NCBI GenBank assembly: GCA_947504725.1
Contig: CANNHN010000002.1
Coordinates: forward strand, 434,001-498,000
Origin: Bacteroidota bacterium
GTDB lineage: Bacteria; Bacteroidota; Bacteroidia; 2-12-FULL-35-15
DNA length: 64,000 bases
Reading direction: 5' to 3'
In this document: positions 1-64,000 of the stretch, one piece after another
How positions within the stretch are numbered: the first letter of the stretch is position 1
Layout: the number at the start of each line of letters is the position of its first letter
Notes under the pieces: model-generated
Seen by the model: the letters and a program-made list of their open reading frames with translations, nothing else
Databases searched by the model: none
What the model was told of the DNA's origin: nothing
Position numbers and translations under genes: made by a program

Positions 1-122
1 TCATGACACAGTTTCAAGAAACGTTTGCTCATTTTTATGGAAGCGAAGATTTGCGTACTTGTAAAAAATGTGGTCATGTGATGGAACCACCGGTAGCGGT
101 TAAGCAGGAGAGTTCACATTAA
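1..122 (+). CDS. C-terminal tail of an unidentified protein (5' truncated)
   Basis: An open frame enters from the left edge and ends with TAA at 120-122. Its last 39 residues contain a single CKKCGH motif (two cysteines spaced CxxC) and a proline/valine-rich end, which could be half of a zinc-ribbon or a small metal-binding tail. An ATG lies at position 3, but the frame is open to the window edge, so the true start is probably outside. A good terminator hairpin follows, which supports a real gene end. I cannot assign a family from 39 residues. Confidence 0.5.
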   Translation, partial: MTQFQETFAHFYGSEDLRTCKKCGHVMEPPVAVKQESSH

Positions 123-143
123 TACTCCAACTTTGTAAAGCTC

Positions 144-180
144 CAGCTCTTAGTATTAAATATTAAGAGCTGATTGTTTT
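144..180 (+). terminator. Rho-independent terminator after the left-edge gene
   Basis: CAGCTCTTA at 144-152 pairs with TAAGAGCTG at 164-172, and the stem can be extended inwards by three weaker pairs. A T-rich run (attgtttta) follows on the + strand. It lies 22 bases after the stop of the left-edge gene and before the convergent gene ending at 195. Confidence 0.7.
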
Positions 181-194
181 ATATGATGGAATTC

Positions 195-746
195 CTAGCT
201 GTTTATCCCTTTCGATATCAATGCTCCTTCAACAGCACTTACTCCACCAGAGAAAGGACTCCCTTTTACAAGCAATAGCTTGTTTTTATTCCACTTTAAA
301 ATCAATGCTGGTGAACTGGAACCCAATTGCATCTTGCGGTCGAGTATTACATCATTAAGTGAGCATAAAATAGTTTCTTCTGAATCAAGCAAATTATTAG
401 TAGTAAAATCGATTACACATATTTGTTTTAATTCATCAAAAGGCAGGTTGTTTATTTTTTTTCTGTAACGTAAAACGCTCCAAAATACTGCAATGAATGT
501 AACTCCTAATGCTGTTAATAGGATTGCAGCAAAGGGAATTGCCCCATGAGGGTTTTTGAAAAGGAACAATTGTAAAACGCCATTTGCAATAAAAAGAAAT
601 GCGAGAAGACCAGTTACAAACAAAAATGTGCTTGTCCACTGTGCCGGCTTTTTAGTAATATATAATTTATTTCCGCTGTCATAAATGACAGTTCCAGATG
701 ATTCTGCAAGTTTTATCATAATTGGAGTAGTTGATTTAATGTACAA
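195..746 (-). CDS. Small two-helix membrane protein, unknown function
   Basis: 183 residues, unrecognised family. Two adjacent hydrophobic segments are visible at about residues 40-62 and 70-92, separated by a short NPHG-containing loop. They are followed by basic residues (RYRKK) and a soluble C-terminal half of about 90 residues containing a WNKNKLLLVKGSPF stretch. The layout suggests a membrane-anchored protein with both ends in the cytoplasm. It is the second gene of a leftward pair after the RDD protein (12 bases apart), so co-transcription is likely. The large antisense frames over this gene are overlap artefacts. No function is proposed. Confidence 0.75.
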   Translation of the reverse strand: MYIKSTTPIMIKLAESSGTVIYDSGNKLYITKKPAQWTSTFLFVTGLLAFLFIANGVLQLFLFKNPHGAIPFAAILLTALGVTFIAVFWSVLRYRKKINNLPFDELKQICVIDFTTNNLLDSEETILCSLNDVILDRKMQLGSSSPALILKWNKNKLLLVKGSPFSGGVSAVEGALISKGINS

Positions 747-758
747 GTAATAAATGTG

Positions 759-1331
759 TTAATGAAGCTCGTTTTCTGCGTTCAATTCTTTCAATCTATT
801 TTTTATCTCTTCATATTCTTTTTTCTGAAGAACATAGGTGTTGCTCCATTTGTCGTGCCAACCTTGGTTGCTATCACTAAAACAAGAAAACGCCTCAAAT
901 GGAACAAGTCGGATAATAGTTCGTGTTAAGGCTTCAGTTGCATTAAGTTTTTCTCCGTGTTCATTTACAACTATTGTCCCAGTGACCCATTTTCCTGGTG
1001 TTTTTTGAAATTTATATTCAAAGAAAAAATAGTACGATGGATACAGTATCAGCCCGAAAATGGAGCCATAAAAATTGTATGTAAGTGCTGCAATTTCATC
1101 TTGAGCAGTAGCAATAATAAGCAAACCTAATACAAATTGAATCGGGAGAAAAAGAAGTTGCATGCAAATAACATCAATAAAAAGATGTCCAATTCTTCTT
1201 CCTGTGTCCACACATTTTAATTTTTTATTAGCAATGTACTTTTCTCGATCTCTTACTCTGTTTCCTAGAACATCTTTTTTATGCACTGTCCGAAACATCT
1301 CAACAGGAATTTTATCAATAGGTGTTTTCAT
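759..1331 (-). CDS. RDD family membrane protein
   Basis: 190 residues. The RDD-type signature is visible: RRIGHLFIDVI at about residue 45 opens the first hydrophobic segment, a second segment lies at about 85-105, and the typical KTPGKWVTG motif followed by a basic TRTIIRLVPFE stretch lies near residues 110-145. RDD proteins are small integral membrane proteins, some linked to ion or substrate transport; for most the role is unknown. Here the C-terminus ends in a charged helix (EYEEIKNRLKELNAENE). It starts the leftward pair with the unknown membrane protein downstream, and a terminator separates it from glmS upstream. Confidence 0.85.
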   Translation of the reverse strand: MKTPIDKIPVEMFRTVHKKDVLGNRVRDREKYIANKKLKCVDTGRRIGHLFIDVICMQLLFLPIQFVLGLLIIATAQDEIAALTYNFYGSIFGLILYPSYYFFFEYKFQKTPGKWVTGTIVVNEHGEKLNATEALTRTIIRLVPFEAFSCFSDSNQGWHDKWSNTYVLQKKEYEEIKNRLKELNAENELH

Positions 1332-1341
1332 AAGTATAAAA

Positions 1342-1371
1342 AAAATGCTTCACGGTCATGTGAAGCATTTT
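1342..1371 (-). terminator. Terminator of the glmS operon
   Basis: Perfect 12-bp inverted repeat, aaaatgcttcac at 1342-1353 and gtgaagcatttt at 1360-1371, with a 6-base loop. On the minus strand it is followed by a run of T (the A run at 1337-1346 on the + strand). It lies 18 bases past the glmS stop. Confidence 0.88.
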
Positions 1372-1389
1372 GAGTTTTAATTTTTTATT

Positions 1390-3231
1390 TTACTCAACAG
1401 TTACCGATTTCGCTAGATTCCTAGGTTGATCCACATTGCAACCACGCATTACAGCGATATGGTATGAAAGCAATTGCAATGGAACTACTGAAACCAACGG
1501 AACTAATATTTCATCCGTTTCCGGAATTTCAATAAAGTAGTCAGCCATCTCTTTCACTTGAGAGTCACCTTCTGTAATTATTGCAATAATTTTTCCTTTA
1601 CGAGCTTTTACTTCTTGAATATTACTAACTACTTTTTCGTAAGATGTTCCTTTTGTTGCAATCACAAAAACGGGCATCTCTTCATCTATCAATGCAATTG
1701 GTCCGTGTTTCATTTCTGCTGCAGGATACCCTTCAGCATGGATGTATGAAATTTCTTTTAATTTCAATGCACCTTCTAAAGCAACAGGGAATGAGTATCC
1801 ACGACCTAAATACAATGCGTTGTTTACATTTTTATAAATGTCGGCAATGTATTTTATTTTATCATTTGTTTGTAATACACGTTCTACTTTTGCAGGAATT
1901 GCTTCTAACTCACTCAACAATTGATGAAAACGAGAAGAAGAAATTGTTCCTTTGCGATGTGCAATTCTTAATGCCATCAATGTAAGTACTGTAATTTGTG
2001 CAGTAAATGCTTTTGTAGATGCAACACCAATTTCTGGTCCTGCATGTGTATACGAACCCGCATGTGTTGCACGAGCAATGGACGAACCAACAACATTACA
2101 AATTCCAATAATTGTTGCGCCTTTTGATTTTGCTAATTCTATTGCTGCTAATGTATCTGCTGTTTCACCTGATTGTGAAATGGCAATTACAACGTCATCT
2201 TCATAAACAATAGGATTTCTGTAACGAAATTCAGATGCATATTCCACCTCAACAGGTATGCGGGCTAAATCTTCAAATAAATATTCAGCTACTAACCCTG
2301 CATGCCATGATGTTCCACATGCTATAATAATGATGCGTTTTGCATTGATGAACTTTTGTTCATACTCCGTAATTCCTCCCAAGTTTACAACCCCTTCAAC
2401 TGAACTCAATCGTCCACGCATACTATCTTTAATAGAGCGAGGTTGTTCGTAAATCTCTTTCAACATAAAGTGGTCGTAACCACCTTTTTCTAACTCTTCT
2501 AATTTTAATTCTAATTCTTGAACGTATGGTGTTTTTACTTTGTTCTTAATTGTCTTTATTTTTAATTCTTTCCCACGTTCGATAAAAGCAATTTCTTCAT
2601 CTTCTAAATAAACTACATTTTTTGTGTATTCAACAATAGGTGTTGCATCAGAAGCTATGTAAAATTCGTTTTCTCCAATTCCAATAACCATCGGACTGCC
2701 TTTTTTAGCGGCAAACAATTCGTCAGGATTGTTTTTAGAAAGAATAACAATTGCATAAGCTCCAACCACTTGGTTTAATGCTACACGCACAGCTTCTCCT
2801 AAACGTAAATTTTCTTTTTGTTGAATGTCTTCTATTAAGTGAATCAAAACTTCTGTATCGGTGTCACTTAAAAAAACGTGTCCACGTTTCATCAACTCAG
2901 CTTTTAACGGAGCGTAGTTTTCAATGATTCCATTGTGAATCATCACCATGTTTTTTGATGCAGAATAATGAGGGTGTGCATTTACATCGTTCGGAACACC
3001 ATGTGTAGCCCAACGTGTGTGACCAATACCAATATTCCCACTTTTGTTTTGTTCTCCGATAAAATTATGGAGGTCAACAACTTTCCCTTTACATTTATAA
3101 ACGTTCAGTTCGTTATTGTCAATCATTGCCACTCCGGCACTGTCATAACCTCTGTATTCAAGTCGTTGTAATCCTTTTATTAAAAAAGGATACGCTTGTT
3201 TATTTCCGATATATGCAACTATTCCACACAT
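1390..3231 (-). CDS. glmS: Glutamine--fructose-6-phosphate aminotransferase (isomerizing)
   Basis: 613 residues, the usual length for GlmS. It makes glucosamine-6-phosphate from fructose-6-phosphate and glutamine, the first committed step to UDP-GlcNAc for peptidoglycan and lipopolysaccharide. The N-terminal glutaminase domain begins MCGIVAYIG with the nucleophile Cys2 and carries RGYDSAGVA and HTRWATHG; two SIS sugar-isomerase domains follow (ACGTSWHAG; SQSGETADT; the second with EGALKLKEISYIHAE). The C-terminus ends in the canonical DQPRNLAKSVTVE. Its start lies 3 bases from the stop of the DUF4270 gene, so it is the last gene of a three-gene leftward operon. No glmS ribozyme is expected in this phylum and none was seen. 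Confidence 0.98.
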   Translation of the reverse strand: MCGIVAYIGNKQAYPFLIKGLQRLEYRGYDSAGVAMIDNNELNVYKCKGKVVDLHNFIGEQNKSGNIGIGHTRWATHGVPNDVNAHPHYSASKNMVMIHNGIIENYAPLKAELMKRGHVFLSDTDTEVLIHLIEDIQQKENLRLGEAVRVALNQVVGAYAIVILSKNNPDELFAAKKGSPMVIGIGENEFYIASDATPIVEYTKNVVYLEDEEIAFIERGKELKIKTIKNKVKTPYVQELELKLEELEKGGYDHFMLKEIYEQPRSIKDSMRGRLSSVEGVVNLGGITEYEQKFINAKRIIIIACGTSWHAGLVAEYLFEDLARIPVEVEYASEFRYRNPIVYEDDVVIAISQSGETADTLAAIELAKSKGATIIGICNVVGSSIARATHAGSYTHAGPEIGVASTKAFTAQITVLTLMALRIAHRKGTISSSRFHQLLSELEAIPAKVERVLQTNDKIKYIADIYKNVNNALYLGRGYSFPVALEGALKLKEISYIHAEGYPAAEMKHGPIALIDEEMPVFVIATKGTSYEKVVSNIQEVKARKGKIIAIITEGDSQVKEMADYFIEIPETDEILVPLVSVVPLQLLSYHIAVMRGCNVDQPRNLAKSVTVE

Positions 3232-3234
3232 CTG

Positions 3235-4650
3235 TTAATGTAGTTTTGTATAAGTAATATTTAATTTCATTGGGCGGGTTGTGCTCGATGCTCCAGCGAT
3301 TACAACTCTGTTAGCGAATCCAGCTCCGTTGGATGCTAAAATGTACAATCCGTTATTATTTTTTGTGCCAGTTAAAACTTGTTGAACATAACGAGCAATA
3401 TTAAATTTGTATTGGACTGTTCCTGTATTAAGAGATCCTCCGAAATAGGTTGATCCTTCAAATGCATCTGGAATTGCATAAGTAGTTCCATCATCATTTA
3501 TTCCGAAAATTAACAAGTTTGTGGGTGCCGCAAATGTGTCTAGTCGATATAAATCAAGAAGATTTGTATCAACATTTATTAATAGTTCAGCTTTGTTTAT
3601 TCCAATCATTCCATCGTTTATCCAGTTCATCAAATAGGGAAATGTAATTTTCGTTTTTGTGCCTGACATGCCTTGAACAAAAACGGTTGCATTTTGTGAT
3701 GCCCCTGATGTTCCTACTTGGGCAGCCAAATCAGGATTTACTCCAATTGCTGTATAATCATGCTTAAAATTGTTGAAGCGAGCAACGCTTCCCAATCCTA
3801 AATCATATTTTAAAGATGTTGCAGTTCCAGAAGTACTGTTGTGATAGTATAAAGTAATTTTTGATTCTCCCATTTTAAAATGAACAATGTTTCCTTCTTC
3901 AGAAGCAAGTCCAGTTGTGTTTTCTGTTGTAATATAAATTCCCTTGAAGAAACTTTGGAAGGCAGTATTGTTTGCTAAGTTGCCTGTGGTTTGGTTATTT
4001 AAAAGTAATTGTCCAAATGCAACATCCATATGAGCAAGAATTTGTGGTTTCAATTCTGGTTTTGTTGGATTGTCAAATACTTGAACACTATCTAGTGGAC
4101 GAGGTTTGAAAACAAATCCATCATCTTCAGTAAGATCTCCAGGTAACAAGCTTAAGGTCTTATTAGAATAATAAACAGTAGAGGTGCTCATGTCTTCCGC
4201 AATCTGATACACATTCAATGTTTGATTTTTTCTGTCAGTTTTTCCATAAACAACACCATCGTAAACAAGCGAAAGAACAATAGAGTCGCAAACGGGTAAA
4301 GTGCCAAATGTATTTGATAAAATTGCACTCGGTAGTCGCACTTGAGTGTACATAGATGCTGTTGCTGTTCCAAAAACAGGATCAACATATTTTCCAATTA
4401 ATCCAATTCCAGAAGAAATTAATGTTTCATCTGTAATCAGAGAATCACCCTTAAGTGTTCTCGTAATAATAGAGGTGGTATCTTGATATTCCACATTTAA
4501 TAAATCATTTTCTGGTTGGACGTCAAGTCCAACAACAGAAGATTCATCACAAGATGTAAAACAAAGTGATATACTTAAAGGGAGTATAAAAAAAAATTTT
4601 GCCCCGATTGCTCGAGACAAAATTTGAGGTATGCTGTTCTGTATTTTCAT
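3235..4650 (-). CDS. DUF4270 family lipoprotein
   Basis: 471 residues with a basic N-terminus, a hydrophobic core and a lipobox-like LCFTSC about 30 residues in, so probably an exported lipoprotein. The segment after the cysteine (VGLDVQPENDLLNVEYQDT and a later GKYVDPVFGT) matches my memory of the Bacteroidota-specific DUF4270 family. That family is habitually found beside glycogen synthase and glmS/panC genes. The rest is beta-rich. It is sandwiched 9 bases after the starch-synthase-like gene and 3 bases before glmS, indicating one transcript. The biochemical role is unknown; an envelope or surface role is only inferred from the signal and the glmS link. Confidence 0.88.
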   Translation of the reverse strand: MKIQNSIPQILSRAIGAKFFFILPLSISLCFTSCDESSVVGLDVQPENDLLNVEYQDTTSIITRTLKGDSLITDETLISSGIGLIGKYVDPVFGTATASMYTQVRLPSAILSNTFGTLPVCDSIVLSLVYDGVVYGKTDRKNQTLNVYQIAEDMSTSTVYYSNKTLSLLPGDLTEDDGFVFKPRPLDSVQVFDNPTKPELKPQILAHMDVAFGQLLLNNQTTGNLANNTAFQSFFKGIYITTENTTGLASEEGNIVHFKMGESKITLYYHNSTSGTATSLKYDLGLGSVARFNNFKHDYTAIGVNPDLAAQVGTSGASQNATVFVQGMSGTKTKITFPYLMNWINDGMIGINKAELLINVDTNLLDLYRLDTFAAPTNLLIFGINDDGTTYAIPDAFEGSTYFGGSLNTGTVQYKFNIARYVQQVLTGTKNNNGLYILASNGAGFANRVVIAGASSTTRPMKLNITYTKLH

Positions 4651-4659
4651 AAAAAATAA

Positions 4660-5496
4660 TTAGTCAACCATTTCTGCAACTTCTTCTAACACTGCATCAT
4701 AAAACTCAGAATAAGCATCAATGTATTCGTTGTTTTCACCGCCAACAAAATCCAAATATGGTTTGCCCGATTTTTTGATGTATTTTTCTACATCCGAATT
4801 GATTTTTGCACTTCCTTTAATGATACCATCAGCTAAATCAATAGCAGCTTTACTTAAGTTTACAAAGGTAGGATTTTTATAGTGTTCTAAATCCGTTTTT
4901 TCAATTCCTTCGTGCATTACTTTTTTAGCGAAATCTTTGTTCAGAGGAGTCGTAAACTCATCATCGTAAACCGAATAAACAATTTTCGTTTCAGCAAATA
5001 AAGGATTGTCTTTGAATGATTTTTTCAAATAAAGAGCCGTTAAACTTGTCATCCAACCGTGAAGGTGAACAACATCGGGCGACCAGCCTAATTTTTTAAC
5101 CGTTTCGATAACTCCGCGACAAAAGAAAATGGCACGTTCGTCATTATCTGCAAAATCAACTCCTTTTTTATCTGTTAAAGTATGCTTACGCTCAAAATAC
5201 TCTTGATTATCAATAAAATACACTTGCATTCGTGCTGCTTGAATTGAAGCAACTTTGATAATTAATGGGTGATCGTTGTTGTCAATAATAAGATTCATCC
5301 CTGATAGACGAATCACTTCGTGTAACTGATTTCTTCTTTCATTAATGATTCCGAATTTTGGCATGAATAATCTAATCTCTTTGCCTCGTTCTTGTATTCC
5401 TTGTGGTAATTTTCGTCCGATAACACTCATAGGTGTTTCATCTAAATACGGGGTAACTTCTTGCGATACAAAAAGAACTCTAGCTTTCTTCTTCAT
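4660..5496 (-). CDS. Glycogen/starch synthase catalytic-domain-like protein (short)
   Basis: 278 residues, corresponding only to the N-terminal GT5 half of glycogen synthases (usually about 480 residues). Visible features are the N-terminal RVLFVSQEVTPY, ending a Rossmann strand, and DVVHLHGWMTSL at about residue 143. The usual ADP-glucose-binding KTGGL motif is degraded: only RKLPQGIQERGKEIRLFMPK remains. The C-terminal nucleotide-sugar domain is absent. The protein is therefore either a single-domain relative or catalytically altered. This short form upstream of DUF4270 and glmS is, from memory, standard in Flavobacteria, so it is not a local truncation. It is the first gene of the leftward operon and has a consensus promoter. 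Confidence 0.85.
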   Translation of the reverse strand: MKKKARVLFVSQEVTPYLDETPMSVIGRKLPQGIQERGKEIRLFMPKFGIINERRNQLHEVIRLSGMNLIIDNNDHPLIIKVASIQAARMQVYFIDNQEYFERKHTLTDKKGVDFADNDERAIFFCRGVIETVKKLGWSPDVVHLHGWMTSLTALYLKKSFKDNPLFAETKIVYSVYDDEFTTPLNKDFAKKVMHEGIEKTDLEHYKNPTFVNLSKAAIDLADGIIKGSAKINSDVEKYIKKSGKPYLDFVGGENNEYIDAYSEFYDAVLEEVAEMVD

Positions 5497-5532
5497 AAGA
5501 TCGAATTAAGGTTAGGTTTTTAAAAAAGTATA

Positions 5533-5564
5533 CAAAAGTAAGCAAAAATTTCCGATATTTCAAA
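5533..5564 (-). promoter_or_regulatory. Consensus Bacteroidota promoter for the glycogen synthase-DUF4270-glmS operon
   Basis: Read on the minus strand, TTTG (5561-5564) is followed after exactly 20 bases by TACTTTTG (5533-5540). This matches the phylum-specific -33 TTTG and -7 TAnnTTTG elements. The predicted transcription start is near 5527, about 30 bases before the start codon at 5496. Confidence 0.75.
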
Positions 5565-5649
5565 GTATTAATATTAGATTTGGCCTGTTTTGTCGGAAAA
5601 ACAGAGCGATTAATACTGATTCTGCTGGTTATTAACACTTTTTGGCCTA

Positions 5650-6537
5650 ATGCTTATTATTTATTCAATACAAGAACTTCAGAATCACTTAAATAGTATT
5701 CGAAATCAAAAAAAAACAATTGGTTTTGTACCTACAATGGGTGCGCTTCATGCTGGCCACATTTCCCTCGTGGACAAGGCTAAGTCCGATTGTGATGTGG
5801 TTGTTTGTAGCATCTTTGTGAATCCAACCCAATTTAATGATTTGTCTGATTTAGAAAAGTATCCGAGAACCTTAGAGTCTGATTGTCAGTTGCTTGAAAG
5901 AGCTGGTTGTGATATTGTATTTGCTCCCGAAACAAAAGAAATGTATTCGGAAACCGAATTAGAGCTCAAACGACTAAAAATAGAAGATAAAAGTTGGACA
6001 AATGGGAAGTTGGTTGATTTTGGCAGTTTGGAAAAGGTAATGGAAGGAGCACAACGCCCAGGTCACTTTAATGGTGTTGCTCAGGTAGTTAGCAAATTAT
6101 TTCAATTTGTTGAGCCGGATAAAGCCTATTTCGGACAAAAGGATTTTCAGCAATTGGCAATTATAAAAAGCATGACCAATCAATTGGGAATGCCCTTCGA
6201 AATTATAGCTTGTGACATCATGAGAGAGCCAAATGGGTTGGCGATGAGTTCTAGAAATGAGCGGCTTACAAAACAGGAAAGAGACTTGGCCGCTGTCATT
6301 TCTAAAACGCTCTTTAGTATTAAAGAGCAGTACAAATCAAAGTCTATTCAGGATTTAAAAGCATTAGCAGAAGAACAAATCCGAACAGTTCCTTCTATAA
6401 CAATGGAATACATCGAAATTTCAGATTCGGATTCTCTTCAACCCATCAACGACTTTAAACAAAGTAAAAGCGCAGTTGTTTGTATCGCAGTTAAACTTGG
6501 AGCTGTGCGTTTGATCGATAATGTGCTTTTGTATTAA
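5650..6537 (+). CDS. panC: Pantoate--beta-alanine ligase
   Basis: 295 residues, near the usual 280-290. It condenses pantoate with beta-alanine (ATP to AMP) to give pantothenate for CoA synthesis. The class signature GFVPTMGALHAGHISLVDKA (the HxGH nucleotide-binding motif is HAGH) lies at about residues 24-43. FVNPTQF and FGQKDFQQL follow, and MREPNGLAMSSRN carries the KMSKS-like part of the site. The ATG start gives the normal N-terminus. It is divergent from the glycogen-synthase operon and followed 66 bases later by panD, so both last steps of beta-alanine supply and use sit together. Confidence 0.97.
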   Translation: MLIIYSIQELQNHLNSIRNQKKTIGFVPTMGALHAGHISLVDKAKSDCDVVVCSIFVNPTQFNDLSDLEKYPRTLESDCQLLERAGCDIVFAPETKEMYSETELELKRLKIEDKSWTNGKLVDFGSLEKVMEGAQRPGHFNGVAQVVSKLFQFVEPDKAYFGQKDFQQLAIIKSMTNQLGMPFEIIACDIMREPNGLAMSSRNERLTKQERDLAAVISKTLFSIKEQYKSKSIQDLKALAEEQIRTVPSITMEYIEISDSDSLQPINDFKQSKSAVVCIAVKLGAVRLIDNVLLY

Positions 6538-6587
6538 TAAATCAGCATTCCGTCTAAAAACCTGCCCAACAATCAAATTTATTTATT

Positions 6588-6595
6588 TAGTTTTG
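6588..6595 (+). promoter_or_regulatory. Probable -7 element of a panD promoter
   Basis: TAGTTTTG matches TAnnTTTG, and the ATG of panD follows 8 bases later, so a transcript from here would be nearly leaderless. No clear TTTG is present at the -33 distance, so this call is tentative; read-through from panC is the alternative. Confidence 0.4.
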
Positions 6596-6603
6596 TTTCC
6601 GTT

Positions 6604-6954
6604 ATGCAAATAGAAGTTTTAAAATCAAAGATTCATCGTGTAAGCGTTACACAAGCCGATTTAGATTATATCGGTTCGGTAACGATTGACGAAAATTTAA
6701 TGGATGCTGCTAACTTTATCGAAAACGAAAAAGTTGACATCTTTAATTATAATAATGGAGAGCGTTTTTCAACCTATGTAATCAAAGGAGAAAGAGGTTC
6801 TGGTGTTATTTGTTTAAACGGACCAGCTTCGTTAAAAGTAAAAGTAGGACACGAAGTAATTATTGTTTCTTATGCAATGATGGATTTTGAGGCTGCAAAA
6901 ACGCACAAGCCTACTGTTGTTTTCCCAGATTCAAAAACAAATACTTTACGATAG
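6604..6954 (+). CDS. panD: Aspartate 1-decarboxylase (pyruvoyl enzyme)
   Basis: 116 residues, typical length. It makes beta-alanine from L-aspartate for PanC. The proenzyme self-cleaves between Gly24 and Ser25: the motif YIGSVTID is present with Ser25 in the expected place, so the pyruvoyl group can form. Lys9 and the downstream [10 protein letters not shown] and LNGPAS motifs are conserved. It follows panC on the same strand. The C-terminal end is slightly shorter than the E. coli form but complete. Confidence 0.97.
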
Positions 6955-6970
6955 TATTTTGAAAAAACAA

Positions 6971-7975
6971 ATGCTCAACATATTAAAATTCCTTTTCTTT
7001 TTAGGATTGGGAGCGACATTGATATGGTTGGCTTTGCGCAAAACAACGGATGAAGAATTTGCGAATATTAAAACTTCATTAAACAATGCCAATTATTTCT
7101 GGATTTTTCTTTCGGTAATCATAAGCGGACTGAGTCATTATTTCAGAGCATTGCGCTGGAAACTACTTTTAAATCCATTGGGTTATACCCCAAAAACTTC
7201 TAACACTTTTTTTTCGGTTATGGTCGGTTATCTTGCCAACTTTGCTTTGCCTCGTTTAGGTGAAGTGTCGCGTTGCGGTTTAATGACAAAATATGAAAAC
7301 GTGCCATTCACAGCAGGATTCGGAACAGTTATTTCGGAGCGGGCATTGGATGTGGTTTGTTTGATCCTCATCTTTTTTGCTGCATTGGGAATGGAGTTCG
7401 AACGTATTTCAGGAATTGCAAATGACCTTATTTTTAATACTGTTTCTGAAAAGTTTCATGCGTTGATGCAAAAACAAACGTTTGTGATGATTGCTGGAAT
7501 TTCTCTTCTGCTTTTTGCGATAGCAGTATTTTATTTCCGCAAAAAAATTCAATCACTTGTTTCAGGAAAAGCAAAAGGTTTTATAAAAGGTTTGTGGGAT
7601 GGATTGTTAAGCATCAAAAATGTTGAGAAACCACTTTGGTTCATTGTTCACACTGTTCTGATTTGGATTATGTATGTGATGCAAGTCTACGTTTGCTTTT
7701 TTGCCTTCCCCGAAACAGCGCACTTGCCTGTGATGGTTGCGGTTGTAATTGTTGTGTTTGGAAGCTTGGGTGTTATTGCCGTTCCGGGTGGAACGGGAGC
7801 TTATCAACTCATCGTGATTCAAATTCTCACATCGATTTATCTCATTTCTTATACTTCTGCATTTGCTTTTGCCTGGGCCGTGTGGACCTCACAATTTGTA
7901 CTCATCATGTCTGTCGGGTTTCTTTCTTTAATTCTTTTGGCATTGCTAAATAAAGTAGCAAAGACTGAGGAATAA
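6971..7975 (+). CDS. Flippase-like integral membrane protein (UPF0104 / LPG synthase TM family)
   Basis: 334 residues from the ATG at 6971; the longer frame from 6887 overlaps panD and is unlikely. The protein is strongly hydrophobic with about 8 membrane segments. The motif HYFRALRWKLLL near residue 50 and the LANFALPRLGEVSRCGLM stretch just after it are typical of the UPF0104 family (related to the membrane domain of MprF). The GTGAYQ motif late in the protein fits too. Members are proposed flippases for lipids or lipid-linked sugars; the exact substrate here is unknown. It follows panD by 16 bases and probably shares its transcript. Confidence 0.85.
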   Translation: MLNILKFLFFLGLGATLIWLALRKTTDEEFANIKTSLNNANYFWIFLSVIISGLSHYFRALRWKLLLNPLGYTPKTSNTFFSVMVGYLANFALPRLGEVSRCGLMTKYENVPFTAGFGTVISERALDVVCLILIFFAALGMEFERISGIANDLIFNTVSEKFHALMQKQTFVMIAGISLLLFAIAVFYFRKKIQSLVSGKAKGFIKGLWDGLLSIKNVEKPLWFIVHTVLIWIMYVMQVYVCFFAFPETAHLPVMVAVVIVVFGSLGVIAVPGGTGAYQLIVIQILTSIYLISYTSAFAFAWAVWTSQFVLIMSVGFLSLILLALLNKVAKTEE

Positions 7976-8034
7976 TATCCCTATTTTTACGCTACATCTT
8001 TACATTATCCATTTTACATCATACATTATATAAT

Positions 8035-8574
8035 ATGGTTCCGTACATTCATAAACGTCCTGCTTTAGAAATTATTCAGGAGAAAATATTTACTCAAGAA
8101 ACACTTTTAAAACCATTAATCGTTTGGCGATTCAAGGGCGACAGTATTGTTTTTACAAATGGCTGTTTTGATATTATTCATCGTGGACATATTGATTACT
8201 TGGCGAAAGCAAGTGACTTAGGCGGACAATTAATTGTCGGCATCAATAGCGATGCGTCTGTAAAGCGATTAGGTAAAAGTAATGCACGTCCACTACAAGA
8301 TGAACAAACCCGTGCAATGATTTTAGCTTCGTTACACTTTGTAAGTGGAGTCATTATTTTTGACGAAGACACTCCATTGGACTTAATAAAATTTGTAAAT
8401 CCGGAAGTGTTGGTAAAGGGAGCAGATTACGATGCAAACGAAACAAACAAAGACAGCAAAAAATATATTGTTGGTTCCGATGTTGTGAAAGCGAACAAAG
8501 GGGAAGTGAAGACAATTGAATTTTTAGAGGGATTTTCTACTACGGCAATTGAGCAAAAAATAAAGGCTTCATAG
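8035..8574 (+). CDS. rfaE2: D-glycero-beta-D-manno-heptose 1-phosphate adenylyltransferase-like (RfaE domain II)
   Basis: 179 residues. A cytidylyltransferase-fold protein with VFTNGCFDIIHRGHIDYL (HxGH motif as HRGH) at about residues 40-57, GINSDASVKRLGK and the ISSTK-like FSTTAIEQKI near the end. This matches stand-alone RfaE domain II, which makes ADP-heptose for lipopolysaccharide core from heptose-1-phosphate and ATP. An N-terminal extension of about 25 residues precedes the domain. No heptose kinase or isomerase is nearby. Its stop codon lies inside the terminator hairpin. An ethanolamine- or glycerol-phosphate cytidylyltransferase is a less likely alternative. Confidence 0.88.
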   Translation: MVPYIHKRPALEIIQEKIFTQETLLKPLIVWRFKGDSIVFTNGCFDIIHRGHIDYLAKASDLGGQLIVGINSDASVKRLGKSNARPLQDEQTRAMILASLHFVSGVIIFDEDTPLDLIKFVNPEVLVKGADYDANETNKDSKKYIVGSDVVKANKGEVKTIEFLEGFSTTAIEQKIKAS

Positions 8575-8590
8575 TTGAAGCCTTTATTTT
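8557..8590. terminator. Bidirectional terminator between convergent genes
   Basis: Perfect 14-bp inverted repeat, aaaataaaggcttc at 8557-8570 and gaagcctttatttt at 8577-8590, with a 6-base loop. A-runs and T-runs on both sides make it usable from both strands. It contains the stop of the heptose gene (8572-8574) and ends one base before the stop of the convergent beta-barrel gene, a very compact arrangement. Confidence 0.88.
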
Positions 8591-9253
8591 TTATTCAGTT
8601 TTTTGAGTTTCTTTATTGAAGAGGTGAAATCGTCCTGAAATCCCAAATTCAAAATACACACCACCCATATTCCAGGTAGCACCATCTGCTTGCGTCCATA
8701 ATATTCCTGCACTGTCTTTTATTTGAATATTGTTATTCAACATGTGTTTGTTGTATCCTACGCTCAAATGCATCCCGATGTATTTGCCAAAGTAGAAGTG
8801 TGGAGAAACATGGATGTTCAACAACGTTCCTTTTGCTCTAATAAATTGCGTATCATCTAGGTCGCCTCCAAAACTACTGGTTCCGAAACCAACTCCAATT
8901 GGCAAATCAAACTTGTCGTTTTTATTTGCAATATGAAAATTGGCGCGAACCAATAAATCATTTCCTCTTAATTTGTTATCTCCTGATCGTCCGTAGGTTC
9001 CTCTTCTATATCGCACACCAACTCCAAAAAATTTGGCGATTCCAAATTCTGCATTTACATGTGGAAGTGTTCCTACAAAACCAATCCCGCTATGTTCCTC
9101 TTTATTGACTGGAGAGTAAGCTCGAATGCCGTAAATCCCAAATCCGAGTCCCGCGTCAGCTGCTACGGTTCCAAATTTGAAAGATTGTGCAGGTAAAAGG
9201 ATGTTGCCAAAAATAAATGACAAAACAACCAAGAAGAGTAATTTTTGTTTCAT
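8591..9253 (-). CDS. Probable outer-membrane beta-barrel protein
   Basis: 220 residues with a clear signal peptide (MKQKLLFLVVLSFIFGN..LPAQS, cleavage after about residue 23). The mature part is rich in alternating Gly/aromatic strands (GLGFGIYGIR, FGVGVRYRRGTYG, HFYFGKYIGMHLSVGYNK) and ends in a barrel-like FEFGISGRFHLFN strand. This is the composition of small 8-10-stranded outer-membrane barrels, though the family is not identified. It is transcribed alone, divergent from radA and convergent with the heptose gene. Confidence 0.75.
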   Translation of the reverse strand: MKQKLLFLVVLSFIFGNILLPAQSFKFGTVAADAGLGFGIYGIRAYSPVNKEEHSGIGFVGTLPHVNAEFGIAKFFGVGVRYRRGTYGRSGDNKLRGNDLLVRANFHIANKNDKFDLPIGVGFGTSSFGGDLDDTQFIRAKGTLLNIHVSPHFYFGKYIGMHLSVGYNKHMLNNNIQIKDSAGILWTQADGATWNMGGVYFEFGISGRFHLFNKETQKTE

Positions 9254-9357
9254 AAGTCTAGTTTTAGTTTATTCAAATGCAAACTTAATTTTTTTTTATA
9301 ATATGTTGATAAACAAATCCTGTTTCTAGAATAGAAATTTCTAATTTCGTGCATATA

Positions 9358-10728
9358 ATGGCTAAAACTAAAACATCTTTCTTCTGTCAAAACTGTGGTA
9401 CTCAATCTGCAAAGTGGATTGGGAAATGTCCTTCTTGTAATGAGTGGAATACGTATGTAGAAGAAGTTGTGTCCAAAGGAGATGAAGCAACTCCTGGTAT
9501 TGCAAGCACTAGTAAACAGCGTGCTGCAAAACCACAGCTTGTTACAGAAATAAATTTAGAGCAACATCATCGCATCGAATTGTATGATAAAGAATTATCT
9601 CGTGTGCTTGGTGGTGGATTAGTCCCTGGTTCCTTAACGTTGTTTGGTGGTGAACCAGGAATTGGCAAATCAACGTTGATGTTGCAAGTAGCCATTAACA
9701 TGAAGAATTTAAAAGTGCTTTATGTCTCTGGTGAAGAAAGTGAACAACAAATTCGTATGCGTGCAGAGCGCATTGGAATGGCAAATCCAAATTGTTACAT
9801 CTTAACAGAAACATCTACACAAAATATTTTCAAACAGATAGAACAACTGGAACCGAATTTTGTCATCATCGATTCCATTCAAACATTACATTCTGCACAT
9901 ATCGAATCTTCTCCTGGAAGTGTTTCGCAAATTCGTGAATGTACTGCTGAACTCTTGCGCTATGCCAAAGAAAGCGGAACGCCTGTTTTTTTAATCGGAC
10001 ATATTACTAAAGATGGAAGTTTGGCTGGACCAAAAGTTTTGGAACATATGGTGGATACTGTTTTGCAATTTGAAGGAGATAGAAATCACGTTTACCGATT
10101 ATTGAGAACAGCTAAAAATCGTTTTGGTTCTACTAACGAATTAGGGATTTACGAAATGCAAGGGAGTGGTTTGCGCGAAGTAAGCAACCCCTCCGAAATA
10201 TTAATTACAGCAAGAGAAGAATTGGTTAGTGGCGTTGCTATTGCTGCTACGATGGAGGGAATGCGCCCCATGTTAATTGAAACACAGGCATTGGTGAGCT
10301 CAGCTGCATACGGAACACCACAGCGTTCGTCAACAGGTTTCGATTTAAGAAGATTATCGATGTTATTGGCTGTTTTAGAAAAGCGTTGTGGATTCAGATT
10401 AGGCGTAAAAGATGTCTTCTTAAACATCGCGGGTGGAATTAAAGTAGAAGATCCAGGAATTGATTTAGCATTAGTTTGTGCGGTTCTTTCGAGCAATGAA
10501 GATATGCCCATATCTCCGAAAGTTTGTTTTGCAGGTGAAGTTGGACTGAGCGGAGAAATTCGTCCAGTGAATAGAATTGATCAACGGATTTCAGAAGCGG
10601 AGAAATTGGGCTTCGAACATATTTTTATTTCCAAGTACAATAAAAAAGGACTCGATTTAAAAAACTATCACATCAAAATTACCATGGTTGGTAAGATTGA
10701 AGAGGTGTTCAGTTTACTCTTCGGGTAA
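9358..10728 (+). CDS. radA: DNA repair protein RadA
   Basis: 456 residues from ATG 9358 (a GTG three codons earlier is possible but less likely). RadA is a RecA-like, DnaB-type ATPase that drives branch migration during recombination repair. The N-terminal zinc finger has two CxxC pairs (FFCQNCG and CPSC); Walker A is GGEPGIGKST near residue 97. The RadA-specific KNRFGS motif and a C-terminal Lon-protease-like domain lacking the catalytic serine (the AGGIKVEDPGIDLAL region) follow. The length is typical. It has its own upstream region and is followed by the polyketide cluster after a 49-base gap. Confidence 0.97.
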   Translation: MAKTKTSFFCQNCGTQSAKWIGKCPSCNEWNTYVEEVVSKGDEATPGIASTSKQRAAKPQLVTEINLEQHHRIELYDKELSRVLGGGLVPGSLTLFGGEPGIGKSTLMLQVAINMKNLKVLYVSGEESEQQIRMRAERIGMANPNCYILTETSTQNIFKQIEQLEPNFVIIDSIQTLHSAHIESSPGSVSQIRECTAELLRYAKESGTPVFLIGHITKDGSLAGPKVLEHMVDTVLQFEGDRNHVYRLLRTAKNRFGSTNELGIYEMQGSGLREVSNPSEILITAREELVSGVAIAATMEGMRPMLIETQALVSSAAYGTPQRSSTGFDLRRLSMLLAVLEKRCGFRLGVKDVFLNIAGGIKVEDPGIDLALVCAVLSSNEDMPISPKVCFAGEVGLSGEIRPVNRIDQRISEAEKLGFEHIFISKYNKKGLDLKNYHIKITMVGKIEEVFSLLFG

Positions 10729-10747
10729 ATTGTAATCCCAATAAATG

Positions 10748-10778
10748 TACATACATTAATTGCCTACCTTTGTATGTA
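10748..10778 (+). promoter_or_regulatory. Promoter with inverted-repeat candidate operator before the PKS cluster
   Basis: TACCTTTG at 10765-10772 is a perfect -7 element (TAnnTTTG). A perfect 8-bp inverted repeat, TACATACA at 10748-10755 and TGTATGTA at 10771-10778, brackets it, and the second arm runs into the ATG at 10778. Transcription would start at or within a few bases of the ATG, giving a leaderless mRNA. A dimeric regulator bound to the repeat would cover the promoter. Confidence 0.5.
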
Positions 10779-11683
10779 TGCCAACTTTAAATTTCATAAC
10801 CTGGTTTGATAAGAATACTGTAAAACATTTGCGGTTGCCGTTTTCATACCATTTGATGCCCGTTTTTTTGTTTGCCTTGAGTCAGAGTTCAAATTTTAAC
10901 TGGACAAATACAATCCTTGCTTTTCTCATTTTACATCTGCTTATTTATCCTTCCAGCAATGGTTATAATAGCTATCAAGATAAAGATGAAACAAGTATTG
11001 GAGGATTAAAAAATCCGCCTAAAGTCACCGAGAATTTATTTTATGCTACATTGCTTTTAGACGTTGTTGGTGTTTTATCTGCATTGTTAATATCTATAAA
11101 CTTTTCAGTCTTTGTTCTGTTATATGTATTGATTTCAAGAGCATATAGTTACAGAAATCTACGTTTGAAAAAATACGCAATTGTTGGATTCTTGACTGTT
11201 TTTCTTTTTCAAGGAGCATTTACTTTTTTAATGGTGTCAGCTGCAGTTACTGATTTTGAATTTAAAAATTATTTTACACTCAACAACATAATTTGTATGA
11301 GTGTTGCTAGTTTGTTTATTGGAAGTGTTTACCCGCTCACGCAGATTTATCAGCACGATGCCGATAAAAAGGATGGCGTAACAACCATCAGTTATAAGTT
11401 AGGCTATTTAGGAACATTTATTTTTTCATCGGTCTTATTTGGACTAGCAACAGGATTGTTGTTTTATTATTTCGATAAAAAAGCACAGCTCACAGCCTTG
11501 TTTTTATTTTTAACGTTAATGCTACCCGTTGTTGTTCGTTTATTCATCTGGTTTAACAAAGTGAGGAAAGATGCTGCGCATGCAAATTTTGAAAATACCA
11601 TGAGCATGAATTTAATGGCATCTACGTGTATGAATTGTTATTTTTTAATATTAATATTGAATACTAATTATAGTTGGTTTTGA
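10778..11683 (+). CDS. UbiA-family prenyltransferase
   Basis: 301 residues from ATG 10778. An integral membrane protein with about 8-9 helices. The two aspartate-rich motifs of the UbiA superfamily are visible: NSYQDKDE (after NGY, about residue 66) and HDADKKDG (about residue 195). These bind the magnesium-diphosphate of a prenyl donor, so the enzyme probably transfers an isoprenoid chain to an aromatic acceptor in the membrane. It is immediately followed (2 bases) by a type III polyketide synthase, which suggests that the acceptor is the polyketide phenol; that is inference. Classical MenA and UbiA homologues lie in quinone contexts, which this is not. Confidence 0.85.
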   Translation: MPTLNFITWFDKNTVKHLRLPFSYHLMPVFLFALSQSSNFNWTNTILAFLILHLLIYPSSNGYNSYQDKDETSIGGLKNPPKVTENLFYATLLLDVVGVLSALLISINFSVFVLLYVLISRAYSYRNLRLKKYAIVGFLTVFLFQGAFTFLMVSAAVTDFEFKNYFTLNNIICMSVASLFIGSVYPLTQIYQHDADKKDGVTTISYKLGYLGTFIFSSVLFGLATGLLFYYFDKKAQLTALFLFLTLMLPVVVRLFIWFNKVRKDAAHANFENTMSMNLMASTCMNCYFLILILNTNYSWF

Positions 11684-11685
11684 AG

Positions 11686-12768
11686 ATGAGTAAAATAATT
11701 TCTATAGGAACAGCAGTACCACAGCATCGCACAGCACAACCTGCGATACTAGAGTTTATGCAAGCCGCGTATGGGAATGATGTCACATCTCGTAAATTAA
11801 ATGTGCTCTTCAATAATAGTGGAATTAGTGCTCGTTACTCTGTGATTCCCGATTTTGATAAGAATAACAAGCAGCACATCTTTTTTAATGGAACACCAAG
11901 CACTGCCAATGTAAAAAACAGGTTGGATGTTTTTAAAGAACAGGCAATCCCTTTGGCGATAAAAGCAATAGATGATGCATTTATCAAAATAGATTCTCAG
12001 ATAAATACTTTTGGAGTAACGCATCTAATTTCTGTTACCTGTACAGGTTTGTCGGCTCCCGGTTTGTCGGCCGAGTTAATTGAAAAACTAAAACTACCGA
12101 CAGACATTTTTCATACTTCCGTGAATTTTTTGGGATGTAATGCAGCATTTCACGCCTTGAAAATTGCGGATATGATTATTAAGTCGGATGCAAAAGCAAA
12201 AGTGTTAATTGTATGCGTTGAATTGTGCACACTTCACTTTCAGCCGAAAAATGATCATGATAATTTATTGTCCAATACTATTTTTGGTGATGGAGCAGCA
12301 GCGGTGATTGTTACTTCAGATGATTCTGCTCAAAGAGGATTATCAATAAAAGGATTTTACTCTTTACTCCTAAACAAAGGAAAAGATTTGATGGGGTGGA
12401 ACATTACGCCAACGAATTTCGAAATGATTTTGGATGCGCAAATTCCCCAGGTAATCGGAGATGAAATAAATGAAATTTTAGAAAAGGGTTGTCGTAAATT
12501 AAATATAGAAACTGATTCAATTACCAAGTGGGCAATTCATCCTGGAGGTAAAAAAATTGTAGATGTCATTAAAAGTAAATTAGAATTGAGTGAAACTGAT
12601 ACGGAAGCATCTTACAAAGTTTTAAATGAATTTGGCAACATGTCGTCACCCACAATTTTATTTGTGTTGAATGAACTTTTTAAAGAAGCAAAAAGTGGGG
12701 AAACAATTTTTTCAATTGGATTTGGTCCCGGTTTAAGTATTGAAACTGCGTTTTTCGCTTATGAGTAA
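11686..12768 (+). CDS. Type III polyketide synthase (chalcone/stilbene synthase family)
   Basis: 360 residues from ATG 11686. A homodimeric ketosynthase that extends an acyl-CoA starter with malonyl-CoA and cyclises it without an acyl carrier protein. The catalytic triad is complete: Cys in NFLGCNAAFHAL, His in AIHPGGKKI and Asn in EFGNMSSPTILF. The N-terminal IISIGTAVPQHRT and the C-terminal GFGPGLSIE (the family GPG loop) are also present. Bacterial relatives make alkylresorcinols, alkylpyrones or tetrahydroxynaphthalene. The start is 2 bases after the prenyltransferase stop, and the next gene overlaps its end by 8 bases, so the genes are translationally coupled. Confidence 0.95.
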   Translation: MSKIISIGTAVPQHRTAQPAILEFMQAAYGNDVTSRKLNVLFNNSGISARYSVIPDFDKNNKQHIFFNGTPSTANVKNRLDVFKEQAIPLAIKAIDDAFIKIDSQINTFGVTHLISVTCTGLSAPGLSAELIEKLKLPTDIFHTSVNFLGCNAAFHALKIADMIIKSDAKAKVLIVCVELCTLHFQPKNDHDNLLSNTIFGDGAAAVIVTSDDSAQRGLSIKGFYSLLLNKGKDLMGWNITPTNFEMILDAQIPQVIGDEINEILEKGCRKLNIETDSITKWAIHPGGKKIVDVIKSKLELSETDTEASYKVLNEFGNMSSPTILFVLNELFKEAKSGETIFSIGFGPGLSIETAFFAYE

Positions 12769-13462
12769 ATTCTCTCATCGCTCCTACGAACTCGAATTGT
12801 TGGATGCTCCAAACATCCCCAAAGAATTACTTTTCAAAAATCTTCGCGAATTAGATGTTGTTAACCGTTTGTTGGGTGGACATGCCATTACGCTTTCTGG
12901 AATAAAAAAACTGGTTACGGATAGAAACAAAATTTATCGAATTGTGGATATTGGTTGCGGAGGTGGCGATGCAATGAAAAAAATTGCAGCATGGGCAAAA
13001 GCAAATCAGTTTGTTGTTGAGTTGATTGGAGTGGATATGAGTGCAGATGCGATTGCGTTTATGAAAGATGAATGCAAAGCCTTTCCCGAGATTACTGGAA
13101 TCGTGAGCGATTACCGCGAGTATCTAAAATTGAATACCGAAATAGACATTGTTCATTGCTCTTTATTTTGTCATCATCTAAAAGACGATGAATTGGTGGA
13201 GTTGTTTGACTACTTAAATGCGCATTCAAAAGTTGGATTCATCATCAACGATTTACAAAGGCATTGGTTTGCGTATTACAGTATTAAGTTTTTAACTCGT
13301 TTACTGAATGGTTCAATTTTAGTAAAAAATGACGCGCCACTTTCAGTATTGCGAGGGTTTAGAAAAGAAGAATTGAATGTGTTGTTGGAAAAATCTAAAG
13401 TTAAAAACTACACTATTAAATGGAAATGGGCTTTTAGGTACTTATTGTTATTAAAAAAATAA
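12761..13462 (+). CDS. SAM-dependent methyltransferase of the PKS cluster
   Basis: 233 residues from the ATG at 12761, which overlaps the polyketide synthase stop (ATGAGTAA). The class I SAM-binding glycine motif VDIGCGGGDAM lies at about residues 63-73, followed by LIGVDMSADAI (the acidic residue that holds the ribose) and an SDYREYL loop. A conserved N-terminal stretch (ELLDAPNIPKELL) is shared with methyltransferases that I recall next to type III PKS genes. It probably methylates an oxygen or carbon of the polyketide phenol, as SrsB does in Streptomyces. The substrate is inferred from context. Confidence 0.88.
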   Translation: MSKFSHRSYELELLDAPNIPKELLFKNLRELDVVNRLLGGHAITLSGIKKLVTDRNKIYRIVDIGCGGGDAMKKIAAWAKANQFVVELIGVDMSADAIAFMKDECKAFPEITGIVSDYREYLKLNTEIDIVHCSLFCHHLKDDELVELFDYLNAHSKVGFIINDLQRHWFAYYSIKFLTRLLNGSILVKNDAPLSVLRGFRKEELNVLLEKSKVKNYTIKWKWAFRYLLLLKK

Positions 13463-13466
13463 ATTA

Positions 13467-13546
13467 ACCGCTGAGAAAAAAGAGAAAAAGGGAGAATCGC
13501 TGAGTTTTTGAATTTTTCTCTGCGCCTTCTCTGCGAACTCTGCGGT
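13467..13546. repeat. Intergenic repeat, family A (GCAGAG type), two inverted arms
   Basis: Arm 1 (13467-13504) starts accgctgag four bases after the methyltransferase stop. Arm 2 (13518-13546) reads ctctgcgccttctctgcg and ends ctctgcggt six bases before the ATG at 13553. The arms are degenerate inverted copies of one unit built of GCAGAG/GCGCAGAG steps. Further copies lie at 14696, 18127, 24454 and 27335, and a related one at 52308. Confidence 0.8.
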
Positions 13547-13552
13547 AAAAAT

Positions 13553-14689
13553 ATGACTCAACATAATTCATATCAAGTTTCCATCATCGGTGGCGGATTA
13601 GCCGGCCTAACATTAGCCATCCAGTTGGCTAATGAAGGTTACTCTTGTGTACTCTTCGAAAAAAACAAATATCCTTTTCATAAAGTTTGTGGTGAATACA
13701 TCTCGATGGAATCTTGGAATTTTTTAGATCGATTGGGATTAAATTTATCAGAATTGAATTTACCTAAGATTACTCGTCTACAAGTTTCATCCCTCTCCGG
13801 AAAATTATTAAAACACCAATTGGATCTTGGAGGCTTCGGAATTAGCCGTTATCTGCTGGACTCCAAACTAGCAGAAATTGCAAAAGCTAAAGGAGTAATT
13901 TTATTAGATGATTGTCGAGTGAATGATGTAAAATTTGAAAACGAAAAATTCACAATCGATTCCTCGAAAGGAAATTTTAGTTCAGAAATCTGTGTCGGAG
14001 CCTGGGGTAAAAAAAGTAATCTCGATAATAAGTTGCGGAGCGTGTCCCCCTCTGGAGGGGGCAGGGGGAGGAATTATGTCGGTATCAAATATCACATTAA
14101 CATTGATTTTCCTAATGATTTAATAGAACTCCATAATTTTGAAAATGGCTATTGTGGTATTTCTAAAATAGAAGACAATAGATATTGTTTGTGTTATTTA
14201 ACCGATTCGGAGAATCTTAAAAAGTATAATGGCGACATTAAAAAGATGGAACAAGAAATCCTTTTTAAAAACGCATTCTTGAAAGACTACTTTACAAAAG
14301 CAAATTTTTTATTTGAAGAACCATTAGCCATTTCACAAATCAAGATTGGTTATAAAAATGCAGTGGAAAACAAACTATTGATGATTGGTGATACAGCTGG
14401 AAACATTGCTCCATTGAGCGGAAACGGCATGAGTATGGCCATGAGAAGCTCTTTTTTTCTAAATCAATTGCTTGTCGATTATTTTAATCAGAAGATTTCA
14501 CGAATAGAATTAGAAGACAACTATTCACACTTCTGGGAAAAACAATTTAAGAGTAGAGTTGATTTTTCTGAGTTTTTACAAAAGCTTTTGAAAAATACTA
14601 CGATGACAAACTTTGCAATTGGTGTTTTAAAAGCAATTCCGTTTTTGAGAAATGTTGTTGAGAAATCAACCCACGGAAAACCATTCTAA
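13553..14689 (+). CDS. FAD-dependent oxidoreductase of the PKS cluster
   Basis: 378 residues from ATG 13553; the longer frame from 13508 would translate the repeat and is rejected. The Rossmann FAD motif SIIGGGLAGLTLA and an acidic strand end (LFEKNKYPFHKVCGEYIS, as in geranylgeranyl-reductase/monooxygenase-type flavoproteins) begin the protein. GDTAGNIAPLSGNGMSMA, the second FAD motif, lies near residue 280. In srsABC-type loci the equivalent enzyme hydroxylates the phenolic lipid to a hydroquinone/quinone; that role is inferred here. Odd feature: residues about 164-173 are encoded by a GC-rich palindromic repeat embedded in the gene. The gene is flanked by inverted family A repeats. Confidence 0.88.
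   Translation: MTQHNSYQVSIIGGGLAGLTLAIQLANEGYSCVLFEKNKYPFHKVCGEYISMESWNFLDRLGLNLSELNLPKITRLQVSSLSGKLLKHQLDLGGFGISRYLLDSKLAEIAKAKGVILLDDCRVNDVKFENEKFTIDSSKGNFSSEICVGAWGKKSNLDNKLRSVSPSGGGRGRNYVGIKYHINIDFPNDLIELHNFENGYCGISKIEDNRYCLCYLTDSENLKKYNGDIKKMEQEILFKNAFLKDYFTKANFLFEEPLAISQIKIGYKNAVENKLLMIGDTAGNIAPLSGNGMSMAMRSSFFLNQLLVDYFNQKISRIELEDNYSHFWEKQFKSRVDFSEFLQKLLKNTTMTNFAIGVLKAIPFLRNVVEKSTHGKPF
14045..14071. repeat. Family C palindromic repeat inside the FAD oxidoreductase coding sequence
   Basis: A 27-base GC-rich segment beginning tccccctctggagggggc and ending aggggggagg-like (five Gs at 14063-14068) stands out in AT-rich DNA. It contains the palindrome CCCCCTCTGGAGGGGG, able to form a tight hairpin. 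It keeps the reading frame and adds a Ser-Pro-Ser-Gly-Gly-Gly-Arg-Gly-Arg stretch to the protein. Similar TCCCCCTxxGGAGGGGG units are, from memory, frequent intergenic repeats in Bacteroidota. Confidence 0.75.
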
Positions 14690-14695
14690 AATCTA

Positions 14696-14733
14696 ACCGC
14701 AGAGGGCGCTGAGAAGGCGCAGAGAACGCTAAG
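14696..14733. repeat. Family A repeat, single arm, downstream of the FAD oxidoreductase
   Basis: Begins accgcagagggcgctgag six bases after the stop at 14689 and continues with GCGCAGAG and CGCTAAG steps. It is an inverted counterpart of the arm at 13518-13546, so the FAD oxidoreductase gene lies between inverted copies. Confidence 0.8.
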
Positions 14734-14756
14734 AATTTTTTTGTTATTTTTACACC

Positions 14757-15545
14757 ATGAATTTAGATCTATCAGGAAAAACAGCAATGGTGTGTGGTAG
14801 TACACAAGGCATTGGAAAAGCATCAGCAATAGAATTGGCATTGCTTGGAGCAAATATTGTGTTGGTTGCTCGTAACGAGGAATCCTTAAAAACAGCCATG
14901 AAAGATTTGGATGTTTCGAAAGGACAAAAACATAATTTCCTTGTTGCCGATTTTCAGCAATCTAATTTATTAAAAGAAAAACTCGACAACTTTGTGGCAA
15001 CGCAAGGAGTAATTCACATTCTTGTAAACAATACAGGTGGACCACCAAGCGGGCTTATTCAGAATGCAAAAGTGGATGAGTTTTTACAAGCATTCAACAA
15101 TCATTTGGTTTGCAACCATATTTTAGTGCAGGCATTACTTAGCGGAATGAAAGAAGCGCATTACGGGCGAGTAATAAATATCATCAGCACCTCTGTTAAA
15201 ATTCCTTTGAAAAATTTAGGTGTATCAAATACCATTCGTGCTGCAGTTGCAAATTGGAGCAAGACCTTGGCAAATGAAGTAGCATCATTCGGAATTACTG
15301 TAAACAATGTACTTCCCGGAGCAACATTAACTGGACGATTAAGTACCATCATCGAAAATAAATCAAAAAATACAGGTGAATCACTAAACGAAATCAAGAA
15401 TGAAATGGAAAGTGAAATTCCATTGGGCCGTTTTGCTGAACCTTCAGAAGTTGCCAATGCGGTTGCATTTTTAGCTTCTCCTGCCGCTTCTTATATTACT
15501 GGTATAAATATTCCTGTGGATGGTGGAAGAACTGGGAATTTGTAG
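14757..15545 (+). CDS. Short-chain dehydrogenase/reductase with atypical active site
   Basis: 262 residues, classical SDR length. The cofactor motif is VCGSTQGIGKA at residues 12-22 (usual TGxxxGIG) and VNNTGGPPSG (usual NNAG) lies at about 90-99. The active-site serine region NIISTS is present. The Tyr-x-x-x-Lys pair is replaced: aligned positions read Ser157 and Arg161 (GVSNTIRAAVANW). I recall a FabG-like SDR subgroup with exactly this SNTIR block, whose reaction is unknown. The C-terminal SYITGINIPVDGG is typical. It follows the PKS cluster after a 67-base gap containing a repeat, so cluster membership is possible but not certain. Confidence 0.9.
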   Translation: MNLDLSGKTAMVCGSTQGIGKASAIELALLGANIVLVARNEESLKTAMKDLDVSKGQKHNFLVADFQQSNLLKEKLDNFVATQGVIHILVNNTGGPPSGLIQNAKVDEFLQAFNNHLVCNHILVQALLSGMKEAHYGRVINIISTSVKIPLKNLGVSNTIRAAVANWSKTLANEVASFGITVNNVLPGATLTGRLSTIIENKSKNTGESLNEIKNEMESEIPLGRFAEPSEVANAVAFLASPAASYITGINIPVDGGRTGNL

Positions 15546-15568
15546 TGTTTTTTTATGTGAGATTAAAC

Positions 15569-15600
15569 AAAAAAGCGAAGATATTTTTCTTCGCTTTTTT
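15569..15600. terminator. Bidirectional terminator after the SDR gene
   Basis: aaaaaagcgaag at 15569-15580 pairs with cttcgctttttt at 15589-15600 across an 8-base loop. It sits between convergent genes ending at 15545 (+) and 15614 (-), with A and T runs on both sides. Confidence 0.87.
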
Positions 15601-15613
15601 GTTATAGTATTCT

Positions 15614-16870
15614 TTACATTTTAGTGTTTAGGAGATTAAAATATTTGATTTGCCATTTTATTATTTTGTTAAAATATCCGTTCACATCATCTTTCATTTC
15701 TCTTTTAGGCTTATCCTTTTTATAGTACTCCAGTAAGTCATATTTTGCTAAATACTCTTCTAAATCATTTTCTTTAAACTTCATTAATTTGCCGTCCCAT
15801 CCTTCTGCATAGTAACGATTTTCCTGTTCTAAATACAAGGAATAGTAGCACAATTTACCTGCAGCCAATATAATATATGGCTTATTGTCAATCAATCGCA
15901 TAAGCATTGGGGAAGAAAAATTATCTTTTTTATAAGTAAATAATTCTGCAGGAAGATTTTTAGCGTCTTCTTTCTTTATATTTCCTTCATCATCAATTAA
16001 TTTATAATCTGTTCCTTTAACAACAGACCAACTGAAACTTCCATTTTTCATTCTGGTTCCTTTTATTGGTTTATCATCAATATAATCTTGTAATGATGCA
16101 TAAAAATTCCCCTGTGCTTTTTGGTCAACACCGCCATTGCTTGTAGCCGTCCCTTCAACCTCCTTGATGTTTTTCATGTCACTATCATTGAAAGCTATTT
16201 CTGCAGAATAACTTTTCGTAGTCATTTTTGTTTGTTCATTTAACAAGCTAAAAACTAGAGCAATGTTTCCTTCATTATCAAATGTGAAATTTTGATTGAA
16301 AATTCTTTTTTGACCTTCATATTTTGAGCTCAATTTTTTTGTCGAAAGCACAGCGAAAGATTTTGTATCATAAATAGTGATTTCTGGATCTATATCATAT
16401 CCGGTTGAAATATTGTCTTTTAAAATAGCAAGTTTCGATTTGTCGGGAGAATATGTAGGTTTGTATATGATTTCACCAGAACTATATACGGAATTTACTT
16501 TCGTTGAATAGACCAGTTTGGGTTCGCTAAATTTGTTTGTTTTTATATTTAGCGTTTTTATTGAAAAATCTTTAGTGCCTGTTTTCTTTTGCCATACATC
16601 ATAAGCAATGACGATGTTTTCACCTATAAGTACAAAACTGGCAAAGTTGGATCCAGGATAAAACATTTCCTTTTGGCTCTTATCTGGGATTTTAGTTTCA
16701 ACCTTTAAAAGGACCTTTTGAGTTTTGATGTCTTTTTTAATAATTACAAAATTATATGCGCCTTCAACAGAAAATATTTCTTTATCTGTTTTCATCTCTT
16801 GGGCGGTTGAGTTTTTGAATATTCCTATGAATAAAAAAAGTAGGAAAATGATATTGTGTGACTTTTTCAT
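15614..16870 (-). CDS. Exported protein of unknown function
   Basis: 418 residues. A signal peptide is clear (MKKSHNIIFLLFLFIGIF, cleavage near TAQ24). The mature protein is lysine-rich and beta-rich, with repeated strand patterns such as KTGTKDFSIKTLNIKTNKF, PEITIYDTKSFAVLS and KPYIILAAGKLCYYSLY. These suggest a WD/propeller-like architecture, but no family is recognised. There is no T9SS C-terminal domain, so it is probably periplasmic. It is transcribed alone in the leftward direction, with its own upstream gap of 95 bases where I see nothing distinctive. Confidence 0.75.
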   Translation of the reverse strand: MKKSHNIIFLLFLFIGIFKNSTAQEMKTDKEIFSVEGAYNFVIIKKDIKTQKVLLKVETKIPDKSQKEMFYPGSNFASFVLIGENIVIAYDVWQKKTGTKDFSIKTLNIKTNKFSEPKLVYSTKVNSVYSSGEIIYKPTYSPDKSKLAILKDNISTGYDIDPEITIYDTKSFAVLSTKKLSSKYEGQKRIFNQNFTFDNEGNIALVFSLLNEQTKMTTKSYSAEIAFNDSDMKNIKEVEGTATSNGGVDQKAQGNFYASLQDYIDDKPIKGTRMKNGSFSWSVVKGTDYKLIDDEGNIKKEDAKNLPAELFTYKKDNFSSPMLMRLIDNKPYIILAAGKLCYYSLYLEQENRYYAEGWDGKLMKFKENDLEEYLAKYDLLEYYKKDKPKREMKDDVNGYFNKIIKWQIKYFNLLNTKM

Positions 16871-16965
16871 GTTTTTGTTTTTAGTTTATTTAATCTAATT
16901 CGTCTTGCTAGTTCATTTATTTGTTTGAAGTAAAATTTCAAGTTTCCAATCAATTATATTTCTCC

Positions 16966-17418
16966 TTAGTTTACGCTTTCATAGCCATGATCAGTTTTTA
17001 AATGCCCTCCCAACGCAGCCTCCACAGCCAATTCATCACAACGGTTGTTTTCAATATTGGAAGAGTGTCCTTTCACCCAAACAAATTTTATTTTATGTTG
17101 ACGGTATACTTTTAAAAAGCGTTTCCATAAATCCGGATTCTTTTTATCCTTAAAGTTTTTTTTCTCCCAGCCGAATACCCATTTTAGTTCAACGGAATCG
17201 ACTACATATTTTGAATCAGAATAAACAGTTGCTGAAGTATCTTCTTTTTTTAAAGACTCTAAAGCAACAATTACACTTAACAATTCCATGCGATTGTTGG
17301 TGGTCAATTTAAATCCTTCAGAAATTTCTTTACGATGTGTGCCAGCAATCATCACCACCCCAAATCCGCCTGGACCAGGGTTTCCACGAGAAGCACCATC
17401 TGTATAGATCTTTATCAT
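16966..17418 (-). CDS. rnhA: Ribonuclease HI
   Basis: 150 residues, standard for RNase HI, which removes RNA from RNA:DNA hybrids. The four acidic active-site positions are visible: Asp in IYTDGASRGNPGPGG, Glu in NNRMELLSV, Asp in VYSDSKYVVDS and Asp in NNRCDELAV, preceded by the conserved VKGHS histidine. It starts 1 base before the marC-like gene stop (17420), so the two are co-transcribed leftward. Confidence 0.97.
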   Translation of the reverse strand: MIKIYTDGASRGNPGPGGFGVVMIAGTHRKEISEGFKLTTNNRMELLSVIVALESLKKEDTSATVYSDSKYVVDSVELKWVFGWEKKNFKDKKNPDLWKRFLKVYRQHKIKFVWVKGHSSNIENNRCDELAVEAALGGHLKTDHGYESVN

Positions 17419-17419
17419 T

Positions 17420-17998
17420 TTATTTGTGCATAATTAATCCCGCGTGAGTGGTAAACAGCTTCACTGCAATCGCCAATAAAATAATTCCAAATACTTTTCG
17501 CAAAATGTTAATTCCACCTGGACCTAATATTTTTTCTAAGCGATGTGTGTTTCTTAAAACTACATAAACAACAATCAAGTTAATTAAAATAGCAACCAAA
17601 ATGTTTTCGATGAAATATTCAGCACGAAGAGAAAGTAAAGTAGTTAATGTTCCTGTTCCTGCAATTAATGGAAAAGCAATGGGAACAACAGATGCCGTTG
17701 CGGCCGTTTCATCTTTGTAAAACTTTACCCCTAAAATCATTTCCAACGCCAAAAAGAAAATCACAAACGATCCAGCAATAGCAAAGGAACTAACATCAAT
17801 TCCAATCAGATTTAATATTTGTTCTCCAATAAACATGAATACGATCATGATTATACCTGAAACGATGGTTGCTTTTTCAGATTGTATTTTCCCGACTTTG
17901 CCTTGTAAGTCAAGTAAAACAGGAAGTGAGCCTATTACATCAATCACAGCAAATAAAATCATGCTGAGTGTTGCTATTTGTTTAAAGTCAAAGTTCAT
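17420..17998 (-). CDS. MarC family (UPF0056) integral membrane protein
   Basis: 192 residues with six hydrophobic segments. The first carries FAVIDVIGSLPVLL and the fourth region PLIAGTGTLTTLL, both typical MarC-family motifs. The family was once tied to multiple antibiotic resistance, but the link was withdrawn; the transported substrate is unknown. It is the upstream member of a pair with rnhA. The gap to purN (157 bases) holds a family A repeat. Confidence 0.9.
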   Translation of the reverse strand: MNFDFKQIATLSMILFAVIDVIGSLPVLLDLQGKVGKIQSEKATIVSGIIMIVFMFIGEQILNLIGIDVSSFAIAGSFVIFFLALEMILGVKFYKDETAATASVVPIAFPLIAGTGTLTTLLSLRAEYFIENILVAILINLIVVYVVLRNTHRLEKILGPGGINILRKVFGIILLAIAVKLFTTHAGLIMHK

Positions 17999-18126
17999 GG
18001 TGTACGGATAACGAATTATTACTAATTTACTAATCTGTGTGTTAAATATATGCTAAATAGTTTGCTCTGTGAATTAAAAATCATGAACTCAATAAAAAAC
18101 TATTCCAATGTGAATAAACTCTTTTT

Positions 18127-18150
18127 TTTCTCCTTTTTTCTCTGCGTTAA
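18127..18150. repeat. Partial family A repeat downstream of purN
   Basis: tttctccttttttctctgcgtt is a degenerate, single-arm copy. Read on the minus strand it begins aacgcagag six bases after the purN stop, in the same after-stop position as the copies at 13467 and 14696. Confidence 0.5.
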
Positions 18151-18155
18151 AAAAG

Positions 18156-18722
18156 TTAAGACAGCAGCCCCTCAATTGTTTTCGGAAAAAATGTATATTC
18201 TAATTGATGAATTTTTTTTGCCAAATCTTCAGCAGTGTCATTCTCTTTAACTTCACATTTATATTGTGCAATTATTTTTCCTTCATCGTAATGCTCATTC
18301 ACAAAATGAATTGAAATTCCACTTTCTTTTTCTTTTGCATCAATTACCGCTTTGTGCACATTCATCCCGTACATTCCCTTGCCGCCAAATTTTGGTAAGA
18401 GAGCGGGATGAATATTCACAATTTTATTTGGAAACGCATTAATTAAGTTTTCCGGAATCATCCATAAAAATCCAGCAAGTACAATCAAATCAATATTTGC
18501 ATTTTTTAAAACTGCAATCACTTCATTTGTTTCGCAAAAAGAATGTTTGTCAATTACCAATGTAGGAATCTGATTGTTTTTTGCACGATTCAAAACATTG
18601 GCCATAGATTTATTAGAAACCACCAATGCAATTTTTATGCTTTTCGAGGATTTGAAAAAATCAATAATTGTTTGTGCATTGGTTCCTTCACCTGAAGCAA
18701 AAATGGCAATATTTTTAATCAT
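18156..18722 (-). CDS. purN: Phosphoribosylglycinamide formyltransferase (folate-dependent)
   Basis: 188 residues. It transfers a formyl group from 10-formyl-tetrahydrofolate to GAR in purine synthesis. Visible are IFASGEGTNAQTIIDFF (phosphate-binding loop) and VNIHPALLPKFGGKGMYG with the catalytic Asn and His. The Asp is in YDEGKIIAQ near residue 150. Its start is 39 bases from the divergent nitroreductase gene. The formate-dependent isozyme purT is also present in this window at 55037-56203. Confidence 0.95.
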   Translation of the reverse strand: MIKNIAIFASGEGTNAQTIIDFFKSSKSIKIALVVSNKSMANVLNRAKNNQIPTLVIDKHSFCETNEVIAVLKNANIDLIVLAGFLWMIPENLINAFPNKIVNIHPALLPKFGGKGMYGMNVHKAVIDAKEKESGISIHFVNEHYDEGKIIAQYKCEVKENDTAEDLAKKIHQLEYTFFPKTIEGLLS

Positions 18723-18761
18723 GCTACAAAAGTACTATTTTTACAAAAAGAGAAATTTTAA

Positions 18762-19430
18762 ATGAAAAAAACATATCCTTATATCGATTATACAAAAGAA
18801 TCGTATTCTGAAATTGAAATGCTTAAGCGAACCAAAGAGTTTTATCAATGGATGGATACTCGCAGAACGGTGCGCGATTTTTCGGATAAGCCAATCCCCA
18901 AAGAAGTAATAGAAAACATTTTATTAGCAGCATCTACCGCGCCATCGGGGGCACATAAGCAGCCATGGACATTTTGTGTGGTCACGAATCCCGACTTGAA
19001 AAAACAGATTCGTGCAGCAGCAGAAAAGGAAGAATACGATAGTTATAATGGTAGAATGACAGATGAATGGTTAGAAGATTTGGCCCCTTTGGGAACAAAT
19101 TGGGAAAAACCATTTTTGGAGGTTGCTCCAGCATTAATAATTGTCTTTAAAAGAGCCTATGAATTTGAGAATGAAAAGAAAAAAAACAACTATTATGTGA
19201 CAGAGTCGGTTGGCCTTGCAGCTGGTTTTTTGTTGGCAGCAATTCATAACGCAGGGCTCGTAGCGCTTACTCACACGCCAAGTCCAATGAATTTTTTGTG
19301 TAAATTATTGGATCGACCGGACAATGAGCGCCCTTTTTTGCTAATTCCCATTGGTTACCTAGCAAATAACACGCAAGTACCTGATTTAAAGAGAAAAAGC
19401 TTAGAGCAGATTGATGTTTTTTATGAATAA
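18762..19430 (+). CDS. Nitroreductase-fold flavoprotein, iodotyrosine deiodinase (IYD)-like
   Basis: 222 residues. An FMN-dependent nitroreductase-fold protein with the N-terminal [13 protein letters not shown] and the [12 protein letters not shown] loop. The region [20 protein letters not shown] plus the terminal [12 protein letters not shown] closely resembles animal IYD as I remember it. The three residues that bind the halotyrosine zwitterion in IYD (Glu, then Tyr at +4 and Lys at +25 from Glu) appear here as Glu91, Tyr95 and Lys116. Bacterial IYDs from Bacteroidota are known to reductively dehalogenate halotyrosines. It stands alone, divergent from purN. A generic nitroreductase is the alternative. 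Confidence 0.88.
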
Positions 19431-19442
19431 TTCGCTTATTTT

Positions 19443-19472
19443 TTTGTAATTATGCATATAACTATATCTTTG
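19443..19472 (+). promoter_or_regulatory. Consensus promoter of acpP-fabF-rnc
   Basis: TTTG at 19443-19446, 18-base spacer and TATCTTTG at 19465-19472, followed by gcaccc. This matches the Bacteroidota -33/-7 pattern. It lies 32 bases before the acpP ATG at 19505. Confidence 0.75.
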
Positions 19473-19504
19473 CACCCAAAATTAACCCAAAAACATTTAA
19501 AAAA

Positions 19505-19741
19505 ATGTCAGACATTGCAACAAAAGTAAAAGCTATCATCGTTGATAAATTAGGTGTAGACGAGAAAGAAGTAACACCAACAGCAAGCTTTACAAATGAT
19601 TTAGGAGCAGATTCTTTGGATACTGTGGAATTAATCATGGAATTTGAAAAAGAATTCAACATCGCTATCCCTGATGATCAAGCTGAAAAGATTGGTACAG
19701 TAGGTGATGCAATTGCTTATATCGAAGCAAACGCAAAATAA
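19505..19741 (+). CDS. acpP: Acyl carrier protein
   Basis: 78 residues, acidic. It carries growing acyl chains on 4'-phosphopantetheine attached to the serine of the DSL motif, here [16 protein letters not shown] at about residues 36-51. It starts the acpP-fabF-rnc operon (22 bases to fabF), the usual order in this phylum, and has a consensus promoter. Confidence 0.98.
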
Positions 19742-19762
19742 TTCTCTCATAAGATTTATTTA

Positions 19763-21019
19763 ATGAAGTTTAGACGAGTAGTAGTAACAGGTCTTGGCGC
19801 TATAACACCAATAGGAAATAATGTTCCTGATTTTTGGAACAATCTTCTGAATGGAGTGAGCGGAGCTGCACCTATTACTCGTTTTGATGCTTCAAAGTTC
19901 AAAACTCAATTTGCTTGCGAAGTAAAAGGATTTAATCCTGAAGAATACCTCGATCGTAAAGAAGCTCGCAAAATCGACCCTTTTTCTCAGTATGGTTTAT
20001 GTTCCGCTATTCAGGCTGTTAAAGATGCCGGATTAGATGGAGAAAATGCATTTGATAAGGATCGTGCTGGAGTTATTTGGGGTTCAGGTATTGGTGGATT
20101 ACAAACTTTTCAAGACGAATGTTTTGGTTATGCTAAAGGTGATGGAACTCCGCGTTTCAATCCTTTCTTCATTCCTAAAATGATCGCAGATATTTGTTCA
20201 GGACACATCTCTATCCGCTTTGGAATGCGTGGCCCTAACTTTACTACCGTTTCTGCTTGTGCTTCTTCTACCAATGCTTTAATTGATGCTGCAACCTATA
20301 TTAAATTAGGGAAAGCTGATATTATTGTAACAGGTGGTTCTGAGGCTGCAGTGTGTGAAGCAGGGATTGGTGGGTTCAACGCAATGCACGCATTATCTAC
20401 TCGTAACGATTCTCCACAAACAGCTTCTCGTCCGTTTGATGTTGATCGTGATGGGTTTGTTTTAGGCGAAGGTGCGGGTTGTTTGATTCTTGAAGAATTA
20501 GAACATGCTTTAAAACGCGGTGCAAAAATTTATGCAGAAGTTGTTGGTGGTGGAATGACCGCTGATGCAAATCACATTACTGCACCTCATCCAGAAGGAT
20601 TAGGCGCATTGAATGTTATGCGTAATGCTTTGCAAGATGCAGAAATGAAGCCTGAAGATATTGATTATGTAAACGTTCACGGAACATCAACTCCTCTTGG
20701 TGATCTTGCTGAAACCAAAGCCATCCTTGGTGTATTTGGTGAACATGCGTATAAATTAAATATTAGTTCTACTAAATCAATGACGGGCCACTTGCTTGGA
20801 GCTGCTGGTTCCATTGAAGCAATTGCTTGTGTATTGGCTTGTCAAAATGATATTGTTCCTCCAACCATCAATCACTTTAATGATGATCCAGCTTTGGATA
20901 ACAAACTGAATCTTACTTTCAACAAAGCTCAGAAACGTATTGTGCGTGCTGCTTTAAGTAATACTTTCGGTTTTGGTGGACACAACGCTTCCGTAATTGT
21001 AAAGAAATACACAGCTTAA
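19763..21019 (+). CDS. fabF: 3-oxoacyl-ACP synthase II
   Basis: 418 residues, full length. It elongates acyl-ACP with malonyl-ACP. The Cys-His-His triad is complete: Cys in TTVSACASSTNAL, His in VNVHGTSTPLGD and His in STKSMTGHLLGAAG. The C-terminal NTFGFGGHNASVI is typical. It lies between acpP and rnc in a tight operon. Confidence 0.98.
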   Translation: MKFRRVVVTGLGAITPIGNNVPDFWNNLLNGVSGAAPITRFDASKFKTQFACEVKGFNPEEYLDRKEARKIDPFSQYGLCSAIQAVKDAGLDGENAFDKDRAGVIWGSGIGGLQTFQDECFGYAKGDGTPRFNPFFIPKMIADICSGHISIRFGMRGPNFTTVSACASSTNALIDAATYIKLGKADIIVTGGSEAAVCEAGIGGFNAMHALSTRNDSPQTASRPFDVDRDGFVLGEGAGCLILEELEHALKRGAKIYAEVVGGGMTADANHITAPHPEGLGALNVMRNALQDAEMKPEDIDYVNVHGTSTPLGDLAETKAILGVFGEHAYKLNISSTKSMTGHLLGAAGSIEAIACVLACQNDIVPPTINHFNDDPALDNKLNLTFNKAQKRIVRAALSNTFGFGGHNASVIVKKYTA

Positions 21020-21025
21020 TTTCTC

Positions 21026-21751
21026 TTGCCAAAATTTACCAAACCAATCAGGGTTTATTTTTCTCCCGATAAAAAATTACACGAATCACTAAAAAATGTT
21101 CTTGGTTTTTATCCAACGAATATTTCATTGTATAAATTGGCTTTTCGCCATAGCTCTGCTGCACAAGTTATTAAAAAAGGGGTAAGAGATAGTAACGAAC
21201 GGCTTGAGTTTTTAGGAGACTCAGTTATCGGAATGGTTGTCGCGGATTATTTATTTAAAAAGTTTCCTTTTAAAGATGAAGGTTTTTTGACGAAGATGCG
21301 CTCGAAAATGGTAAGCCGACAACAGCACAATCAACTTGCCATGAAGTTAGGCTTGAATAAATTTTTGGAAGTAAACAATGATAGGCAAAACAATAAGTCG
21401 AGCTCCATCAATGGAGATGCTTATGAAGCCTTAATTGGCGCGATATATTTAGATAAAGGATATGTGTTTGCTCAGCAATTTATACTTACTCGTATAGTGA
21501 ATGTTCATATTGATATGGATGAAGTGGAAACCAAAGAAGTAGATTTTAAGAGTAAATTGATTGAGTGGGTACAAAAAGAGAAAAAGGAATTTCGCTTCGA
21601 AACCCTTGTTGATGGTGCATCTTCTGATGATAAACTTTATTGCATACAGCTTGTAGTAGATAACGAAGCAATAGGAAAGGCGCAACATTTTTCAAAAAAA
21701 CGAGCCGAACAACTGGTTGCTGAGTTGGCTTGTGGGATATTAGAGATATAA
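21026..21751 (+). CDS. rnc: Ribonuclease III
   Basis: 241 residues. It cleaves double-stranded RNA, including rRNA precursors. The catalytic domain has the signature ERLEFLGDSVIG (about residues 59-70) and the second acidic motif GDAYEALIGAIYLDKG. The double-stranded RNA-binding domain follows at about 170-241 (SKKRAEQLVAELACGIL). The start is TTG at 21026, six bases after the fabF stop: no ATG or GTG lies early enough to keep the N-terminal helix, so the TTG is the best choice. It is the last gene of the fatty-acid operon. Confidence 0.93.
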   Translation: MPKFTKPIRVYFSPDKKLHESLKNVLGFYPTNISLYKLAFRHSSAAQVIKKGVRDSNERLEFLGDSVIGMVVADYLFKKFPFKDEGFLTKMRSKMVSRQQHNQLAMKLGLNKFLEVNNDRQNNKSSSINGDAYEALIGAIYLDKGYVFAQQFILTRIVNVHIDMDEVETKEVDFKSKLIEWVQKEKKEFRFETLVDGASSDDKLYCIQLVVDNEAIGKAQHFSKKRAEQLVAELACGILEI

Positions 21752-21800
21752 ATTCCATAATGTCATAATTGTCAAAATAACAAGCGCGATCTTTCCAACC

Positions 21801-21852
21801 GTCACCCTGAGCGCAACCGAAGGTTGGTCACCCAGAGCGGAGTCGAAGGGCG
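21801..21852. repeat. Family B repeat (CCCTGAGCG type), two tandem 26-bp copies
   Basis: Copy 1 at 21801-21826 begins gtcaccctgagcgcaacc; copy 2 at 21827-21852 begins gtcacccagagcggagtc. They are exactly adjacent and in the same direction, in the gap between rnc and the next gene, followed by a purine-rich tail. Single copies occur at 25780, 30532, 42091 and 44828, and an inverted pair at 54974-55026. Apart from these repeats the 219-base gap (21752-21970) holds nothing that I can identify. Confidence 0.85.
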
Positions 21853-21970
21853 AGGGACGAAGGGAAAGGAATGAAAGGGTTTTTGATTTGATGACATAAA
21901 AATAATCTCCTTTTCCAAGCATTCTTCGTTTTAGATTCATAAATTTACAATAGTTTTAAAAAAGCATTTT

Positions 21971-22390
21971 TTGGGAAAGTATACTCTTGAAATAGAATAC
22001 GATTACGATTTTGTGTTGATTGGTATTTCATCGCATGAAAAAGATTATCGTATTTGTTGGGCACTCAACAATCAATTGGGGTTGAATTTAGTTAAAGCAG
22101 ATGCGTTAGAAATAAAGGACAAAAAACAAGATGAATTGTCACACTTTTCGCTGTTCAGCTTTGAACAACCCGATGAATTTATGGAATACTTCATTATTGC
22201 GAATAGAAGTGAAAAGGGATTACTTATCCCTGAGCAAAAGCAAGTAGATTATTTTTTTATTATCCGTGGTGAAGTGGATGATGAGAAAGTAATGGAAATG
22301 GTAAAACAAATAAAAGGTAGTAATTTAGTGCAAACCGCTTTTAGAGTAGATGTAAATGCACTTAAATCAAAACAGAATTTAATATTATAA
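21971..22390 (+). CDS. IPExxxVDY family protein
   Basis: 139 residues. The diagnostic motif LIPEQKQVDYFFIIRG lies at about residues 85-100. This small family is, from memory, confined to Bacteroidota and named only by its motif; its function is unknown. The start is TTG at 21971, which gives the conserved N-terminal YTLEIEYDYDFVLIGISS; no ATG is available upstream in frame. Homologues lie between rnc and pyk in many flavobacteria, as here, so it is probably part of a conserved neighbourhood. Confidence 0.88.
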   Translation: MGKYTLEIEYDYDFVLIGISSHEKDYRICWALNNQLGLNLVKADALEIKDKKQDELSHFSLFSFEQPDEFMEYFIIANRSEKGLLIPEQKQVDYFFIIRGEVDDEKVMEMVKQIKGSNLVQTAFRVDVNALKSKQNLIL

Positions 22391-22396
22391 AAAGCA

Positions 22397-22533
22397 CCAC
22401 AGATTACGCAAATTTTCACAGATTATATTTTTTGAAAAATTTGGTGTGGGGTAAAAAAATTAAAAATAAATAAACACACACAGTACATATAATTATAACA
22501 GATTTTATCTGTGAAAATTTGTGTAATCTGTGG
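22397..22533. repeat. 27-bp near-perfect inverted repeat (ACAGATTA type) upstream of pyk
   Basis: Left arm 22397-22423 begins ccacagattacgcaaatttt; right arm 22507-22533 is its reverse complement with one mismatch in 27 (ends gtgtaatctgtgg). The 83-base spacer is very AT-rich. The element starts 7 bases after one stop codon and ends 13 bases before the pyk ATG, like the family A copies. No coding capacity is seen. Confidence 0.85.
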
Positions 22534-22546
22534 TAAAAAGTAACTT

Positions 22547-23980
22547 ATGAAAAGAACAAAAATTGTTGCAACACTAGGTCCGGCATCTTCTTCAGCCGCA
22601 GTGATTGAGGAAATGATTAAAGCAGGAGCAGATGTTTGCCGAATTAATTTTTCGCATGGAGCTTACGATATTGTGCTAGAGCAAATCAATACGATTCGTT
22701 CTTTAAATAAAAAGCTAGGAAAGCATACTGCAATTCTTGCCGATTTGCAAGGCCCGAAATTACGTATTGGTGTTGTAGAAAATAACGGAGTTGAATTGGT
22801 TGCTGGAAAAGAAGTTACCATTACTACCAATGAATGTATTGGAACAGCTGAAAAACTATACATCACCTATCCGCAGTTTCCAAAAGATGTTAATGTTGGA
22901 GAAAATATTTTAATTGATGATGGTAAACTTTTATTGACTGTCGTTTCCACAAATGGTATTGATGAGGTAAAAGCGATTGTTGGTCATGGTGGAACGTTGT
23001 CTTCTAAAAAAGGAGTGAATCTTCCCAACACAAAAATATCCTTACCATGTTTAACAGAAAAGGATTTGAAGGATTTAGATTTTGCCTTAACACATAAAGT
23101 GGATTGGGTGGGATTATCATTTGTTCGATCAGCTGCAGATATTATTGAGTTGAAACATTTGATTCAAAATTTTGATCACAACGTCAGAACACGCGTTGTT
23201 GCCAAAATTGAAAAACCAGAAGCGATTTCTGATATTGATAATATCATCAAAGAAACGGATGCATTAATGGTTGCCCGTGGAGATTTGGGAGTGGAAGTTC
23301 CAATGCAAGAAGTTCCAGTGATTCAAAAAATGTTGGTACGTAAATGTTTGGAAGCATCTAAACCTGTTATTATTGCAACGCAAATGATGGAGAGTATGAT
23401 TACGAATATCAGCCCCTCTCGTGCTGAAGTGAATGATGTTGCAAACAGCGTTATGGATGGTGCAGATGCAGTGATGTTAAGTGGTGAAACATCTGTTGGA
23501 AATCATCCCGCAAAAGTGGTTGCAGCAATGACAAAAATTATTGAGCACGTAGAACAAGAAAGCGATGTTTATAATCGCGATAATGCAGCACCAGAAGTAG
23601 ACATTCACAATCAACGGTTTTTATCAGATTCAATTTGCTATACAGCAGCAAAAATGGCTCAGAGAACAAATGCAGCTGCAATTGTTACAATGACACATTC
23701 GGGATACACCGCATTTAAATTATCTAGCCATAGACCAAAAGCAGAAATTTTTGTGTTTACCGACAATTATGATATCCTTACAACGTTAAATTTAGTTTGG
23801 GGTGTTCGTGGTTTTTATTACGACAAAAATATTAGTACAGATCATACCATTGCAGATATTAAATTTATTCTGAAGAAAAGTGGAGAAGTAAAAACAGGTG
23901 ATTTGATTATTAATATCGCAAGTATTCCATTAAGCGAAATGGGAAAATCAAACATGATTAAACTTTCAGCGGTAGAATAA
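22547..23980 (+). CDS. pyk: Pyruvate kinase
   Basis: 477 residues. It converts phosphoenolpyruvate and ADP to pyruvate and ATP. Seen are the N-terminal KIVATLGPASSS, INFSHG, ILADLQGPKLRIG, the active-site signature VAKIEKPEAISDID with its catalytic Lys, and MVARGDLGVEVP and IATQMMESM. The C-terminal regulatory domain is present (TMTHSGYTAF). Full length. Its 5' region is occupied by the 137-base inverted-repeat element. Confidence 0.98.
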   Translation: MKRTKIVATLGPASSSAAVIEEMIKAGADVCRINFSHGAYDIVLEQINTIRSLNKKLGKHTAILADLQGPKLRIGVVENNGVELVAGKEVTITTNECIGTAEKLYITYPQFPKDVNVGENILIDDGKLLLTVVSTNGIDEVKAIVGHGGTLSSKKGVNLPNTKISLPCLTEKDLKDLDFALTHKVDWVGLSFVRSAADIIELKHLIQNFDHNVRTRVVAKIEKPEAISDIDNIIKETDALMVARGDLGVEVPMQEVPVIQKMLVRKCLEASKPVIIATQMMESMITNISPSRAEVNDVANSVMDGADAVMLSGETSVGNHPAKVVAAMTKIIEHVEQESDVYNRDNAAPEVDIHNQRFLSDSICYTAAKMAQRTNAAAIVTMTHSGYTAFKLSSHRPKAEIFVFTDNYDILTTLNLVWGVRGFYYDKNISTDHTIADIKFILKKSGEVKTGDLIINIASIPLSEMGKSNMIKLSAVE

Positions 23981-23982
23981 GT

Positions 23983-24450
23983 ATGAATTTAAAGCCCATA
24001 CGGTTTTTTATTTTATTACTGTTTGGCCTATCATGTTCCGCTCAGAATAATTACATCGATTGGGATAAAGAGTCAATTGTCAAAGATTTTCAATCCCTTT
24101 CTAAGAGCAATGAAAAGTATATCGTTTCAACAAAAGATTCATCCGGAATTCTGAAAATTGAAATCACAGGTCATGAAAAAATTAAGTGTGAATTTCGTTT
24201 TGATTCTTTAGAATTTTGTAACGCTTCCAATTTTATTTATTGCTGTGATGACTGTTCTGAAAAACACATCAAAGAATTTGTTGAGAATAAATATTATGGC
24301 TGGATAAAAAAATCACCAGGATTGTATTATTCAAAAAGAAAGCGCAAAACACAAATGGAAATTTTTAATTCTAATCCAGCCGCAACAGTAATCATTTTTA
24401 CAAAAATAAACTGGACAAAACAAGAGTATAAAAACCTAAGTAAAAAATAA
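23983..24450 (+). CDS. Small exported protein, possible lipoprotein
   Basis: 155 residues, unrecognised. The N-terminus is a signal sequence with a lipobox-like LFGLSCSAQ (Cys near residue 19). The mature part has a paired-cysteine segment (FIYCCDDCSEKH at about residue 85) that may bind a metal or form disulfides, and a lysine-rich C-terminus. It begins 2 bases after the pyk stop, so it is co-transcribed with pyk. No function is proposed. Confidence 0.75.
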   Translation: MNLKPIRFFILLLFGLSCSAQNNYIDWDKESIVKDFQSLSKSNEKYIVSTKDSSGILKIEITGHEKIKCEFRFDSLEFCNASNFIYCCDDCSEKHIKEFVENKYYGWIKKSPGLYYSKRKRKTQMEIFNSNPAATVIIFTKINWTKQEYKNLSKK

Positions 24451-24453
24451 AAC

Positions 24454-24490
24454 TCCGCGACCTCTGCGCCTTCTTAGCGCTCTCTGCGGT
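24454..24490. repeat. Family A repeat directly upstream of the ArsC-like gene
   Basis: tccgcgacctctgcgcctt at the left and ctctctgcggt at the right, ending 8 bases before the ATG at 24499 and starting 3 bases after the previous stop. It is the same before-start orientation as 13518-13546 and 27335-27371. Confidence 0.8.
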
Positions 24491-24498
24491 AAAATAAT

Positions 24499-24849
24499 AT
24501 GAAGAAGATATACTACTTAAGCACTTGCTCCACTTGCTCTCGAATTATTACAGAGCTAGGTTTGCGCAATAAAAAATTCGAATTTCAGGATATTAAAACG
24601 GAGAAAATCACCGCTTCTCAATTAGCAGAAATGAAGAAAATGGCAGGAAGCTATGAAGCACTGTTCAGTAGAGTAGCATTAAAATATCGCGCGTTGGGAT
24701 TGGATAAAATGAAACTTACAGAAGACGATTACAAAAAGTACATTCTAGAAGAATACACGTTTTTAAAACGCCCCGTAATTATAATCAAAGACAAAATATT
24801 TGTCGGGAATTCCAAAAATAACATTGCTGCTGTAAAAGCAGACTTATAA
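24499..24849 (+). CDS. ArsC/Spx-like thioredoxin-fold protein
   Basis: 116 residues. A member of the arsenate reductase (ArsC)/Spx superfamily: YYLSTCSTCSRII carries Cys10-x-x-Cys13, and FLKRPVIIIKDKIFVGN has the conserved cis-proline RP motif. Relatives include arsenate reductases, the regulator Spx and YffB-type glutathione enzymes. No arsenic genes are nearby, so arsenate reduction is not supported by context; a general redox role is as likely. Downstream, a DMT exporter follows after 8 bases. Confidence 0.85.
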   Translation: MKKIYYLSTCSTCSRIITELGLRNKKFEFQDIKTEKITASQLAEMKKMAGSYEALFSRVALKYRALGLDKMKLTEDDYKKYILEEYTFLKRPVIIIKDKIFVGNSKNNIAAVKADL

Positions 24850-24857
24850 TATCGCAC

Positions 24858-25754
24858 TTGAATAAAGTCATCCAAGCACACCTAGCATTAATCGCTGTAA
24901 ATGTAATTTACGGAGCCAACTATTCCATTGCAAAAGAAGTTATGCCCACGCATGTGCAGCCTTTTGCATTTGTGTTGATGCGTGTTGGAGGAGCCTTAAT
25001 TTTATTTTGGTTAGTGAGTTCGCTTTTTATTAGAGAAAAAATCGACAAAAAAGATTTGCCTTGTTTTGCTTTGTTAGCAGTATTTGGTGTTGCTTGCAAT
25101 CAACTTTTATTTTTAAAAGGCTTGAGCATTACTACTCCAATCAATGCCTCCATAATTATGATTTCAAATCCCATTGTAGTTTTATTAATTGCGGCTGCCG
25201 TTCTGAAAGAAAAAGTATCTATCAACAAATTATTCGGAATAGGGTTGGGTATTGCTGGAGCGATGTTGCTTTTGTTGTTCAACAAATCATTCTCCTTCGG
25301 CTCCGAAACCATCTCAGGAGATTTAATGATACTTGTAAATTCTATTTCATGGGCATTGTACTTGGTGCTTGTGAAACCGCTTATGAAAAAATACAATACT
25401 TTCACGATTGTAAAATGGGTTTTCCTTTTCGGATTTTTATACGTTCTTCCATTTGGATTTCAAGAATTTACTGAAGTGAAATGGGAAGCACTTCCTTCCG
25501 TAATTTGGTACGATATAATATTTGTTGTAGTCGCAACAACTTTCTTTGCTTATGTATTAAATACATACGCTTTAAGAGCATTGAGTCCATCCATTGTTAG
25601 TATTTACATTTATCTACAACCTTTTCTTGCTACACTGTTCGCGATTTTCATTTATCGAAACGACACCCTCGATTTAAGAAAAATTACAGCTGCGGTATTG
25701 ATTGTCTTTGGTGTTTACCTTGTAAGTATGCCATTTAAAAAGACGAAGGAATAA
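24858..25754 (+). CDS. EamA/DMT-family transporter
   Basis: 298 residues with ten hydrophobic helices arranged as two EamA repeats (first about 7-140, second about 155-293). The family usually exports small metabolites such as amino acids; the substrate here is unknown. Start motifs AHLALIAVNVIYGANYSIAK and the second-repeat SWALYLVLVKPLMKKY are typical. The start is TTG at 24858, eight bases after the ArsC-like gene, since the first in-frame ATG is inside the first helix region. Confidence 0.85.
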   Translation: MNKVIQAHLALIAVNVIYGANYSIAKEVMPTHVQPFAFVLMRVGGALILFWLVSSLFIREKIDKKDLPCFALLAVFGVACNQLLFLKGLSITTPINASIIMISNPIVVLLIAAAVLKEKVSINKLFGIGLGIAGAMLLLLFNKSFSFGSETISGDLMILVNSISWALYLVLVKPLMKKYNTFTIVKWVFLFGFLYVLPFGFQEFTEVKWEALPSVIWYDIIFVVVATTFFAYVLNTYALRALSPSIVSIYIYLQPFLATLFAIFIYRNDTLDLRKITAAVLIVFGVYLVSMPFKKTKE

Positions 25755-25760
25755 ATTTCA

Positions 25761-25804
25761 TATTTTTGTAATGGTAGTTGTCAGTTCGAGCGGAGCCGAG
25801 AACC
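25761..25804. promoter_or_regulatory. -7 element followed by a family B repeat upstream of yicC
   Basis: TATTTTTG at 25761-25768 matches the -7 consensus on the + strand. Twelve bases later a diverged family B repeat (25780-25804, gtcagttcgagcggagcc) begins, so the repeat would lie at the 5' end of the mRNA. The yicC ATG is at 25844 or 25850. The same order is seen before the PurF-like gene. Confidence 0.5.
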
Positions 25805-25843
25805 AAAAAAACACTACATTTGTTATCCATATAACACTATTCT

Positions 25844-26722
25844 ATGCAAATGAAATCAATGACTGGGTTCGGAAAAGCAACTGCCGAAATTCCAGGTAAA
25901 AAAGTAACAGTTGAAGTGCGATCGCTGAATAGCAAACAACTGGATTTGAATTTGCGACTTCCTTATCTTTATAAAGAAAAGGAATTAGAATTGCGTACGG
26001 ATATATCCAAACAAATTGAGCGCGGGAAAGTTGACATAACAGTTTTCACAGAAGCAACTCAGGATTCGCTTCCTGTAGCAATAAACAAAACGTTAGCTAG
26101 AACATATTATAAAGAGCTAAAAGCTTTATCGGAAGAATTAGGTGAATCCAACCAAAACTTATTATCCTTGGTAGTAAAGATGCCAGATGTTATGAAAGCG
26201 GAACGAGAAGTGGTTGAATTGGATGAAGCTGAATGGAAACAAATAAAAGCAACCGTTGATAAAGCGATTGAAGCGTTTCAAAAATTCAGAGATGATGAAG
26301 GGAAAACATTGTCGAATGAATTTAAAACACGGATAGGATTGATAGATAATTTACTGACTGATGTTGTTAAAATGGATGCGGCACGAGTAGAAAATATCCG
26401 TTCAAGAATAAAAAATAGTCTTTCTGAGGTTATCGAAAAAGAAAAGATAGACCAAAATCGTTTTGAACAGGAATTGGTTTATTACATAGAGAAGTTGGAT
26501 ATAACAGAAGAAAAACTTCGATTAAAAACACATATCGATTATTTTTTGAGTACAATGAAAGAAGCGGGTAGTGGAAGAAAATTAGGTTTTATTTCACAAG
26601 AGATAGGAAGAGAGATAAACACGATTGGCTCAAAAGCAAATGACGCAACAGTACAAAAATTAGTTGTGCAGATGAAAGATGAATTGGAAAAAATAAAAGA
26701 ACAACTTCTCAACGTATTATAG
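25844..26722 (+). CDS. YicC family endoribonuclease-like protein
   Basis: 292 residues. The N-terminal MKSMTGFGKA is diagnostic of the YicC/YloC family and makes the second ATG (25850) an equally good start. The middle has VEVRSLNSKQLDLNLRLP, and the C-terminus has the conserved EAGSGRKLGFISQEIGREINT block. Family members are endoribonucleases that act on small RNAs in stationary phase. It is paired with gmk 5 bases downstream, a widely conserved order. Confidence 0.94.
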   Translation: MQMKSMTGFGKATAEIPGKKVTVEVRSLNSKQLDLNLRLPYLYKEKELELRTDISKQIERGKVDITVFTEATQDSLPVAINKTLARTYYKELKALSEELGESNQNLLSLVVKMPDVMKAEREVVELDEAEWKQIKATVDKAIEAFQKFRDDEGKTLSNEFKTRIGLIDNLLTDVVKMDAARVENIRSRIKNSLSEVIEKEKIDQNRFEQELVYYIEKLDITEEKLRLKTHIDYFLSTMKEAGSGRKLGFISQEIGREINTIGSKANDATVQKLVVQMKDELEKIKEQLLNVL

Positions 26723-26727
26723 TTCGA

Positions 26728-27303
26728 ATGAAAGGTAAACTCATCATATTTTCAGCACCTTCTGGAGCAGGTAAAACAACCATTGTGCATCACTTGCTCA
26801 AGATGATTCCACAGTTGGAGTTTTCAGTATCAGCAACTAGTCGACCAATGCGCAAAGATGAAACTCATGGCGTTGACTATTATTTTATTTCAGTTGATGA
26901 GTTTAAAAAGAAAATTGACAACAAAGAATTTGTGGAGTGGGAGGAAGTATACACGGATAATTTCTATGGAACCTTAAATGCGGAAATTGAACGCATTTGG
27001 AAAAAGGGGCATCATATTATTTTCGATATGGATGTAGTAGGCGGATTGAATTTGAAAAAACAATTCGGAGAACAAGCATTGGCCATTTTTGTGATGCCAC
27101 CAAGCATAGCACATTTAGAAGCGAGGTTAAAGTTGCGTGAAACAGAAACTCCTGAAAGTATTGCACGCAGATTAGGGAAAGCAGAAGTGGAATTAAAAAC
27201 CGCTGACCAATTCGATACAATTATTTTGAATGATACATTGGAACACGCATTTGAAGAAGCAGAAAAAGTAGTTGGCGACTTTTTAGGTGCTAATAATGAA
27301 TAA
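26728..27303 (+). CDS. gmk: Guanylate kinase
   Basis: 191 residues. It phosphorylates GMP to GDP. The P-loop SAPSGAGKTT is at residues 8-17, the GMP-binding signature region is TSRPMRKDETHGVDYYF, and EWEEVYTDNFYGT follows. Complete and typical. It is co-transcribed with yicC; the gap after it carries a family A repeat. Confidence 0.97.
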   Translation: MKGKLIIFSAPSGAGKTTIVHHLLKMIPQLEFSVSATSRPMRKDETHGVDYYFISVDEFKKKIDNKEFVEWEEVYTDNFYGTLNAEIERIWKKGHHIIFDMDVVGGLNLKKQFGEQALAIFVMPPSIAHLEARLKLRETETPESIARRLGKAEVELKTADQFDTIILNDTLEHAFEEAEKVVGDFLGANNE

Positions 27304-27334
27304 AACGATTTTTAAGAAAATAAATAAATAAAAA

Positions 27335-27371
27335 CTCGCGACCTCAGCGCCTCCTTTGCGCCCTCTGCGGT
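27335..27371. repeat. Family A repeat directly upstream of the ACMSD-like gene
   Basis: ctcgcgacctcagcgcctc at the left and ccctctgcggt at the right, ending 10 bases before the ATG at 27382. Same orientation and position as the copies before the FAD oxidoreductase and ArsC-like genes. Confidence 0.8.
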
Positions 27372-27381
27372 AAAAAACTTT

Positions 27382-28401
27382 ATGGCTAAAATTCTCACAA
27401 TAGATATACATACACACATCCTTCCAGAAAACATTCCGAATTGGAAAGAAAAATTTGGATACGGAGGGTTTGTTCAATTACAACATCACAAACCATGTTG
27501 CGCAAACATGATTTTAGATGATGGAAAGTTTTTCAGAGAGGTGGAAGATAATTGCTGGAGTGCTGAAAAAAGAATGACCGAATGCGATCATCACCACGTG
27601 GATGTGCAAGTGCTTTCTACCGTTCCTGTTATGTTCAGCTATTGGGCTAAACCACAAGACTGTCTGGAGCTTTCTGTATTTCTTAACGATCACATTGCTG
27701 ACATAGTAAAACGTTTTCCAAAACGATTTGTAGGTTTAGGAACAATTCCGTTACAATCACCAGAGTTGGCAATACAAGAATTAAAACGTTGCAAAGAAAT
27801 TGGATTAGCTGGAGTTCAGATCGGCTCTCATGTGAACGATTGGAATTTGAACGATGCGAATTTGTTTCCAGTTTTTGAGGCTTGTGAAAAATTAGACATG
27901 GCCGTTTTTGTTCATCCTTGGGATATGATGGGCCAAGATAAAATGCCAAAATATTGGTTGCCTTGGTTGGTTGGAATGCCAGCAGAAACATCCTTAGCAA
28001 TTTGCTCTATGATCTTCGGAGGAATTTTCGAACGCCTACCAAACTTAAGAGTTGCCTTTGCACACGGTGGAGGTTCATTTCCTTCTACCATAGGAAGAAT
28101 AGAACATGGTTTCAACTGTCGCCCCGATTTAGTGGCTGTCGATAACAATGTAAATCCCCGCGAATATTTAGGAAAATTCTGGATCGATAGCTTGGTGCAC
28201 GATGATCAGATGTTGGATTATGTGGTAGGAATGTTCGGTGCAGACAAAGTTGCCTTAGGAACAGATTATCCTTTCCCATTAGGAGAATTAGAACCAGGAA
28301 AACTCATCAATGAAATGCCTTACGAAAGAGAAGTAAAGGAATTACTTTTAAATGGTGCAGCATTGAAATGGTTGAATATGAAGAAGGAGAAGTTTTTGTA
28401 G
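27382..28401 (+). CDS. ACMSD-like amidohydrolase-fold decarboxylase
   Basis: 339 residues. It matches 2-amino-3-carboxymuconate-6-semialdehyde decarboxylase, a zinc enzyme of tryptophan/kynurenine degradation that diverts the product away from quinolinate. Metal ligands are visible: DIHTH (His10, His12), FVHPWDMMG, FAHGGGSFP and LGTDYPFPLGE. No other kynurenine-pathway genes (kynA, kynB, haaO) are in this window, so the pathway assignment rests on the sequence only; other decarboxylases of the family are possible. It is preceded by a family A repeat and has no close downstream partner. Confidence 0.88.
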   Translation: MAKILTIDIHTHILPENIPNWKEKFGYGGFVQLQHHKPCCANMILDDGKFFREVEDNCWSAEKRMTECDHHHVDVQVLSTVPVMFSYWAKPQDCLELSVFLNDHIADIVKRFPKRFVGLGTIPLQSPELAIQELKRCKEIGLAGVQIGSHVNDWNLNDANLFPVFEACEKLDMAVFVHPWDMMGQDKMPKYWLPWLVGMPAETSLAICSMIFGGIFERLPNLRVAFAHGGGSFPSTIGRIEHGFNCRPDLVAVDNNVNPREYLGKFWIDSLVHDDQMLDYVVGMFGADKVALGTDYPFPLGELEPGKLINEMPYEREVKELLLNGAALKWLNMKKEKFL

Positions 28402-28426
28402 TTTATCGGCTGTGTTTTCAATAGCC

Positions 28427-29989
28427 TTAATGCATATGCGCACTACTAGCTTCATTCGCCATTAGCTGATTAAATTTTTTCTGTTTTATTTCCATAAAAC
28501 TTTTCTTTTCGATTTTGCTTTCCAACCAAGAAATCAAATCAAATAAATTCAAAGCATTTTTCTCAACTTTGTTGGTAGTTAATTCTTCAATACTGTTTTT
28601 TAATTGAATAAAATCTTTAGTAAGTTCTGTTGACGTTCGCACTTTGTTTTGTGATTCTTTAAAAAAGGCAATAATCTGTTTTTCGTAATTGTAAAGCTTG
28701 TTGCGCTTCATCAACAATCGGTATGTTGAACGAATGCGTTTCTCCATCATCTCTTCTTCATCCATTTCAAAATAGATAATTAAACTCAAGATGTGTGCAA
28801 AACAAAACAAATCACTTCTGAAATCTAAATCGGTGTTGTGTAAAAGCAGATTGATGTTTTGATTCGCAAGTTTATATTCACCTAATCCAATATAAATGTA
28901 TGCTAAGGCATAATGGTGCAATTGTTTTTCCTTTTGCAAGGTTTTTGTTTGTGGAAGTTGTCCATAAATTTTCTCCACCTTGTTTGCAATCTCTAATGCT
29001 TTGTCGAACTGACCAGTTGGGATGTATACAAACAGTTTTAAGTTTTCGGTAAGCAATTCATAGTTTCTGTTCAGTTGTCCGTATTGCTCCACAAAACGAT
29101 CCATTCGCTCAAGCGTATTAAATAAATCGCTGTAGAGCATTAATGAAAGTTCGTTTACTGCTTTGTTGCGCAACAATCCAAGATAAGTGAATGGCTTTAA
29201 TTCCAACATGTGTTTGTTGTTATCCAACAAATCCACATTCTTTTTTAATATTTCGTTTGCTTGTCCTTGTTCGTTTATTGTAAACAAAAAATTCGCTTGC
29301 ATTAAATTACGGTAGTATTGCGCATTGAATGTATTCAGTAAATTTTTGTCATTACTCTTATCTTCATTAGCAATTTTTTGAAATTCAACCACATCTTCAT
29401 CGTTACGAGCTAAACCAGTATACAATGCTTTGGCACGTAGTTTTTGATAAAGGTGTTTATAGCCTATAATGGTTTTCTTTTTTTCTATGGATAAGTAAAG
29501 CTCTTCAAAATATTTATTGACAAGTGTCAAATAATTTTCTGGAGTAGCTTCTTCAACCAATAAAATAATTTCCCAATCAATTAACTCTTCCATAAATTCG
29601 TACAACTCGTGTTCGAGAGCAGTAGCTTTTGCTTTCAAAATCATTTTCTTGGCAACAGTAGGAAGATTTTTATTGTAAAGAATTTCAATTTGATTTAAGG
29701 CGCTCCGCAATTCGCTTTTCACATTCGTATTGTACGACTCCAATGATTTTAAAATGAATTTGAAAAGGTAGTTCTTGGCTACCGCAAAGTTGTTAAGCGT
29801 AGGTTCTCCTTGAAATTTTCGAATAATCTCCTTTTCATCGTACACTTTTTGTTTGTCGATGGCATCAAAGATTTTGATGTATTTGTTTTGTTCCCCAATA
29901 ACGTGCAACATTGCATGCTTCTTTATATAGCCTTTTTCGGGGGCAGATAAAGACTTGATGAGCTGATGCAAATGTTTAACTGAAGACAT
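28427..29989 (-). CDS. Conserved helical protein, TPR-like, unknown function
   Basis: 520 residues, almost entirely alpha-helical, with no signal peptide or membrane segment. The N-terminus SVKHLHQLIKSLSAPEKGYIKKHA is basic and helical. The middle contains degenerate helix pairs of about 35 residues (HHYALAYIYIGLGEYKLANQNINLLL, for example), which resemble tetratricopeptide repeats. These suggest a cytoplasmic scaffold. I recall similar uncharacterised Bacteroidota proteins but cannot name a family. It is transcribed leftward, divergent from the candidate small RNA and PurF-like gene. Confidence 0.8.
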   Translation of the reverse strand: MSSVKHLHQLIKSLSAPEKGYIKKHAMLHVIGEQNKYIKIFDAIDKQKVYDEKEIIRKFQGEPTLNNFAVAKNYLFKFILKSLESYNTNVKSELRSALNQIEILYNKNLPTVAKKMILKAKATALEHELYEFMEELIDWEIILLVEEATPENYLTLVNKYFEELYLSIEKKKTIIGYKHLYQKLRAKALYTGLARNDEDVVEFQKIANEDKSNDKNLLNTFNAQYYRNLMQANFLFTINEQGQANEILKKNVDLLDNNKHMLELKPFTYLGLLRNKAVNELSLMLYSDLFNTLERMDRFVEQYGQLNRNYELLTENLKLFVYIPTGQFDKALEIANKVEKIYGQLPQTKTLQKEKQLHHYALAYIYIGLGEYKLANQNINLLLHNTDLDFRSDLFCFAHILSLIIYFEMDEEEMMEKRIRSTYRLLMKRNKLYNYEKQIIAFFKESQNKVRTSTELTKDFIQLKNSIEELTTNKVEKNALNLFDLISWLESKIEKKSFMEIKQKKFNQLMANEASSAHMH

Positions 29990-30114
29990 TGTTTAATTTC
30001 ATTAATAGAATGGGGATATACAAATATATCATTTGATAGCAGAAAATCTAAATTTTTCCGTCCTTATTCATAAATGATTGTTTTTTGAAATAAGGGCCAA
30101 AACGACTCAAAAAC

Positions 30115-30249
30115 TGCTTTCGAAAACTTAATAGTATGTAAGCATAATAAATTGAGCAAATAATCCACCATCATCAATAAAATAAGTGCTTTCGAAGTGA
30201 CATTTAGTGTAAAATTAGGGTCTAAAAACAGGCAAAATGTGCTTTCGAA
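30115..30249. repeat. Three copies of TGCTTTCGAA in a long intergenic region
   Basis: TGCTTTCGAA occurs at 30115-30124, 30187-30196 and 30240-30249; the last two extend to gTGCTTTCGAAGt. Each contains the palindrome TTCGAA. The spacing is 72 and 53 bases. They lie in the 587-base gap between the helical protein (start 29989, minus) and the PurF-like gene, upstream of the candidate small RNA, and could be binding sites of a regulator. The segment 29990-30114 shows nothing else that I can identify. Confidence 0.5.
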
Positions 30250-30272
30250 GTCTTATTTTGTGCTTTTTTTTG

Positions 30273-30304
30273 TTTGCAATGAGCTTTTTCATTTACCATA
30301 TTTG
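30273..30304 (+). promoter_or_regulatory. Promoter of the candidate small RNA
   Basis: TTTG at 30273-30276, spacer of exactly 20 bases, CATATTTG at 30297-30304 (one mismatch to TAnnTTTG). The predicted transcription start is near 30310. Confidence 0.5.
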
Positions 30305-30309
30305 TATTG

Positions 30310-30445
30310 TAATATAAATCGTCAGTCTCCCGACTACGATAAATTACAAAAAGCTTGTTGTTGTGAAGGAGTAGCACAACAGTGTTTCATGTTTAGTTTT
30401 ATCCAAATCCCGAAGTTCTGACAAGCTCTTCGGGATTTATTTTTT
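30310..30445 (+). ncRNA. Candidate small structured RNA, about 130 nt
   Basis: No convincing reading frame, but a promoter-to-terminator unit. Hairpin 1 (30319-30339) is TCGTcAGTC-TCCC-GACTACGA, eight pairs with one bulged C. Hairpin 2 (30359-30381) is TGTTGTG-aaggagtag-CACAACA. Hairpin 3 (30405-30438) is an 11-bp AAATCCCGAAG/CTTCGGGATTT stem with a 12-base loop and a T tail, a Rho-independent terminator. The purine-rich loop of hairpin 2 is exposed. I cannot place it in a known RNA family; 6S RNA or a phylum-specific sRNA are possibilities. Confidence 0.5.
30405..30445 (+). terminator. Terminator of the candidate small RNA
   Basis: 11-bp perfect stem AAATCCCGAAG (30405-30415) with CTTCGGGATTT (30428-30438), 12-base loop, followed by a run of seven T at 30441-30447. 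No protein gene on the + strand ends just before it, so it must terminate something else. Confidence 0.8.
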
Positions 30446-30518
30446 TGGCTTTTGTCATTCAAAATCCGTTCTCCGTCTAAAGCCTTGTTTTACATTCCAA
30501 ACCAATTAAAAAAAATCG

Positions 30519-30556
30519 TAACTTTGTGTTTGTCACCCTGAGCGTAGTCGAAGGGT
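30519..30556 (+). promoter_or_regulatory. -7 element followed by a family B repeat before the PurF-like gene
   Basis: TAACTTTG at 30519-30526 matches the -7 consensus. A family B repeat (30532-30556, gtcaccctgagcgtagtcga and then aggg) starts five bases later, so it would form the very 5' end of the transcript. The ATG is at 30577. A clear -33 TTTG is not seen. Confidence 0.5.
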
Positions 30557-30576
30557 CTTATTAAAACCCCAAATTT

Positions 30577-32478
30577 ATGAGTGATGCAATAAAACATGAA
30601 TGTGGAATAGCAATGATTCGATTGCTCAAACCACTGGATTATTACATCAAAAAGTATGGTACTCCACTTTACGGAGTTAACAAACTGTACTTGCTTATGG
30701 AAAAGCAACACAATCGAGGGCAAGATGGAGCAGGAGTTGCAAATATTAAATTTGATGTCGTTCCTGGGACAAAATACATTAGCAGAACAAGAGCAGTTGG
30801 CAGTGGCGCAATAAAAGAAATCTTCGCAAAAATAAATTCTCGTTTCGAAGACATCAACAAAAAAAATCCAGATAAATTATTAGATGCTAAATGGCTGAAA
30901 AAAAATCTTCCTTACACTGGGGAATTGTTTTTAGGGCATTTGCGTTACGGAACATTTGGTGGAAACAGCATTGAAAACTGTCACCCGTTTTTGCGTCAAA
31001 ATAATTGGATGACCAGAAATTTAGTTGTCGCAGGTAATTTTAATTTAACCAATGTGGATGAGTTGTTTGATCAATTGGTTGAATTAGGACAACATCCAAA
31101 AGAAAAAGCCGATACCGTTACTGTGATGGAAAAAATCGGACATTTTTTGGATGAAGAAAATGAAAAATTATTTAAAAAATATAAAAAAGAAGGACATACG
31201 AATGCGGAAATTTCTTCTTTGATAGCAGAAAATTTAGATGTGCAAGCCATCTTAAAGGATGCAAGTAAAAAGTGGGATGGTGGATATGCAATGGCGGGAT
31301 TATTCGGACATGGAGACGCATTTGTCCTTCGTGATCCTAGTGGAATTCGTCCTGTGTTTTATTATTCCGATGATGAAATAGTAGTGGTTACTTCTGAGCG
31401 ACCAGTTATTCAAACAGCATTTAATGTTCCTATTGAAAGTGTAAAAGAACTGGCTCCAGGAAATGCACTTATCATAAAAAAAGATGGAACATTTTCTTCA
31501 AAGGAAATTATTGAGCCACTAGAAAAAACATCTTGTTCATTTGAACGTATTTATTTTTCTCGCGGAAGCGATGCAGATATTTATCAAGAAAGACAAAAAT
31601 TAGGAAGTCAACTTTGCCCTTCTGTTTTGAAATCCGTTGATTATGATTTAAAAAATACAGTTTTCTCATATATCCCAAATACTGCTGAAGTAGCATTTGG
31701 TGGCTTAATTGAAGGGTTGCATCATTATGCAAATACCATTAAGCGACATAAAATTTTACAAATGGGAAGTGCTGTGCGTGATCCTGAATTGAGTGAAATT
31801 CTTTCTATTCGACCTCGTGTTCATAAAATTGCAATTAAAGATGCTAAGTTGCGTACCTTTATTACCAACGATTCTCAGCGTGATGATATGGTTGCTCACG
31901 TTTATGATACAACTTACGGTGTTATAAAAGAAGGCGTAGACAATTTAGTGATTGTAGACGATTCTATTGTTCGTGGTACAACTTTAAAACAAAGTATTTT
32001 AAAAATATTAGATCGTTTAGGACCTAAAAAAATTGTAGTAGTTTCATCAGCACCACAAATCCGTTACCCGGATTGTTATGGAATTGATATGGCGAAGTTG
32101 GGAGATTTTATTGCTTTTCAAGCTGCTGTTCAGTTGTTGAAAGACAATTTCAAAGACAACCTGTTGGATGAGTTGTATGAAAAAGCAAAAGCACAGGAAG
32201 ATCTTCCGAAAGAACAAATTGTAAATGTGGTAAAAGAAATTTATGCTCCATTTACTGCCGAACAAATCTCCGCTAAAATTGCAGAATTACTTCGACCAGA
32301 TAACATCAATGCCGATGTGGATATTATTTATCAATCTATAGAAGGTTTACACAATGCTATTCCAAATCATAAAGGTGATTGGTATTTTACTGGGAATTAT
32401 CCAACAGCTGGTGGGAATAAAGTGGTGAATAAATCATTCATCAACTATATGGAAGGCAAAAACGTGAGAGCATATTAA
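30577..32478 (+). CDS. purF: Long PurF-type amidophosphoribosyltransferase
   Basis: 633 residues, about 120 longer than ordinary PurF. N-terminal nucleophile (Ntn) glutaminase domain: after a short propeptide, Cys9 in KHECGIAMIRL is the likely nucleophile, with EKQHNRGQDGAG and GHLRYGTFG. The C-terminal phosphoribosyltransferase domain has the PRPP loop NLVIVDDSIVRGTT near residue 455. The reaction is PRPP plus glutamine to phosphoribosylamine, the first purine step. The extra length is an insertion between motifs in the Ntn domain (KYKKEGHTNAEISSL region) and a C-terminal extension. From memory many Bacteroidota carry this long form beside a normal PurF, so it may have a distinct role. Confidence 0.88.
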   Translation: MSDAIKHECGIAMIRLLKPLDYYIKKYGTPLYGVNKLYLLMEKQHNRGQDGAGVANIKFDVVPGTKYISRTRAVGSGAIKEIFAKINSRFEDINKKNPDKLLDAKWLKKNLPYTGELFLGHLRYGTFGGNSIENCHPFLRQNNWMTRNLVVAGNFNLTNVDELFDQLVELGQHPKEKADTVTVMEKIGHFLDEENEKLFKKYKKEGHTNAEISSLIAENLDVQAILKDASKKWDGGYAMAGLFGHGDAFVLRDPSGIRPVFYYSDDEIVVVTSERPVIQTAFNVPIESVKELAPGNALIIKKDGTFSSKEIIEPLEKTSCSFERIYFSRGSDADIYQERQKLGSQLCPSVLKSVDYDLKNTVFSYIPNTAEVAFGGLIEGLHHYANTIKRHKILQMGSAVRDPELSEILSIRPRVHKIAIKDAKLRTFITNDSQRDDMVAHVYDTTYGVIKEGVDNLVIVDDSIVRGTTLKQSILKILDRLGPKKIVVVSSAPQIRYPDCYGIDMAKLGDFIAFQAAVQLLKDNFKDNLLDELYEKAKAQEDLPKEQIVNVVKEIYAPFTAEQISAKIAELLRPDNINADVDIIYQSIEGLHNAIPNHKGDWYFTGNYPTAGGNKVVNKSFINYMEGKNVRAY

Positions 32479-32507
32479 GTTAATCAATTGTTTTTCAATA
32501 ATTTACA

Positions 32508-32537
32508 AGCCTCCGGAACAATCGGGGGCTTTTTTTG
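32508..32537 (+). terminator. Terminator after the PurF-like gene
   Basis: AGCCTCCG at 32508-32515 pairs with CGGGGGCT at 32523-32530 (one G-T pair), 7-base loop, then seven T. It lies 30 bases after the stop codon. The rest of the gap to 32705 is AT-rich leader for the next gene. Confidence 0.85.
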
Positions 32538-32704
32538 TATTAAGCAATGTGGTTAACGAACCAATTTGCCTATTTTATCGATTTGTTAATTAATTGCTAT
32601 TGCTTTATGTCGCTTTTTGCATTAAATAGTATTAACTTCGAGGGCTGGTTTTTTTAAAAAGAGTGAGTAGTAATTTTTAAAAGTATAAATTTAAAACAAA
32701 AAAA

Positions 32705-35700
32705 ATGAAAAACAATTACAAACTAAAAACATACATAAGTCTGTTTTTATTCAGTTTCGTGGTACTGGTATCACAAATGAAAGCACAAGTGAATACCTAT
32801 GCTTTCTCTTCTTTAACTGTTCCTTATGCTGACTTGATTGGAAGTACTCCAACAACTGCAGCGGGAGATGATGGAACTCAATTCGGAATTGCATTGCCAT
32901 TTACATTCAACTATGCTGGAAATAGCGTAAATGTTATTGGTGTAGGGACAAATGGATGGATGAGAATGGGTGCGTCAACTACGATTGGTGCATTCGGGGC
33001 GTTTGCAAATAATATTAATGCTCCAGTAAACAACATAAATTTTGTTGCTCCTTTGTGGGACGACTTAAATATTACTGGTGGAACTATTTCTTACATGACT
33101 ATCGGTACAACTCCAAATCAAATATTTATTATGGAGTATAAAAATGACAGATGGTCTGGAAGTGGTTCTGGAACAGCTCCACAACAAAATTTTCAAACTT
33201 GGTTATATGAAACTTCAAACGTGATTGAATTTCATTATGGTGCAATGTTGAACGGAACAGCTCCATCAGCATCTATTGGGTTAACTGGTCCTGTAGTTGG
33301 AGATTTTATTAGTGTAACTCCAGCAGCGGTTCCTACATCTTCTATAGTAACAGGAAACAATACAATTGCAGTTGCAACATTTTTAACAAATGGATTGGTT
33401 TATAGATTTACTCCTGCACCTCCACCATTATGTCCAGCTCCTACATTATTAACTGCAACAGGAGTTACTACAACTTCAGCAAACTTAGGTTGGACTTGTA
33501 CAGCTTGTAGTGGAACATTTGCTTTGGAATGGGGTCCAACAGGATTTACGCCAGGGACAGGAACAATTGTTAACCCAGCAACATCACCAGTGCCAGTTAC
33601 AGGTTTAACCCCAGGAACAACTTACCAATTTTATGTTATTCAAGATTGTTCAGGTGCGGGAAATGGTTTTAGTTTACTTACTGGTCCTACCTCATTTACA
33701 ACTAAGTTTTTAGGAGATGATGTATGTGACGCATTACCATTAGCTATTGGAACAAATGGCCCATATAGTTCAGTTGGATCAACAATACAAGTTGGTGAAC
33801 CAGCGGCACCAGCAGGCGGATGTAATACACAAACAACATGGTGTAACAGTACATTGAATGGTTCTCGTTGGTTTACTTTCGTAGCTCCAGCTTCTGGTCG
33901 CGTTAGTATCGCTGCTCCAGGTTTTGACGATCAACTTGCTTTATACAGTGCTCCAAATTGTGCTGCTATTTTATCAGGGGGTTCAACTTTAATTGCTGCT
34001 AATGATGATGGCGCAGGATTGTCTGCTATCGTTAATCCAGTAAACTGTTTAACTCCAGGTGTAACTTATTATGTACAAGTTGATCAATACAGTGCTACAA
34101 CCGGAACATTTACTGTTGTGCTTACTGATCTTGGAGCTGCAGATCCTTCATTTACAGGTTTAGCTGCAGCTTATTGTGATAATGCTGCTGCAGTAACTTT
34201 AACTCCAACTGTAACAGGTGGAGTATTTGCTGGAACAGGTGTTACAGGAAGTTCATTTAATCCAACTACTGCTGGTGCAGGAACATATTCAGTTACTTAT
34301 ACTTTGAATGGATGTTATACATCAACTCAATCAGTAACGGTTAATGCTTCTCCAGTTGCAACTTCAGTAATTACTACACCAGTTTTATGTAATGCTGGAA
34401 ATGCAACAGTAACAGTTTCTGCAACAGGTGGAACTCCTTCTTATACAGGAACAGGCGCATTTACTGCACCTGCTGGAGCATATACATATACTGTAACAGA
34501 TGCAAACTCTTGTTCTTCTATAACTACAGGAACAATTACGGAGCCTACTGCAGTTGCAGTTACTTCTTCATCAACTGCTATTTTATGTAATGGTGGAACA
34601 TCTACTATAACAATTGCAGCGACAGGTGGAACGGGTGCATTAACTGGAACAGGAACATTTACACAATCAGCAGGAACAACAGTTTATACTGTTACCGATG
34701 CAAATTCTTGTGTTGGAACAACTTCAGTTGTTGTTACTCAACCAACTGCAATAACAGTAACTCCAACTTCAACTCCAGTTTTATGTAACGGTGGAACATC
34801 CACTGTAACGATTGCTGCTGCAGGTGGAACAGGAGCATTTACTGGAACAGGAACATTTACTCAATCAGCAGGAACAACAGTTTATACTGTAACAGATGCA
34901 AATTCTTGTGTTGGTACAGCTTCAGTAATTGTTACAGAACCAACTATGATTGTTGCAAGTTCTTCAACAACAGCTGCAATTTTGTGTAACGGAGGAAACG
35001 GAACAGTAACAGTTTCTGCAACAGGTGGAACTCCTTCTTATACAGGAACAGGTGCATTTGCTCAACCAGCAGGATCAAATACGTATACTGTTACAGATGC
35101 TAATGGTTGTGTTGCAACTACTAGTGCTACATTAACAGAGCCAGCAGCAATCGTTGTTAGTTCAGTTGAAACTGGTGTGTTGTGTTTTGGTGGAACATCA
35201 TCTGTTACCATTTCAGTAACAGGAGGAACTCCAGGTTACTCAGGACAAGGAACATTTGTTCAATCAGCTGGAACAACAACTTACACTATTACAGATGCTA
35301 ATGCTTGTACATCATCTTTAGCAGTAACAGTTGTTCAACCAGCAGTAATGGCAGCAACTTCTTCATCAACTGCAATTTTATGTAACGGTGGAACATCTGC
35401 AGTAACAGTTGTTGCAACAGGTGGAACAACTCCATATACTGGTGATGGTTCATTTACTCAAGCTGCTGGAACAACAGTTTATACTGTAACCGATGCAAAC
35501 TTATGTACAACAACAACAAGTGTAACCATTACTGAGCCAACAGCTGTGATGGTAATGTTTACATCAACTCCAATTTTATGTAATGGTGGAACATCTTCTG
35601 TAGTAATTACTGCAATGGACGGAACACCTGCATATACTGGCGAAGGGACATATACACAATCAGCAGGAACAACAGTTTACACTGTAACAGATGCAAATTC

Positions 35701-36376
35701 TTGTACAGGAACAGCTTCTGTAGCGGTTACTGAACCTGCTGCAATTGCAACTGCACAAACAGTCAACTTCTGTGGAAGTGGATCTTTAACAGTTGGGACA
35801 AGTACTTATACAACTGCTGGAACGTTTACAGATATTTTAGCTGCTGCTAATTCTTGTGATAGTACTGTTACAACTACCATTACTATTACTAACGTTGATG
35901 CAACAACTTCTGTATCAGGAGCAGCAATTACTGCAAATTCAGCAACAGGAACTTATTTGTGGTTAGATTGTAATGCTGCTTATGCTGCATTAACTCCTTC
36001 TGAAACAAATCAAATTTATAACTCAACTGCGAACGGAAGTTACGCTGTACAAGTTACAGATAACGGATGTGTTGATACTTCTGCTTGTGTGGTTATTAGC
36101 ACAACAGGAATTGATAACAATGGAGCAAATGTGTTGTCAGTTTATCCAAACCCAACAATGGGAATGTTTAACATCGCTATTGCAAATGCAAACATTGCAG
36201 AATTAGTAATTAGTATCGTTGATATACAAGGAAAAGAAGTTTTCTCTTCTGTAGATAAAAATGTAAACGGTGCTTACAACAAACAAATCAACTTAGAAGA
36301 AATTGCTAAAGGATTGTATTACATTAAAATGAATACAGGTACTGAAGTGAAAATCCAAAAATTGATTGTTCAATAA
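32705..36376 (+). CDS. T9SS-secreted surface protein with seven SprB-type repeats
   Basis: 1223 residues. Signal peptide 1-28 (ending KAQ). Then a beta-rich region to about 240, a fibronectin type III-like domain (CPAPTLLTATGV to TSFTT, about 243-335), a bacterial pre-peptidase-like domain (DDVCDALPLA to VVLTDLG, about 337-477) and an Ig-like domain with one Cys pair. Seven tandem repeats follow (about 555-1010), each 66-67 residues with two cysteines: LCNGGTS-type start, GGTPxYTGxG, TYTVTDANxC and TEP end. These look like SprB repeats, known from the gliding adhesin SprB. The last 80 residues (VYPNPTMGMFNI to KIQKLIVQ) are a type A T9SS C-terminal domain. Likely a cell-surface adhesin or matrix protein; monocistronic between two terminators. 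Confidence 0.93.
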   Translation: MKNNYKLKTYISLFLFSFVVLVSQMKAQVNTYAFSSLTVPYADLIGSTPTTAAGDDGTQFGIALPFTFNYAGNSVNVIGVGTNGWMRMGASTTIGAFGAFANNINAPVNNINFVAPLWDDLNITGGTISYMTIGTTPNQIFIMEYKNDRWSGSGSGTAPQQNFQTWLYETSNVIEFHYGAMLNGTAPSASIGLTGPVVGDFISVTPAAVPTSSIVTGNNTIAVATFLTNGLVYRFTPAPPPLCPAPTLLTATGVTTTSANLGWTCTACSGTFALEWGPTGFTPGTGTIVNPATSPVPVTGLTPGTTYQFYVIQDCSGAGNGFSLLTGPTSFTTKFLGDDVCDALPLAIGTNGPYSSVGSTIQVGEPAAPAGGCNTQTTWCNSTLNGSRWFTFVAPASGRVSIAAPGFDDQLALYSAPNCAAILSGGSTLIAANDDGAGLSAIVNPVNCLTPGVTYYVQVDQYSATTGTFTVVLTDLGAADPSFTGLAAAYCDNAAAVTLTPTVTGGVFAGTGVTGSSFNPTTAGAGTYSVTYTLNGCYTSTQSVTVNASPVATSVITTPVLCNAGNATVTVSATGGTPSYTGTGAFTAPAGAYTYTVTDANSCSSITTGTITEPTAVAVTSSSTAILCNGGTSTITIAATGGTGALTGTGTFTQSAGTTVYTVTDANSCVGTTSVVVTQPTAITVTPTSTPVLCNGGTSTVTIAAAGGTGAFTGTGTFTQSAGTTVYTVTDANSCVGTASVIVTEPTMIVASSSTTAAILCNGGNGTVTVSATGGTPSYTGTGAFAQPAGSNTYTVTDANGCVATTSATLTEPAAIVVSSVETGVLCFGGTSSVTISVTGGTPGYSGQGTFVQSAGTTTYTITDANACTSSLAVTVVQPAVMAATSSSTAILCNGGTSAVTVVATGGTTPYTGDGSFTQAAGTTVYTVTDANLCTTTTSVTITEPTAVMVMFTSTPILCNGGTSSVVITAMDGTPAYTGEGTYTQSAGTTVYTVTDANSCTGTASVAVTEPAAIATAQTVNFCGSGSLTVGTSTYTTAGTFTDILAAANSCDSTVTTTITITNVDATTSVSGAAITANSATGTYLWLDCNAAYAALTPSETNQIYNSTANGSYAVQVTDNGCVDTSACVVISTTGIDNNGANVLSVYPNPTMGMFNIAIANANIAELVISIVDIQGKEVFSSVDKNVNGAYNKQINLEEIAKGLYYIKMNTGTEVKIQKLIVQ
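34361..35743 (+). repeat. Seven tandem 198-201-bp coding repeats
   Basis: Unit starts, marked by the ttatgtaa- or tttgtgtaac-type codons for Leu-Cys-Asn, lie near 34385, 34582, 34780, 34981, 35179, 35377 and 35575, so the period is 198-201 bases. Units 2 and 3 are the most alike at DNA level (shared ggaacaggaacatttac and cagcaggaacaacagttta), suggesting recent duplication or gene conversion. Unit 5 has Phe instead of Asn after the first Cys. Confidence 0.88.
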
Positions 36377-36397
36377 GTTCTATTGAAATACAAATAC

Positions 36398-36432
36398 AAA
36401 AAGCCCTCTTCGGTTTTCGAAGAGGGCTTTTT
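36398..36432 (+). terminator. Terminator after the T9SS protein gene
   Basis: Perfect 15-bp stem, aaaaagccctcttcg (36398-36412) and cgaagagggcttttt (36418-36432), 5-base loop. One of the strongest hairpins in the window, 22 bases after the stop codon. Confidence 0.92.
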
Positions 36433-36445
36433 ATTTCTCTTTAAA

Positions 36446-36913
36446 ATGAAAGCCAATAAAAATAAATTCTCCAATACCATCAACTATAAAATTGATGCAA
36501 AGGAAGTAGATTATTTATACGTTAAGGATTCCCAAATTCTTGGCTCTGGAAAAGGATTGTATACTGCAATTCCTATTTATAAGGATGAGGTGATTACTTT
36601 GTTCAAAGGGGAAATACTAAGCAATGCAGATGCAAAAAGTCGTTCAATGAAAGGGAATGACGCCTACTTCATTAACTTGCTGGATGGAACAATTATGGAT
36701 TCCATGCATGTGAACTGTTTTGCAAAATATGCGAATGATGCTTTGGGATTTGTAAAAACAAAGTATAAAATCAATTCAAAAATATCGTTAGACGAAAACG
36801 ACAATGTTTGTATTGTTTCTGATAGAGATATAAAAGTAGGAGAAGAAATATTTTGCAGTTACGGGAAACCCTACTGGAAAAAATATAAAAAGAAGTTGAT
36901 CTTAGAAAAGTAA
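36446..36913 (+). CDS. SET-domain protein (putative lysine methyltransferase)
   Basis: 155 residues from ATG 36446; the longer frame from 36383 runs through the terminator hairpin and is rejected. SET hallmarks: GSGKGLYTAIPIYKDEVIT (SAM-binding N-terminal strand), NCFAKYANDA (the NHxxx-Asn pseudoknot, here NCFAKYAND) and GEEIFCSYGKPYW, with the Tyr of the ELxxDY-type C-terminal motif. Bacterial SET proteins methylate lysines, and some target eukaryotic histones. Here the target is unknown. The short form lacks pre-SET and post-SET zinc regions. It starts 14 bases after a strong terminator, so it needs its own promoter or read-through. Confidence 0.82.
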   Translation: MKANKNKFSNTINYKIDAKEVDYLYVKDSQILGSGKGLYTAIPIYKDEVITLFKGEILSNADAKSRSMKGNDAYFINLLDGTIMDSMHVNCFAKYANDALGFVKTKYKINSKISLDENDNVCIVSDRDIKVGEEIFCSYGKPYWKKYKKKLILEK

Positions 36914-37756
36914 TTATTGAAATACATTCAACGTCTTCCCATCAAAACTAGCATAAACCATGCTTGGATGCGAATCTAAATGACGAATATTCCCTTTGTT
37001 GTCGATTGCAATCGCTCCGCAAAAGCCATCAATTTCCTTTAATTCTGCAAACGTTTTTTCAAATGCTTTTTCAATTGTAAATCCATCCGCCACGCGAGTA
37101 ACAATTTTTGTTGCTACAGAAGCACTCACAATATCTTCTCCAATTCCGGTACAACTTACACCACAAAATTCTGTAGCATAATTTCCTGCCGTTGTTGCTG
37201 AATCAGAAATTCTTCCTGGTACTTCAAATCCTTTTCCGCCTGTAGATGTTGCGGCAGCAATGTTTCCATTTGAATCCAACGCAACACATCCAACTGTTCC
37301 TAATCGTTTCGATTCCAATTTTGCTTCGTATTCTTTTCTGCGTTGAGGAATTTCAGGATTAAAAAAATCAAACGTGTTGGCATAAGCGAATTTTGTTGCG
37401 CCCTCGCCTCCTAATACTCTATCCTCGGTAGTAAATAATTTTTCGGCAACACGAATTGGATTTTTTACATTTTCAATATTGATAACGCCACTGAATTTTT
37501 TGCTCTTCCCATCCATCATAGATGCACTCATGCGAATTTTCCCATCGCTCTGAATCTGAGATCCAATCCCAGCATTAAACAATTCATCGTTTTCAAGCTG
37601 CTCTACGGCATGTACAATCGTTTCTAGCGCTGTGTGCGTTTTTAAGTACTCGTATGAATTCATTACTACACGTTTCAAAGCATCTTGCTTCGCAATTTTT
37701 GTCTCCAAACTTTGTGATGACTCACTAAAAAAACCTCCGTGAATAATTAATTTCAT
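36914..37756 (-). CDS. Isoaspartyl peptidase / plant-type L-asparaginase
   Basis: 280 residues. An Ntn-hydrolase precursor that self-cleaves before a threonine: here Thr154 in RLGTVGCVALDSNGNIAAATSTGG. The N-terminal half has IIHGG and NAGIGSQIQSDG. Such enzymes split beta-aspartyl dipeptides, and in cyanophycin users they finish the degradation of beta-Asp-Arg released by cyanophycinase. The adjacent cphB and cphA make that the likely job. It is 44 bases downstream of cphB on the same strand and converges with the SET gene, whose stop is 1 base away. Confidence 0.92.
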   Translation of the reverse strand: MKLIIHGGFFSESSQSLETKIAKQDALKRVVMNSYEYLKTHTALETIVHAVEQLENDELFNAGIGSQIQSDGKIRMSASMMDGKSKKFSGVINIENVKNPIRVAEKLFTTEDRVLGGEGATKFAYANTFDFFNPEIPQRRKEYEAKLESKRLGTVGCVALDSNGNIAAATSTGGKGFEVPGRISDSATTAGNYATEFCGVSCTGIGEDIVSASVATKIVTRVADGFTIEKAFEKTFAELKEIDGFCGAIAIDNKGNIRHLDSHPSMVYASFDGKTLNVFQ

Positions 37757-37800
37757 TTGATTTTCTTTTATAACTTTTAACTTTCAAACATTGAACTTCC

Positions 37801-38670
37801 CTAAGCGTGTTGGCCTACATGAATTGTCATTTCGTGCTTACTTAAATCGTAATGATCAAATTTACTCATCACATGCACCACCATATTTTTAATTGAAATA
37901 GGTGTTCCCATTTCTACTTGAGTAAGATTGGTGTCTTTAATATGTCTTCCATCCACTAATATAATAAGTCCTGATCCAATTGCCTCCATTGAATGCCCCT
38001 TGATTAAAAGCCCCGTGTCTTCACCTAAACCAATTCCCAACGTTCTTGGATTTCCAACTACTGCTTGAAACAATCTTCCAATTCTTCCTCGGTGAACAAA
38101 GTGGGTATCAATAATTACATGATCAATTAATCCCAATCCACTTGTAATTTTTACTTCCCCTTTTAATAATGCTTCGCTGCTTGAACCTTGATAAATCATG
38201 CTATTAGAAGCTGCCGCTGCTCCTGCTGACGTTCCTGCATATATGAACTCTTCATTATTGTATTTCTCTAAAATCAAGTCATGAATGGCAGTTCCCCCTA
38301 AAATTGAGGTTAATCTCAATTGATCACCTCCAGTAAACATCACAACATCTGCCTTTTTGATTCGTTCGATATTTTCTTCTGCTAAAGCCTCTTCGCGATT
38401 TTCAATATGTAAAACATGCACATTCTTTGCTCCCAAATATTCCATTGCTTTTGCATATTCTGGCCCAACATCTTTTGGAATTTTTGATGCCGTAGTAATG
38501 ATCTCAATATGAGAATTTTCTTTGTGCTTTGATTCAACAATCAAACGCTTTAAGATTCCTGCTTCGAAAAAATTCAGATTTTTTTCAACTTGTTTGTCGA
38601 AATTCTTTTCTGTAAAACTTCCTTTGTCTACAGCCCCCCCGATTACGATTAGTTTACCTTTAGGATTCAT
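37801..38670 (-). CDS. cphB: Cyanophycinase
   Basis: 289 residues. A serine peptidase of the dipeptidase E-like fold that cuts cyanophycin into beta-aspartyl-arginine dipeptides. Visible: KLIVIGGAVDKG at the N-terminus, MFTGGDQLRLT, the nucleophile elbow YAGTSAGAAAAS with the catalytic Ser, and VIIDTHFVHRGRIGRL with a conserved His. Length fits family members. Divergent from cphA with a 231-base intergenic region, and upstream of the isoaspartyl peptidase, so the two degradative genes form an operon. Confidence 0.94.
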   Translation of the reverse strand: MNPKGKLIVIGGAVDKGSFTEKNFDKQVEKNLNFFEAGILKRLIVESKHKENSHIEIITTASKIPKDVGPEYAKAMEYLGAKNVHVLHIENREEALAEENIERIKKADVVMFTGGDQLRLTSILGGTAIHDLILEKYNNEEFIYAGTSAGAAAASNSMIYQGSSSEALLKGEVKITSGLGLIDHVIIDTHFVHRGRIGRLFQAVVGNPRTLGIGLGEDTGLLIKGHSMEAIGSGLIILVDGRHIKDTNLTQVEMGTPISIKNMVVHVMSKFDHYDLSKHEMTIHVGQHA

Positions 38671-38901
38671 TGATCTGTTTTTAAAGTAGTTGAAATATTA
38701 AATTCTTGTTAATTTTATATCATAAAAATAACTTTAAAACCAATATATAATTCGGAATATTTCTTTATTTATTAAGAGGTTATTGTGTATTAATTCCATG
38801 TACAACGAAATTTTCTTTGATTTCAGAAAATTTCCTTTTATCTTACATCGATTTGTGCCCAAATGGGGCATTAAAGCTACTCAAAACAGAAAATCATAGT
38901 T

Positions 38902-41523
38902 ATGAAAATACTTAGTGTACAGGCATTGCGCGGACCAAACATTTGGAGTGTAAGAAGAAAGAAATTGATTCAAATGAGATTGGATTTGGAAGACTTAGAA
39001 GCCCTTCCGACCAATAAAATCAAAGGATTTAGAGAAAGACTAGAGATAATGTTTCCTTCAATGATTGAACATCGCTGTTCAGAAGAAGTAAGAGGAGGTT
39101 TCTTTCAGAGAATTGAACGTGGAACATGGATGGGGCACGTAATCGAACACATTGCCCTGGAGACACAGTCGTTAGCGGGAATGGAAACGGGCTTTGGACG
39201 TACTCGCGAGACAAAAACACCTGGCATTTACAATGTAGTTTTTAGTTATATAGAGGATAAAGTAGGGCTTTTTGCTGCTGAATCAGCTGTTTTAATTGCT
39301 CAATCGTTGGTAGATAATGTGCCCTACGATTTACAAGCAGATTTGAAAAAAATGCGCGAAATCCGTGAAGATGTTCGTCTAGGACCAAGTACTGGAAGTA
39401 TTGTGGACGAAGCAGTTGCTCGTGATATTCCGTGGATTCGTTTGGGAACAAATTCTCTTGTTCAATTGGGTTATGGAGTAAATCAAATGCGTTTTCAGGC
39501 TACCATTACTTGCAAAACTAGTAGCATTGCTGTAGATATTGCATGTAATAAAGAGCAAACAAAACAGATGTTGGATGCCGCTTCTATTCCTGTTGCAAAA
39601 GGTGGAATCTGTGTGGATGAAGAAGATTTAGACCTTACTATTAAAAAAATCGGATATCCGATTGTATTAAAACCATTAGACGGAAATCACGGAAAAGGAG
39701 TTTCAATCAATGTAAATAAATGGGAAGATGCTTTGGAAGGAATGGCCTTTGCTCAAAAATATTCTCGCAAAGTAATAGTAGAAAAATTTGTTACAGGTTT
39801 TGATTTCAGAATTCTTGTTATTGATAATAAAATTGTTGCGGCAGCACAACGTGTTCCAGCAAATATAGTTGGAGACGGCAAACAAACGGTTCAACAATTA
39901 ATTGATGAAACAAACAGAGATCCACGTAGGGGTTACGGACATGAAAATGTATTGACCGAAATTACGGTTGACAGAGATACAATGGACTTGTTGGAAAAGA
40001 AAAAGTACACACTGGAAACGATTCCTCCAGATAAAGAAGTTGTTTATTTAAAATCAACTGCTAACTTAAGCACGGGTGGAACATCAATAGACGTAACGGA
40101 TATGATGCATCCAGAAAATATATTTTTAGCTGAACGTATTTCACGTGTCATTGGATTGGATGTTTGTGGAATTGATATCATGGCAAAAAATTTAACGCAA
40201 TCATTAAAAGAAAATGGTGGAGTAATTTTAGAAGTAAATGCTGCTCCTGGATTTAGAATGCACTTGGCTCCGTCAGAAGGATTGCCCCGCAACGTGGCAG
40301 CTCCTGTAATTGATATGCTTTATCCTTTAGGAAAACCTTCACGCATTCCTATCATTGCTGTAACAGGAACAAATGGAAAAACAACTACAACTCGTTTAAT
40401 AGCGCATATTGTAAAAAATAATGGATTCAAAGTTGGCTTCACAACATCAGATGGAATTTATGTTCAGAATCACATGCTTGAGAAGGGCGATACAACCGGA
40501 CCAATGAGCACCGAATTTATTTTGAAAGATCCTACTGTTGAGTTTGCTATTTTGGAAGTTGCTCGTGGTGGAATTCTCCGTTCTGGTTTAGGTTTTAGTA
40601 GATGTGATATTGGAATCATTACTAATATACAGGAAGATCATTTAGGAATAAGTGACATTCACGACTTGAAAGATTTGTCACGCGTGAAAGCAGTTGTTGT
40701 TAATAGTGTGAAAAAAGATGGTTGGGCAGTGTTGAATGCTGAAGATGTAAACTGTGTGGAAATTGCAAAAGATTTAGATTGCAAAGTAGCCTACTTCAGT
40801 ATGAACGAACATTGTGATGTGGTCGTGAACCATTGTCGCACTGGGGGGATTGCAGCCATCTACGAAAACGGATACATCACTATAAAAAAAGGCGATTGGA
40901 AAATGCGTGTAGAAAAAGCAACTCATGTTCCATTGACATTAAACGGAAAAGCAAAATTCATGATTGCGAATGTGCTTGCTGCTACTTTGGCTAGTTACTT
41001 GTGGGGATTCAAAACGGAAGATATTAAAACATCCTTGGCGACATTTATTCCAAGTGCCGCACAAACTCCTGGGCGAATGAATATTTTCAACTTCAAAAAA
41101 TTTAAAGTGATGATTGATTTTGCTCACAATCCTTCGGGTTATTTGGGCATTGAGGATTTCTTGCTAAGCGTTAACTCTACTCATAAAGTTGGTATTATTG
41201 CTGGAGTGGGAGATAGAAGAGATGAGGACATTAAAGATTGTGCAGTAATTGCTGCAAGAATGTTTGATCACATCATCATCCGTCAAGAAAAACATTTACG
41301 GGGAAGAACAGAAGAAGAAATTATTAATCTGATTATCGAAGGAATTAAATCGGTTGACAAAAAAGTGACCTATGAAATTATTCCGAAAGAAACAGATGCA
41401 ATCAAACACGCAATCAATATTGCAAAAGAAGGAACATTCATTACAGCTTTAAGTGATGTGATTACAAACGCAATTGAAGTAGTTCAACAACATTTGGATA
41501 AAGAAGTAGAAGAAGAGGTGTAA
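38902..41523 (+). CDS. cphA: Cyanophycin synthetase
   Basis: 873 residues, the standard length. It builds the nitrogen polymer multi-L-arginyl-poly-L-aspartate from Asp, Arg and ATP. Domain order: N-terminal glutamate-synthase-like domain (1-160; starts KILSVQALRGPNIWS), ATP-grasp domain (about 210-470; PIVLKPLDGNHGKGVSI) that adds Asp, and Mur-ligase-like domain (about 480-873; P-loop AVTGTNGKTTTTRL) that adds Arg. A later DFAHNPSGY motif is typical of Mur ligases. It is preceded by a 231-base gap in which I see no consensus promoter and is closed by a terminator at 41541-41576. A complete synthesis-degradation set lies side by side. Confidence 0.96.
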   Translation: MKILSVQALRGPNIWSVRRKKLIQMRLDLEDLEALPTNKIKGFRERLEIMFPSMIEHRCSEEVRGGFFQRIERGTWMGHVIEHIALETQSLAGMETGFGRTRETKTPGIYNVVFSYIEDKVGLFAAESAVLIAQSLVDNVPYDLQADLKKMREIREDVRLGPSTGSIVDEAVARDIPWIRLGTNSLVQLGYGVNQMRFQATITCKTSSIAVDIACNKEQTKQMLDAASIPVAKGGICVDEEDLDLTIKKIGYPIVLKPLDGNHGKGVSINVNKWEDALEGMAFAQKYSRKVIVEKFVTGFDFRILVIDNKIVAAAQRVPANIVGDGKQTVQQLIDETNRDPRRGYGHENVLTEITVDRDTMDLLEKKKYTLETIPPDKEVVYLKSTANLSTGGTSIDVTDMMHPENIFLAERISRVIGLDVCGIDIMAKNLTQSLKENGGVILEVNAAPGFRMHLAPSEGLPRNVAAPVIDMLYPLGKPSRIPIIAVTGTNGKTTTTRLIAHIVKNNGFKVGFTTSDGIYVQNHMLEKGDTTGPMSTEFILKDPTVEFAILEVARGGILRSGLGFSRCDIGIITNIQEDHLGISDIHDLKDLSRVKAVVVNSVKKDGWAVLNAEDVNCVEIAKDLDCKVAYFSMNEHCDVVVNHCRTGGIAAIYENGYITIKKGDWKMRVEKATHVPLTLNGKAKFMIANVLAATLASYLWGFKTEDIKTSLATFIPSAAQTPGRMNIFNFKKFKVMIDFAHNPSGYLGIEDFLLSVNSTHKVGIIAGVGDRRDEDIKDCAVIAARMFDHIIIRQEKHLRGRTEEEIINLIIEGIKSVDKKVTYEIIPKETDAIKHAINIAKEGTFITALSDVITNAIEVVQQHLDKEVEEEV

Positions 41524-41540
41524 GGGTGTTTAATCAGAAT

Positions 41541-41576
41541 AAAAAAGCCTTTTGAATTTCAAGAGGCTTTTTTATT
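41541..41576. terminator. Terminator between cphA and the convergent DUF2480 gene
   Basis: aaaaaagccttttga (41541-41555) pairs with tcaagaggcttttttatt (41559-41576) across a 3-base loop, one G-T pair. A and T runs on both sides make it bidirectional; it overlaps the DUF2480 stop at 41572. Confidence 0.85.
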
Positions 41577-42084
41577 CCTTCGCTTTTTTATACAAAGGAA
41601 CCGTAGAACAAGGTTCACCATACATAATACTTTTTGCAACGGGACGAAGCATGCTTGTGATTTGAACATACGCAGCTTTTGGAACAGGTAAATCACCACA
41701 ACCTTTTATAACAACGCGAGCGTCTTTATACTCATCAATGTTTAATTGATTTAATATTGATGAGTAAAGAATAGTTTCCAGAGTTTCTAAATCTCCAAAT
41801 ACTACTTTTTTCGCAACGGGTTCTAATTGTGTTGCCAGCAACATATACGCCCAGGTTGGAACAATAGCATCTGCTGAACAAACAAGGGCTACATATTTAT
41901 CTTTGTATTTATTCCAGTCTTCATTTTTAATATACTCTCTAAAATCTTTTTCACGCAAGATTAACCCTTGAAATAAAAGATCTTTTATATCAAACAATAC
42001 ACGTTCTCCCTGAGGATAAAAAGCCTCAAGGTCGATGGTCACTAGTCCGCTTTGTGAGACTTTATTTACAATTTCTTCTTCCAT
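41572..42084 (-). CDS. DUF2480 family protein
   Basis: 170 residues, soluble. Matches, from memory, the Bacteroidota DUF2480 family: VTIDLEAFYPQGERVLFDIKDLLFQGLILREKDFRE in the N-terminal half and VVIKGCGDLPVPKAAYVQ, with a conserved Cys, in the C-terminal half. The family typically sits at the end of suf iron-sulfur operons, which hints at a role in Fe-S maturation, but no activity is known. Here it is separated from sufT by a three-gene cassette, while the strand order is kept. Confidence 0.88.
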   Translation of the reverse strand: MEEEIVNKVSQSGLVTIDLEAFYPQGERVLFDIKDLLFQGLILREKDFREYIKNEDWNKYKDKYVALVCSADAIVPTWAYMLLATQLEPVAKKVVFGDLETLETILYSSILNQLNIDEYKDARVVIKGCGDLPVPKAAYVQITSMLRPVAKSIMYGEPCSTVPLYKKAKE

Positions 42085-42090
42085 TTTTTT

Positions 42091-42117
42091 GTCATTTCGA
42101 GCGAAGCCGAGAAATCC
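42091..42117. repeat. Family B repeat upstream of DUF2480
   Basis: gtcatttcgagcgaagccga and gaaatcc, a diverged copy between the DUF2480 start (42084) and the cytochrome c gene stop (42125). With the copy at 44828-44852 it brackets the three-gene cassette 42125-44800, both copies in the same orientation. Confidence 0.75.
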
Positions 42118-42124
42118 ATTCCAT

Positions 42125-43663
42125 TTACGGTATCACTACTTTTTTACTTTCTGTATAATTTGCTGTAGAAAATTTACACCAATACGTTCCCGATTTTAAT
42201 GTTTCAGTACTGATAAGTGTTCCATGCTTTCCCATTTCAGTTTCTTTATTCTTAATGAGATTGGTTGCTTTGTTTTTTGAATCACACAACTTAATAACAA
42301 CATCGCTGTTCTCAGGTAAATTGTAAAAGATGTTGATGCATTTCTTTTCTGCATTGTAAATTGCATCAAAATTATTAGGACTTCCGCCAATTTCAATGTT
42401 CTCGTCTCCTTGTTTGTAATCTACGTAAGCAAAATAAAATAAAAACATTTCATCTTTTGCACTTTCTCCCCACGCTACATTTTTTAATGGGCGGTTTGGA
42501 TTGCGATAATTTTTTTCGGTATTGTCGTAAGTTACATTGCAATAAATGATGGTTCCTTTTTCCAGTTTGATGAATTTTTTATAACTGAAAAAATTCTGCC
42601 AATTAAAATCCCAATCGTTGATGCGAATCAAATTGGTTGTGTCACCATTTGGATGAACTGCAAATACTTCCCACTTTTTTCCTAACCAATGTGCATGCGG
42701 TGTAACGTTTATAAGACTACAATCTCCAACTACTTTATATTGTGCATGAAATGTAGGTTTGGTGTTTGCTTTTATAAAAAATGGACCATCCTTAATGTCG
42801 TTGGGACTAATCACCCAACCTTTTAAAAAACGATCGACAGGTTTTTTGCTGTAATAGATATTTACGGTTGTTGAATCTAACGCGTCAATTGGTGACGGAC
42901 CATAATGCATTTGTAAAAGCACTTTTGAATTTGGTAAAATATAATTGCTAATTCCGTCAGGAAAAAATCTTGTCTTTTGTCCAGGCACCCAACCACTCCA
43001 ATTGTCATACGTTGGATAAAAACCAAAGCCGCCATATTTTTCGTAACCATAACCTTCATCCTTTGCATCTAACTTTTCTGCAAACTGAGTTGTATCCACT
43101 CCTAAAATTATATGGTGTGCAATTTTCGGATTGCCGGGAACAATTTCTATAGCTGATACATTGTGTCCTTCTTTTAAATTAGTTGGTAAAATGAAAACGC
43201 GGTATTCATCATTGTTATCACCTTTATGTAAAAACGATTCTTTCATCGAAAGAACTAAATCGGGCTTTCCCAATTGTGAAACTTTTGGAAATATTGGTAA
43301 TTCTGGTTCTGCTGCAACATCTCCTTGTGCCATTCCTCCCTCTATCCATGTTTTTATTGCCTCTGTTTCTTTCTCTGTCAATACACGTTCATCAAGGAAG
43401 TGGTTGTATTTTGTATCAGGCATCCAAGGGGGCATAAACTTATTTTTTGGATCAAGTGCAGCCATCGAAATCATTCCGATGTTCTTTTTCACTTCTGCGT
43501 AGCTGGTAAATTGTAAGGGCGCAATTCCTCCAGCGTGGTGACAAGAAGCACATTTATTATAAATAATAGGAGCAACGTGCTCCGTAAAAGTTGTTTGTGC
43601 TTTTACAAAAGCAGGAATGAATAATAGTATATAGAAATACTTTCTCACTATTTTGTAGAACAT
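42125..43663 (-). CDS. Cytochrome c / copper type II monooxygenase-like protein
   Basis: 512 residues. A signal peptide (cleavage near KAQ23) is followed by a heme-binding CASCH motif at residues 38-42 and an FMPPWMP methionine segment, so it carries one heme c. The middle and C-terminal parts have NPKIAHHIILGVDT and VTPHAHWLGKKWEVFAVHPNG, histidine motifs like the copper-binding domains of peptidylglycine/dopamine-type monooxygenases, here with the HxH and HH sites. The last about 70 residues look beta-rich. It would act in the periplasm as a redox or oxygenase protein; the substrate is unknown. It overlaps the upstream gene by 16 bases and is the last of a leftward trio. Confidence 0.85.
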   Translation of the reverse strand: MFYKIVRKYFYILLFIPAFVKAQTTFTEHVAPIIYNKCASCHHAGGIAPLQFTSYAEVKKNIGMISMAALDPKNKFMPPWMPDTKYNHFLDERVLTEKETEAIKTWIEGGMAQGDVAAEPELPIFPKVSQLGKPDLVLSMKESFLHKGDNNDEYRVFILPTNLKEGHNVSAIEIVPGNPKIAHHIILGVDTTQFAEKLDAKDEGYGYEKYGGFGFYPTYDNWSGWVPGQKTRFFPDGISNYILPNSKVLLQMHYGPSPIDALDSTTVNIYYSKKPVDRFLKGWVISPNDIKDGPFFIKANTKPTFHAQYKVVGDCSLINVTPHAHWLGKKWEVFAVHPNGDTTNLIRINDWDFNWQNFFSYKKFIKLEKGTIIYCNVTYDNTEKNYRNPNRPLKNVAWGESAKDEMFLFYFAYVDYKQGDENIEIGGSPNNFDAIYNAEKKCINIFYNLPENSDVVIKLCDSKNKATNLIKNKETEMGKHGTLISTETLKSGTYWCKFSTANYTESKKVVIP

Positions 43664-44238
43664 TTTAATATCTGTAAATATAAAATCTCAAACTGCTCTT
43701 TTGTAATGGATTTGTATCGCTCTTTGTAACGAACCGTTAATTTTCCATCTGGTCCGTAAAAAGCTTTGTTCACAACTAAACCTACCATTGATAAATAATT
43801 GTAGGCGTCAATTTTTCCAACAGGATTTTTTGTATTAATAATATAACTCCAGCTACTCCATTTCCATTCTGAGCCATGCAACTTTCCTGTTCCGGTATAC
43901 GAGCTATCATCTGCCATGATTGTAAATGTTGGATCAGTGATGTTCATGGTGTAATTGTACTCAGTAGTTTCACCCTTCTGATCGATGCTAATCGATTTCA
44001 TATAGATTTTCTTTTCTTTTCTATTGATGATTTCTTTGCTCAACGCAACATAGGTTCCATACGGAATGCTATCAGCCGACATAGCTTTAATTTCTCCCAA
44101 TGAATATAATTCTGAAGGATCAACAATCTCTTTTTCTTTTTTCTTTTTTTTATCATCTCCAGGACTAATAAAAGAAGAAGTAAGTATAAAATTTAAAGAA
44201 AGCAGAACTACATAGCTGAGTACTTTGATTGGGTTCAT
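43648..44238 (-). CDS. Exported protein of unknown function in the cytochrome c cassette
   Basis: 196 residues. A signal-peptide-like N-terminus (MNPIKVLSYVVLLSLNFILTSSF) is followed by a very charged stretch (DDKKKKKEKEIVDP) and a mixed beta part (YTGTGKLHGSEWKWSSWSYI). The family is not recognised. It lies between a thioredoxin-like gene (34 bases upstream) and the cytochrome c gene (overlap of 16 bases), so the three genes probably act together; because of its export signal it could be an assembly partner, which is inference. Confidence 0.75.
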   Translation of the reverse strand: MNPIKVLSYVVLLSLNFILTSSFISPGDDKKKKKEKEIVDPSELYSLGEIKAMSADSIPYGTYVALSKEIINRKEKKIYMKSISIDQKGETTEYNYTMNITDPTFTIMADDSSYTGTGKLHGSEWKWSSWSYIINTKNPVGKIDAYNYLSMVGLVVNKAFYGPDGKLTVRYKERYKSITKEQFEILYLQILKCSTK

Positions 44239-44272
44239 GTTTTTTGAGTTAATGAGTATTAAAAATAAGCAT

Positions 44273-44800
44273 TTATTTCGAGATGCTTATGATGCAGCCC
44301 ACTGCTTGTGTTTTATTAACTTTAATGGGTTCGTTGTTCGCAATTGCATTCAATGCGTCAGCCAATTCATTTGTAGTAATTACCTTTCTTCTTTTCCCAA
44401 TCGCAAAAAATGAATCGTCAATCCTTCCTGAATATAAAAGTTGTTTCTCTGAATTTTCTACAAAAACTTCTGGTGTAATTGTCGCAGAAAAATGTTTTGT
44501 TAACTCAGCATCTTTATCAATAATTAAGGGGAAGGGAATCGAGTATTTGTTTTTGAATTTTTGTATTTCGTCTGAATCAGCATAATAATTAGGAAATACA
44601 CCAACAAATTTCACATTCTTATCACTATACTTTTTATAAAGTTCTTTTAACGTCAACGTATAGCTCTGACAAATCGGACAAGTTTCTGAAAGGAAAATAT
44701 AGACTGTAGTTTCTCTAGGTGTGCTTTTTTGAGTAAAACCACTTAATCCTAAAATCAAAAGAGCAAGTAAGAATATTGTTTTAAACAAAATGTTTTTCAT
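44273..44800 (-). CDS. Exported thioredoxin-like / redoxin protein
   Basis: 175 residues. Signal peptide (cleavage near FTQ24), then a TlpA/redoxin-type thioredoxin fold with ETCPICQSY (CxxC active site, Cys-Pro-Ile-Cys) and the cis-proline TPEVFVE. The C-terminus has a QAVGCIISI motif with another Cys. Such proteins keep cytochrome c heme-site or copper-site cysteines reduced in the periplasm, which fits the cytochrome c/copper neighbour. First gene of the leftward trio; the family B repeat lies just upstream. Confidence 0.87.
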   Translation of the reverse strand: MKNILFKTIFLLALLILGLSGFTQKSTPRETTVYIFLSETCPICQSYTLTLKELYKKYSDKNVKFVGVFPNYYADSDEIQKFKNKYSIPFPLIIDKDAELTKHFSATITPEVFVENSEKQLLYSGRIDDSFFAIGKRRKVITTNELADALNAIANNEPIKVNKTQAVGCIISISK

Positions 44801-44827
44801 CCTGATACTTGTGTCTTACAGTAAGTT

Positions 44828-44852
44828 GTCACCCTGAGCGCAGTCGATGGGT
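44828..44852. repeat. Family B repeat between sufT and the thioredoxin gene
   Basis: gtcaccctgagcgcagtcga and tgggt, in the same orientation as the copy at 42091. It touches the sufT stop codon (44852-44854). Confidence 0.85.
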
Positions 44853-45181
44853 TACATAAACCCCAATTCCAATTGTGCCACTTCACTCATCATTTCTTTT
44901 TCCCAAGATGGCTCAAATGTTAATTCAATTTTAGCAGAACGTATTCCTTCTATATCTCTTAATTTATCTTCTACTTCAGGAGGCAATGTTTCTGCAACTG
45001 GACAACTAGGTGAAGTCAACGTCATCATTACTTTCAAATTATTTTCCTCATCAAGGTTGATTTCATAAATCAAACCTAATTCCCAAATATCAACTGGAAT
45101 CTCAGGATCGTAGCACGTTTTAATCGTATCAATTACCTTTTGAGTAAGTTCGGTGTTGTATGTATTTATAATTGCAGGCAT
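44852..45181 (-). CDS. sufT: SufT-like MIP18/DUF59 iron-sulfur assembly protein
   Basis: 109 residues, the size of single-domain MIP18 proteins. The family supports Fe-S cluster maturation or insertion. Visible: VIDTIKTCYDPEIPVDIWELGLIYEI and the conserved TLTSPSCPVAETLP with its Cys. It follows sufE by 39 bases on the same strand, giving the order sufS-sufE-sufT (leftward), as usual in this phylum. Confidence 0.93.
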   Translation of the reverse strand: MPAIINTYNTELTQKVIDTIKTCYDPEIPVDIWELGLIYEINLDEENNLKVMMTLTSPSCPVAETLPPEVEDKLRDIEGIRSAKIELTFEPSWEKEMMSEVAQLELGFM

Positions 45182-45220
45182 TTTTTTAAGTCAAAAGTTT
45201 TTAAGTCAAAAGTCAAGTAA

Positions 45221-45643
45221 TCAGCTTTTCATTTTATAAGCTAATGCATCTAATTTCATTTGTTTTATCATACTCTCTAATCCACCAGTTCTTTTCATTG
45301 AAAGCATATTATCTAATCCTATTTTCTTAATGAACTCAAGTGGGGCATTTAAAATTTCTTCAGGTGCGTGTCCAGTGAATACTCTTATCATCATGGCAAC
45401 CAATCCTTTTGCATAGTCAGCATCTGCGTCAGCTTTAAAATATATTTTCCCATCTTTAAACTCACTGTATAACCAAACATTTGCCTGACAACCTTTGATT
45501 AATCGGTCTTCAGTTTTAAGTGAGGGATCCATTTGCTCTAAACTTTTTCCTAAATCTATAAGATGTCCAAACTTATCAAATACATTATCTTCAAATAAAG
45601 CGAATTCTTCTATAATTTCATTTTCGACTGTTTCAATGCTCAT
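45221..45643 (-). CDS. sufE: Cysteine desulfuration protein SufE
   Basis: 140 residues. It accepts persulfide sulfur from SufS. The sulfur-accepting Cys is in DRLIKGCQANVWLYSEF at about residue 53, and the AMMIRVFTGHAPEEIL helix is conserved. The gene lies 11 bases after sufS and was probably transcribed together with it. Confidence 0.96.
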   Translation of the reverse strand: MSIETVENEIIEEFALFEDNVFDKFGHLIDLGKSLEQMDPSLKTEDRLIKGCQANVWLYSEFKDGKIYFKADADADYAKGLVAMMIRVFTGHAPEEILNAPLEFIKKIGLDNMLSMKRTGGLESMIKQMKLDALAYKMKS

Positions 45644-45654
45644 CCCTTTATATC

Positions 45655-46902
45655 TTATCGAAGTCGTTGAATAGATTTATTTAGTGCCAATATAAATTGG
45701 TCGATTTCCTCTTTTGTATTATAAAATGCGAAAGAAGCTCGTATAGTTCCAGGAATAGAATAGAAATTCATGAGAGGCTGAGTACAGTGATGTCCAGTTC
45801 TCACTGCCACACCTTGTGCATCTAGTAACACTCCAACATCGTATGGATGTAATCCTTCAACAACAAATGAAATCACACTTGCTTTTTCTTTCGCAGTGCC
45901 TATTATTTTTACGCCTTCTATTTTTAAAATTGCTTCTGTTGCATACACTAATAATTCGTGTTCGTATGCAGCAATATTTTTTATTCCAATTTCGTTTATA
46001 TAATCGATTGCCGCTGCAAGTCCAATTCCTCCTTCGATGTGTGGGGTTCCTGCTTCAAACTTTAAAGGCAAATCAGCATACTCTGTTTTTTCAAACGTTA
46101 CAGTTTTGATTGTCCCTCCACCTACTTGATATGGTGGCAACTCGTTCAACCATTTTTCTTTTCCGTAAAGAATTCCAACTCCTGTCGGACCAAAAACTTT
46201 ATGTGCACTGAACACATAAAAATCAGCACTCAATAATTGAACATCAACACTCATGTGCGGAATAGCTTGTGCGCCATCAACCAATACTGGAATGTTTTTC
46301 ACATGGGCCAATGCAATTAACTCTTCCACATTGTTGATTGTGCCAAGTGTATTAGAAATATGTGTTATTGCAACAATTTTTGTTTTATCTGTCAGCAATC
46401 GTTTGTATTCCGAAATAATTAATTCTCCGTTTTCATTGATTGGAATCACTTTTAGAATAGCTCCTTTTTCTTCACACACTTGTTGCCAAGGCAAGATATT
46501 GGAATGGTGTTCCATTGCAGAAATTAAAACTTCATCTCCTTTGGAAATAAATTTTTTCCCGAACGAGCTTGCGACTATATTAATTGAATCGGTTGTTCCT
46601 TTTGTGAAAATAATTTCATGTGCATGTTTTGCATTCAAGTGTTTTTGAATGGTAGCACGTGCATTTTCGTAGGCAACGGTAACTTCTTGACTTAATGTAT
46701 GAACCCCGCGGTGAATATTTGCATTTTGATTTTTATAATAATTATCAATTGCATCAATTACCGATTTCGGTTTTTGAGTGGTGGCTCCATTGTCAAAATA
46801 AATAAGCGATTTGCCGTTTACTTTGCGTGAAAGTATCGGAAAATCTGCCCGTATTTTATTTATTTCAATACTCAATTTGGATATGTCTTTTAACTCTATC
46901 AT
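45655..46902 (-). CDS. sufS: Cysteine desulfurase SufS
   Basis: 415 residues from ATG 46902. The open frame reaches 47025, but its first 41 residues are poorly conserved-looking and cross a promoter -7 element, so they are left out. A PLP enzyme that takes sulfur from cysteine. Seen: YFDNGATTQKP, AQAIPHM and YVFSAHKVFGPTGVGILYG with the PLP lysine (SAHK), and RTGHHCTQPLM with the active-site Cys in the SufS-type position. It is the first gene of the leftward suf block; sufBCD are not in this window. Confidence 0.95.
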   Translation of the reverse strand: MIELKDISKLSIEINKIRADFPILSRKVNGKSLIYFDNGATTQKPKSVIDAIDNYYKNQNANIHRGVHTLSQEVTVAYENARATIQKHLNAKHAHEIIFTKGTTDSINIVASSFGKKFISKGDEVLISAMEHHSNILPWQQVCEEKGAILKVIPINENGELIISEYKRLLTDKTKIVAITHISNTLGTINNVEELIALAHVKNIPVLVDGAQAIPHMSVDVQLLSADFYVFSAHKVFGPTGVGILYGKEKWLNELPPYQVGGGTIKTVTFEKTEYADLPLKFEAGTPHIEGGIGLAAAIDYINEIGIKNIAAYEHELLVYATEAILKIEGVKIIGTAKEKASVISFVVEGLHPYDVGVLLDAQGVAVRTGHHCTQPLMNFYSIPGTIRASFAFYNTKEEIDQFILALNKSIQRLR

Positions 46903-46913
46903 TTTAACGATTG

Positions 46914-46921
46914 CAAAGTTA
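46914..46921 (-). promoter_or_regulatory. -7 element of the sufS promoter
   Basis: On the minus strand TAACTTTG lies 11 bases before the ATG at 46902, giving a 5' leader of only a few bases. No TTTG is seen at the -33 distance. The presence of the element inside the upstream open frame supports the shorter sufS start. Confidence 0.5.
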
Positions 46922-47087
46922 AGAATTATTCTAAATAGCGAGTCTTTTGCCCTAAAATAATGTATTTTAAAGGGGATGGGAAGAGGGATTTCATTACTTT
47001 TGTCATGTGAAATAGCCATATACATTAACTATTGCGTTCGCTTGTAAACATATGGTGTATTCCATGTGGCCTTAAAAGAACAATATA

Positions 47088-48227
47088 ATGCACATGAAAA
47101 CGCCCATTTATTTGGATTACAATGCCACAACACCTGCAGATAAAAGAGTGTTAGAAACCATGTTACCCTATTTTACTGAAAAATTCGGGAATTCTTCCAG
47201 TCGCACTCATTCTTTTGGCTGGATTGCGGAAGATGCTGTTAAAACTGCACGTCAGCAAGTTGCCGACTTGATTAATTGCTTGGAACAGGAAGTGATTTTT
47301 ACATCCGGTTCAACCGAAGCAATTAATCTTGCAATAAAAGGAGTTTGGGAAAACTATCAGTTGAAAGGCAAACACATTATTACTGTTAAAACAGAACACA
47401 AAGCCGTTTTGGATACTTGCGAAATACTCGAAAAGAAAGGTGCAACAATTACCTATTTGAATGTTGATAGAGAAGGAGTGATTGATTTGCAAGAATTAAA
47501 AAATGCATTAACTCCGCAAACCATTCTGGTGGCGATTATGTATGCGAACAATGAAACAGGTGTGATTCAACCCATTAAAGAAATTGCAGATTTAGTTCAC
47601 ACAAATAATAGTCTGTTCTTTTGTGATGCAACTCAAGTAGTTGGAAAAATAAACATAGATGTGCAAGAGGAACACATTGATATCATGTGTTTGAGCGCAC
47701 ATAAATTTTATGGACCGAAAGGAGTTGGAGCATTGTATGTTCGCAGAAAAGATCCGCGTGTAACATTGTCGCCACAGATAGATGGTGGCGGACACGAACG
47801 AGGATTACGCTCCGGAACATTAAATGTAACAGGGATTGTTGGCTTAGGTAAAGCATGTGAAATTGCAAAATTAGATATGTGGGATGATTCAGCCAGGATC
47901 TCAAAATTGCGAACACGTTTGGAGCAATTTCTATGCGAACTTCCGAATACATATATAAATGGGAGTACAAAAAATCGTTTGTTCAACACAACCAATATAT
48001 GTTTTCAAGGAAACCGCTCCGAAACAATCATCAAGAAAATTCCAAACATTGCAGTTGCGATGGGCTCAGCTTGCACTTCTGCTATTGCTGAACCGTCACA
48101 CGTTTTAAAAGCAATGGGATTGAGTGATGAAGATACGTATTCCTCTATTCGCTTTAGTATAGGGAAATACACAACAGAAGCAGAAATCAAGGAAACTATA
48201 GAAACAGTAAAAAATGCAATTTTATAA
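47088..48227 (+). CDS. Second cysteine desulfurase (NifS/IscS type)
   Basis: 379 residues (ATG 47088; a second ATG at 47094 is equally possible). Aminotransferase class V, group I: YLDYNATTPADKRVLE, the PLP-lysine motif CLSAHKFYGPKGVGALYV, and MGSACTSA, the longer Cys loop typical of IscS/NifS. The role is sulfur supply for Fe-S clusters or tRNA thiolation; the exact partner is unknown. It is divergent from sufS, 185 bases between starts, so two desulfurases of different groups sit back to back. Confidence 0.93.
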   Translation: MHMKTPIYLDYNATTPADKRVLETMLPYFTEKFGNSSSRTHSFGWIAEDAVKTARQQVADLINCLEQEVIFTSGSTEAINLAIKGVWENYQLKGKHIITVKTEHKAVLDTCEILEKKGATITYLNVDREGVIDLQELKNALTPQTILVAIMYANNETGVIQPIKEIADLVHTNNSLFFCDATQVVGKINIDVQEEHIDIMCLSAHKFYGPKGVGALYVRRKDPRVTLSPQIDGGGHERGLRSGTLNVTGIVGLGKACEIAKLDMWDDSARISKLRTRLEQFLCELPNTYINGSTKNRLFNTTNICFQGNRSETIIKKIPNIAVAMGSACTSAIAEPSHVLKAMGLSDEDTYSSIRFSIGKYTTEAEIKETIETVKNAIL

Positions 48228-48322
48228 CTATTTAATTATCAATTAGTTGGTTGTTAATGTTGTTAAATCCCAATACAATTAAACTTTACCATTTTCACTA
48301 CGTCTAACCACAAATACAGGTG

Positions 48323-48868
48323 ATGCAGCAGTATACAGATCAGGAAATTTTAGAGATGTTTCATAACGAGGAATCGCGAAATATGTCCATCCATTTTTTG
48401 ATCAAACAATATCAGGAAAGGTTATACTGGCACATTAGAAAAATTGTAATTGATCACGATGATGCGGATGATGTTTTACAAAACACATTTATAAAAGCTT
48501 GGAAAGGATTAGAAAATTTCAAAGGAGATTCAAAAATTTATACCTGGTTATTTAGAATTGGAACCAACGAATCGATTTCCTTTTTACGACAAAAAAGAAC
48601 AAATGTAACATCCATTCATCCCATCGAATACCAATTAAGCAATTCACTTTCATCGGATGCTTATTTTGAAGGAGACGAGATTCAATTGAAATTACAAAAA
48701 GCAATTTTGACATTACCAGAAAAGCAACGCATCGTTTTTAATATGCGTTATTACGATGAAACACCGTATGAAGAAATGTCGGAAATATTAGATACATCTG
48801 TTGGAGCATTAAAATCATCGTATCATATTGCTGCAAAAAAAATTGAAGAAGAATTACTTAACAAATAG
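48323..48868 (+). CDS. ECF-type RNA polymerase sigma factor
   Basis: 181 residues from ATG 48323 (GTG 48320 is the alternative). Sigma region 2: DDADDVLQNTFIKAWKGLENFKG with the typical helices for -10 recognition; then WLFRIGTNESISFLR; region 4: LPEKQRIVFNMRYYDETPYEEMSEILDTS, a helix-turn-helix for -35 binding. It starts a four-gene operon with a membrane protein carrying repeat motifs, a small CpxP-like protein and an outer-membrane protein, the pattern of an extracytoplasmic-stress or envelope regulon. Its regulon is unknown. Confidence 0.94.
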   Translation: MQQYTDQEILEMFHNEESRNMSIHFLIKQYQERLYWHIRKIVIDHDDADDVLQNTFIKAWKGLENFKGDSKIYTWLFRIGTNESISFLRQKRTNVTSIHPIEYQLSNSLSSDAYFEGDEIQLKLQKAILTLPEKQRIVFNMRYYDETPYEEMSEILDTSVGALKSSYHIAAKKIEEELLNK

Positions 48869-48880
48869 AGAATAATAGAA

Positions 48881-49657
48881 ATGGACAATAATTACAATAA
48901 CTTTCAAGAAGAGAATTTTTTACCACATGGTGGTAAGAAAAATTCTTTTGCCCTTCCGAAAGGTTATTTTGATTCCCTTTCTAATCGCATATTAAATAGA
49001 ATTGAGTTCGAACGAGAAATAGCAGAATATAAAACGCTTTCTGAAAATCGAAAATCTACTTTTAAGGTTCCGCAAAATTATTTTGAAACGCTATCGAACA
49101 CTTTAGAATATAAATATGAGTTGTCGGTTTTTCCTCAACTAGCAAGCACAAAAAAGCCTGTTTTGAAAGCTCTTCCCGAAAATTATTTTGAAAATTTAGA
49201 AAAGAAAGTTGCAGATAAATTTGAACTAGAATCAGAACTAAAAGAGTTTTCTGTTTTATCTTCTATTCCAAAGAAAAATGCATTTACTGTTGCATCTACA
49301 TATTTTGAGAGCAAAACAGAAGTTGTAAAAGAAAAGATTCATTCTTCTAAACCTGAATCAGGTGTTGTGCGACAATTAGTTGCAGCATTGTTTAAACCTC
49401 AAATGGCGATTGCGGCTAGTCTTATGCTGATTGTTGGAGTTTCAGCAATTTGGTATTTCAACAGAAAAGATTCAACTGTTCTAAATGGTGATTGTTTAAC
49501 ATTAGCATGTTTAGAAAAGAATGAAATTTTGAATGAAAAGAACATTCAAGATTTTGATGATGAAAGTTTATACGAAATGATTGACGAAACAGTATTGGAT
49601 CAACAATTATCAGTAGATGAAACCGCTGAAGATTCTTTAAACGCGAATAAAAAATAA
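48881..49657 (+). CDS. Membrane protein with four YF repeats, probable anti-sigma factor
   Basis: 258 residues. Four copies of a motif of the form F-x-(V/L)-P-x-x-Y-F-(D/E)-x-L: KGYFDSLSNRI (about residue 27), QNYFETLSNTL (about 65), ENYFENLEKKV (about 102) and STYFESKTEVV (about 139), spaced by about 38 residues. The fourth is degenerate. One membrane helix lies at about 173-195 (MAIAASLMLIVGVSAIWYF), then an acidic tail. Position 12 bases after the sigma gene and one membrane helix suggest an anti-sigma factor, but no zinc-binding anti-sigma domain is visible. The role is inferred from context. Confidence 0.8.
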   Translation: MDNNYNNFQEENFLPHGGKKNSFALPKGYFDSLSNRILNRIEFEREIAEYKTLSENRKSTFKVPQNYFETLSNTLEYKYELSVFPQLASTKKPVLKALPENYFENLEKKVADKFELESELKEFSVLSSIPKKNAFTVASTYFESKTEVVKEKIHSSKPESGVVRQLVAALFKPQMAIAASLMLIVGVSAIWYFNRKDSTVLNGDCLTLACLEKNEILNEKNIQDFDDESLYEMIDETVLDQQLSVDETAEDSLNANKK

Positions 49658-50091
49658 TGAAATCGAATTTTAAACATATCCTTTTTACACTTGTGCTGAT
49701 GTTCGCTATCAACATTGCTTCTGCGCAAGCCGATAAGAAGGATAAGATTGATGCGTTAAGAACAACCTTTATAAATAACAAAGTGAAATTCACCGCAGCA
49801 GAATCTCAAGCATTCTGGCCTTTGTACAATGAAATGAACGATAAGCTAGAAGCAGTAAGAAAAAATTTTAGCTTGCAATACAATTCAAAAACCAATTACG
49901 ATTTTGCTACCGACAAAGAAGCAGAAGCGTATTTAGCAGCAGAGTTAAATAAAAAACAAAAAGAGTTTGAGCTCTACAAAGAGTATTATGACAAGTTCAA
50001 AAAAGTGCTTCCAGTCAAAAAGGTCTCAGCCGTCCGAAGAGCGGAAGATGATTTTAAAAGAGAATTAATCAAAATTGTTAAAGAAAATTGA
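49657..50091 (+). CDS. Small periplasmic Spy/CpxP-like protein
   Basis: 144 residues. Signal peptide (cleavage near ASAQA26), then a helical, highly charged mature domain with KFTAAESQAFWPLYNEMNDKLEAVRKN. It is similar in design to Spy/CpxP chaperone-like sensors, although the LTxxQ repeats of that family are not clearly present. The ATG overlaps the previous stop (taATGa, one base). Context: sigma-factor operon with an outer-membrane protein downstream. It could sense or buffer misfolded envelope proteins; this is inference. Confidence 0.75.
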   Translation: MKSNFKHILFTLVLMFAINIASAQADKKDKIDALRTTFINNKVKFTAAESQAFWPLYNEMNDKLEAVRKNFSLQYNSKTNYDFATDKEAEAYLAAELNKKQKEFELYKEYYDKFKKVLPVKKVSAVRRAEDDFKRELIKIVKEN

Positions 50092-51277
50092 TAGGATTGT
50101 GAAGCCGAATAAACAACATATTTTTTTACTGATAAGCTTTGTACTTTTTGCTACAAAGCTTTCAGCATTTAATACAAGCGACTCTACAAAGAAGGTTAAG
50201 GTGCCGAAACACTATTTTAACAAAACCTTATATGTTGATTATTACTCAACTGGAAAAAGAGATTTAGATACGGTTAATCGAATTTCAAAACTTTTAGGTT
50301 CTTACAACGTTAACCAGTTTTCAATAGGTTATAATTTCCCAATTGTTACTAGAGATATTTATAATAAGGACAGCACAAAAATTTCTACTTTTAATTTCCT
50401 GCTTACTGGAAACTACACAAGTTTGAAATTAAATTTAGAAGGTATAAGCACACATCATTTGAATAAGTTTTCTTTTGGTTGTAGAGGATTTTATAGCAAT
50501 GGAAAAAAAAGCATCTTCTTTGTAGAACTGTCTCCGTTTGTTACACAGGACGGTTCGCGTGAATATACAAGAACGTATCGATTAGCTTCAACGATATTAT
50601 ACAATTATTCAGCGAGTCCTAGTTTTAGTTTCAGAGTAGGTTATACTCGCTCGTTCCTCTGGGGAAACCGCTATCAATTGCCTTATGTCGGAATACGAGT
50701 TGGACGATTAGATAAAACAAATTTTAGTGTTCAATTTCCAAGAGGCATGACATTGAGCATTCCGATTGGGAAACATGTTCGCACCAGCTTGTACACAAAA
50801 CCTCAAGGTGGTTTGTATACATTCGCGAACACTGATTCGCTTAAAATTGGAAATATCAATGAAAATAATAAATTGTATTTCGGCAGGTATGAATTTTTGT
50901 CTGGTTTAAGATTGGATGTTCAGCCATCCGATTTTTTCAATTTTTATTTAAGCACAGGTTTTACAACTAGAAATAAAATTCAATTTTATTCAACAACGCT
51001 TGTAAAAGATAATAACTCGACCTACCAAAATTATTATTCAGAAAAAGTAGGAGCAAGTATTTTTGCAAATTTTGGATTGGTGTTTCGATTTGGTAGAACT
51101 AAATCGACTTATAACAATAGTTTGATGTATGATATGAAAGACATCAATAACACGATTGATCCAGGTGATAATGTCTTAAATAAAGGGAATGGCGACATTC
51201 CTCTTCCAGCAAATAAAATTAAAAAAGTAAATACAGATGAAATTCTGGATTTAATTGAAGCTCAGGATTTATATTAG
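50075..51277 (+). CDS. Probable outer-membrane beta-barrel protein of the ECF operon
   Basis: 400 residues if TTG 50075 is used; GTG 50099 would give a cleaner signal peptide (KPNKQHIFLLISFVLFATKLSAF). The rest is beta-rich with alternating aromatic residues (NKLYFGRYEFLSGLRLDV, FFNFYLSTGFTTRNKIQFYST), typical of a barrel. It overlaps the previous gene by 17 bases and is the last gene of the operon; the following selD gene converges on it, overlapping by 9 bases. No family is recognised. Confidence 0.75.
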   Translation: MLKKIDRIVKPNKQHIFLLISFVLFATKLSAFNTSDSTKKVKVPKHYFNKTLYVDYYSTGKRDLDTVNRISKLLGSYNVNQFSIGYNFPIVTRDIYNKDSTKISTFNFLLTGNYTSLKLNLEGISTHHLNKFSFGCRGFYSNGKKSIFFVELSPFVTQDGSREYTRTYRLASTILYNYSASPSFSFRVGYTRSFLWGNRYQLPYVGIRVGRLDKTNFSVQFPRGMTLSIPIGKHVRTSLYTKPQGGLYTFANTDSLKIGNINENNKLYFGRYEFLSGLRLDVQPSDFFNFYLSTGFTTRNKIQFYSTTLVKDNNSTYQNYYSEKVGASIFANFGLVFRFGRTKSTYNNSLMYDMKDINNTIDPGDNVLNKGNGDIPLPANKIKKVNTDEILDLIEAQDLY

Positions 51278-52306
51278 TGTAATTACTTTTTCGGCTTTCT
51301 TTTTTGTTTTTCCTATTGGATGGGCAAATTCTTGTAACCCTTCTTCCACTAATAGACTTTCAAATGCTATCTGATGTTTTGGATCAATTATAATTAAAAG
51401 TCCACCATTAGTTTGTGGGTCACACAATGTTAAAAGTGAATCTCCAGTTATTCCTGAAACTTTTGGATCGTAACTACTCCAGTTTCTAAAACTGTTATCT
51501 GGGACACACATTTGTGAGGTATAGAAATTCAAATCATCAATTAATGGAACTTTTGAGTATTCTATTTCAGCAGTCAAATTAGCTCCTTCAGCCATTTCAA
51601 TTAAATGCCCTAACAACCCAAATCCTGTTACATCTGTCATTGCAGTTACATAACTTAGCGCGCCTAATTTCTCACCTAACTTATTCAATTGCATCATTTG
51701 TTTGGTTGCAATTCCTTTGTGTTCCTCTTTTAATACTCCTTTCTTTTCTGCTGTAGTTAAAATCCCGACACCAATCTTTTTTGTGAGATAAATTAAATCT
51801 CCTTCTTTAGCGGTATTGTTTTGTTTTAAGTTTTTCAAATCAATGATTCCTGTTACTGCTAATCCAAAAATTGGTTCCGGACTGTCAATACTATGTCCCC
51901 CTGCAAGTGTAATTCCAGCTTCTGCGCAAATCATTCTTGCTCCGTCAATAACTTTTTGAGCAAGTTCAGGGGAAAGTTTATTAATGGGCCAACCTAAAAT
52001 CGCGATTGCCAAAAGTGGTTTTCCACCCATTGCATACACATCGCTGATTGCATTGGCAGCAGCAATTTTTCCGAAATCAGTCGCGTCATCCACAATTGGC
52101 ATAAAAAAATCAGTGGTGCTGATAATGGCTTGTCCGTTTCCAATATCATAAACGGCAGCATCATCTTTTGAGCTGTTTCCTACAATTAACTTTTTATCTG
52201 TTGGAGCAACAAAATTCGACTTTAGAATTTCCTCTAAAACATGAGGAGCAATTTTACAACCGCATCCTGCTCCGTGTGAGTATTGTGTAAGTTTAACTTC
52301 TTCCAT
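51269..52306 (-). CDS. selD: Selenide, water dikinase
   Basis: 345 residues from ATG 52306 (a TTG three codons earlier is the alternative). It makes selenophosphate from selenide and ATP. The active-site loop is GAGCGCKI: cysteine, not selenocysteine, at the catalytic position. Other hallmarks: STTDFFMPIVDD and AANAISDVYAMGG, TDVTGFGLLGHL, and LCDPQTNGGLL. It is followed by mnmH, the only selenophosphate user seen here. Confidence 0.96.
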   Translation of the reverse strand: MEEVKLTQYSHGAGCGCKIAPHVLEEILKSNFVAPTDKKLIVGNSSKDDAAVYDIGNGQAIISTTDFFMPIVDDATDFGKIAAANAISDVYAMGGKPLLAIAILGWPINKLSPELAQKVIDGARMICAEAGITLAGGHSIDSPEPIFGLAVTGIIDLKNLKQNNTAKEGDLIYLTKKIGVGILTTAEKKGVLKEEHKGIATKQMMQLNKLGEKLGALSYVTAMTDVTGFGLLGHLIEMAEGANLTAEIEYSKVPLIDDLNFYTSQMCVPDNSFRNWSSYDPKVSGITGDSLLTLCDPQTNGGLLIIIDPKHQIAFESLLVEEGLQEFAHPIGKTKKKAEKVITLI

Positions 52307-52307
52307 A

Positions 52308-52390
52308 TTTGCCAAAAAGACGCAAAGGCGCCAAGTTTTTTTTATCTAATTATAATAATTATTTTCTTCGTGTTTTTTGCGACTTAGCGG
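52308..52390. repeat. Family A-like repeat between selD and mnmH (inverted arms)
   Basis: Arm 1 (52308-52335, tttgccaaaaagacgcaaag) lies directly before the selD ATG on the minus strand. Arm 2 (52366-52390, cttcgtgttttttgcgactt) overlaps the mnmH stop. They are degenerate inverted copies of a GCGCAAAG-type unit related to family A, with an AT-rich spacer. Confidence 0.7.
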
Positions 52391-53403
52391 AAAGCCTTTT
52401 TTATCGCTTTAGCAATCTGCTCAACATCCATTTTCTCAAACTCACAATGTGTAACTCGATCTTCACCTCTTTGCTCTTCTCCATAATTATATGTTTTATC
52501 ATAATAAACCAAACATATTTCAAATGCTTTTTCAAAGTCTCCTTGCCCTATTGCTTGAATGGCAAGTTTGACGTGTTGACCTCCTAAGCGTTTCCCAATT
52601 CGTTCAGTAGCATCAATTAACTCTTCTTTACTAAATTTTCCATATTCGCTTACCAAATATTCAATTCGTTCTTTTAGAGGTAAGCCAATCGAAATTACTG
52701 ATGCTTTTTGCATTTGCTCCCACAAACCATTGGGCAGGTTGTTTTTTCCAATCAGTCTGCTTTCATTTTCTATCCAGCATTTTTTTTCAGAATCAATTTT
52801 AGAAAAATGAAATGAAAGTTCGTTTTCAAATTGCTCTTGTGAATTTTGTTTTTCTTCTCCTAAAGAGCCGAAAGAGGAGCCTTTGTGACGAGCCAGTTTT
52901 TCTAAATCGATAATTTGTTCGTTTTGTTTTTCAAGTTCGTGCAGAATCAATGTTTTCCCTGTTCCCGTTTTTCCACCAAGAATCACAATTTTTTTTTGCT
53001 CATTAAAACTATCTAAAACATATTTTCGATAACTTTTATATCCACCTTTAAGTGTTAAACATTTAAATCCATACGTTTCTAAAAACCAAGCCATGCTGGA
53101 ACTGCGCATTCCGCCTCGCCAACAATGAACTAAAAAGATATCTGATTTGTTTAGTTTAATTCCATCTTGTACAAAATGATGCAATTTCGGACCAACAATT
53201 TCCAAGCCTTTTAAAACAGCCGGTTGTTTTCCTTCTTTTTTATAGAGCGTTCCAATAATAACACGTTCTTCATTTGTGAAAATAGGAAGATTAAGAGCAC
53301 CAACAATATGCCCTTGAGTAAATTCGGCTGGAGTACGCACATCCAGTATCGGATGTGTTTCCGAAAGTTTTAAGAATTCTTTTATATCGATTGGTGTCGG
53401 CAA
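52384..53403 (-). CDS. mnmH: tRNA 2-selenouridine synthase
   Basis: 339 residues. A two-domain enzyme that converts 2-thiouridine to 2-selenouridine at the tRNA wobble position with selenophosphate. The rhodanese-like domain starts ILDVRTPAEFTQGHI and carries the catalytic VHCWRGGMRSSS cysteine at about residue 90; the P-loop domain has ILGGKTGTGKTLIL near residue 140. Also known as SelU/YbbB. It lies between the POT transporter (2 bases upstream) and selD downstream, leftward. No selA, selB or tRNA-Sec is seen, so the selenium trait here appears to be tRNA modification only. Confidence 0.95.
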   Translation of the reverse strand: MPTPIDIKEFLKLSETHPILDVRTPAEFTQGHIVGALNLPIFTNEERVIIGTLYKKEGKQPAVLKGLEIVGPKLHHFVQDGIKLNKSDIFLVHCWRGGMRSSSMAWFLETYGFKCLTLKGGYKSYRKYVLDSFNEQKKIVILGGKTGTGKTLILHELEKQNEQIIDLEKLARHKGSSFGSLGEEKQNSQEQFENELSFHFSKIDSEKKCWIENESRLIGKNNLPNGLWEQMQKASVISIGLPLKERIEYLVSEYGKFSKEELIDATERIGKRLGGQHVKLAIQAIGQGDFEKAFEICLVYYDKTYNYGEEQRGEDRVTHCEFEKMDVEQIAKAIKKAFR

Positions 53404-53405
53404 AA

Positions 53406-54905
53406 TTATTTTACCTCTTGCATCAATTTACGAACTAGTGGAGAAATAGCGATTAATACAATTCCCGCAATCAATGCATAAATGGCAAGCTGTTGATAGC
53501 CGTCAGTATACAATTCCAATTTCGTAACTAAGGTTGCGTTTTCATCTGGACTCGACATTCCTGCTCCTAATAATCCTGCAGCATATTGTCCGTAAGCACT
53601 AGCCAAAAACCAAAATCCCATCATCATTCCTGATAAACGTTTTGGAGAAAGTTTTGTCATAATAGACAAACCGATTGGAGATAAAGCCAATTCACCAAAT
53701 GTAATTACTAAGTAAGCAAGAGTAAATGCATTTAAAGATGTTTTTCCAGTTTCATCCGAAAAGAATTTTGTATAATAAAAAAGATAGAAGGCTGCAGCTA
53801 AGAACAAAAACCCGATCCCAAATTTAATTACGGTGTTTGGTTCAATCTTCTTTCTTGCCATTGCTAACCATATTAATCCTAGTATCGGACTGAAGATGAT
53901 AACAAATAAAGAGTTGGAAGTATTGTTTACGATATTTGGATTGATTTCAAACGATAGTAAATTATGGTGCAAATTATCTTGTGCGAAAAGGGCTAACGAG
54001 CCACCACTTTGTTCGAAGAATGCCCAAAAGATAATAGAGAATAAAATAAAAATAAACGCAGCAATTAATTTCTTTTGAGCTTTTGCATCATTTTCTTTTA
54101 TCGTTTCATAAATGAAATATAAAAAAGCCAATGGTCCGATTGAATACATAAAGTAATCTGTATAATCAGTATTCTTAATCATGATAAAAATTAGAGGAAT
54201 ACTAAGTAATGCTCCAACATAAACGATTATTTCTTTCGTTAATCTTTTATTCGCAGGTAAATTTAATAGCGGGGAGTTTCCAATTGGGCCTAACGACTTT
54301 CTCGTCAACAAAAAAGTGATTAAACCCAACGCCATTACAATGGCTGCTGAAAGGAATGCATAGCTCCAGCCATAATCTTTGCTCGTTCCTAAATACACAC
54401 AAACTGCCCCACCTAACAACGCACCAATATTAATTCCGGAATAAAACAATCCGAATCCAGCATCTCTTCTTGGGTCGCCTTCCTTGTATAATTCACCAAC
54501 CATCGAAGAAATATTTGGTTTGAAAAATCCTGTTCCTATAATTGAAAGTGTGATTCCTAAATAGAAAAATTCTTGCGGAGAAACTGCTATGATAATATTC
54601 CCGGCAATCATTACCAATCCACCAAACAACAACGATTTTTTGAATCCTAAAAATTTATCTGCAAAAATTCCACCTATAAAAGTGAATGCATAAACGAAAG
54701 CTTGAATTGCTCCATATTTTAAGTTCGCATCTTTATCAGGTAGCGACAGTCCTAGAATCTGATCAGCCATAAAAATGGTCAATACACCACGCATACCATA
54801 GAAACAAAAACGCTCCCACATTTCTACCAAAAACAGAAACCATAATTGTTTCGGATATTTTCCTTTAAAATTCTGAATGTCTTCTAAGGTCAGTTCTTTT
54901 TCCAT
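53406..54905 (-). CDS. POT-family proton-coupled peptide transporter
   Basis: 499 residues, 12-14 membrane helices. The POT/PTR signature is clear: ERFCFYGMRGVLTIFM at about residue 32 (the ExxERFxYY-like motif, here EMWERFCFYGM), FADKFLGFKKSL and DAGFGLFYSGINIGALLGG. Such transporters import di- and tripeptides with protons. Its link to selenium genes is only proximity: mnmH starts 2 bases after its stop. The upstream gap holds a hairpin repeat. Confidence 0.93.
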   Translation of the reverse strand: MEKELTLEDIQNFKGKYPKQLWFLFLVEMWERFCFYGMRGVLTIFMADQILGLSLPDKDANLKYGAIQAFVYAFTFIGGIFADKFLGFKKSLLFGGLVMIAGNIIIAVSPQEFFYLGITLSIIGTGFFKPNISSMVGELYKEGDPRRDAGFGLFYSGINIGALLGGAVCVYLGTSKDYGWSYAFLSAAIVMALGLITFLLTRKSLGPIGNSPLLNLPANKRLTKEIIVYVGALLSIPLIFIMIKNTDYTDYFMYSIGPLAFLYFIYETIKENDAKAQKKLIAAFIFILFSIIFWAFFEQSGGSLALFAQDNLHHNLLSFEINPNIVNNTSNSLFVIIFSPILGLIWLAMARKKIEPNTVIKFGIGFLFLAAAFYLFYYTKFFSDETGKTSLNAFTLAYLVITFGELALSPIGLSIMTKLSPKRLSGMMMGFWFLASAYGQYAAGLLGAGMSSPDENATLVTKLELYTDGYQQLAIYALIAGIVLIAISPLVRKLMQEVK

Positions 54906-54973
54906 GTTGTATTATTTTTATGAAAGATAGTATTTTTAATTGATAATGAATGTTGAAAACAGTGGCACCTTGT

Positions 54974-55026
54974 CTTCGACTCCGCTCAGACTGACGGTAA
55001 GAGCGTCACACTGAGCGTAGTCGAAG
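54974..55026. repeat. Inverted pair of family B repeats between purT and the POT gene
   Basis: Arm 1 (54974-54996) begins cttcgactccgctcagac; arm 2 (55004-55026) begins cgtcacactgagcgtagtcg. They pair over 23 bases with three mismatches across a 7-base loop, forming a long stem. It starts 11 bases after the purT stop on the minus strand, but no T-run follows, so it is not a normal terminator. Confidence 0.85.
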
Positions 55027-55036
55027 TGCAGCATAT

Positions 55037-56203
55037 TTACTTCGATTCTACTTTTACTTCCTTCGCAATCCCTATCGCTCGTTCTTTTACTTTATTCACA
55101 TCGCTTCCTACTTTATCATAAGTCAAAGCAACAGCCATTCTTCTGTAAGGACGTGTCACTGGTTTTCCGAAAATACGAATATCACTTTGTGTGTGATTCA
55201 TTGCTTTTTCTAATCCTGTGAATGTTGGATTCGTTCCTTCTTTATCAGCTAGTATTACTGCACTTGCACCAACTCTTTCTAAAGTAATTTCAGAAATTGG
55301 TAATCCTAAAATTGCTCGTGCATGTAATTCAAATTCAGAAAAATTTTGTGTTCCTGCTAAAGTTACCATTCCTGTGTCGTGCGGACGAGGAGATAATTCT
55401 GAAAAATAAACTCCATCATCTGCAAGAAAAAATTCCACTCCCCATAATCCTGAACCTGTTAATGCTTTTGTAACTAGCTCAGCCATGTGTTGTGCTTCTT
55501 TTAAATGTGCTTCATTTATTTCTGCAGGTTGCCAACTTTCCTGATAATCACCACGCTCTTGTCGGTGACCAATGGGCGGACAAAATAATGTCTTGCCACT
55601 CCTTTGTGTAACCGTCAATAAAGTAATTTCGGAATTAAATTTTACAAATGCCTCTGCAATCACTTCAGAATAATCGCCACGTTTTCCTGCTTGTGCATAA
55701 TCCCAAGCTTTTTGAATATCGCTTTCTGTTTTAATAACACTTTGCCCTTTTCCAGATGAACTCATCAATGGTTTTACAACACATGGAATTCCAACGGTTT
55801 TTACTGCAGCAACTAATTCATCAAAACTATTTGCATATTCATATTTAGCCGTTTTTAATTTCAATTCTTTAGCAGCTAAATCACGAATTGCTTTTCTGTT
55901 CATGGTAAAGTTTGCAGCTTTTGCACTTGGCACAACTGTTATTCCTTGTTTTTCATAATCGTAAAAACGTTCGGTACGAATGGCTTCAATTTCTGGTACA
56001 ATTAAATCCGGTTTATGTTTGGCAACTATTCTGTCGAGTTCAACGCCATCCAACATATTTATCACTTCTCGTTCGTCAGCTACTTGTTGTGCAGGTGCAT
56101 CGTTGTATGAGTCAACAGCAATTACATATTGTCCCAATCGCTTTAATGCGATGACTAATTCTTTCCCAAGTTCACCTGAGCCTAATAGCATTATTTTCTT
56201 CAT
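55037..56203 (-). CDS. purT: Formate-dependent phosphoribosylglycinamide formyltransferase
   Basis: 388 residues, an ATP-grasp enzyme that forms formyl-GAR from formate and ATP instead of folate. Hallmarks: [37 protein letters not shown] (ATP-grasp), [14 protein letters not shown] and the GRP-type [12 protein letters not shown] near the C-terminus. The usual 390 residues. Divergent from kbl. With purN present too, the cell has both GAR transformylases. Confidence 0.96.
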
Positions 56204-56246
56204 TTTTATTCTTTTTTAATTATCGCAATTTAAAGGAATTTTTCTA

Positions 56247-56254
56247 TATTTTTG
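56247..56254 (+). promoter_or_regulatory. -7 element upstream of kbl
   Basis: TATTTTTG matches TAnnTTTG and lies 58 bases before the kbl ATG. No clear -33 TTTG at the expected spacing, so it is tentative. Confidence 0.4.
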
Positions 56255-56312
56255 TTGGAAAGAATCAACAATTATCTGACATCTCAATACTCACATCTCT
56301 TATCTATATATT

Positions 56313-57500
56313 ATGTACGGAAAATTTCAAAATCATTTACAAACAGAGTTAAAAAACATTGACGATGCTGGTTTGTTTAAGCGCGAACGAGTGATTACTT
56401 CGGAGCAAGGAGCTGTTGTGAAAGTAAATGGGAAAGATGTAATAATCTTCTGTGCGAATAATTATTTAGGATTGTCTTCGCATCCGAAAGTAGTGGAAGC
56501 GGCCCATAAAACATTAGATCGTCATGGATACGGAATGAGCAGTGTTCGTTTTATTTGTGGAACGCAGGATATTCATAAGGAATTAGAAGAAAAGCTTTCA
56601 AAATTTGTAGGTCAAGAAGATACTATTTTATATGCCGCTTGTTTTGATGCGAATGGTGGAATCTTTGAACCTCTGTTAGGTGAGGAAGATGCAATTATTT
56701 CGGATGAATTAAATCATGCTTCTATAATTGATGGTGTTCGTTTATGTAAAGCAGAACGTTATCGCTATAAGAATTGTAACATGGAAGATTTGGAAGAACA
56801 ATTAAAAGCAGCTCAAAAAAATCGGTTTAGATTAATTGTTACGGATGGTGTGTTTTCCATGGATGGATTTGTTGCTCCATTAGATAAAATTTGTGATTTA
56901 GCTGATAAATACAATGCAATGGTGATGGTGGATGAAAGTCATGCGAGTGGATTTATTGGTAAAACGGGAAGAGGAACCATCGAATTAAAAAATGTAATGG
57001 ACCGTGTTGATATAGTTACAGGAACATTAGGGAAAGCGTTGGGCGGTGCTATGGGTGGATTCACTTCTTCTAAAAAAGAAATTATAGACATGCTGCGTCA
57101 ACGTTCTCGTCCATATTTATTTAGCAATTCATTAGCTCCTCACATTGTTGGAGCATCTATTGCCGTGTTGGATATGCTGGGCGAAGCAACTACGTTGCGT
57201 GATAAATTAGAGTGGAATGTAAATTATTTTAAGGCTGGAATTAAAAAAGTTGGCTTAGAAATTAAAGAAGGGGATTCAGCAATTGTTCCAGTAATGCTTT
57301 ACGAGGCTAAATTAGCACAAGAGTTTGCTGCTAAATTATTGGATGAAGGAATTTACGTTATTGGTTTCTTTTTTCCAGTTGTTGCAAAAGGACAAGCACG
57401 TATTCGTGTTCAGCTTTCTGCTGCTCATGAAAAAGAACATTTAGATAAAGCATTGGCTGCTTTCGAAAAAGTGGGGAAAGAGTTAGGGGTGATTAAGTAA
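56313..57500 (+). CDS. kbl: Glycine C-acetyltransferase (2-amino-3-ketobutyrate CoA ligase)
   Basis: 395 residues, a PLP alpha-oxoamine synthase that works with threonine dehydrogenase in threonine breakdown. Seen: [54 protein letters not shown] and the PLP lysine in [14 protein letters not shown]. No tdh gene is in the window, so the partner must be elsewhere. Serine palmitoyltransferase-like relatives are an alternative, but the sequence reads as Kbl. It stands alone. Confidence 0.94.
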
Positions 57501-57511
57501 GGTAAACAAAT

Positions 57512-58468
57512 TTACTCCTCAATTCCAATGTGCATCAAGGCATCACCTTGGTTCACGACAGGCTGATTATTTATTCCAACAATATAACCATCTGTTGGGG
57601 AAACTAATTTCTCATCGTGTTCACCATAAGGGTCAGATATTGAACCTACAATTTCTCCTTTGCGGATATGTGCACCATTTGTTTTTGAAGTATGAAATAA
57701 GCCAGAAGATTTTGCTCTTACCCAAGTAGATTTATGTAACAAAACGGTTGGGTTATTCGGAAGATCCGTTTTCACCATTTTAAAATGTTTCATTAATCGG
57801 ATGCAGCCGTTCATTCCTTCATTAATAGAAAGATAATCGAAACGGGAAGATTCTCCTCCTTCAAAAACCAAAATTGATTTTCCTTTTCTAGAAGCTTCTT
57901 TTCTTAACGTGTTGTCGCGGAATGGCGAATTAATAATGAGAGAAGGTGAGAATTTTTTTCCCAAATCCAAATTTACTTTGTTATTAAATACGCAACGTAG
58001 TTGCGGATAATTGTGAATTTTTGCTCCACCAGTATGAAAGTCGATACCGAAATCTATTTGCGGAATAATTTCATTCATCAAGTCATATGCAATTCGTCCA
58101 CCTAATGAACCATTTTTTGTTCCTGGGAAACATCTATTTAAATCTCGGCCATCGGGTAAATCACGGGAACCGGATAAAAAAGAAATTGTATTGATAATAG
58201 GAATCGCAATGATGCTTCCACAAAGCGGTTTTTTTACATCTTCTCGGGTAATAATTCTACGAACAATTTCAATTCCATTAATTTCATCGCCATGCATTCC
58301 GGCAAGAATCAATAAAACAGGCCCAGGATTTTTAGAACGAAAAACATAGACGGGAATTTCAATAACTGTTTTAGTTGGTAGTTGGTACCAATTCAAACTC
58401 ACCTGAGCATTCTGCCCTGGCTTGATATCCATGCCGTTGATGTGGATGTTTTTGTTGGTGTAGCTCAT
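57512..58468 (-). CDS. Succinylglutamate desuccinylase/aspartoacylase family hydrolase
   Basis: 318 residues. A zinc carboxypeptidase-fold enzyme: AGMHGDEINGIEIVRRI gives the zinc ligands His and Glu (GDE), DLNRCFPGT is the conserved arginine block, and DFHTGG carries the third ligand. The C-terminal third is a beta-rich domain that looks biotinyl-lipoyl-like (SPTDGYIVGINNQPVVNQGD). In known RimK loci a similar enzyme accompanies the ligase and may trim or release N-acyl amino acids from the modified product. It is 2 bases downstream of the barrel gene and is the last gene of the leftward locus. Confidence 0.88.
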   Translation of the reverse strand: MSYTNKNIHINGMDIKPGQNAQVSLNWYQLPTKTVIEIPVYVFRSKNPGPVLLILAGMHGDEINGIEIVRRIITREDVKKPLCGSIIAIPIINTISFLSGSRDLPDGRDLNRCFPGTKNGSLGGRIAYDLMNEIIPQIDFGIDFHTGGAKIHNYPQLRCVFNNKVNLDLGKKFSPSLIINSPFRDNTLRKEASRKGKSILVFEGGESSRFDYLSINEGMNGCIRLMKHFKMVKTDLPNNPTVLLHKSTWVRAKSSGLFHTSKTNGAHIRKGEIVGSISDPYGEHDEKLVSPTDGYIVGINNQPVVNQGDALMHIGIEE

Positions 58469-58470
58469 GT

Positions 58471-59274
58471 TTAAAATTTTAATCCTATTCCGAACGAAAA
58501 TTCAGGAGATGAAAAGTATGTTTTCTTTAAAGTGTAATCCGAATCGCTTGATGTATAATAAGGAGGATAGCTTGGAAAATAAGATCCAGAATATGTTGTA
58601 GTTGTTTCTGTTGAATACGAAGCTCCAGTAGACGCATATAAAATTCCAGTAGAAACTTCCGAAAAAATAAAAAATCTATTAAATGAATATCGAAGATTTA
58701 AAAAGCTGTTGAGTCCAGTAATGTAGCCACCAATTATATTTGTTTCTGTTTCGCTTATATATTGTAGTTCTCTAACTCCTGAAGCATTTGTTCTGTAATT
58801 TTCTTCTGTGCTAGTATATTTATAGTTACCAATGATAAATAGTGGCACTTGTAATCCAACAATAAAGTCTAATTTTTTATTATTAATAGCATAACCAAGC
58901 GAAGGGTTTATATTGTAAATGGATTGAGCTCCTTTTGCTTCAATTTCAGATGTATAGTCAGAAGTACTATATTTATTAATGATTGATTGATAACCTAGTT
59001 TTACTCCACTAACAATTTTTTTACTATTTACATATGAAAAGGAGAGGTTGTATTTTATTTCTGTGTGTTTACTAGTTGGAGTATTAAAAAGAAAGTTTAA
59101 AAACTCTGTATCTTGACGATAAAAATTATGGATAGAATGATCTACTTGTCCATTATTACTAACCGAAAAAGAAAGGGATTTTTTCCTTGATTTTGCACTA
59201 TCAGTTTGTCCAATAGAGATATTAGAAATAAGTAGTGTTAAAAATAAAAAAACTGAAATTGATTTATGGTTCAT
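58471..59274 (-). CDS. Exported, probably outer-membrane, protein in the rimK locus
   Basis: 267 residues from ATG 59274 (ATG 59286 is an alternative, inside rimK). Signal peptide [16 protein letters not shown], then a Ser/Tyr-rich beta-rich mature chain with many aromatic strands ([37 protein letters not shown]) and a C-terminal [12 protein letters not shown] typical of a barrel's last strand. It is wedged between rimK (10 bases overlap) and the aspartoacylase-like gene, an unusual partner for that pair. No family is recognised. Confidence 0.78.
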
Positions 59275-60151
59275 GATTAAACTCATTCCGTTCTACAAAC
59301 TCAATAATTTTCGAAGCAATATCAACTCCTGTTGCGCCTTCAATTCCTTCTAATCCTGGAGAAGAGTTTACTTCCATTACTAATGGTCCGCGTGATGATT
59401 GAAGCATATCAACACCAGCAATAGATAATCCTAATTTTTTTGCGGCTTTGATTGCTGTTTCTCTTTCTTCTTTTGTAAGTTCAATAACATTGGCGCTTCC
59501 ACCTCGATGTAAATTACTTCTGAATTCACCTGGTAATCCTTGGCGTTTCATTGCGCCTACAATTTTCCCATCTACAATAAATGCACGAATATCTGCGCCA
59601 CCTGCTTCTTTAATAAATTCTTGTACAAGTATATTTGCTTTTAAAGCAAGAAAAGATTCAATAACCGATTTTGCAGACTTATGTGTCTCAGCTAAAATTA
59701 CTCCTATGCCCTGAGTCCCTTCTAATAATTTTATTACCACTGGAGCGCCACCAACTTGTTCTAATACATTTTCAATATTTTTTGGTATGGAAGCAAATGC
59801 TGTTTTTGGCATTCCTAATCCTGCTTTTGCTAATAATTGCAAACTGCGTAATTTATCACGTGAACGAACCAGTGCTTGTGATTCTACAGAAGAAAAAACT
59901 TTCATCTGTTCGAACTGACGAACAACGGCAGCACCATAAAAAGTAACAGATGTTCCAATACGTGGAATGATAGCATCAATTCCAACAACTTCTTTTCCAC
60001 CATAAAAAATATGTGGATTTCCTTTTTCAATCACCAATACACATTTCAAATGGTCAAGTACAACCACTTCGTGTCCGCGTTGTTCCGCAGCCTCCACCAA
60101 TCTACGAGTAGAGTATAGTTTCGGTCCGCGTGATAAAATTGCTATTTTCAT
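59264..60151 (-). CDS. rimK: RimK-family ATP-grasp ligase
   Basis: 295 residues. RimK adds glutamates to the C-terminus of ribosomal protein S6, and relatives add amino acids to other proteins or small molecules. Seen: [58 protein letters not shown] (ATP-grasp) and [19 protein letters not shown], and a final [21 protein letters not shown]. The length matches E. coli RimK. Its substrate here is not certain. rimB, a protease-like gene, lies 135 bases upstream. Confidence 0.93.
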
Positions 60152-60181
60152 TTATAATTTATTTTGCTTTTAATATCTTAA

Positions 60182-60199
60182 ATTTTGCCTAGGCAAAAT
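60182..60199. promoter_or_regulatory. Perfect 18-bp palindrome in the rimB-rimK gap
   Basis: ATTTTGCCTAGGCAAAAT, without a loop, 30 bases before the rimK start on the minus strand. It may be a dimeric operator; no T-run follows, so it is not a terminator. The rest of the 135-base gap is AT-rich with a short degenerate stretch (aatctgcgttcc) like other Bacteroidota repeats. Confidence 0.45.
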
Positions 60200-60286
60200 G
60201 AATCTGCTTTAAATCAATACACACAGAAAATAAAAAAAATCATTTTTTATCATAACAATCATGATAATCTGCGTTCCATTCCTTCA

Positions 60287-60712
60287 TCATTTCGGAGCAG
60301 TCAAATTAAACAACAACCCAACATCCACCATAAACTTATTCTTTATCAACTTTCTTCCAATCAAAACAGGATAACGCATCGTTCCTCTGTCGGTTAACGA
60401 AATTACTGATTTTATGCGTTTTTTCCCAATTCTGATAATCGTTTTTATGATGTAACGTTTTTCAGATTCTCCAAATGAATTCTTGATTTCTTTTTGAGAA
60501 TACGTTGTGAATTTTTGTTCTTTTTCAGTATAATCAGGATGAGAAGGATCTAATAATTTGAAATACAAAACTCCGTTCTCTTCTCTTATATCATGGCAAT
60601 GCAAAGCTGTTGTATATGCACCCGTATCTATTTTTGCGGTAATGCCATACAATCCCAGTTCTGGGAAATCAATACTTTCTCTTCTGCCTATTGTTGGTTT
60701 CTCTTTGTTCAT
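60287..60712 (-). CDS. RimB-like retropepsin-type protein (ATP-dependent zinc protease family)
   Basis: 141 residues. Signature AKIDTGAYTTALHCHDI (about residues 27-43) has the Asp-Thr-Gly of retroviral-type aspartic proteases and matches the family annotated as ATP-dependent zinc protease (PF05618 by memory). In Pseudomonas the equivalent RimB cooperates with RimK. The second half has KRYIIKTIIRIGKKRIKSVISLTDR and YPVLIGRKLI, matching a second strand pair of the fold. It is the first gene of the leftward rimB-rimK-barrel-aspartoacylase locus. Confidence 0.88.
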   Translation of the reverse strand: MNKEKPTIGRRESIDFPELGLYGITAKIDTGAYTTALHCHDIREENGVLYFKLLDPSHPDYTEKEQKFTTYSQKEIKNSFGESEKRYIIKTIIRIGKKRIKSVISLTDRGTMRYPVLIGRKLIKNKFMVDVGLLFNLTAPK

Positions 60713-60786
60713 GTCTTGAATACATCTGCAAGATAAAAATATTTAATCAAAGATTTAATACTAATTTTAAGGCAGTTTTAAAGCTC

Positions 60787-61845
60787 ATGAGTAAAAAAGT
60801 AGATTATATAATAGTCGGACAAGGTTTAGCGGGAAGCATCCTGGCATTAACCCTTTTGAAAAGTGGGAAATCTGTTATTGTAATAGATAATGCCAACCCG
60901 AATACAGCTTCAAAAGTTGCTGCCGGTTTGTACAATCCTGTAGTTTTTAAACGACTTGTTAAAAGTTGGTTGGCCGATGATTTACTTCCTTATATGGATA
61001 CCTTCTATCCTGAAATGGAAAATTTATTGCAGTCAGAATTCTATTTTTCGAAACGCATTTTAAAACCATTTGCTGAAGAACAAGAAAAAACACTTTGGCT
61101 GAAAAAAACAGAAGAAGGAATTGGAAAATATTTGAACGAAGCCATTTATTATGAAGATCTGAATGGCATTGTATACAATCCTTTGGGGATATCGGAAGTG
61201 ATGCATGCTGGGAATTTGGATACTGTACAATTTCTGACTTCTTGTAAAAAATATTTCACAAAAAGTAATCTTTTTATTGAAGAAGTTTTTGATTATTCTC
61301 AAATTTCGATGAGTGAAAATTCGGTTAGTTATAAAGACATTTCTGCGACTAAAATTATTTTCTGTGAAGGCTATAAAGCAACCGAAAATCCATTTTTTAA
61401 ATGGTTGCCTTTTAAACTTACAAAAGGAGAAACGCTAACGATAAAATTGACGCACGATCATTCCATCCCGTTTAAAATTGTGCTCAACAAGGCCGTTTTT
61501 ATTCTACCCATCGGTAACGATTTATATAAAGTAGGAGCAACCTACGAGTGGAACGATTTATCCGAAAACACAACAGAAAAGGGGAAGTTGGAGCTATTAG
61601 ATAAGCTACAAAAAGTCTTAAAAGTGCCCTTCGAAATCGTTAAGCACCAAGCAGGTATTCGCCCAACGGTAAACGACCGCAGACCATTGATTGGTCTGCA
61701 CCCCGAGCATCCTCAATTGGCTGTCTTTAATGGAATGGGAACCAAGTGTGTGATGTTGGCGCCATTCTTTGCCAACCAGCTAACTTATTTTCTAGAAAGC
61801 CACACCCCCCTTGATAAAGAAGTGGATATTGCCCGTTTCAAATAA
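60787..61845 (+). CDS. FAD-dependent DAO-type oxidoreductase
   Basis: 352 residues from ATG 60787; the longer frame from 60691 overlaps rimB and is unlikely. The Rossmann motif DYIIVGQGLAGSILAL is at the start, followed by VAAGLYNPV. The C-terminal IRPTVNDRRPLIGLHPEH and FNGMGTKCVMLAP blocks are typical of the D-amino-acid-oxidase family. Substrates of family members are amino acids or their derivatives; nothing in the context narrows it. The downstream alpha-2-macroglobulin gene starts 78 bases later. Confidence 0.88.
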   Translation: MSKKVDYIIVGQGLAGSILALTLLKSGKSVIVIDNANPNTASKVAAGLYNPVVFKRLVKSWLADDLLPYMDTFYPEMENLLQSEFYFSKRILKPFAEEQEKTLWLKKTEEGIGKYLNEAIYYEDLNGIVYNPLGISEVMHAGNLDTVQFLTSCKKYFTKSNLFIEEVFDYSQISMSENSVSYKDISATKIIFCEGYKATENPFFKWLPFKLTKGETLTIKLTHDHSIPFKIVLNKAVFILPIGNDLYKVGATYEWNDLSENTTEKGKLELLDKLQKVLKVPFEIVKHQAGIRPTVNDRRPLIGLHPEHPQLAVFNGMGTKCVMLAPFFANQLTYFLESHTPLDKEVDIARFK

Positions 61846-61922
61846 AAATCATTTTTCCTTATGGAATTTTGATTTAACTTGCATCTAATGGTGGAACCAT
61901 TAAAAATTTAACTACAAGAGAT

Positions 61923-64000
61923 ATGAAATTGAGGAAGATTATTCTAGTCGCTATCGCAGCTATAGCAAGTGTTGCAGGTGCTTTAACCGTAACCGCCTAC
62001 CAAACAAACAGTCAAAAAACCGTATTGATTTTCCCTAAAGGAAGCACGTACGTCAAAGAGTGGCAAAAAGTAGATTCGTTGGCTAATAAAGGGTTAAATA
62101 AGTCGGCTTTGGATGTTGTAAATGGCATTTACAACAAGGCAAAATCCGAAAACAATGCTCCTCAATATGTAAAAGCAATCATTCACCGGATGAAGTTTGA
62201 GCAGTATATGGAAGAATACTCCTTAATTAAGGCACTCAACAAATTAACCGAAGAAGCAAAAGAAGCAAAATATCCTGTAAAACCAATTTTACAGTCGATG
62301 ATTGCCGAAAGTTACTGGCAATATTATCAGCAAAATCGCTATCGTTTTTACAATCGTACTGCAACAGTTAATTTTGATAATGAAGACATCACTACTTGGG
62401 ATTTAAAAACCATTTTCACGAAGGTGATTGAAAATTACCAAGCATCACTTGAAAGCACCGATAGTTTAAAACGTACTCCCTTAAATATCTACGATGAGAT
62501 TTTGGTCACACAATCCAACTCTCGCAAATTCCGTCCTACACTTTATGATTTTCTTGCTCATCGTGCGGTTGACTATTACTCGAACGAAGAACCAGACATT
62601 ACTCGCCCAACATATAAGTTTGAAATCAATTCAGAAAGCTATTTCTGGAATTTTAATGAATTTGCAAAAGTCGGAATCACATCTAAAGATTCACTTTCAT
62701 CAAAGTTTTATGCAATTAAAATCTTGCAAGACTTAACTGCTTTCCATTCGAATGATACAGATCCAAAAGCTTTGATAGACGTTGATTTAAAGAGATTGAA
62801 ATTTGTAAAAAGAAATTCCACTTCTGAAATTAAAGACAGTCTTTACTTTTCAGCACTACAAAATTTAGAAGCGAAGTTTAGTGCTGACCCAGCTTCTGCG
62901 GATGTAAGTTATGAAATCGCACAAGTGTATTTCGAAAAAGGAAACAAATACAATGCACTTCAGTCAGATGAAAATAAATGGTTGAAAAAACAAGCATTGG
63001 AATTATGTGATGCTGTTGTTAAAAAATATCCAAAAAGTGATGGAGCTCAAAATTGCGAAGCCTTAAAAGCTAAAATAGTAGAGCACACGGTTGATTTTAT
63101 GGCAGAAAAAGTAAACATTCCGAAAGCCCCTTCTCGTGTGTTGGTTACTTACAAAAATTTGAAAACCGTGCATGTTCGTATTGCTCAAATGGATATTGAT
63201 AAATACAATAAAAACATTGAGCGTTATTATGGAGAACAACTTATAAAGCAATATTTAAAACTAGCACCAGTAAAAGAATTTACAGTTGAATTGCCAGATG
63301 ACGGAGATTATCAATCGCACGCTGCTGAAATTAAAATTCCAGAATTACCATTTGGTCATTACGTTATTTTAATTGGTTCTGAAAAAACATTCTCCTACAA
63401 GAACAATGGAGTTGCTTATGCAGGAACTTGGATGTCGAACATCAGTTACATCAATCGTAGAATGCCAAATGGCAGCTATGATTTTTTTATGCAACATCGT
63501 GAAACTGGCGCTCCGCTAAAAGGAGTAAATGCGCAATTGTACTTTGAGAAATACAATTACACATCTCGTAAATATGAGTACATAAAATCAGAAAAATACA
63601 CTTCGGATGAGTTAGGCTATTTTAATGTTCCAGCAACTACAGAATATAGAAATTTCACAATTGATTTTTCATACAAATCTCCAACACCATTAGTAAATGA
63701 TCCAAGCGGAACAGATCGTTTACAAACTGAAAACGGAATTTATCAATACAGAACCAACGAAAAGGATAAGAACAAATACCCTAAAACATTTTTCTTTTTA
63801 GATAGAGGAATCTATCGTCCTGGACAAACTGTTTACTTCAAAGGGATCATGATTAAAACCGATGGAGAAACAAATGAGCTGATGCCTAATACTGCTACAA
63901 CTGTTACATTTTATGATGTGAATTATCAAAAAGTAGCAGATGTGAATTTAACAACCAACGAGTACGGAACATTCAGCGGAACTTTTACAACTCCTAGTGG
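61923..64000 (+). CDS. Alpha-2-macroglobulin family protein (3' end outside the window)
   Basis: At least 692 codons, open to the window edge, starting at ATG 61923. The N-terminus MKLRKIILVAIAAIASVAG is a signal peptide. Residues about 30-330 form a helical, TPR-like part; then MG1-like strands begin at VTYKNLKTVHVRIAQMD (about residue 408) and the MG2 hallmark DRGIYRPGQTVYFKGI lies near 630. Such proteins are periplasmic or surface protease traps, usually about 1900 residues in this phylum; whether a thioester motif (CxEQ) is present cannot be told from here. Confidence 0.9.
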   Translation, partial: MKLRKIILVAIAAIASVAGALTVTAYQTNSQKTVLIFPKGSTYVKEWQKVDSLANKGLNKSALDVVNGIYNKAKSENNAPQYVKAIIHRMKFEQYMEEYSLIKALNKLTEEAKEAKYPVKPILQSMIAESYWQYYQQNRYRFYNRTATVNFDNEDITTWDLKTIFTKVIENYQASLESTDSLKRTPLNIYDEILVTQSNSRKFRPTLYDFLAHRAVDYYSNEEPDITRPTYKFEINSESYFWNFNEFAKVGITSKDSLSSKFYAIKILQDLTAFHSNDTDPKALIDVDLKRLKFVKRNSTSEIKDSLYFSALQNLEAKFSADPASADVSYEIAQVYFEKGNKYNALQSDENKWLKKQALELCDAVVKKYPKSDGAQNCEALKAKIVEHTVDFMAEKVNIPKAPSRVLVTYKNLKTVHVRIAQMDIDKYNKNIERYYGEQLIKQYLKLAPVKEFTVELPDDGDYQSHAAEIKIPELPFGHYVILIGSEKTFSYKNNGVAYAGTWMSNISYINRRMPNGSYDFFMQHRETGAPLKGVNAQLYFEKYNYTSRKYEYIKSEKYTSDELGYFNVPATTEYRNFTIDFSYKSPTPLVNDPSGTDRLQTENGIYQYRTNEKDKNKYPKTFFFLDRGIYRPGQTVYFKGIMIKTDGETNELMPNTATTVTFYDVNYQKVADVNLTTNEYGTFSGTFTTPS

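Follow-up and report, generated by a model that had tools for sequence, protein, structure and literature searches.

A conserved four-gene type III polyketide cluster with a prenyltransferase in Bacteroidota, a probable source of prenylated phenolic lipids

The four genes at positions 10778 to 14689 of the window (the whole 64 kb stretch of DNA that was analyzed) most likely constitute a conserved and apparently uncharacterized pathway that leads to a phenolic polyketide lipid with methyl, hydroxyl and prenyl groups. They encode, in order, a UbiA-family prenyltransferase, a type III polyketide synthase (PKS), a methyltransferase and a flavoprotein, and all are intact. Type III PKS genes occur in almost half of the sampled Bacteroidota genomes (180/396, drawn across the phylum), and our literature search, which had little coverage of subscription journals, found neither a characterization of this cluster in Bacteroidota nor a report of a product for it. 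The four-gene unit offers a clean, testable route to that product: it is small and intact, soil genera that can be cultured carry it, and its UbiA is PKS-dependent at the genome level. If the product is indeed a prenylated quinone-type lipid, the phylum would gain a widespread class of membrane or signaling lipid, and also a UbiA subfamily whose active-site motif is unusual.

Layout, promoter and inheritance of the cluster

The ubiA gene (10778 to 11683; 301 aa; PF01040 at 53.4 bits, cut-off 34.2) encodes a membrane prenyltransferase and is followed on the same, forward strand by the type III PKS gene (11686 to 12768; 360 aa; PF00195 and PF02797 above cut-off), a SAM-dependent methyltransferase gene (12761 to 13462; 233 aa; PF13649 and PF13847 above cut-off), and a gene for an FAD-dependent oxidoreductase of the HKVCGEY type, a probable ring hydroxylase (13553 to 14689; 378 aa; PF01494 and PF01266). 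Gene calls and Pfam matches bear out the order given in an earlier note on this DNA, together with its 2-base gap between ubiA and the PKS gene (TGA ending at 11683, ATG at 11686) and its 8-base overlap of the PKS and methyltransferase genes (shared bases 12761 to 12768). The tight packing that the note ascribed to all four genes holds for the first three but not for the flavoprotein gene, whose likely ATG at 13553 lies 90 bases past the methyltransferase stop, beyond a spacer that holds a repeated intergenic element. Purifying selection acts on each of the four genes, with pN/pS of 0.09–0.26 against same-genus relatives, among which synonymous sites are saturated beyond the two nearest.

A promoter element of the Bacteroidota −7 type (TACCTTTG, 10765 to 10772, forward strand) lies 13 bases before the ubiA ATG. 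Near-leaderless transcription from the ubiA start is plausible, because TAnnTTTG recurs at −12 to −15 from this codon at 12 of 16 loci (the window included), as against a background of 32 occurrences on the forward strand of the 64 kb window, or about 0.5 per kb. The leaderless promoter with an inverted repeat that had been proposed for this region is thus upheld in one part: the −7 element at −13 is conserved, but the inverted repeat (CATACAT/ATGTATG, 10750 to 10756 and 10774 to 10780), which spans the ubiA start codon, is kept only in a near relative, L031. An AT-rich dyad directly upstream of the promoter element (ATGTACATACAT, 10745 to 10756) may be a weak candidate for an operator. A half-dyad resembling ATGTAnnTACAT recurs more loosely among the loci—L041 has a similar ATGTAnnTACAT, and L036 a related palindrome—and is absent from most relatives.

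Within the genus, type III PKSs of the cluster's kind were found in 19 of the 35 genomes searched, and many of the genomes bearing them share the order radA-ubiA-pks-mt-fad-sdr; no match was found in the other 16, nearly complete genomes among them. In three same-genus genomes with no type III PKS match (L140, L141 and L148), sdr comes right after radA, at gaps of 33–46 bases. Because radA adjoins sdr where the cluster is missing, the unit of gain or loss is exactly the four genes ubiA-pks-mt-fad, and the SDR gene (14757 to 15545), considered as a fifth member, was rejected.

The reading in the earlier note depended on the four genes co-occurring in relatives, and they do so as a unit: the order ubiA-pks-mt-fad is present at 56 of 80 public Bacteroidota loci, and UbiA, PKS and methyltransferase occur together at 12 more. 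In the survey of 396 genomes, every genome with this UbiA subfamily (membership set at 250 bits or more) also carries a type III PKS relative—26/26, compared with 180/396 (Fisher p about 4e-10), and 19/19 versus 89/172 at the genus level (p about 1e-6)—although these p values overstate independence, as the genomes and loci share descent. The two genes are neighbors in 20 of the 26 genomes, and are unlinked yet co-occurring in 6. UbiA matches of the f45 family, which are weaker (100–135 bits) and lie off the PKS contig in the cases compared, were left out of the subfamily.

Known systems and the polyketide synthase

The PKS-methyltransferase-flavoprotein order had been likened to that of srsABC in Streptomyces griseus, a comparison that the gene order here supports, with UbiA implied to be a new addition to such a set. 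srsABC as described has no prenyltransferase, whereas here UbiA sits inside the same block of gain and loss. The combination of UbiA, PKS, methyltransferase and flavoprotein is not new, however, because agqABCD of Actinoplanes missouriensis, as later papers describe it, already has it. The steps of the agq pathway have reportedly been assigned singly to agqB–D. In those later accounts, a type III PKS, a methyltransferase, a hydroxylase and a membrane prenyltransferase share one cluster, as they do here, and the products are alkyl-O-dihydrogeranyl-methoxyhydroquinones (Awakawa 2011, as cited in PMC10896814, PMC7692728, PMC4044012). The window's cluster holds this agq-type set of type III PKS, methyltransferase, flavoprotein and UbiA together, but the agq system is actinobacterial, while the Bacteroidota cluster has ubiA first and two alternative flavoproteins. 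Motif 2 of the Bacteroidota UbiA reads QxxxD, and the comparison with agq is at the level of enzyme classes. Three enzyme classes are also common to the cluster here, to hidABC of the cyanobacterial hierridins, and to planctomycetal methyltransferase-oxidoreductase-PKS operons, whose PKSs were shown to make C15 and C17 alkylresorcinols (PMC10896814). These systems differ in gene order and, in the standard cluster, lack UbiA; one Raphidiopsis hid-like cluster does carry a prenyltransferase (PMC8086630). What is new in the present case is the breadth of the cluster in Bacteroidota, its gain and loss as a block, the exchange of its flavoprotein, and the QxxxD subfamily of UbiA.

The PKS has both the CHS-like fold domains and the complete Cys-His-Asn triad of a type III enzyme. 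The triad (C151, H285 and N318), already recognized in the earlier note, shows no change in 16 of 16 relatives, and it aligns with that of Pks18, in an alignment that also takes in Steely1 and Ectocarpus PKS1. In the pathway that we propose, the enzyme would extend an acyl starter, probably a fatty acyl, with malonyl units and cyclize the chain to a resorcinol-type phenol, which the methyltransferase would methylate. It is possible, if somewhat unlikely, that the PKS product is an alkylpyrone, or else a small unit of the phloroglucinol or dihydroxyphenylacetate type, instead of a long-chain resorcinol: its closest solved relatives include Pks18 (an alkylpyrone enzyme), Ectocarpus PKS1 and Steely1, and its best NCBIfam match is DpgA, at 185 bits, below the cut-off of 425. 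However, methylation, aromatic hydroxylation and prenylation, the reactions expected of the accompanying enzymes, would more naturally take place on a phenol. For the methyltransferase, which also matches Methyltransf_25, structure comparison returned no close solved structure, and none that separates O- from C-methylation; this enzyme and the flavoprotein fit methylation and ring hydroxylation.

The UbiA enzyme

UbiA would draw on an isoprenoid diphosphate to prenylate the ring or a hydroxyl group. Its predicted structure (pLDDT 94.8) has the multi-helix membrane fold of the UbiA type, and the Foldseek matches of this model at E ≤ 0.001 are UbiA-fold prenyltransferases only (DGGGP synthase, AfUbiA, UBIAD1 and a membrane-bound PRTase). 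Both Asp motifs had been taken to be intact. This is so for motif 1 (N64xxxD68xD70), which is kept in 67 of 67 homologues and has the same pattern as that of Aeropyrum ApUbiA, but motif 2 reads Q192xxxD196, with D196 kept and glutamine replacing the first Asp of DxxxD in 67 of 67. This invariant glutamine could point to an altered or different UbiA reaction.

The enzyme is dedicated to the cluster, because the genome has separate UbiA paralogues: a heme O synthase, an MqnP-type enzyme and a GGGP-synthase-like enzyme. A profile search returned no match of the cluster UbiA to the MqnP-type model TIGR01475, and none to the EboC family, membership of which was therefore rejected. The EboC / Ubi-297 prenyltransferases of marine Flavobacteria are likewise UbiA-like enzymes of Bacteroidota in a conserved operon, but the ebo neighborhood is without a type III PKS (PMC9235831). 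A type I IPP isomerase gene adjoins the cluster at L071 (TIGR02150 at 123.5 bits, above the cut-off of 105.8), and homologues adjoin those at L038, L049 and L110, which fits the use of isoprenoids by the cluster.

We consider it unlikely that the core enzymes yield a methylated phenolic lipid or quinone that carries no prenyl group, in the manner of srsABC or hidABC, with UbiA otherwise employed, for example in non-canonical chemistry or membrane scaffolding. The glutamine in motif 2 would be consistent with such a role, as would the loci at which no UbiA lies nearby—PKS-methyltransferase-FAD in Pontibacter (L102 and L129) and PKS-methyltransferase in Emticicia (L076 and L079)—and the absence of this UbiA subfamily from most PKS-bearing Bacteroidota genomes. 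Yet the subfamily always occurs with a PKS, the other conserved residues of the enzyme are all kept, its predicted fold is prenyltransferase-like, and IPP isomerase genes stand beside some clusters.

The flavoprotein and the proposed product

In the prenylated route, the flavoprotein would hydroxylate the ring, bringing it to the hydroquinone or quinone level. Its predicted structure (pLDDT 88.1) matches flavin halogenases and aromatic monooxygenases; its CGE motif is invariant, and the protein lacks the Asp of the DG fingerprint, reading GA[W/F/Y]GK there. A halogenase identity was rejected despite the similar fold, as a motif survey found WxWxIP in 0 of 59 flavoproteins. UbiA-PKS-methyltransferase loci without the CGEY flavoprotein usually carry in the same slot an FAD protein of 520–540 aa, a group A aromatic-ring hydroxylase (PF01494 at 274–282 bits) whose nearest solved relatives are rifampin monooxygenase, PgaE and 2-hydroxybiphenyl 3-monooxygenase. 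Among the loci in the PKS tree, 74 have the CGEY flavoprotein and 13 the aromatic hydroxylase; the two were never seen together, and starred branches force at least two flavoprotein changes, one of them inside the window's own genus (L038 versus L049/L050). Because a canonical aromatic hydroxylase takes the flavoprotein's place in other lineages, the flavoprotein step is probably ring hydroxylation, and this swap is the best evidence for it.

It is doubtful that the flavoprotein acts on the prenyl chain, as a reductase of the geranylgeranyl reductase (GGR) type, to leave a saturated tail or a dihydro-prenyl one as in the agq product. Its best NCBIfam match is TIGR02032 (geranylgeranyl reductase superfamily) and its CGE motif is invariant, but the score of 95.3 bits falls below the cut-off of 158.8, and YxWxFP, the motif of geranylgeranyl reductases, was absent from 59 of 59 flavoproteins in the motif survey; on these two grounds a GGR identity was rejected. 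The nearest folds are, moreover, those of halogenases and aromatic monooxygenases, and the GGR-like 3oz2 comes no higher than rank 35; bona fide aromatic hydroxylases substitute for the flavoprotein; and it is retained by PKS-methyltransferase pairs with no UbiA nearby (L051, L102 and L129).

By analogy with agqABCD, we think it probable that the four genes form a self-contained pathway in which a polyketide phenol is made, methylated, hydroxylated on the ring and prenylated. The sequence comparisons themselves establish what the genes are, that the PKS triad is intact, that the cluster is inherited as a unit, that UbiA depends on the PKS at the genome level and that the flavoprotein and the aromatic hydroxylase replace each other; the choice of starter and ring, the sequence of the reactions, the length of the prenyl group and where it is attached, and the product and its role are inferred. 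A broader proposal is offered tentatively: that prenylated polyketide (hydro)quinone lipids are made throughout Bacteroidota by way of a UbiA subfamily whose diphosphate-binding motif is altered to QxxxD, perhaps serving in the membrane as accessory redox or protective lipids, with ring oxidation swapped between two distinct flavoprotein families.

The suggestion of a prenylated product or a non-canonical quinone stands insofar as a prenylated phenolic or quinone-type lipid is the best-supported product, but a replacement respiratory quinone is unlikely. Menaquinone is evidently made by the futalosine pathway outside the cluster, because two PF02621 matches occur elsewhere in the genome; a MenD-based route was rejected, its sole match being, by sequence, an acetolactate synthase. 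Ubiquinone synthesis also uses a UbiA, a methyltransferase and a flavoprotein, but that the cluster supplies the respiratory quinone of the cell is highly improbable, given the futalosine genes and MqnP-type UbiA elsewhere and the 16 of 35 same-genus genomes without a type III PKS match. These genes instead mark the cluster, on sequence grounds, as accessory to the main quinone pathway, whose MqnP-type UbiA (L135) scores 291.8 bits on TIGR01475, above the cut-off of 180.8.

Repeats within and around the flavoprotein gene

The gene for the FAD-dependent oxidoreductase of the CGEY type, a probable ring hydroxylase, contains a GC-rich palindromic repeat, TCCCCCTCTGGAGGGGGCAGGGGGAGG, which lies in frame within the coding sequence (14045-14071). 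With up to three mismatches, three copies occur genome-wide, versus none in the reversed control. The repeat falls within a surface loop (residues ~163-174) that the predicted flavoprotein structure places with low confidence; this loop differs in both sequence and length between relatives, and is 7 aa longer at locus L030 and 11 aa longer at L032.

A second element, CTGCGCCTTCTCnGCG..CTCTGCGG, flanks the same gene, on one side on the forward strand (13520-13545) and on the other as an inverted copy on the reverse strand (14697-14722); the genome holds seven copies of it, versus none in the reversed control. At the related loci L037 and L039, the gap between the methyltransferase and flavoprotein genes measures 1.6-2.6 kb.

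Variant clusters in relatives

In lineages from which the CGEY flavoprotein is absent, genes for a group A aromatic hydroxylase and an IPP isomerase adjoin ubiA-pks-mt (L071, 8779-11473; L049, 4238-6644). Another relative, L051 (7151-12795), has the PKS, methyltransferase and flavoprotein genes with no UbiA gene nearby. Adjoining these three are genes whose products, judged by eye, resemble an ACP, FabF-like KS, FabZ-like and FabG-like proteins and a phosphopantetheinyl transferase, which suggests an ACP-fed variant of the cluster.

Two cluster copies in one genome

In one same-genus genome (G011), contig C513 holds the four-gene cluster twice, as the divergent copies L037 and L038, ~21 kb apart; their type III polyketide synthases share 73% and 41% identity, respectively, with that of the window.
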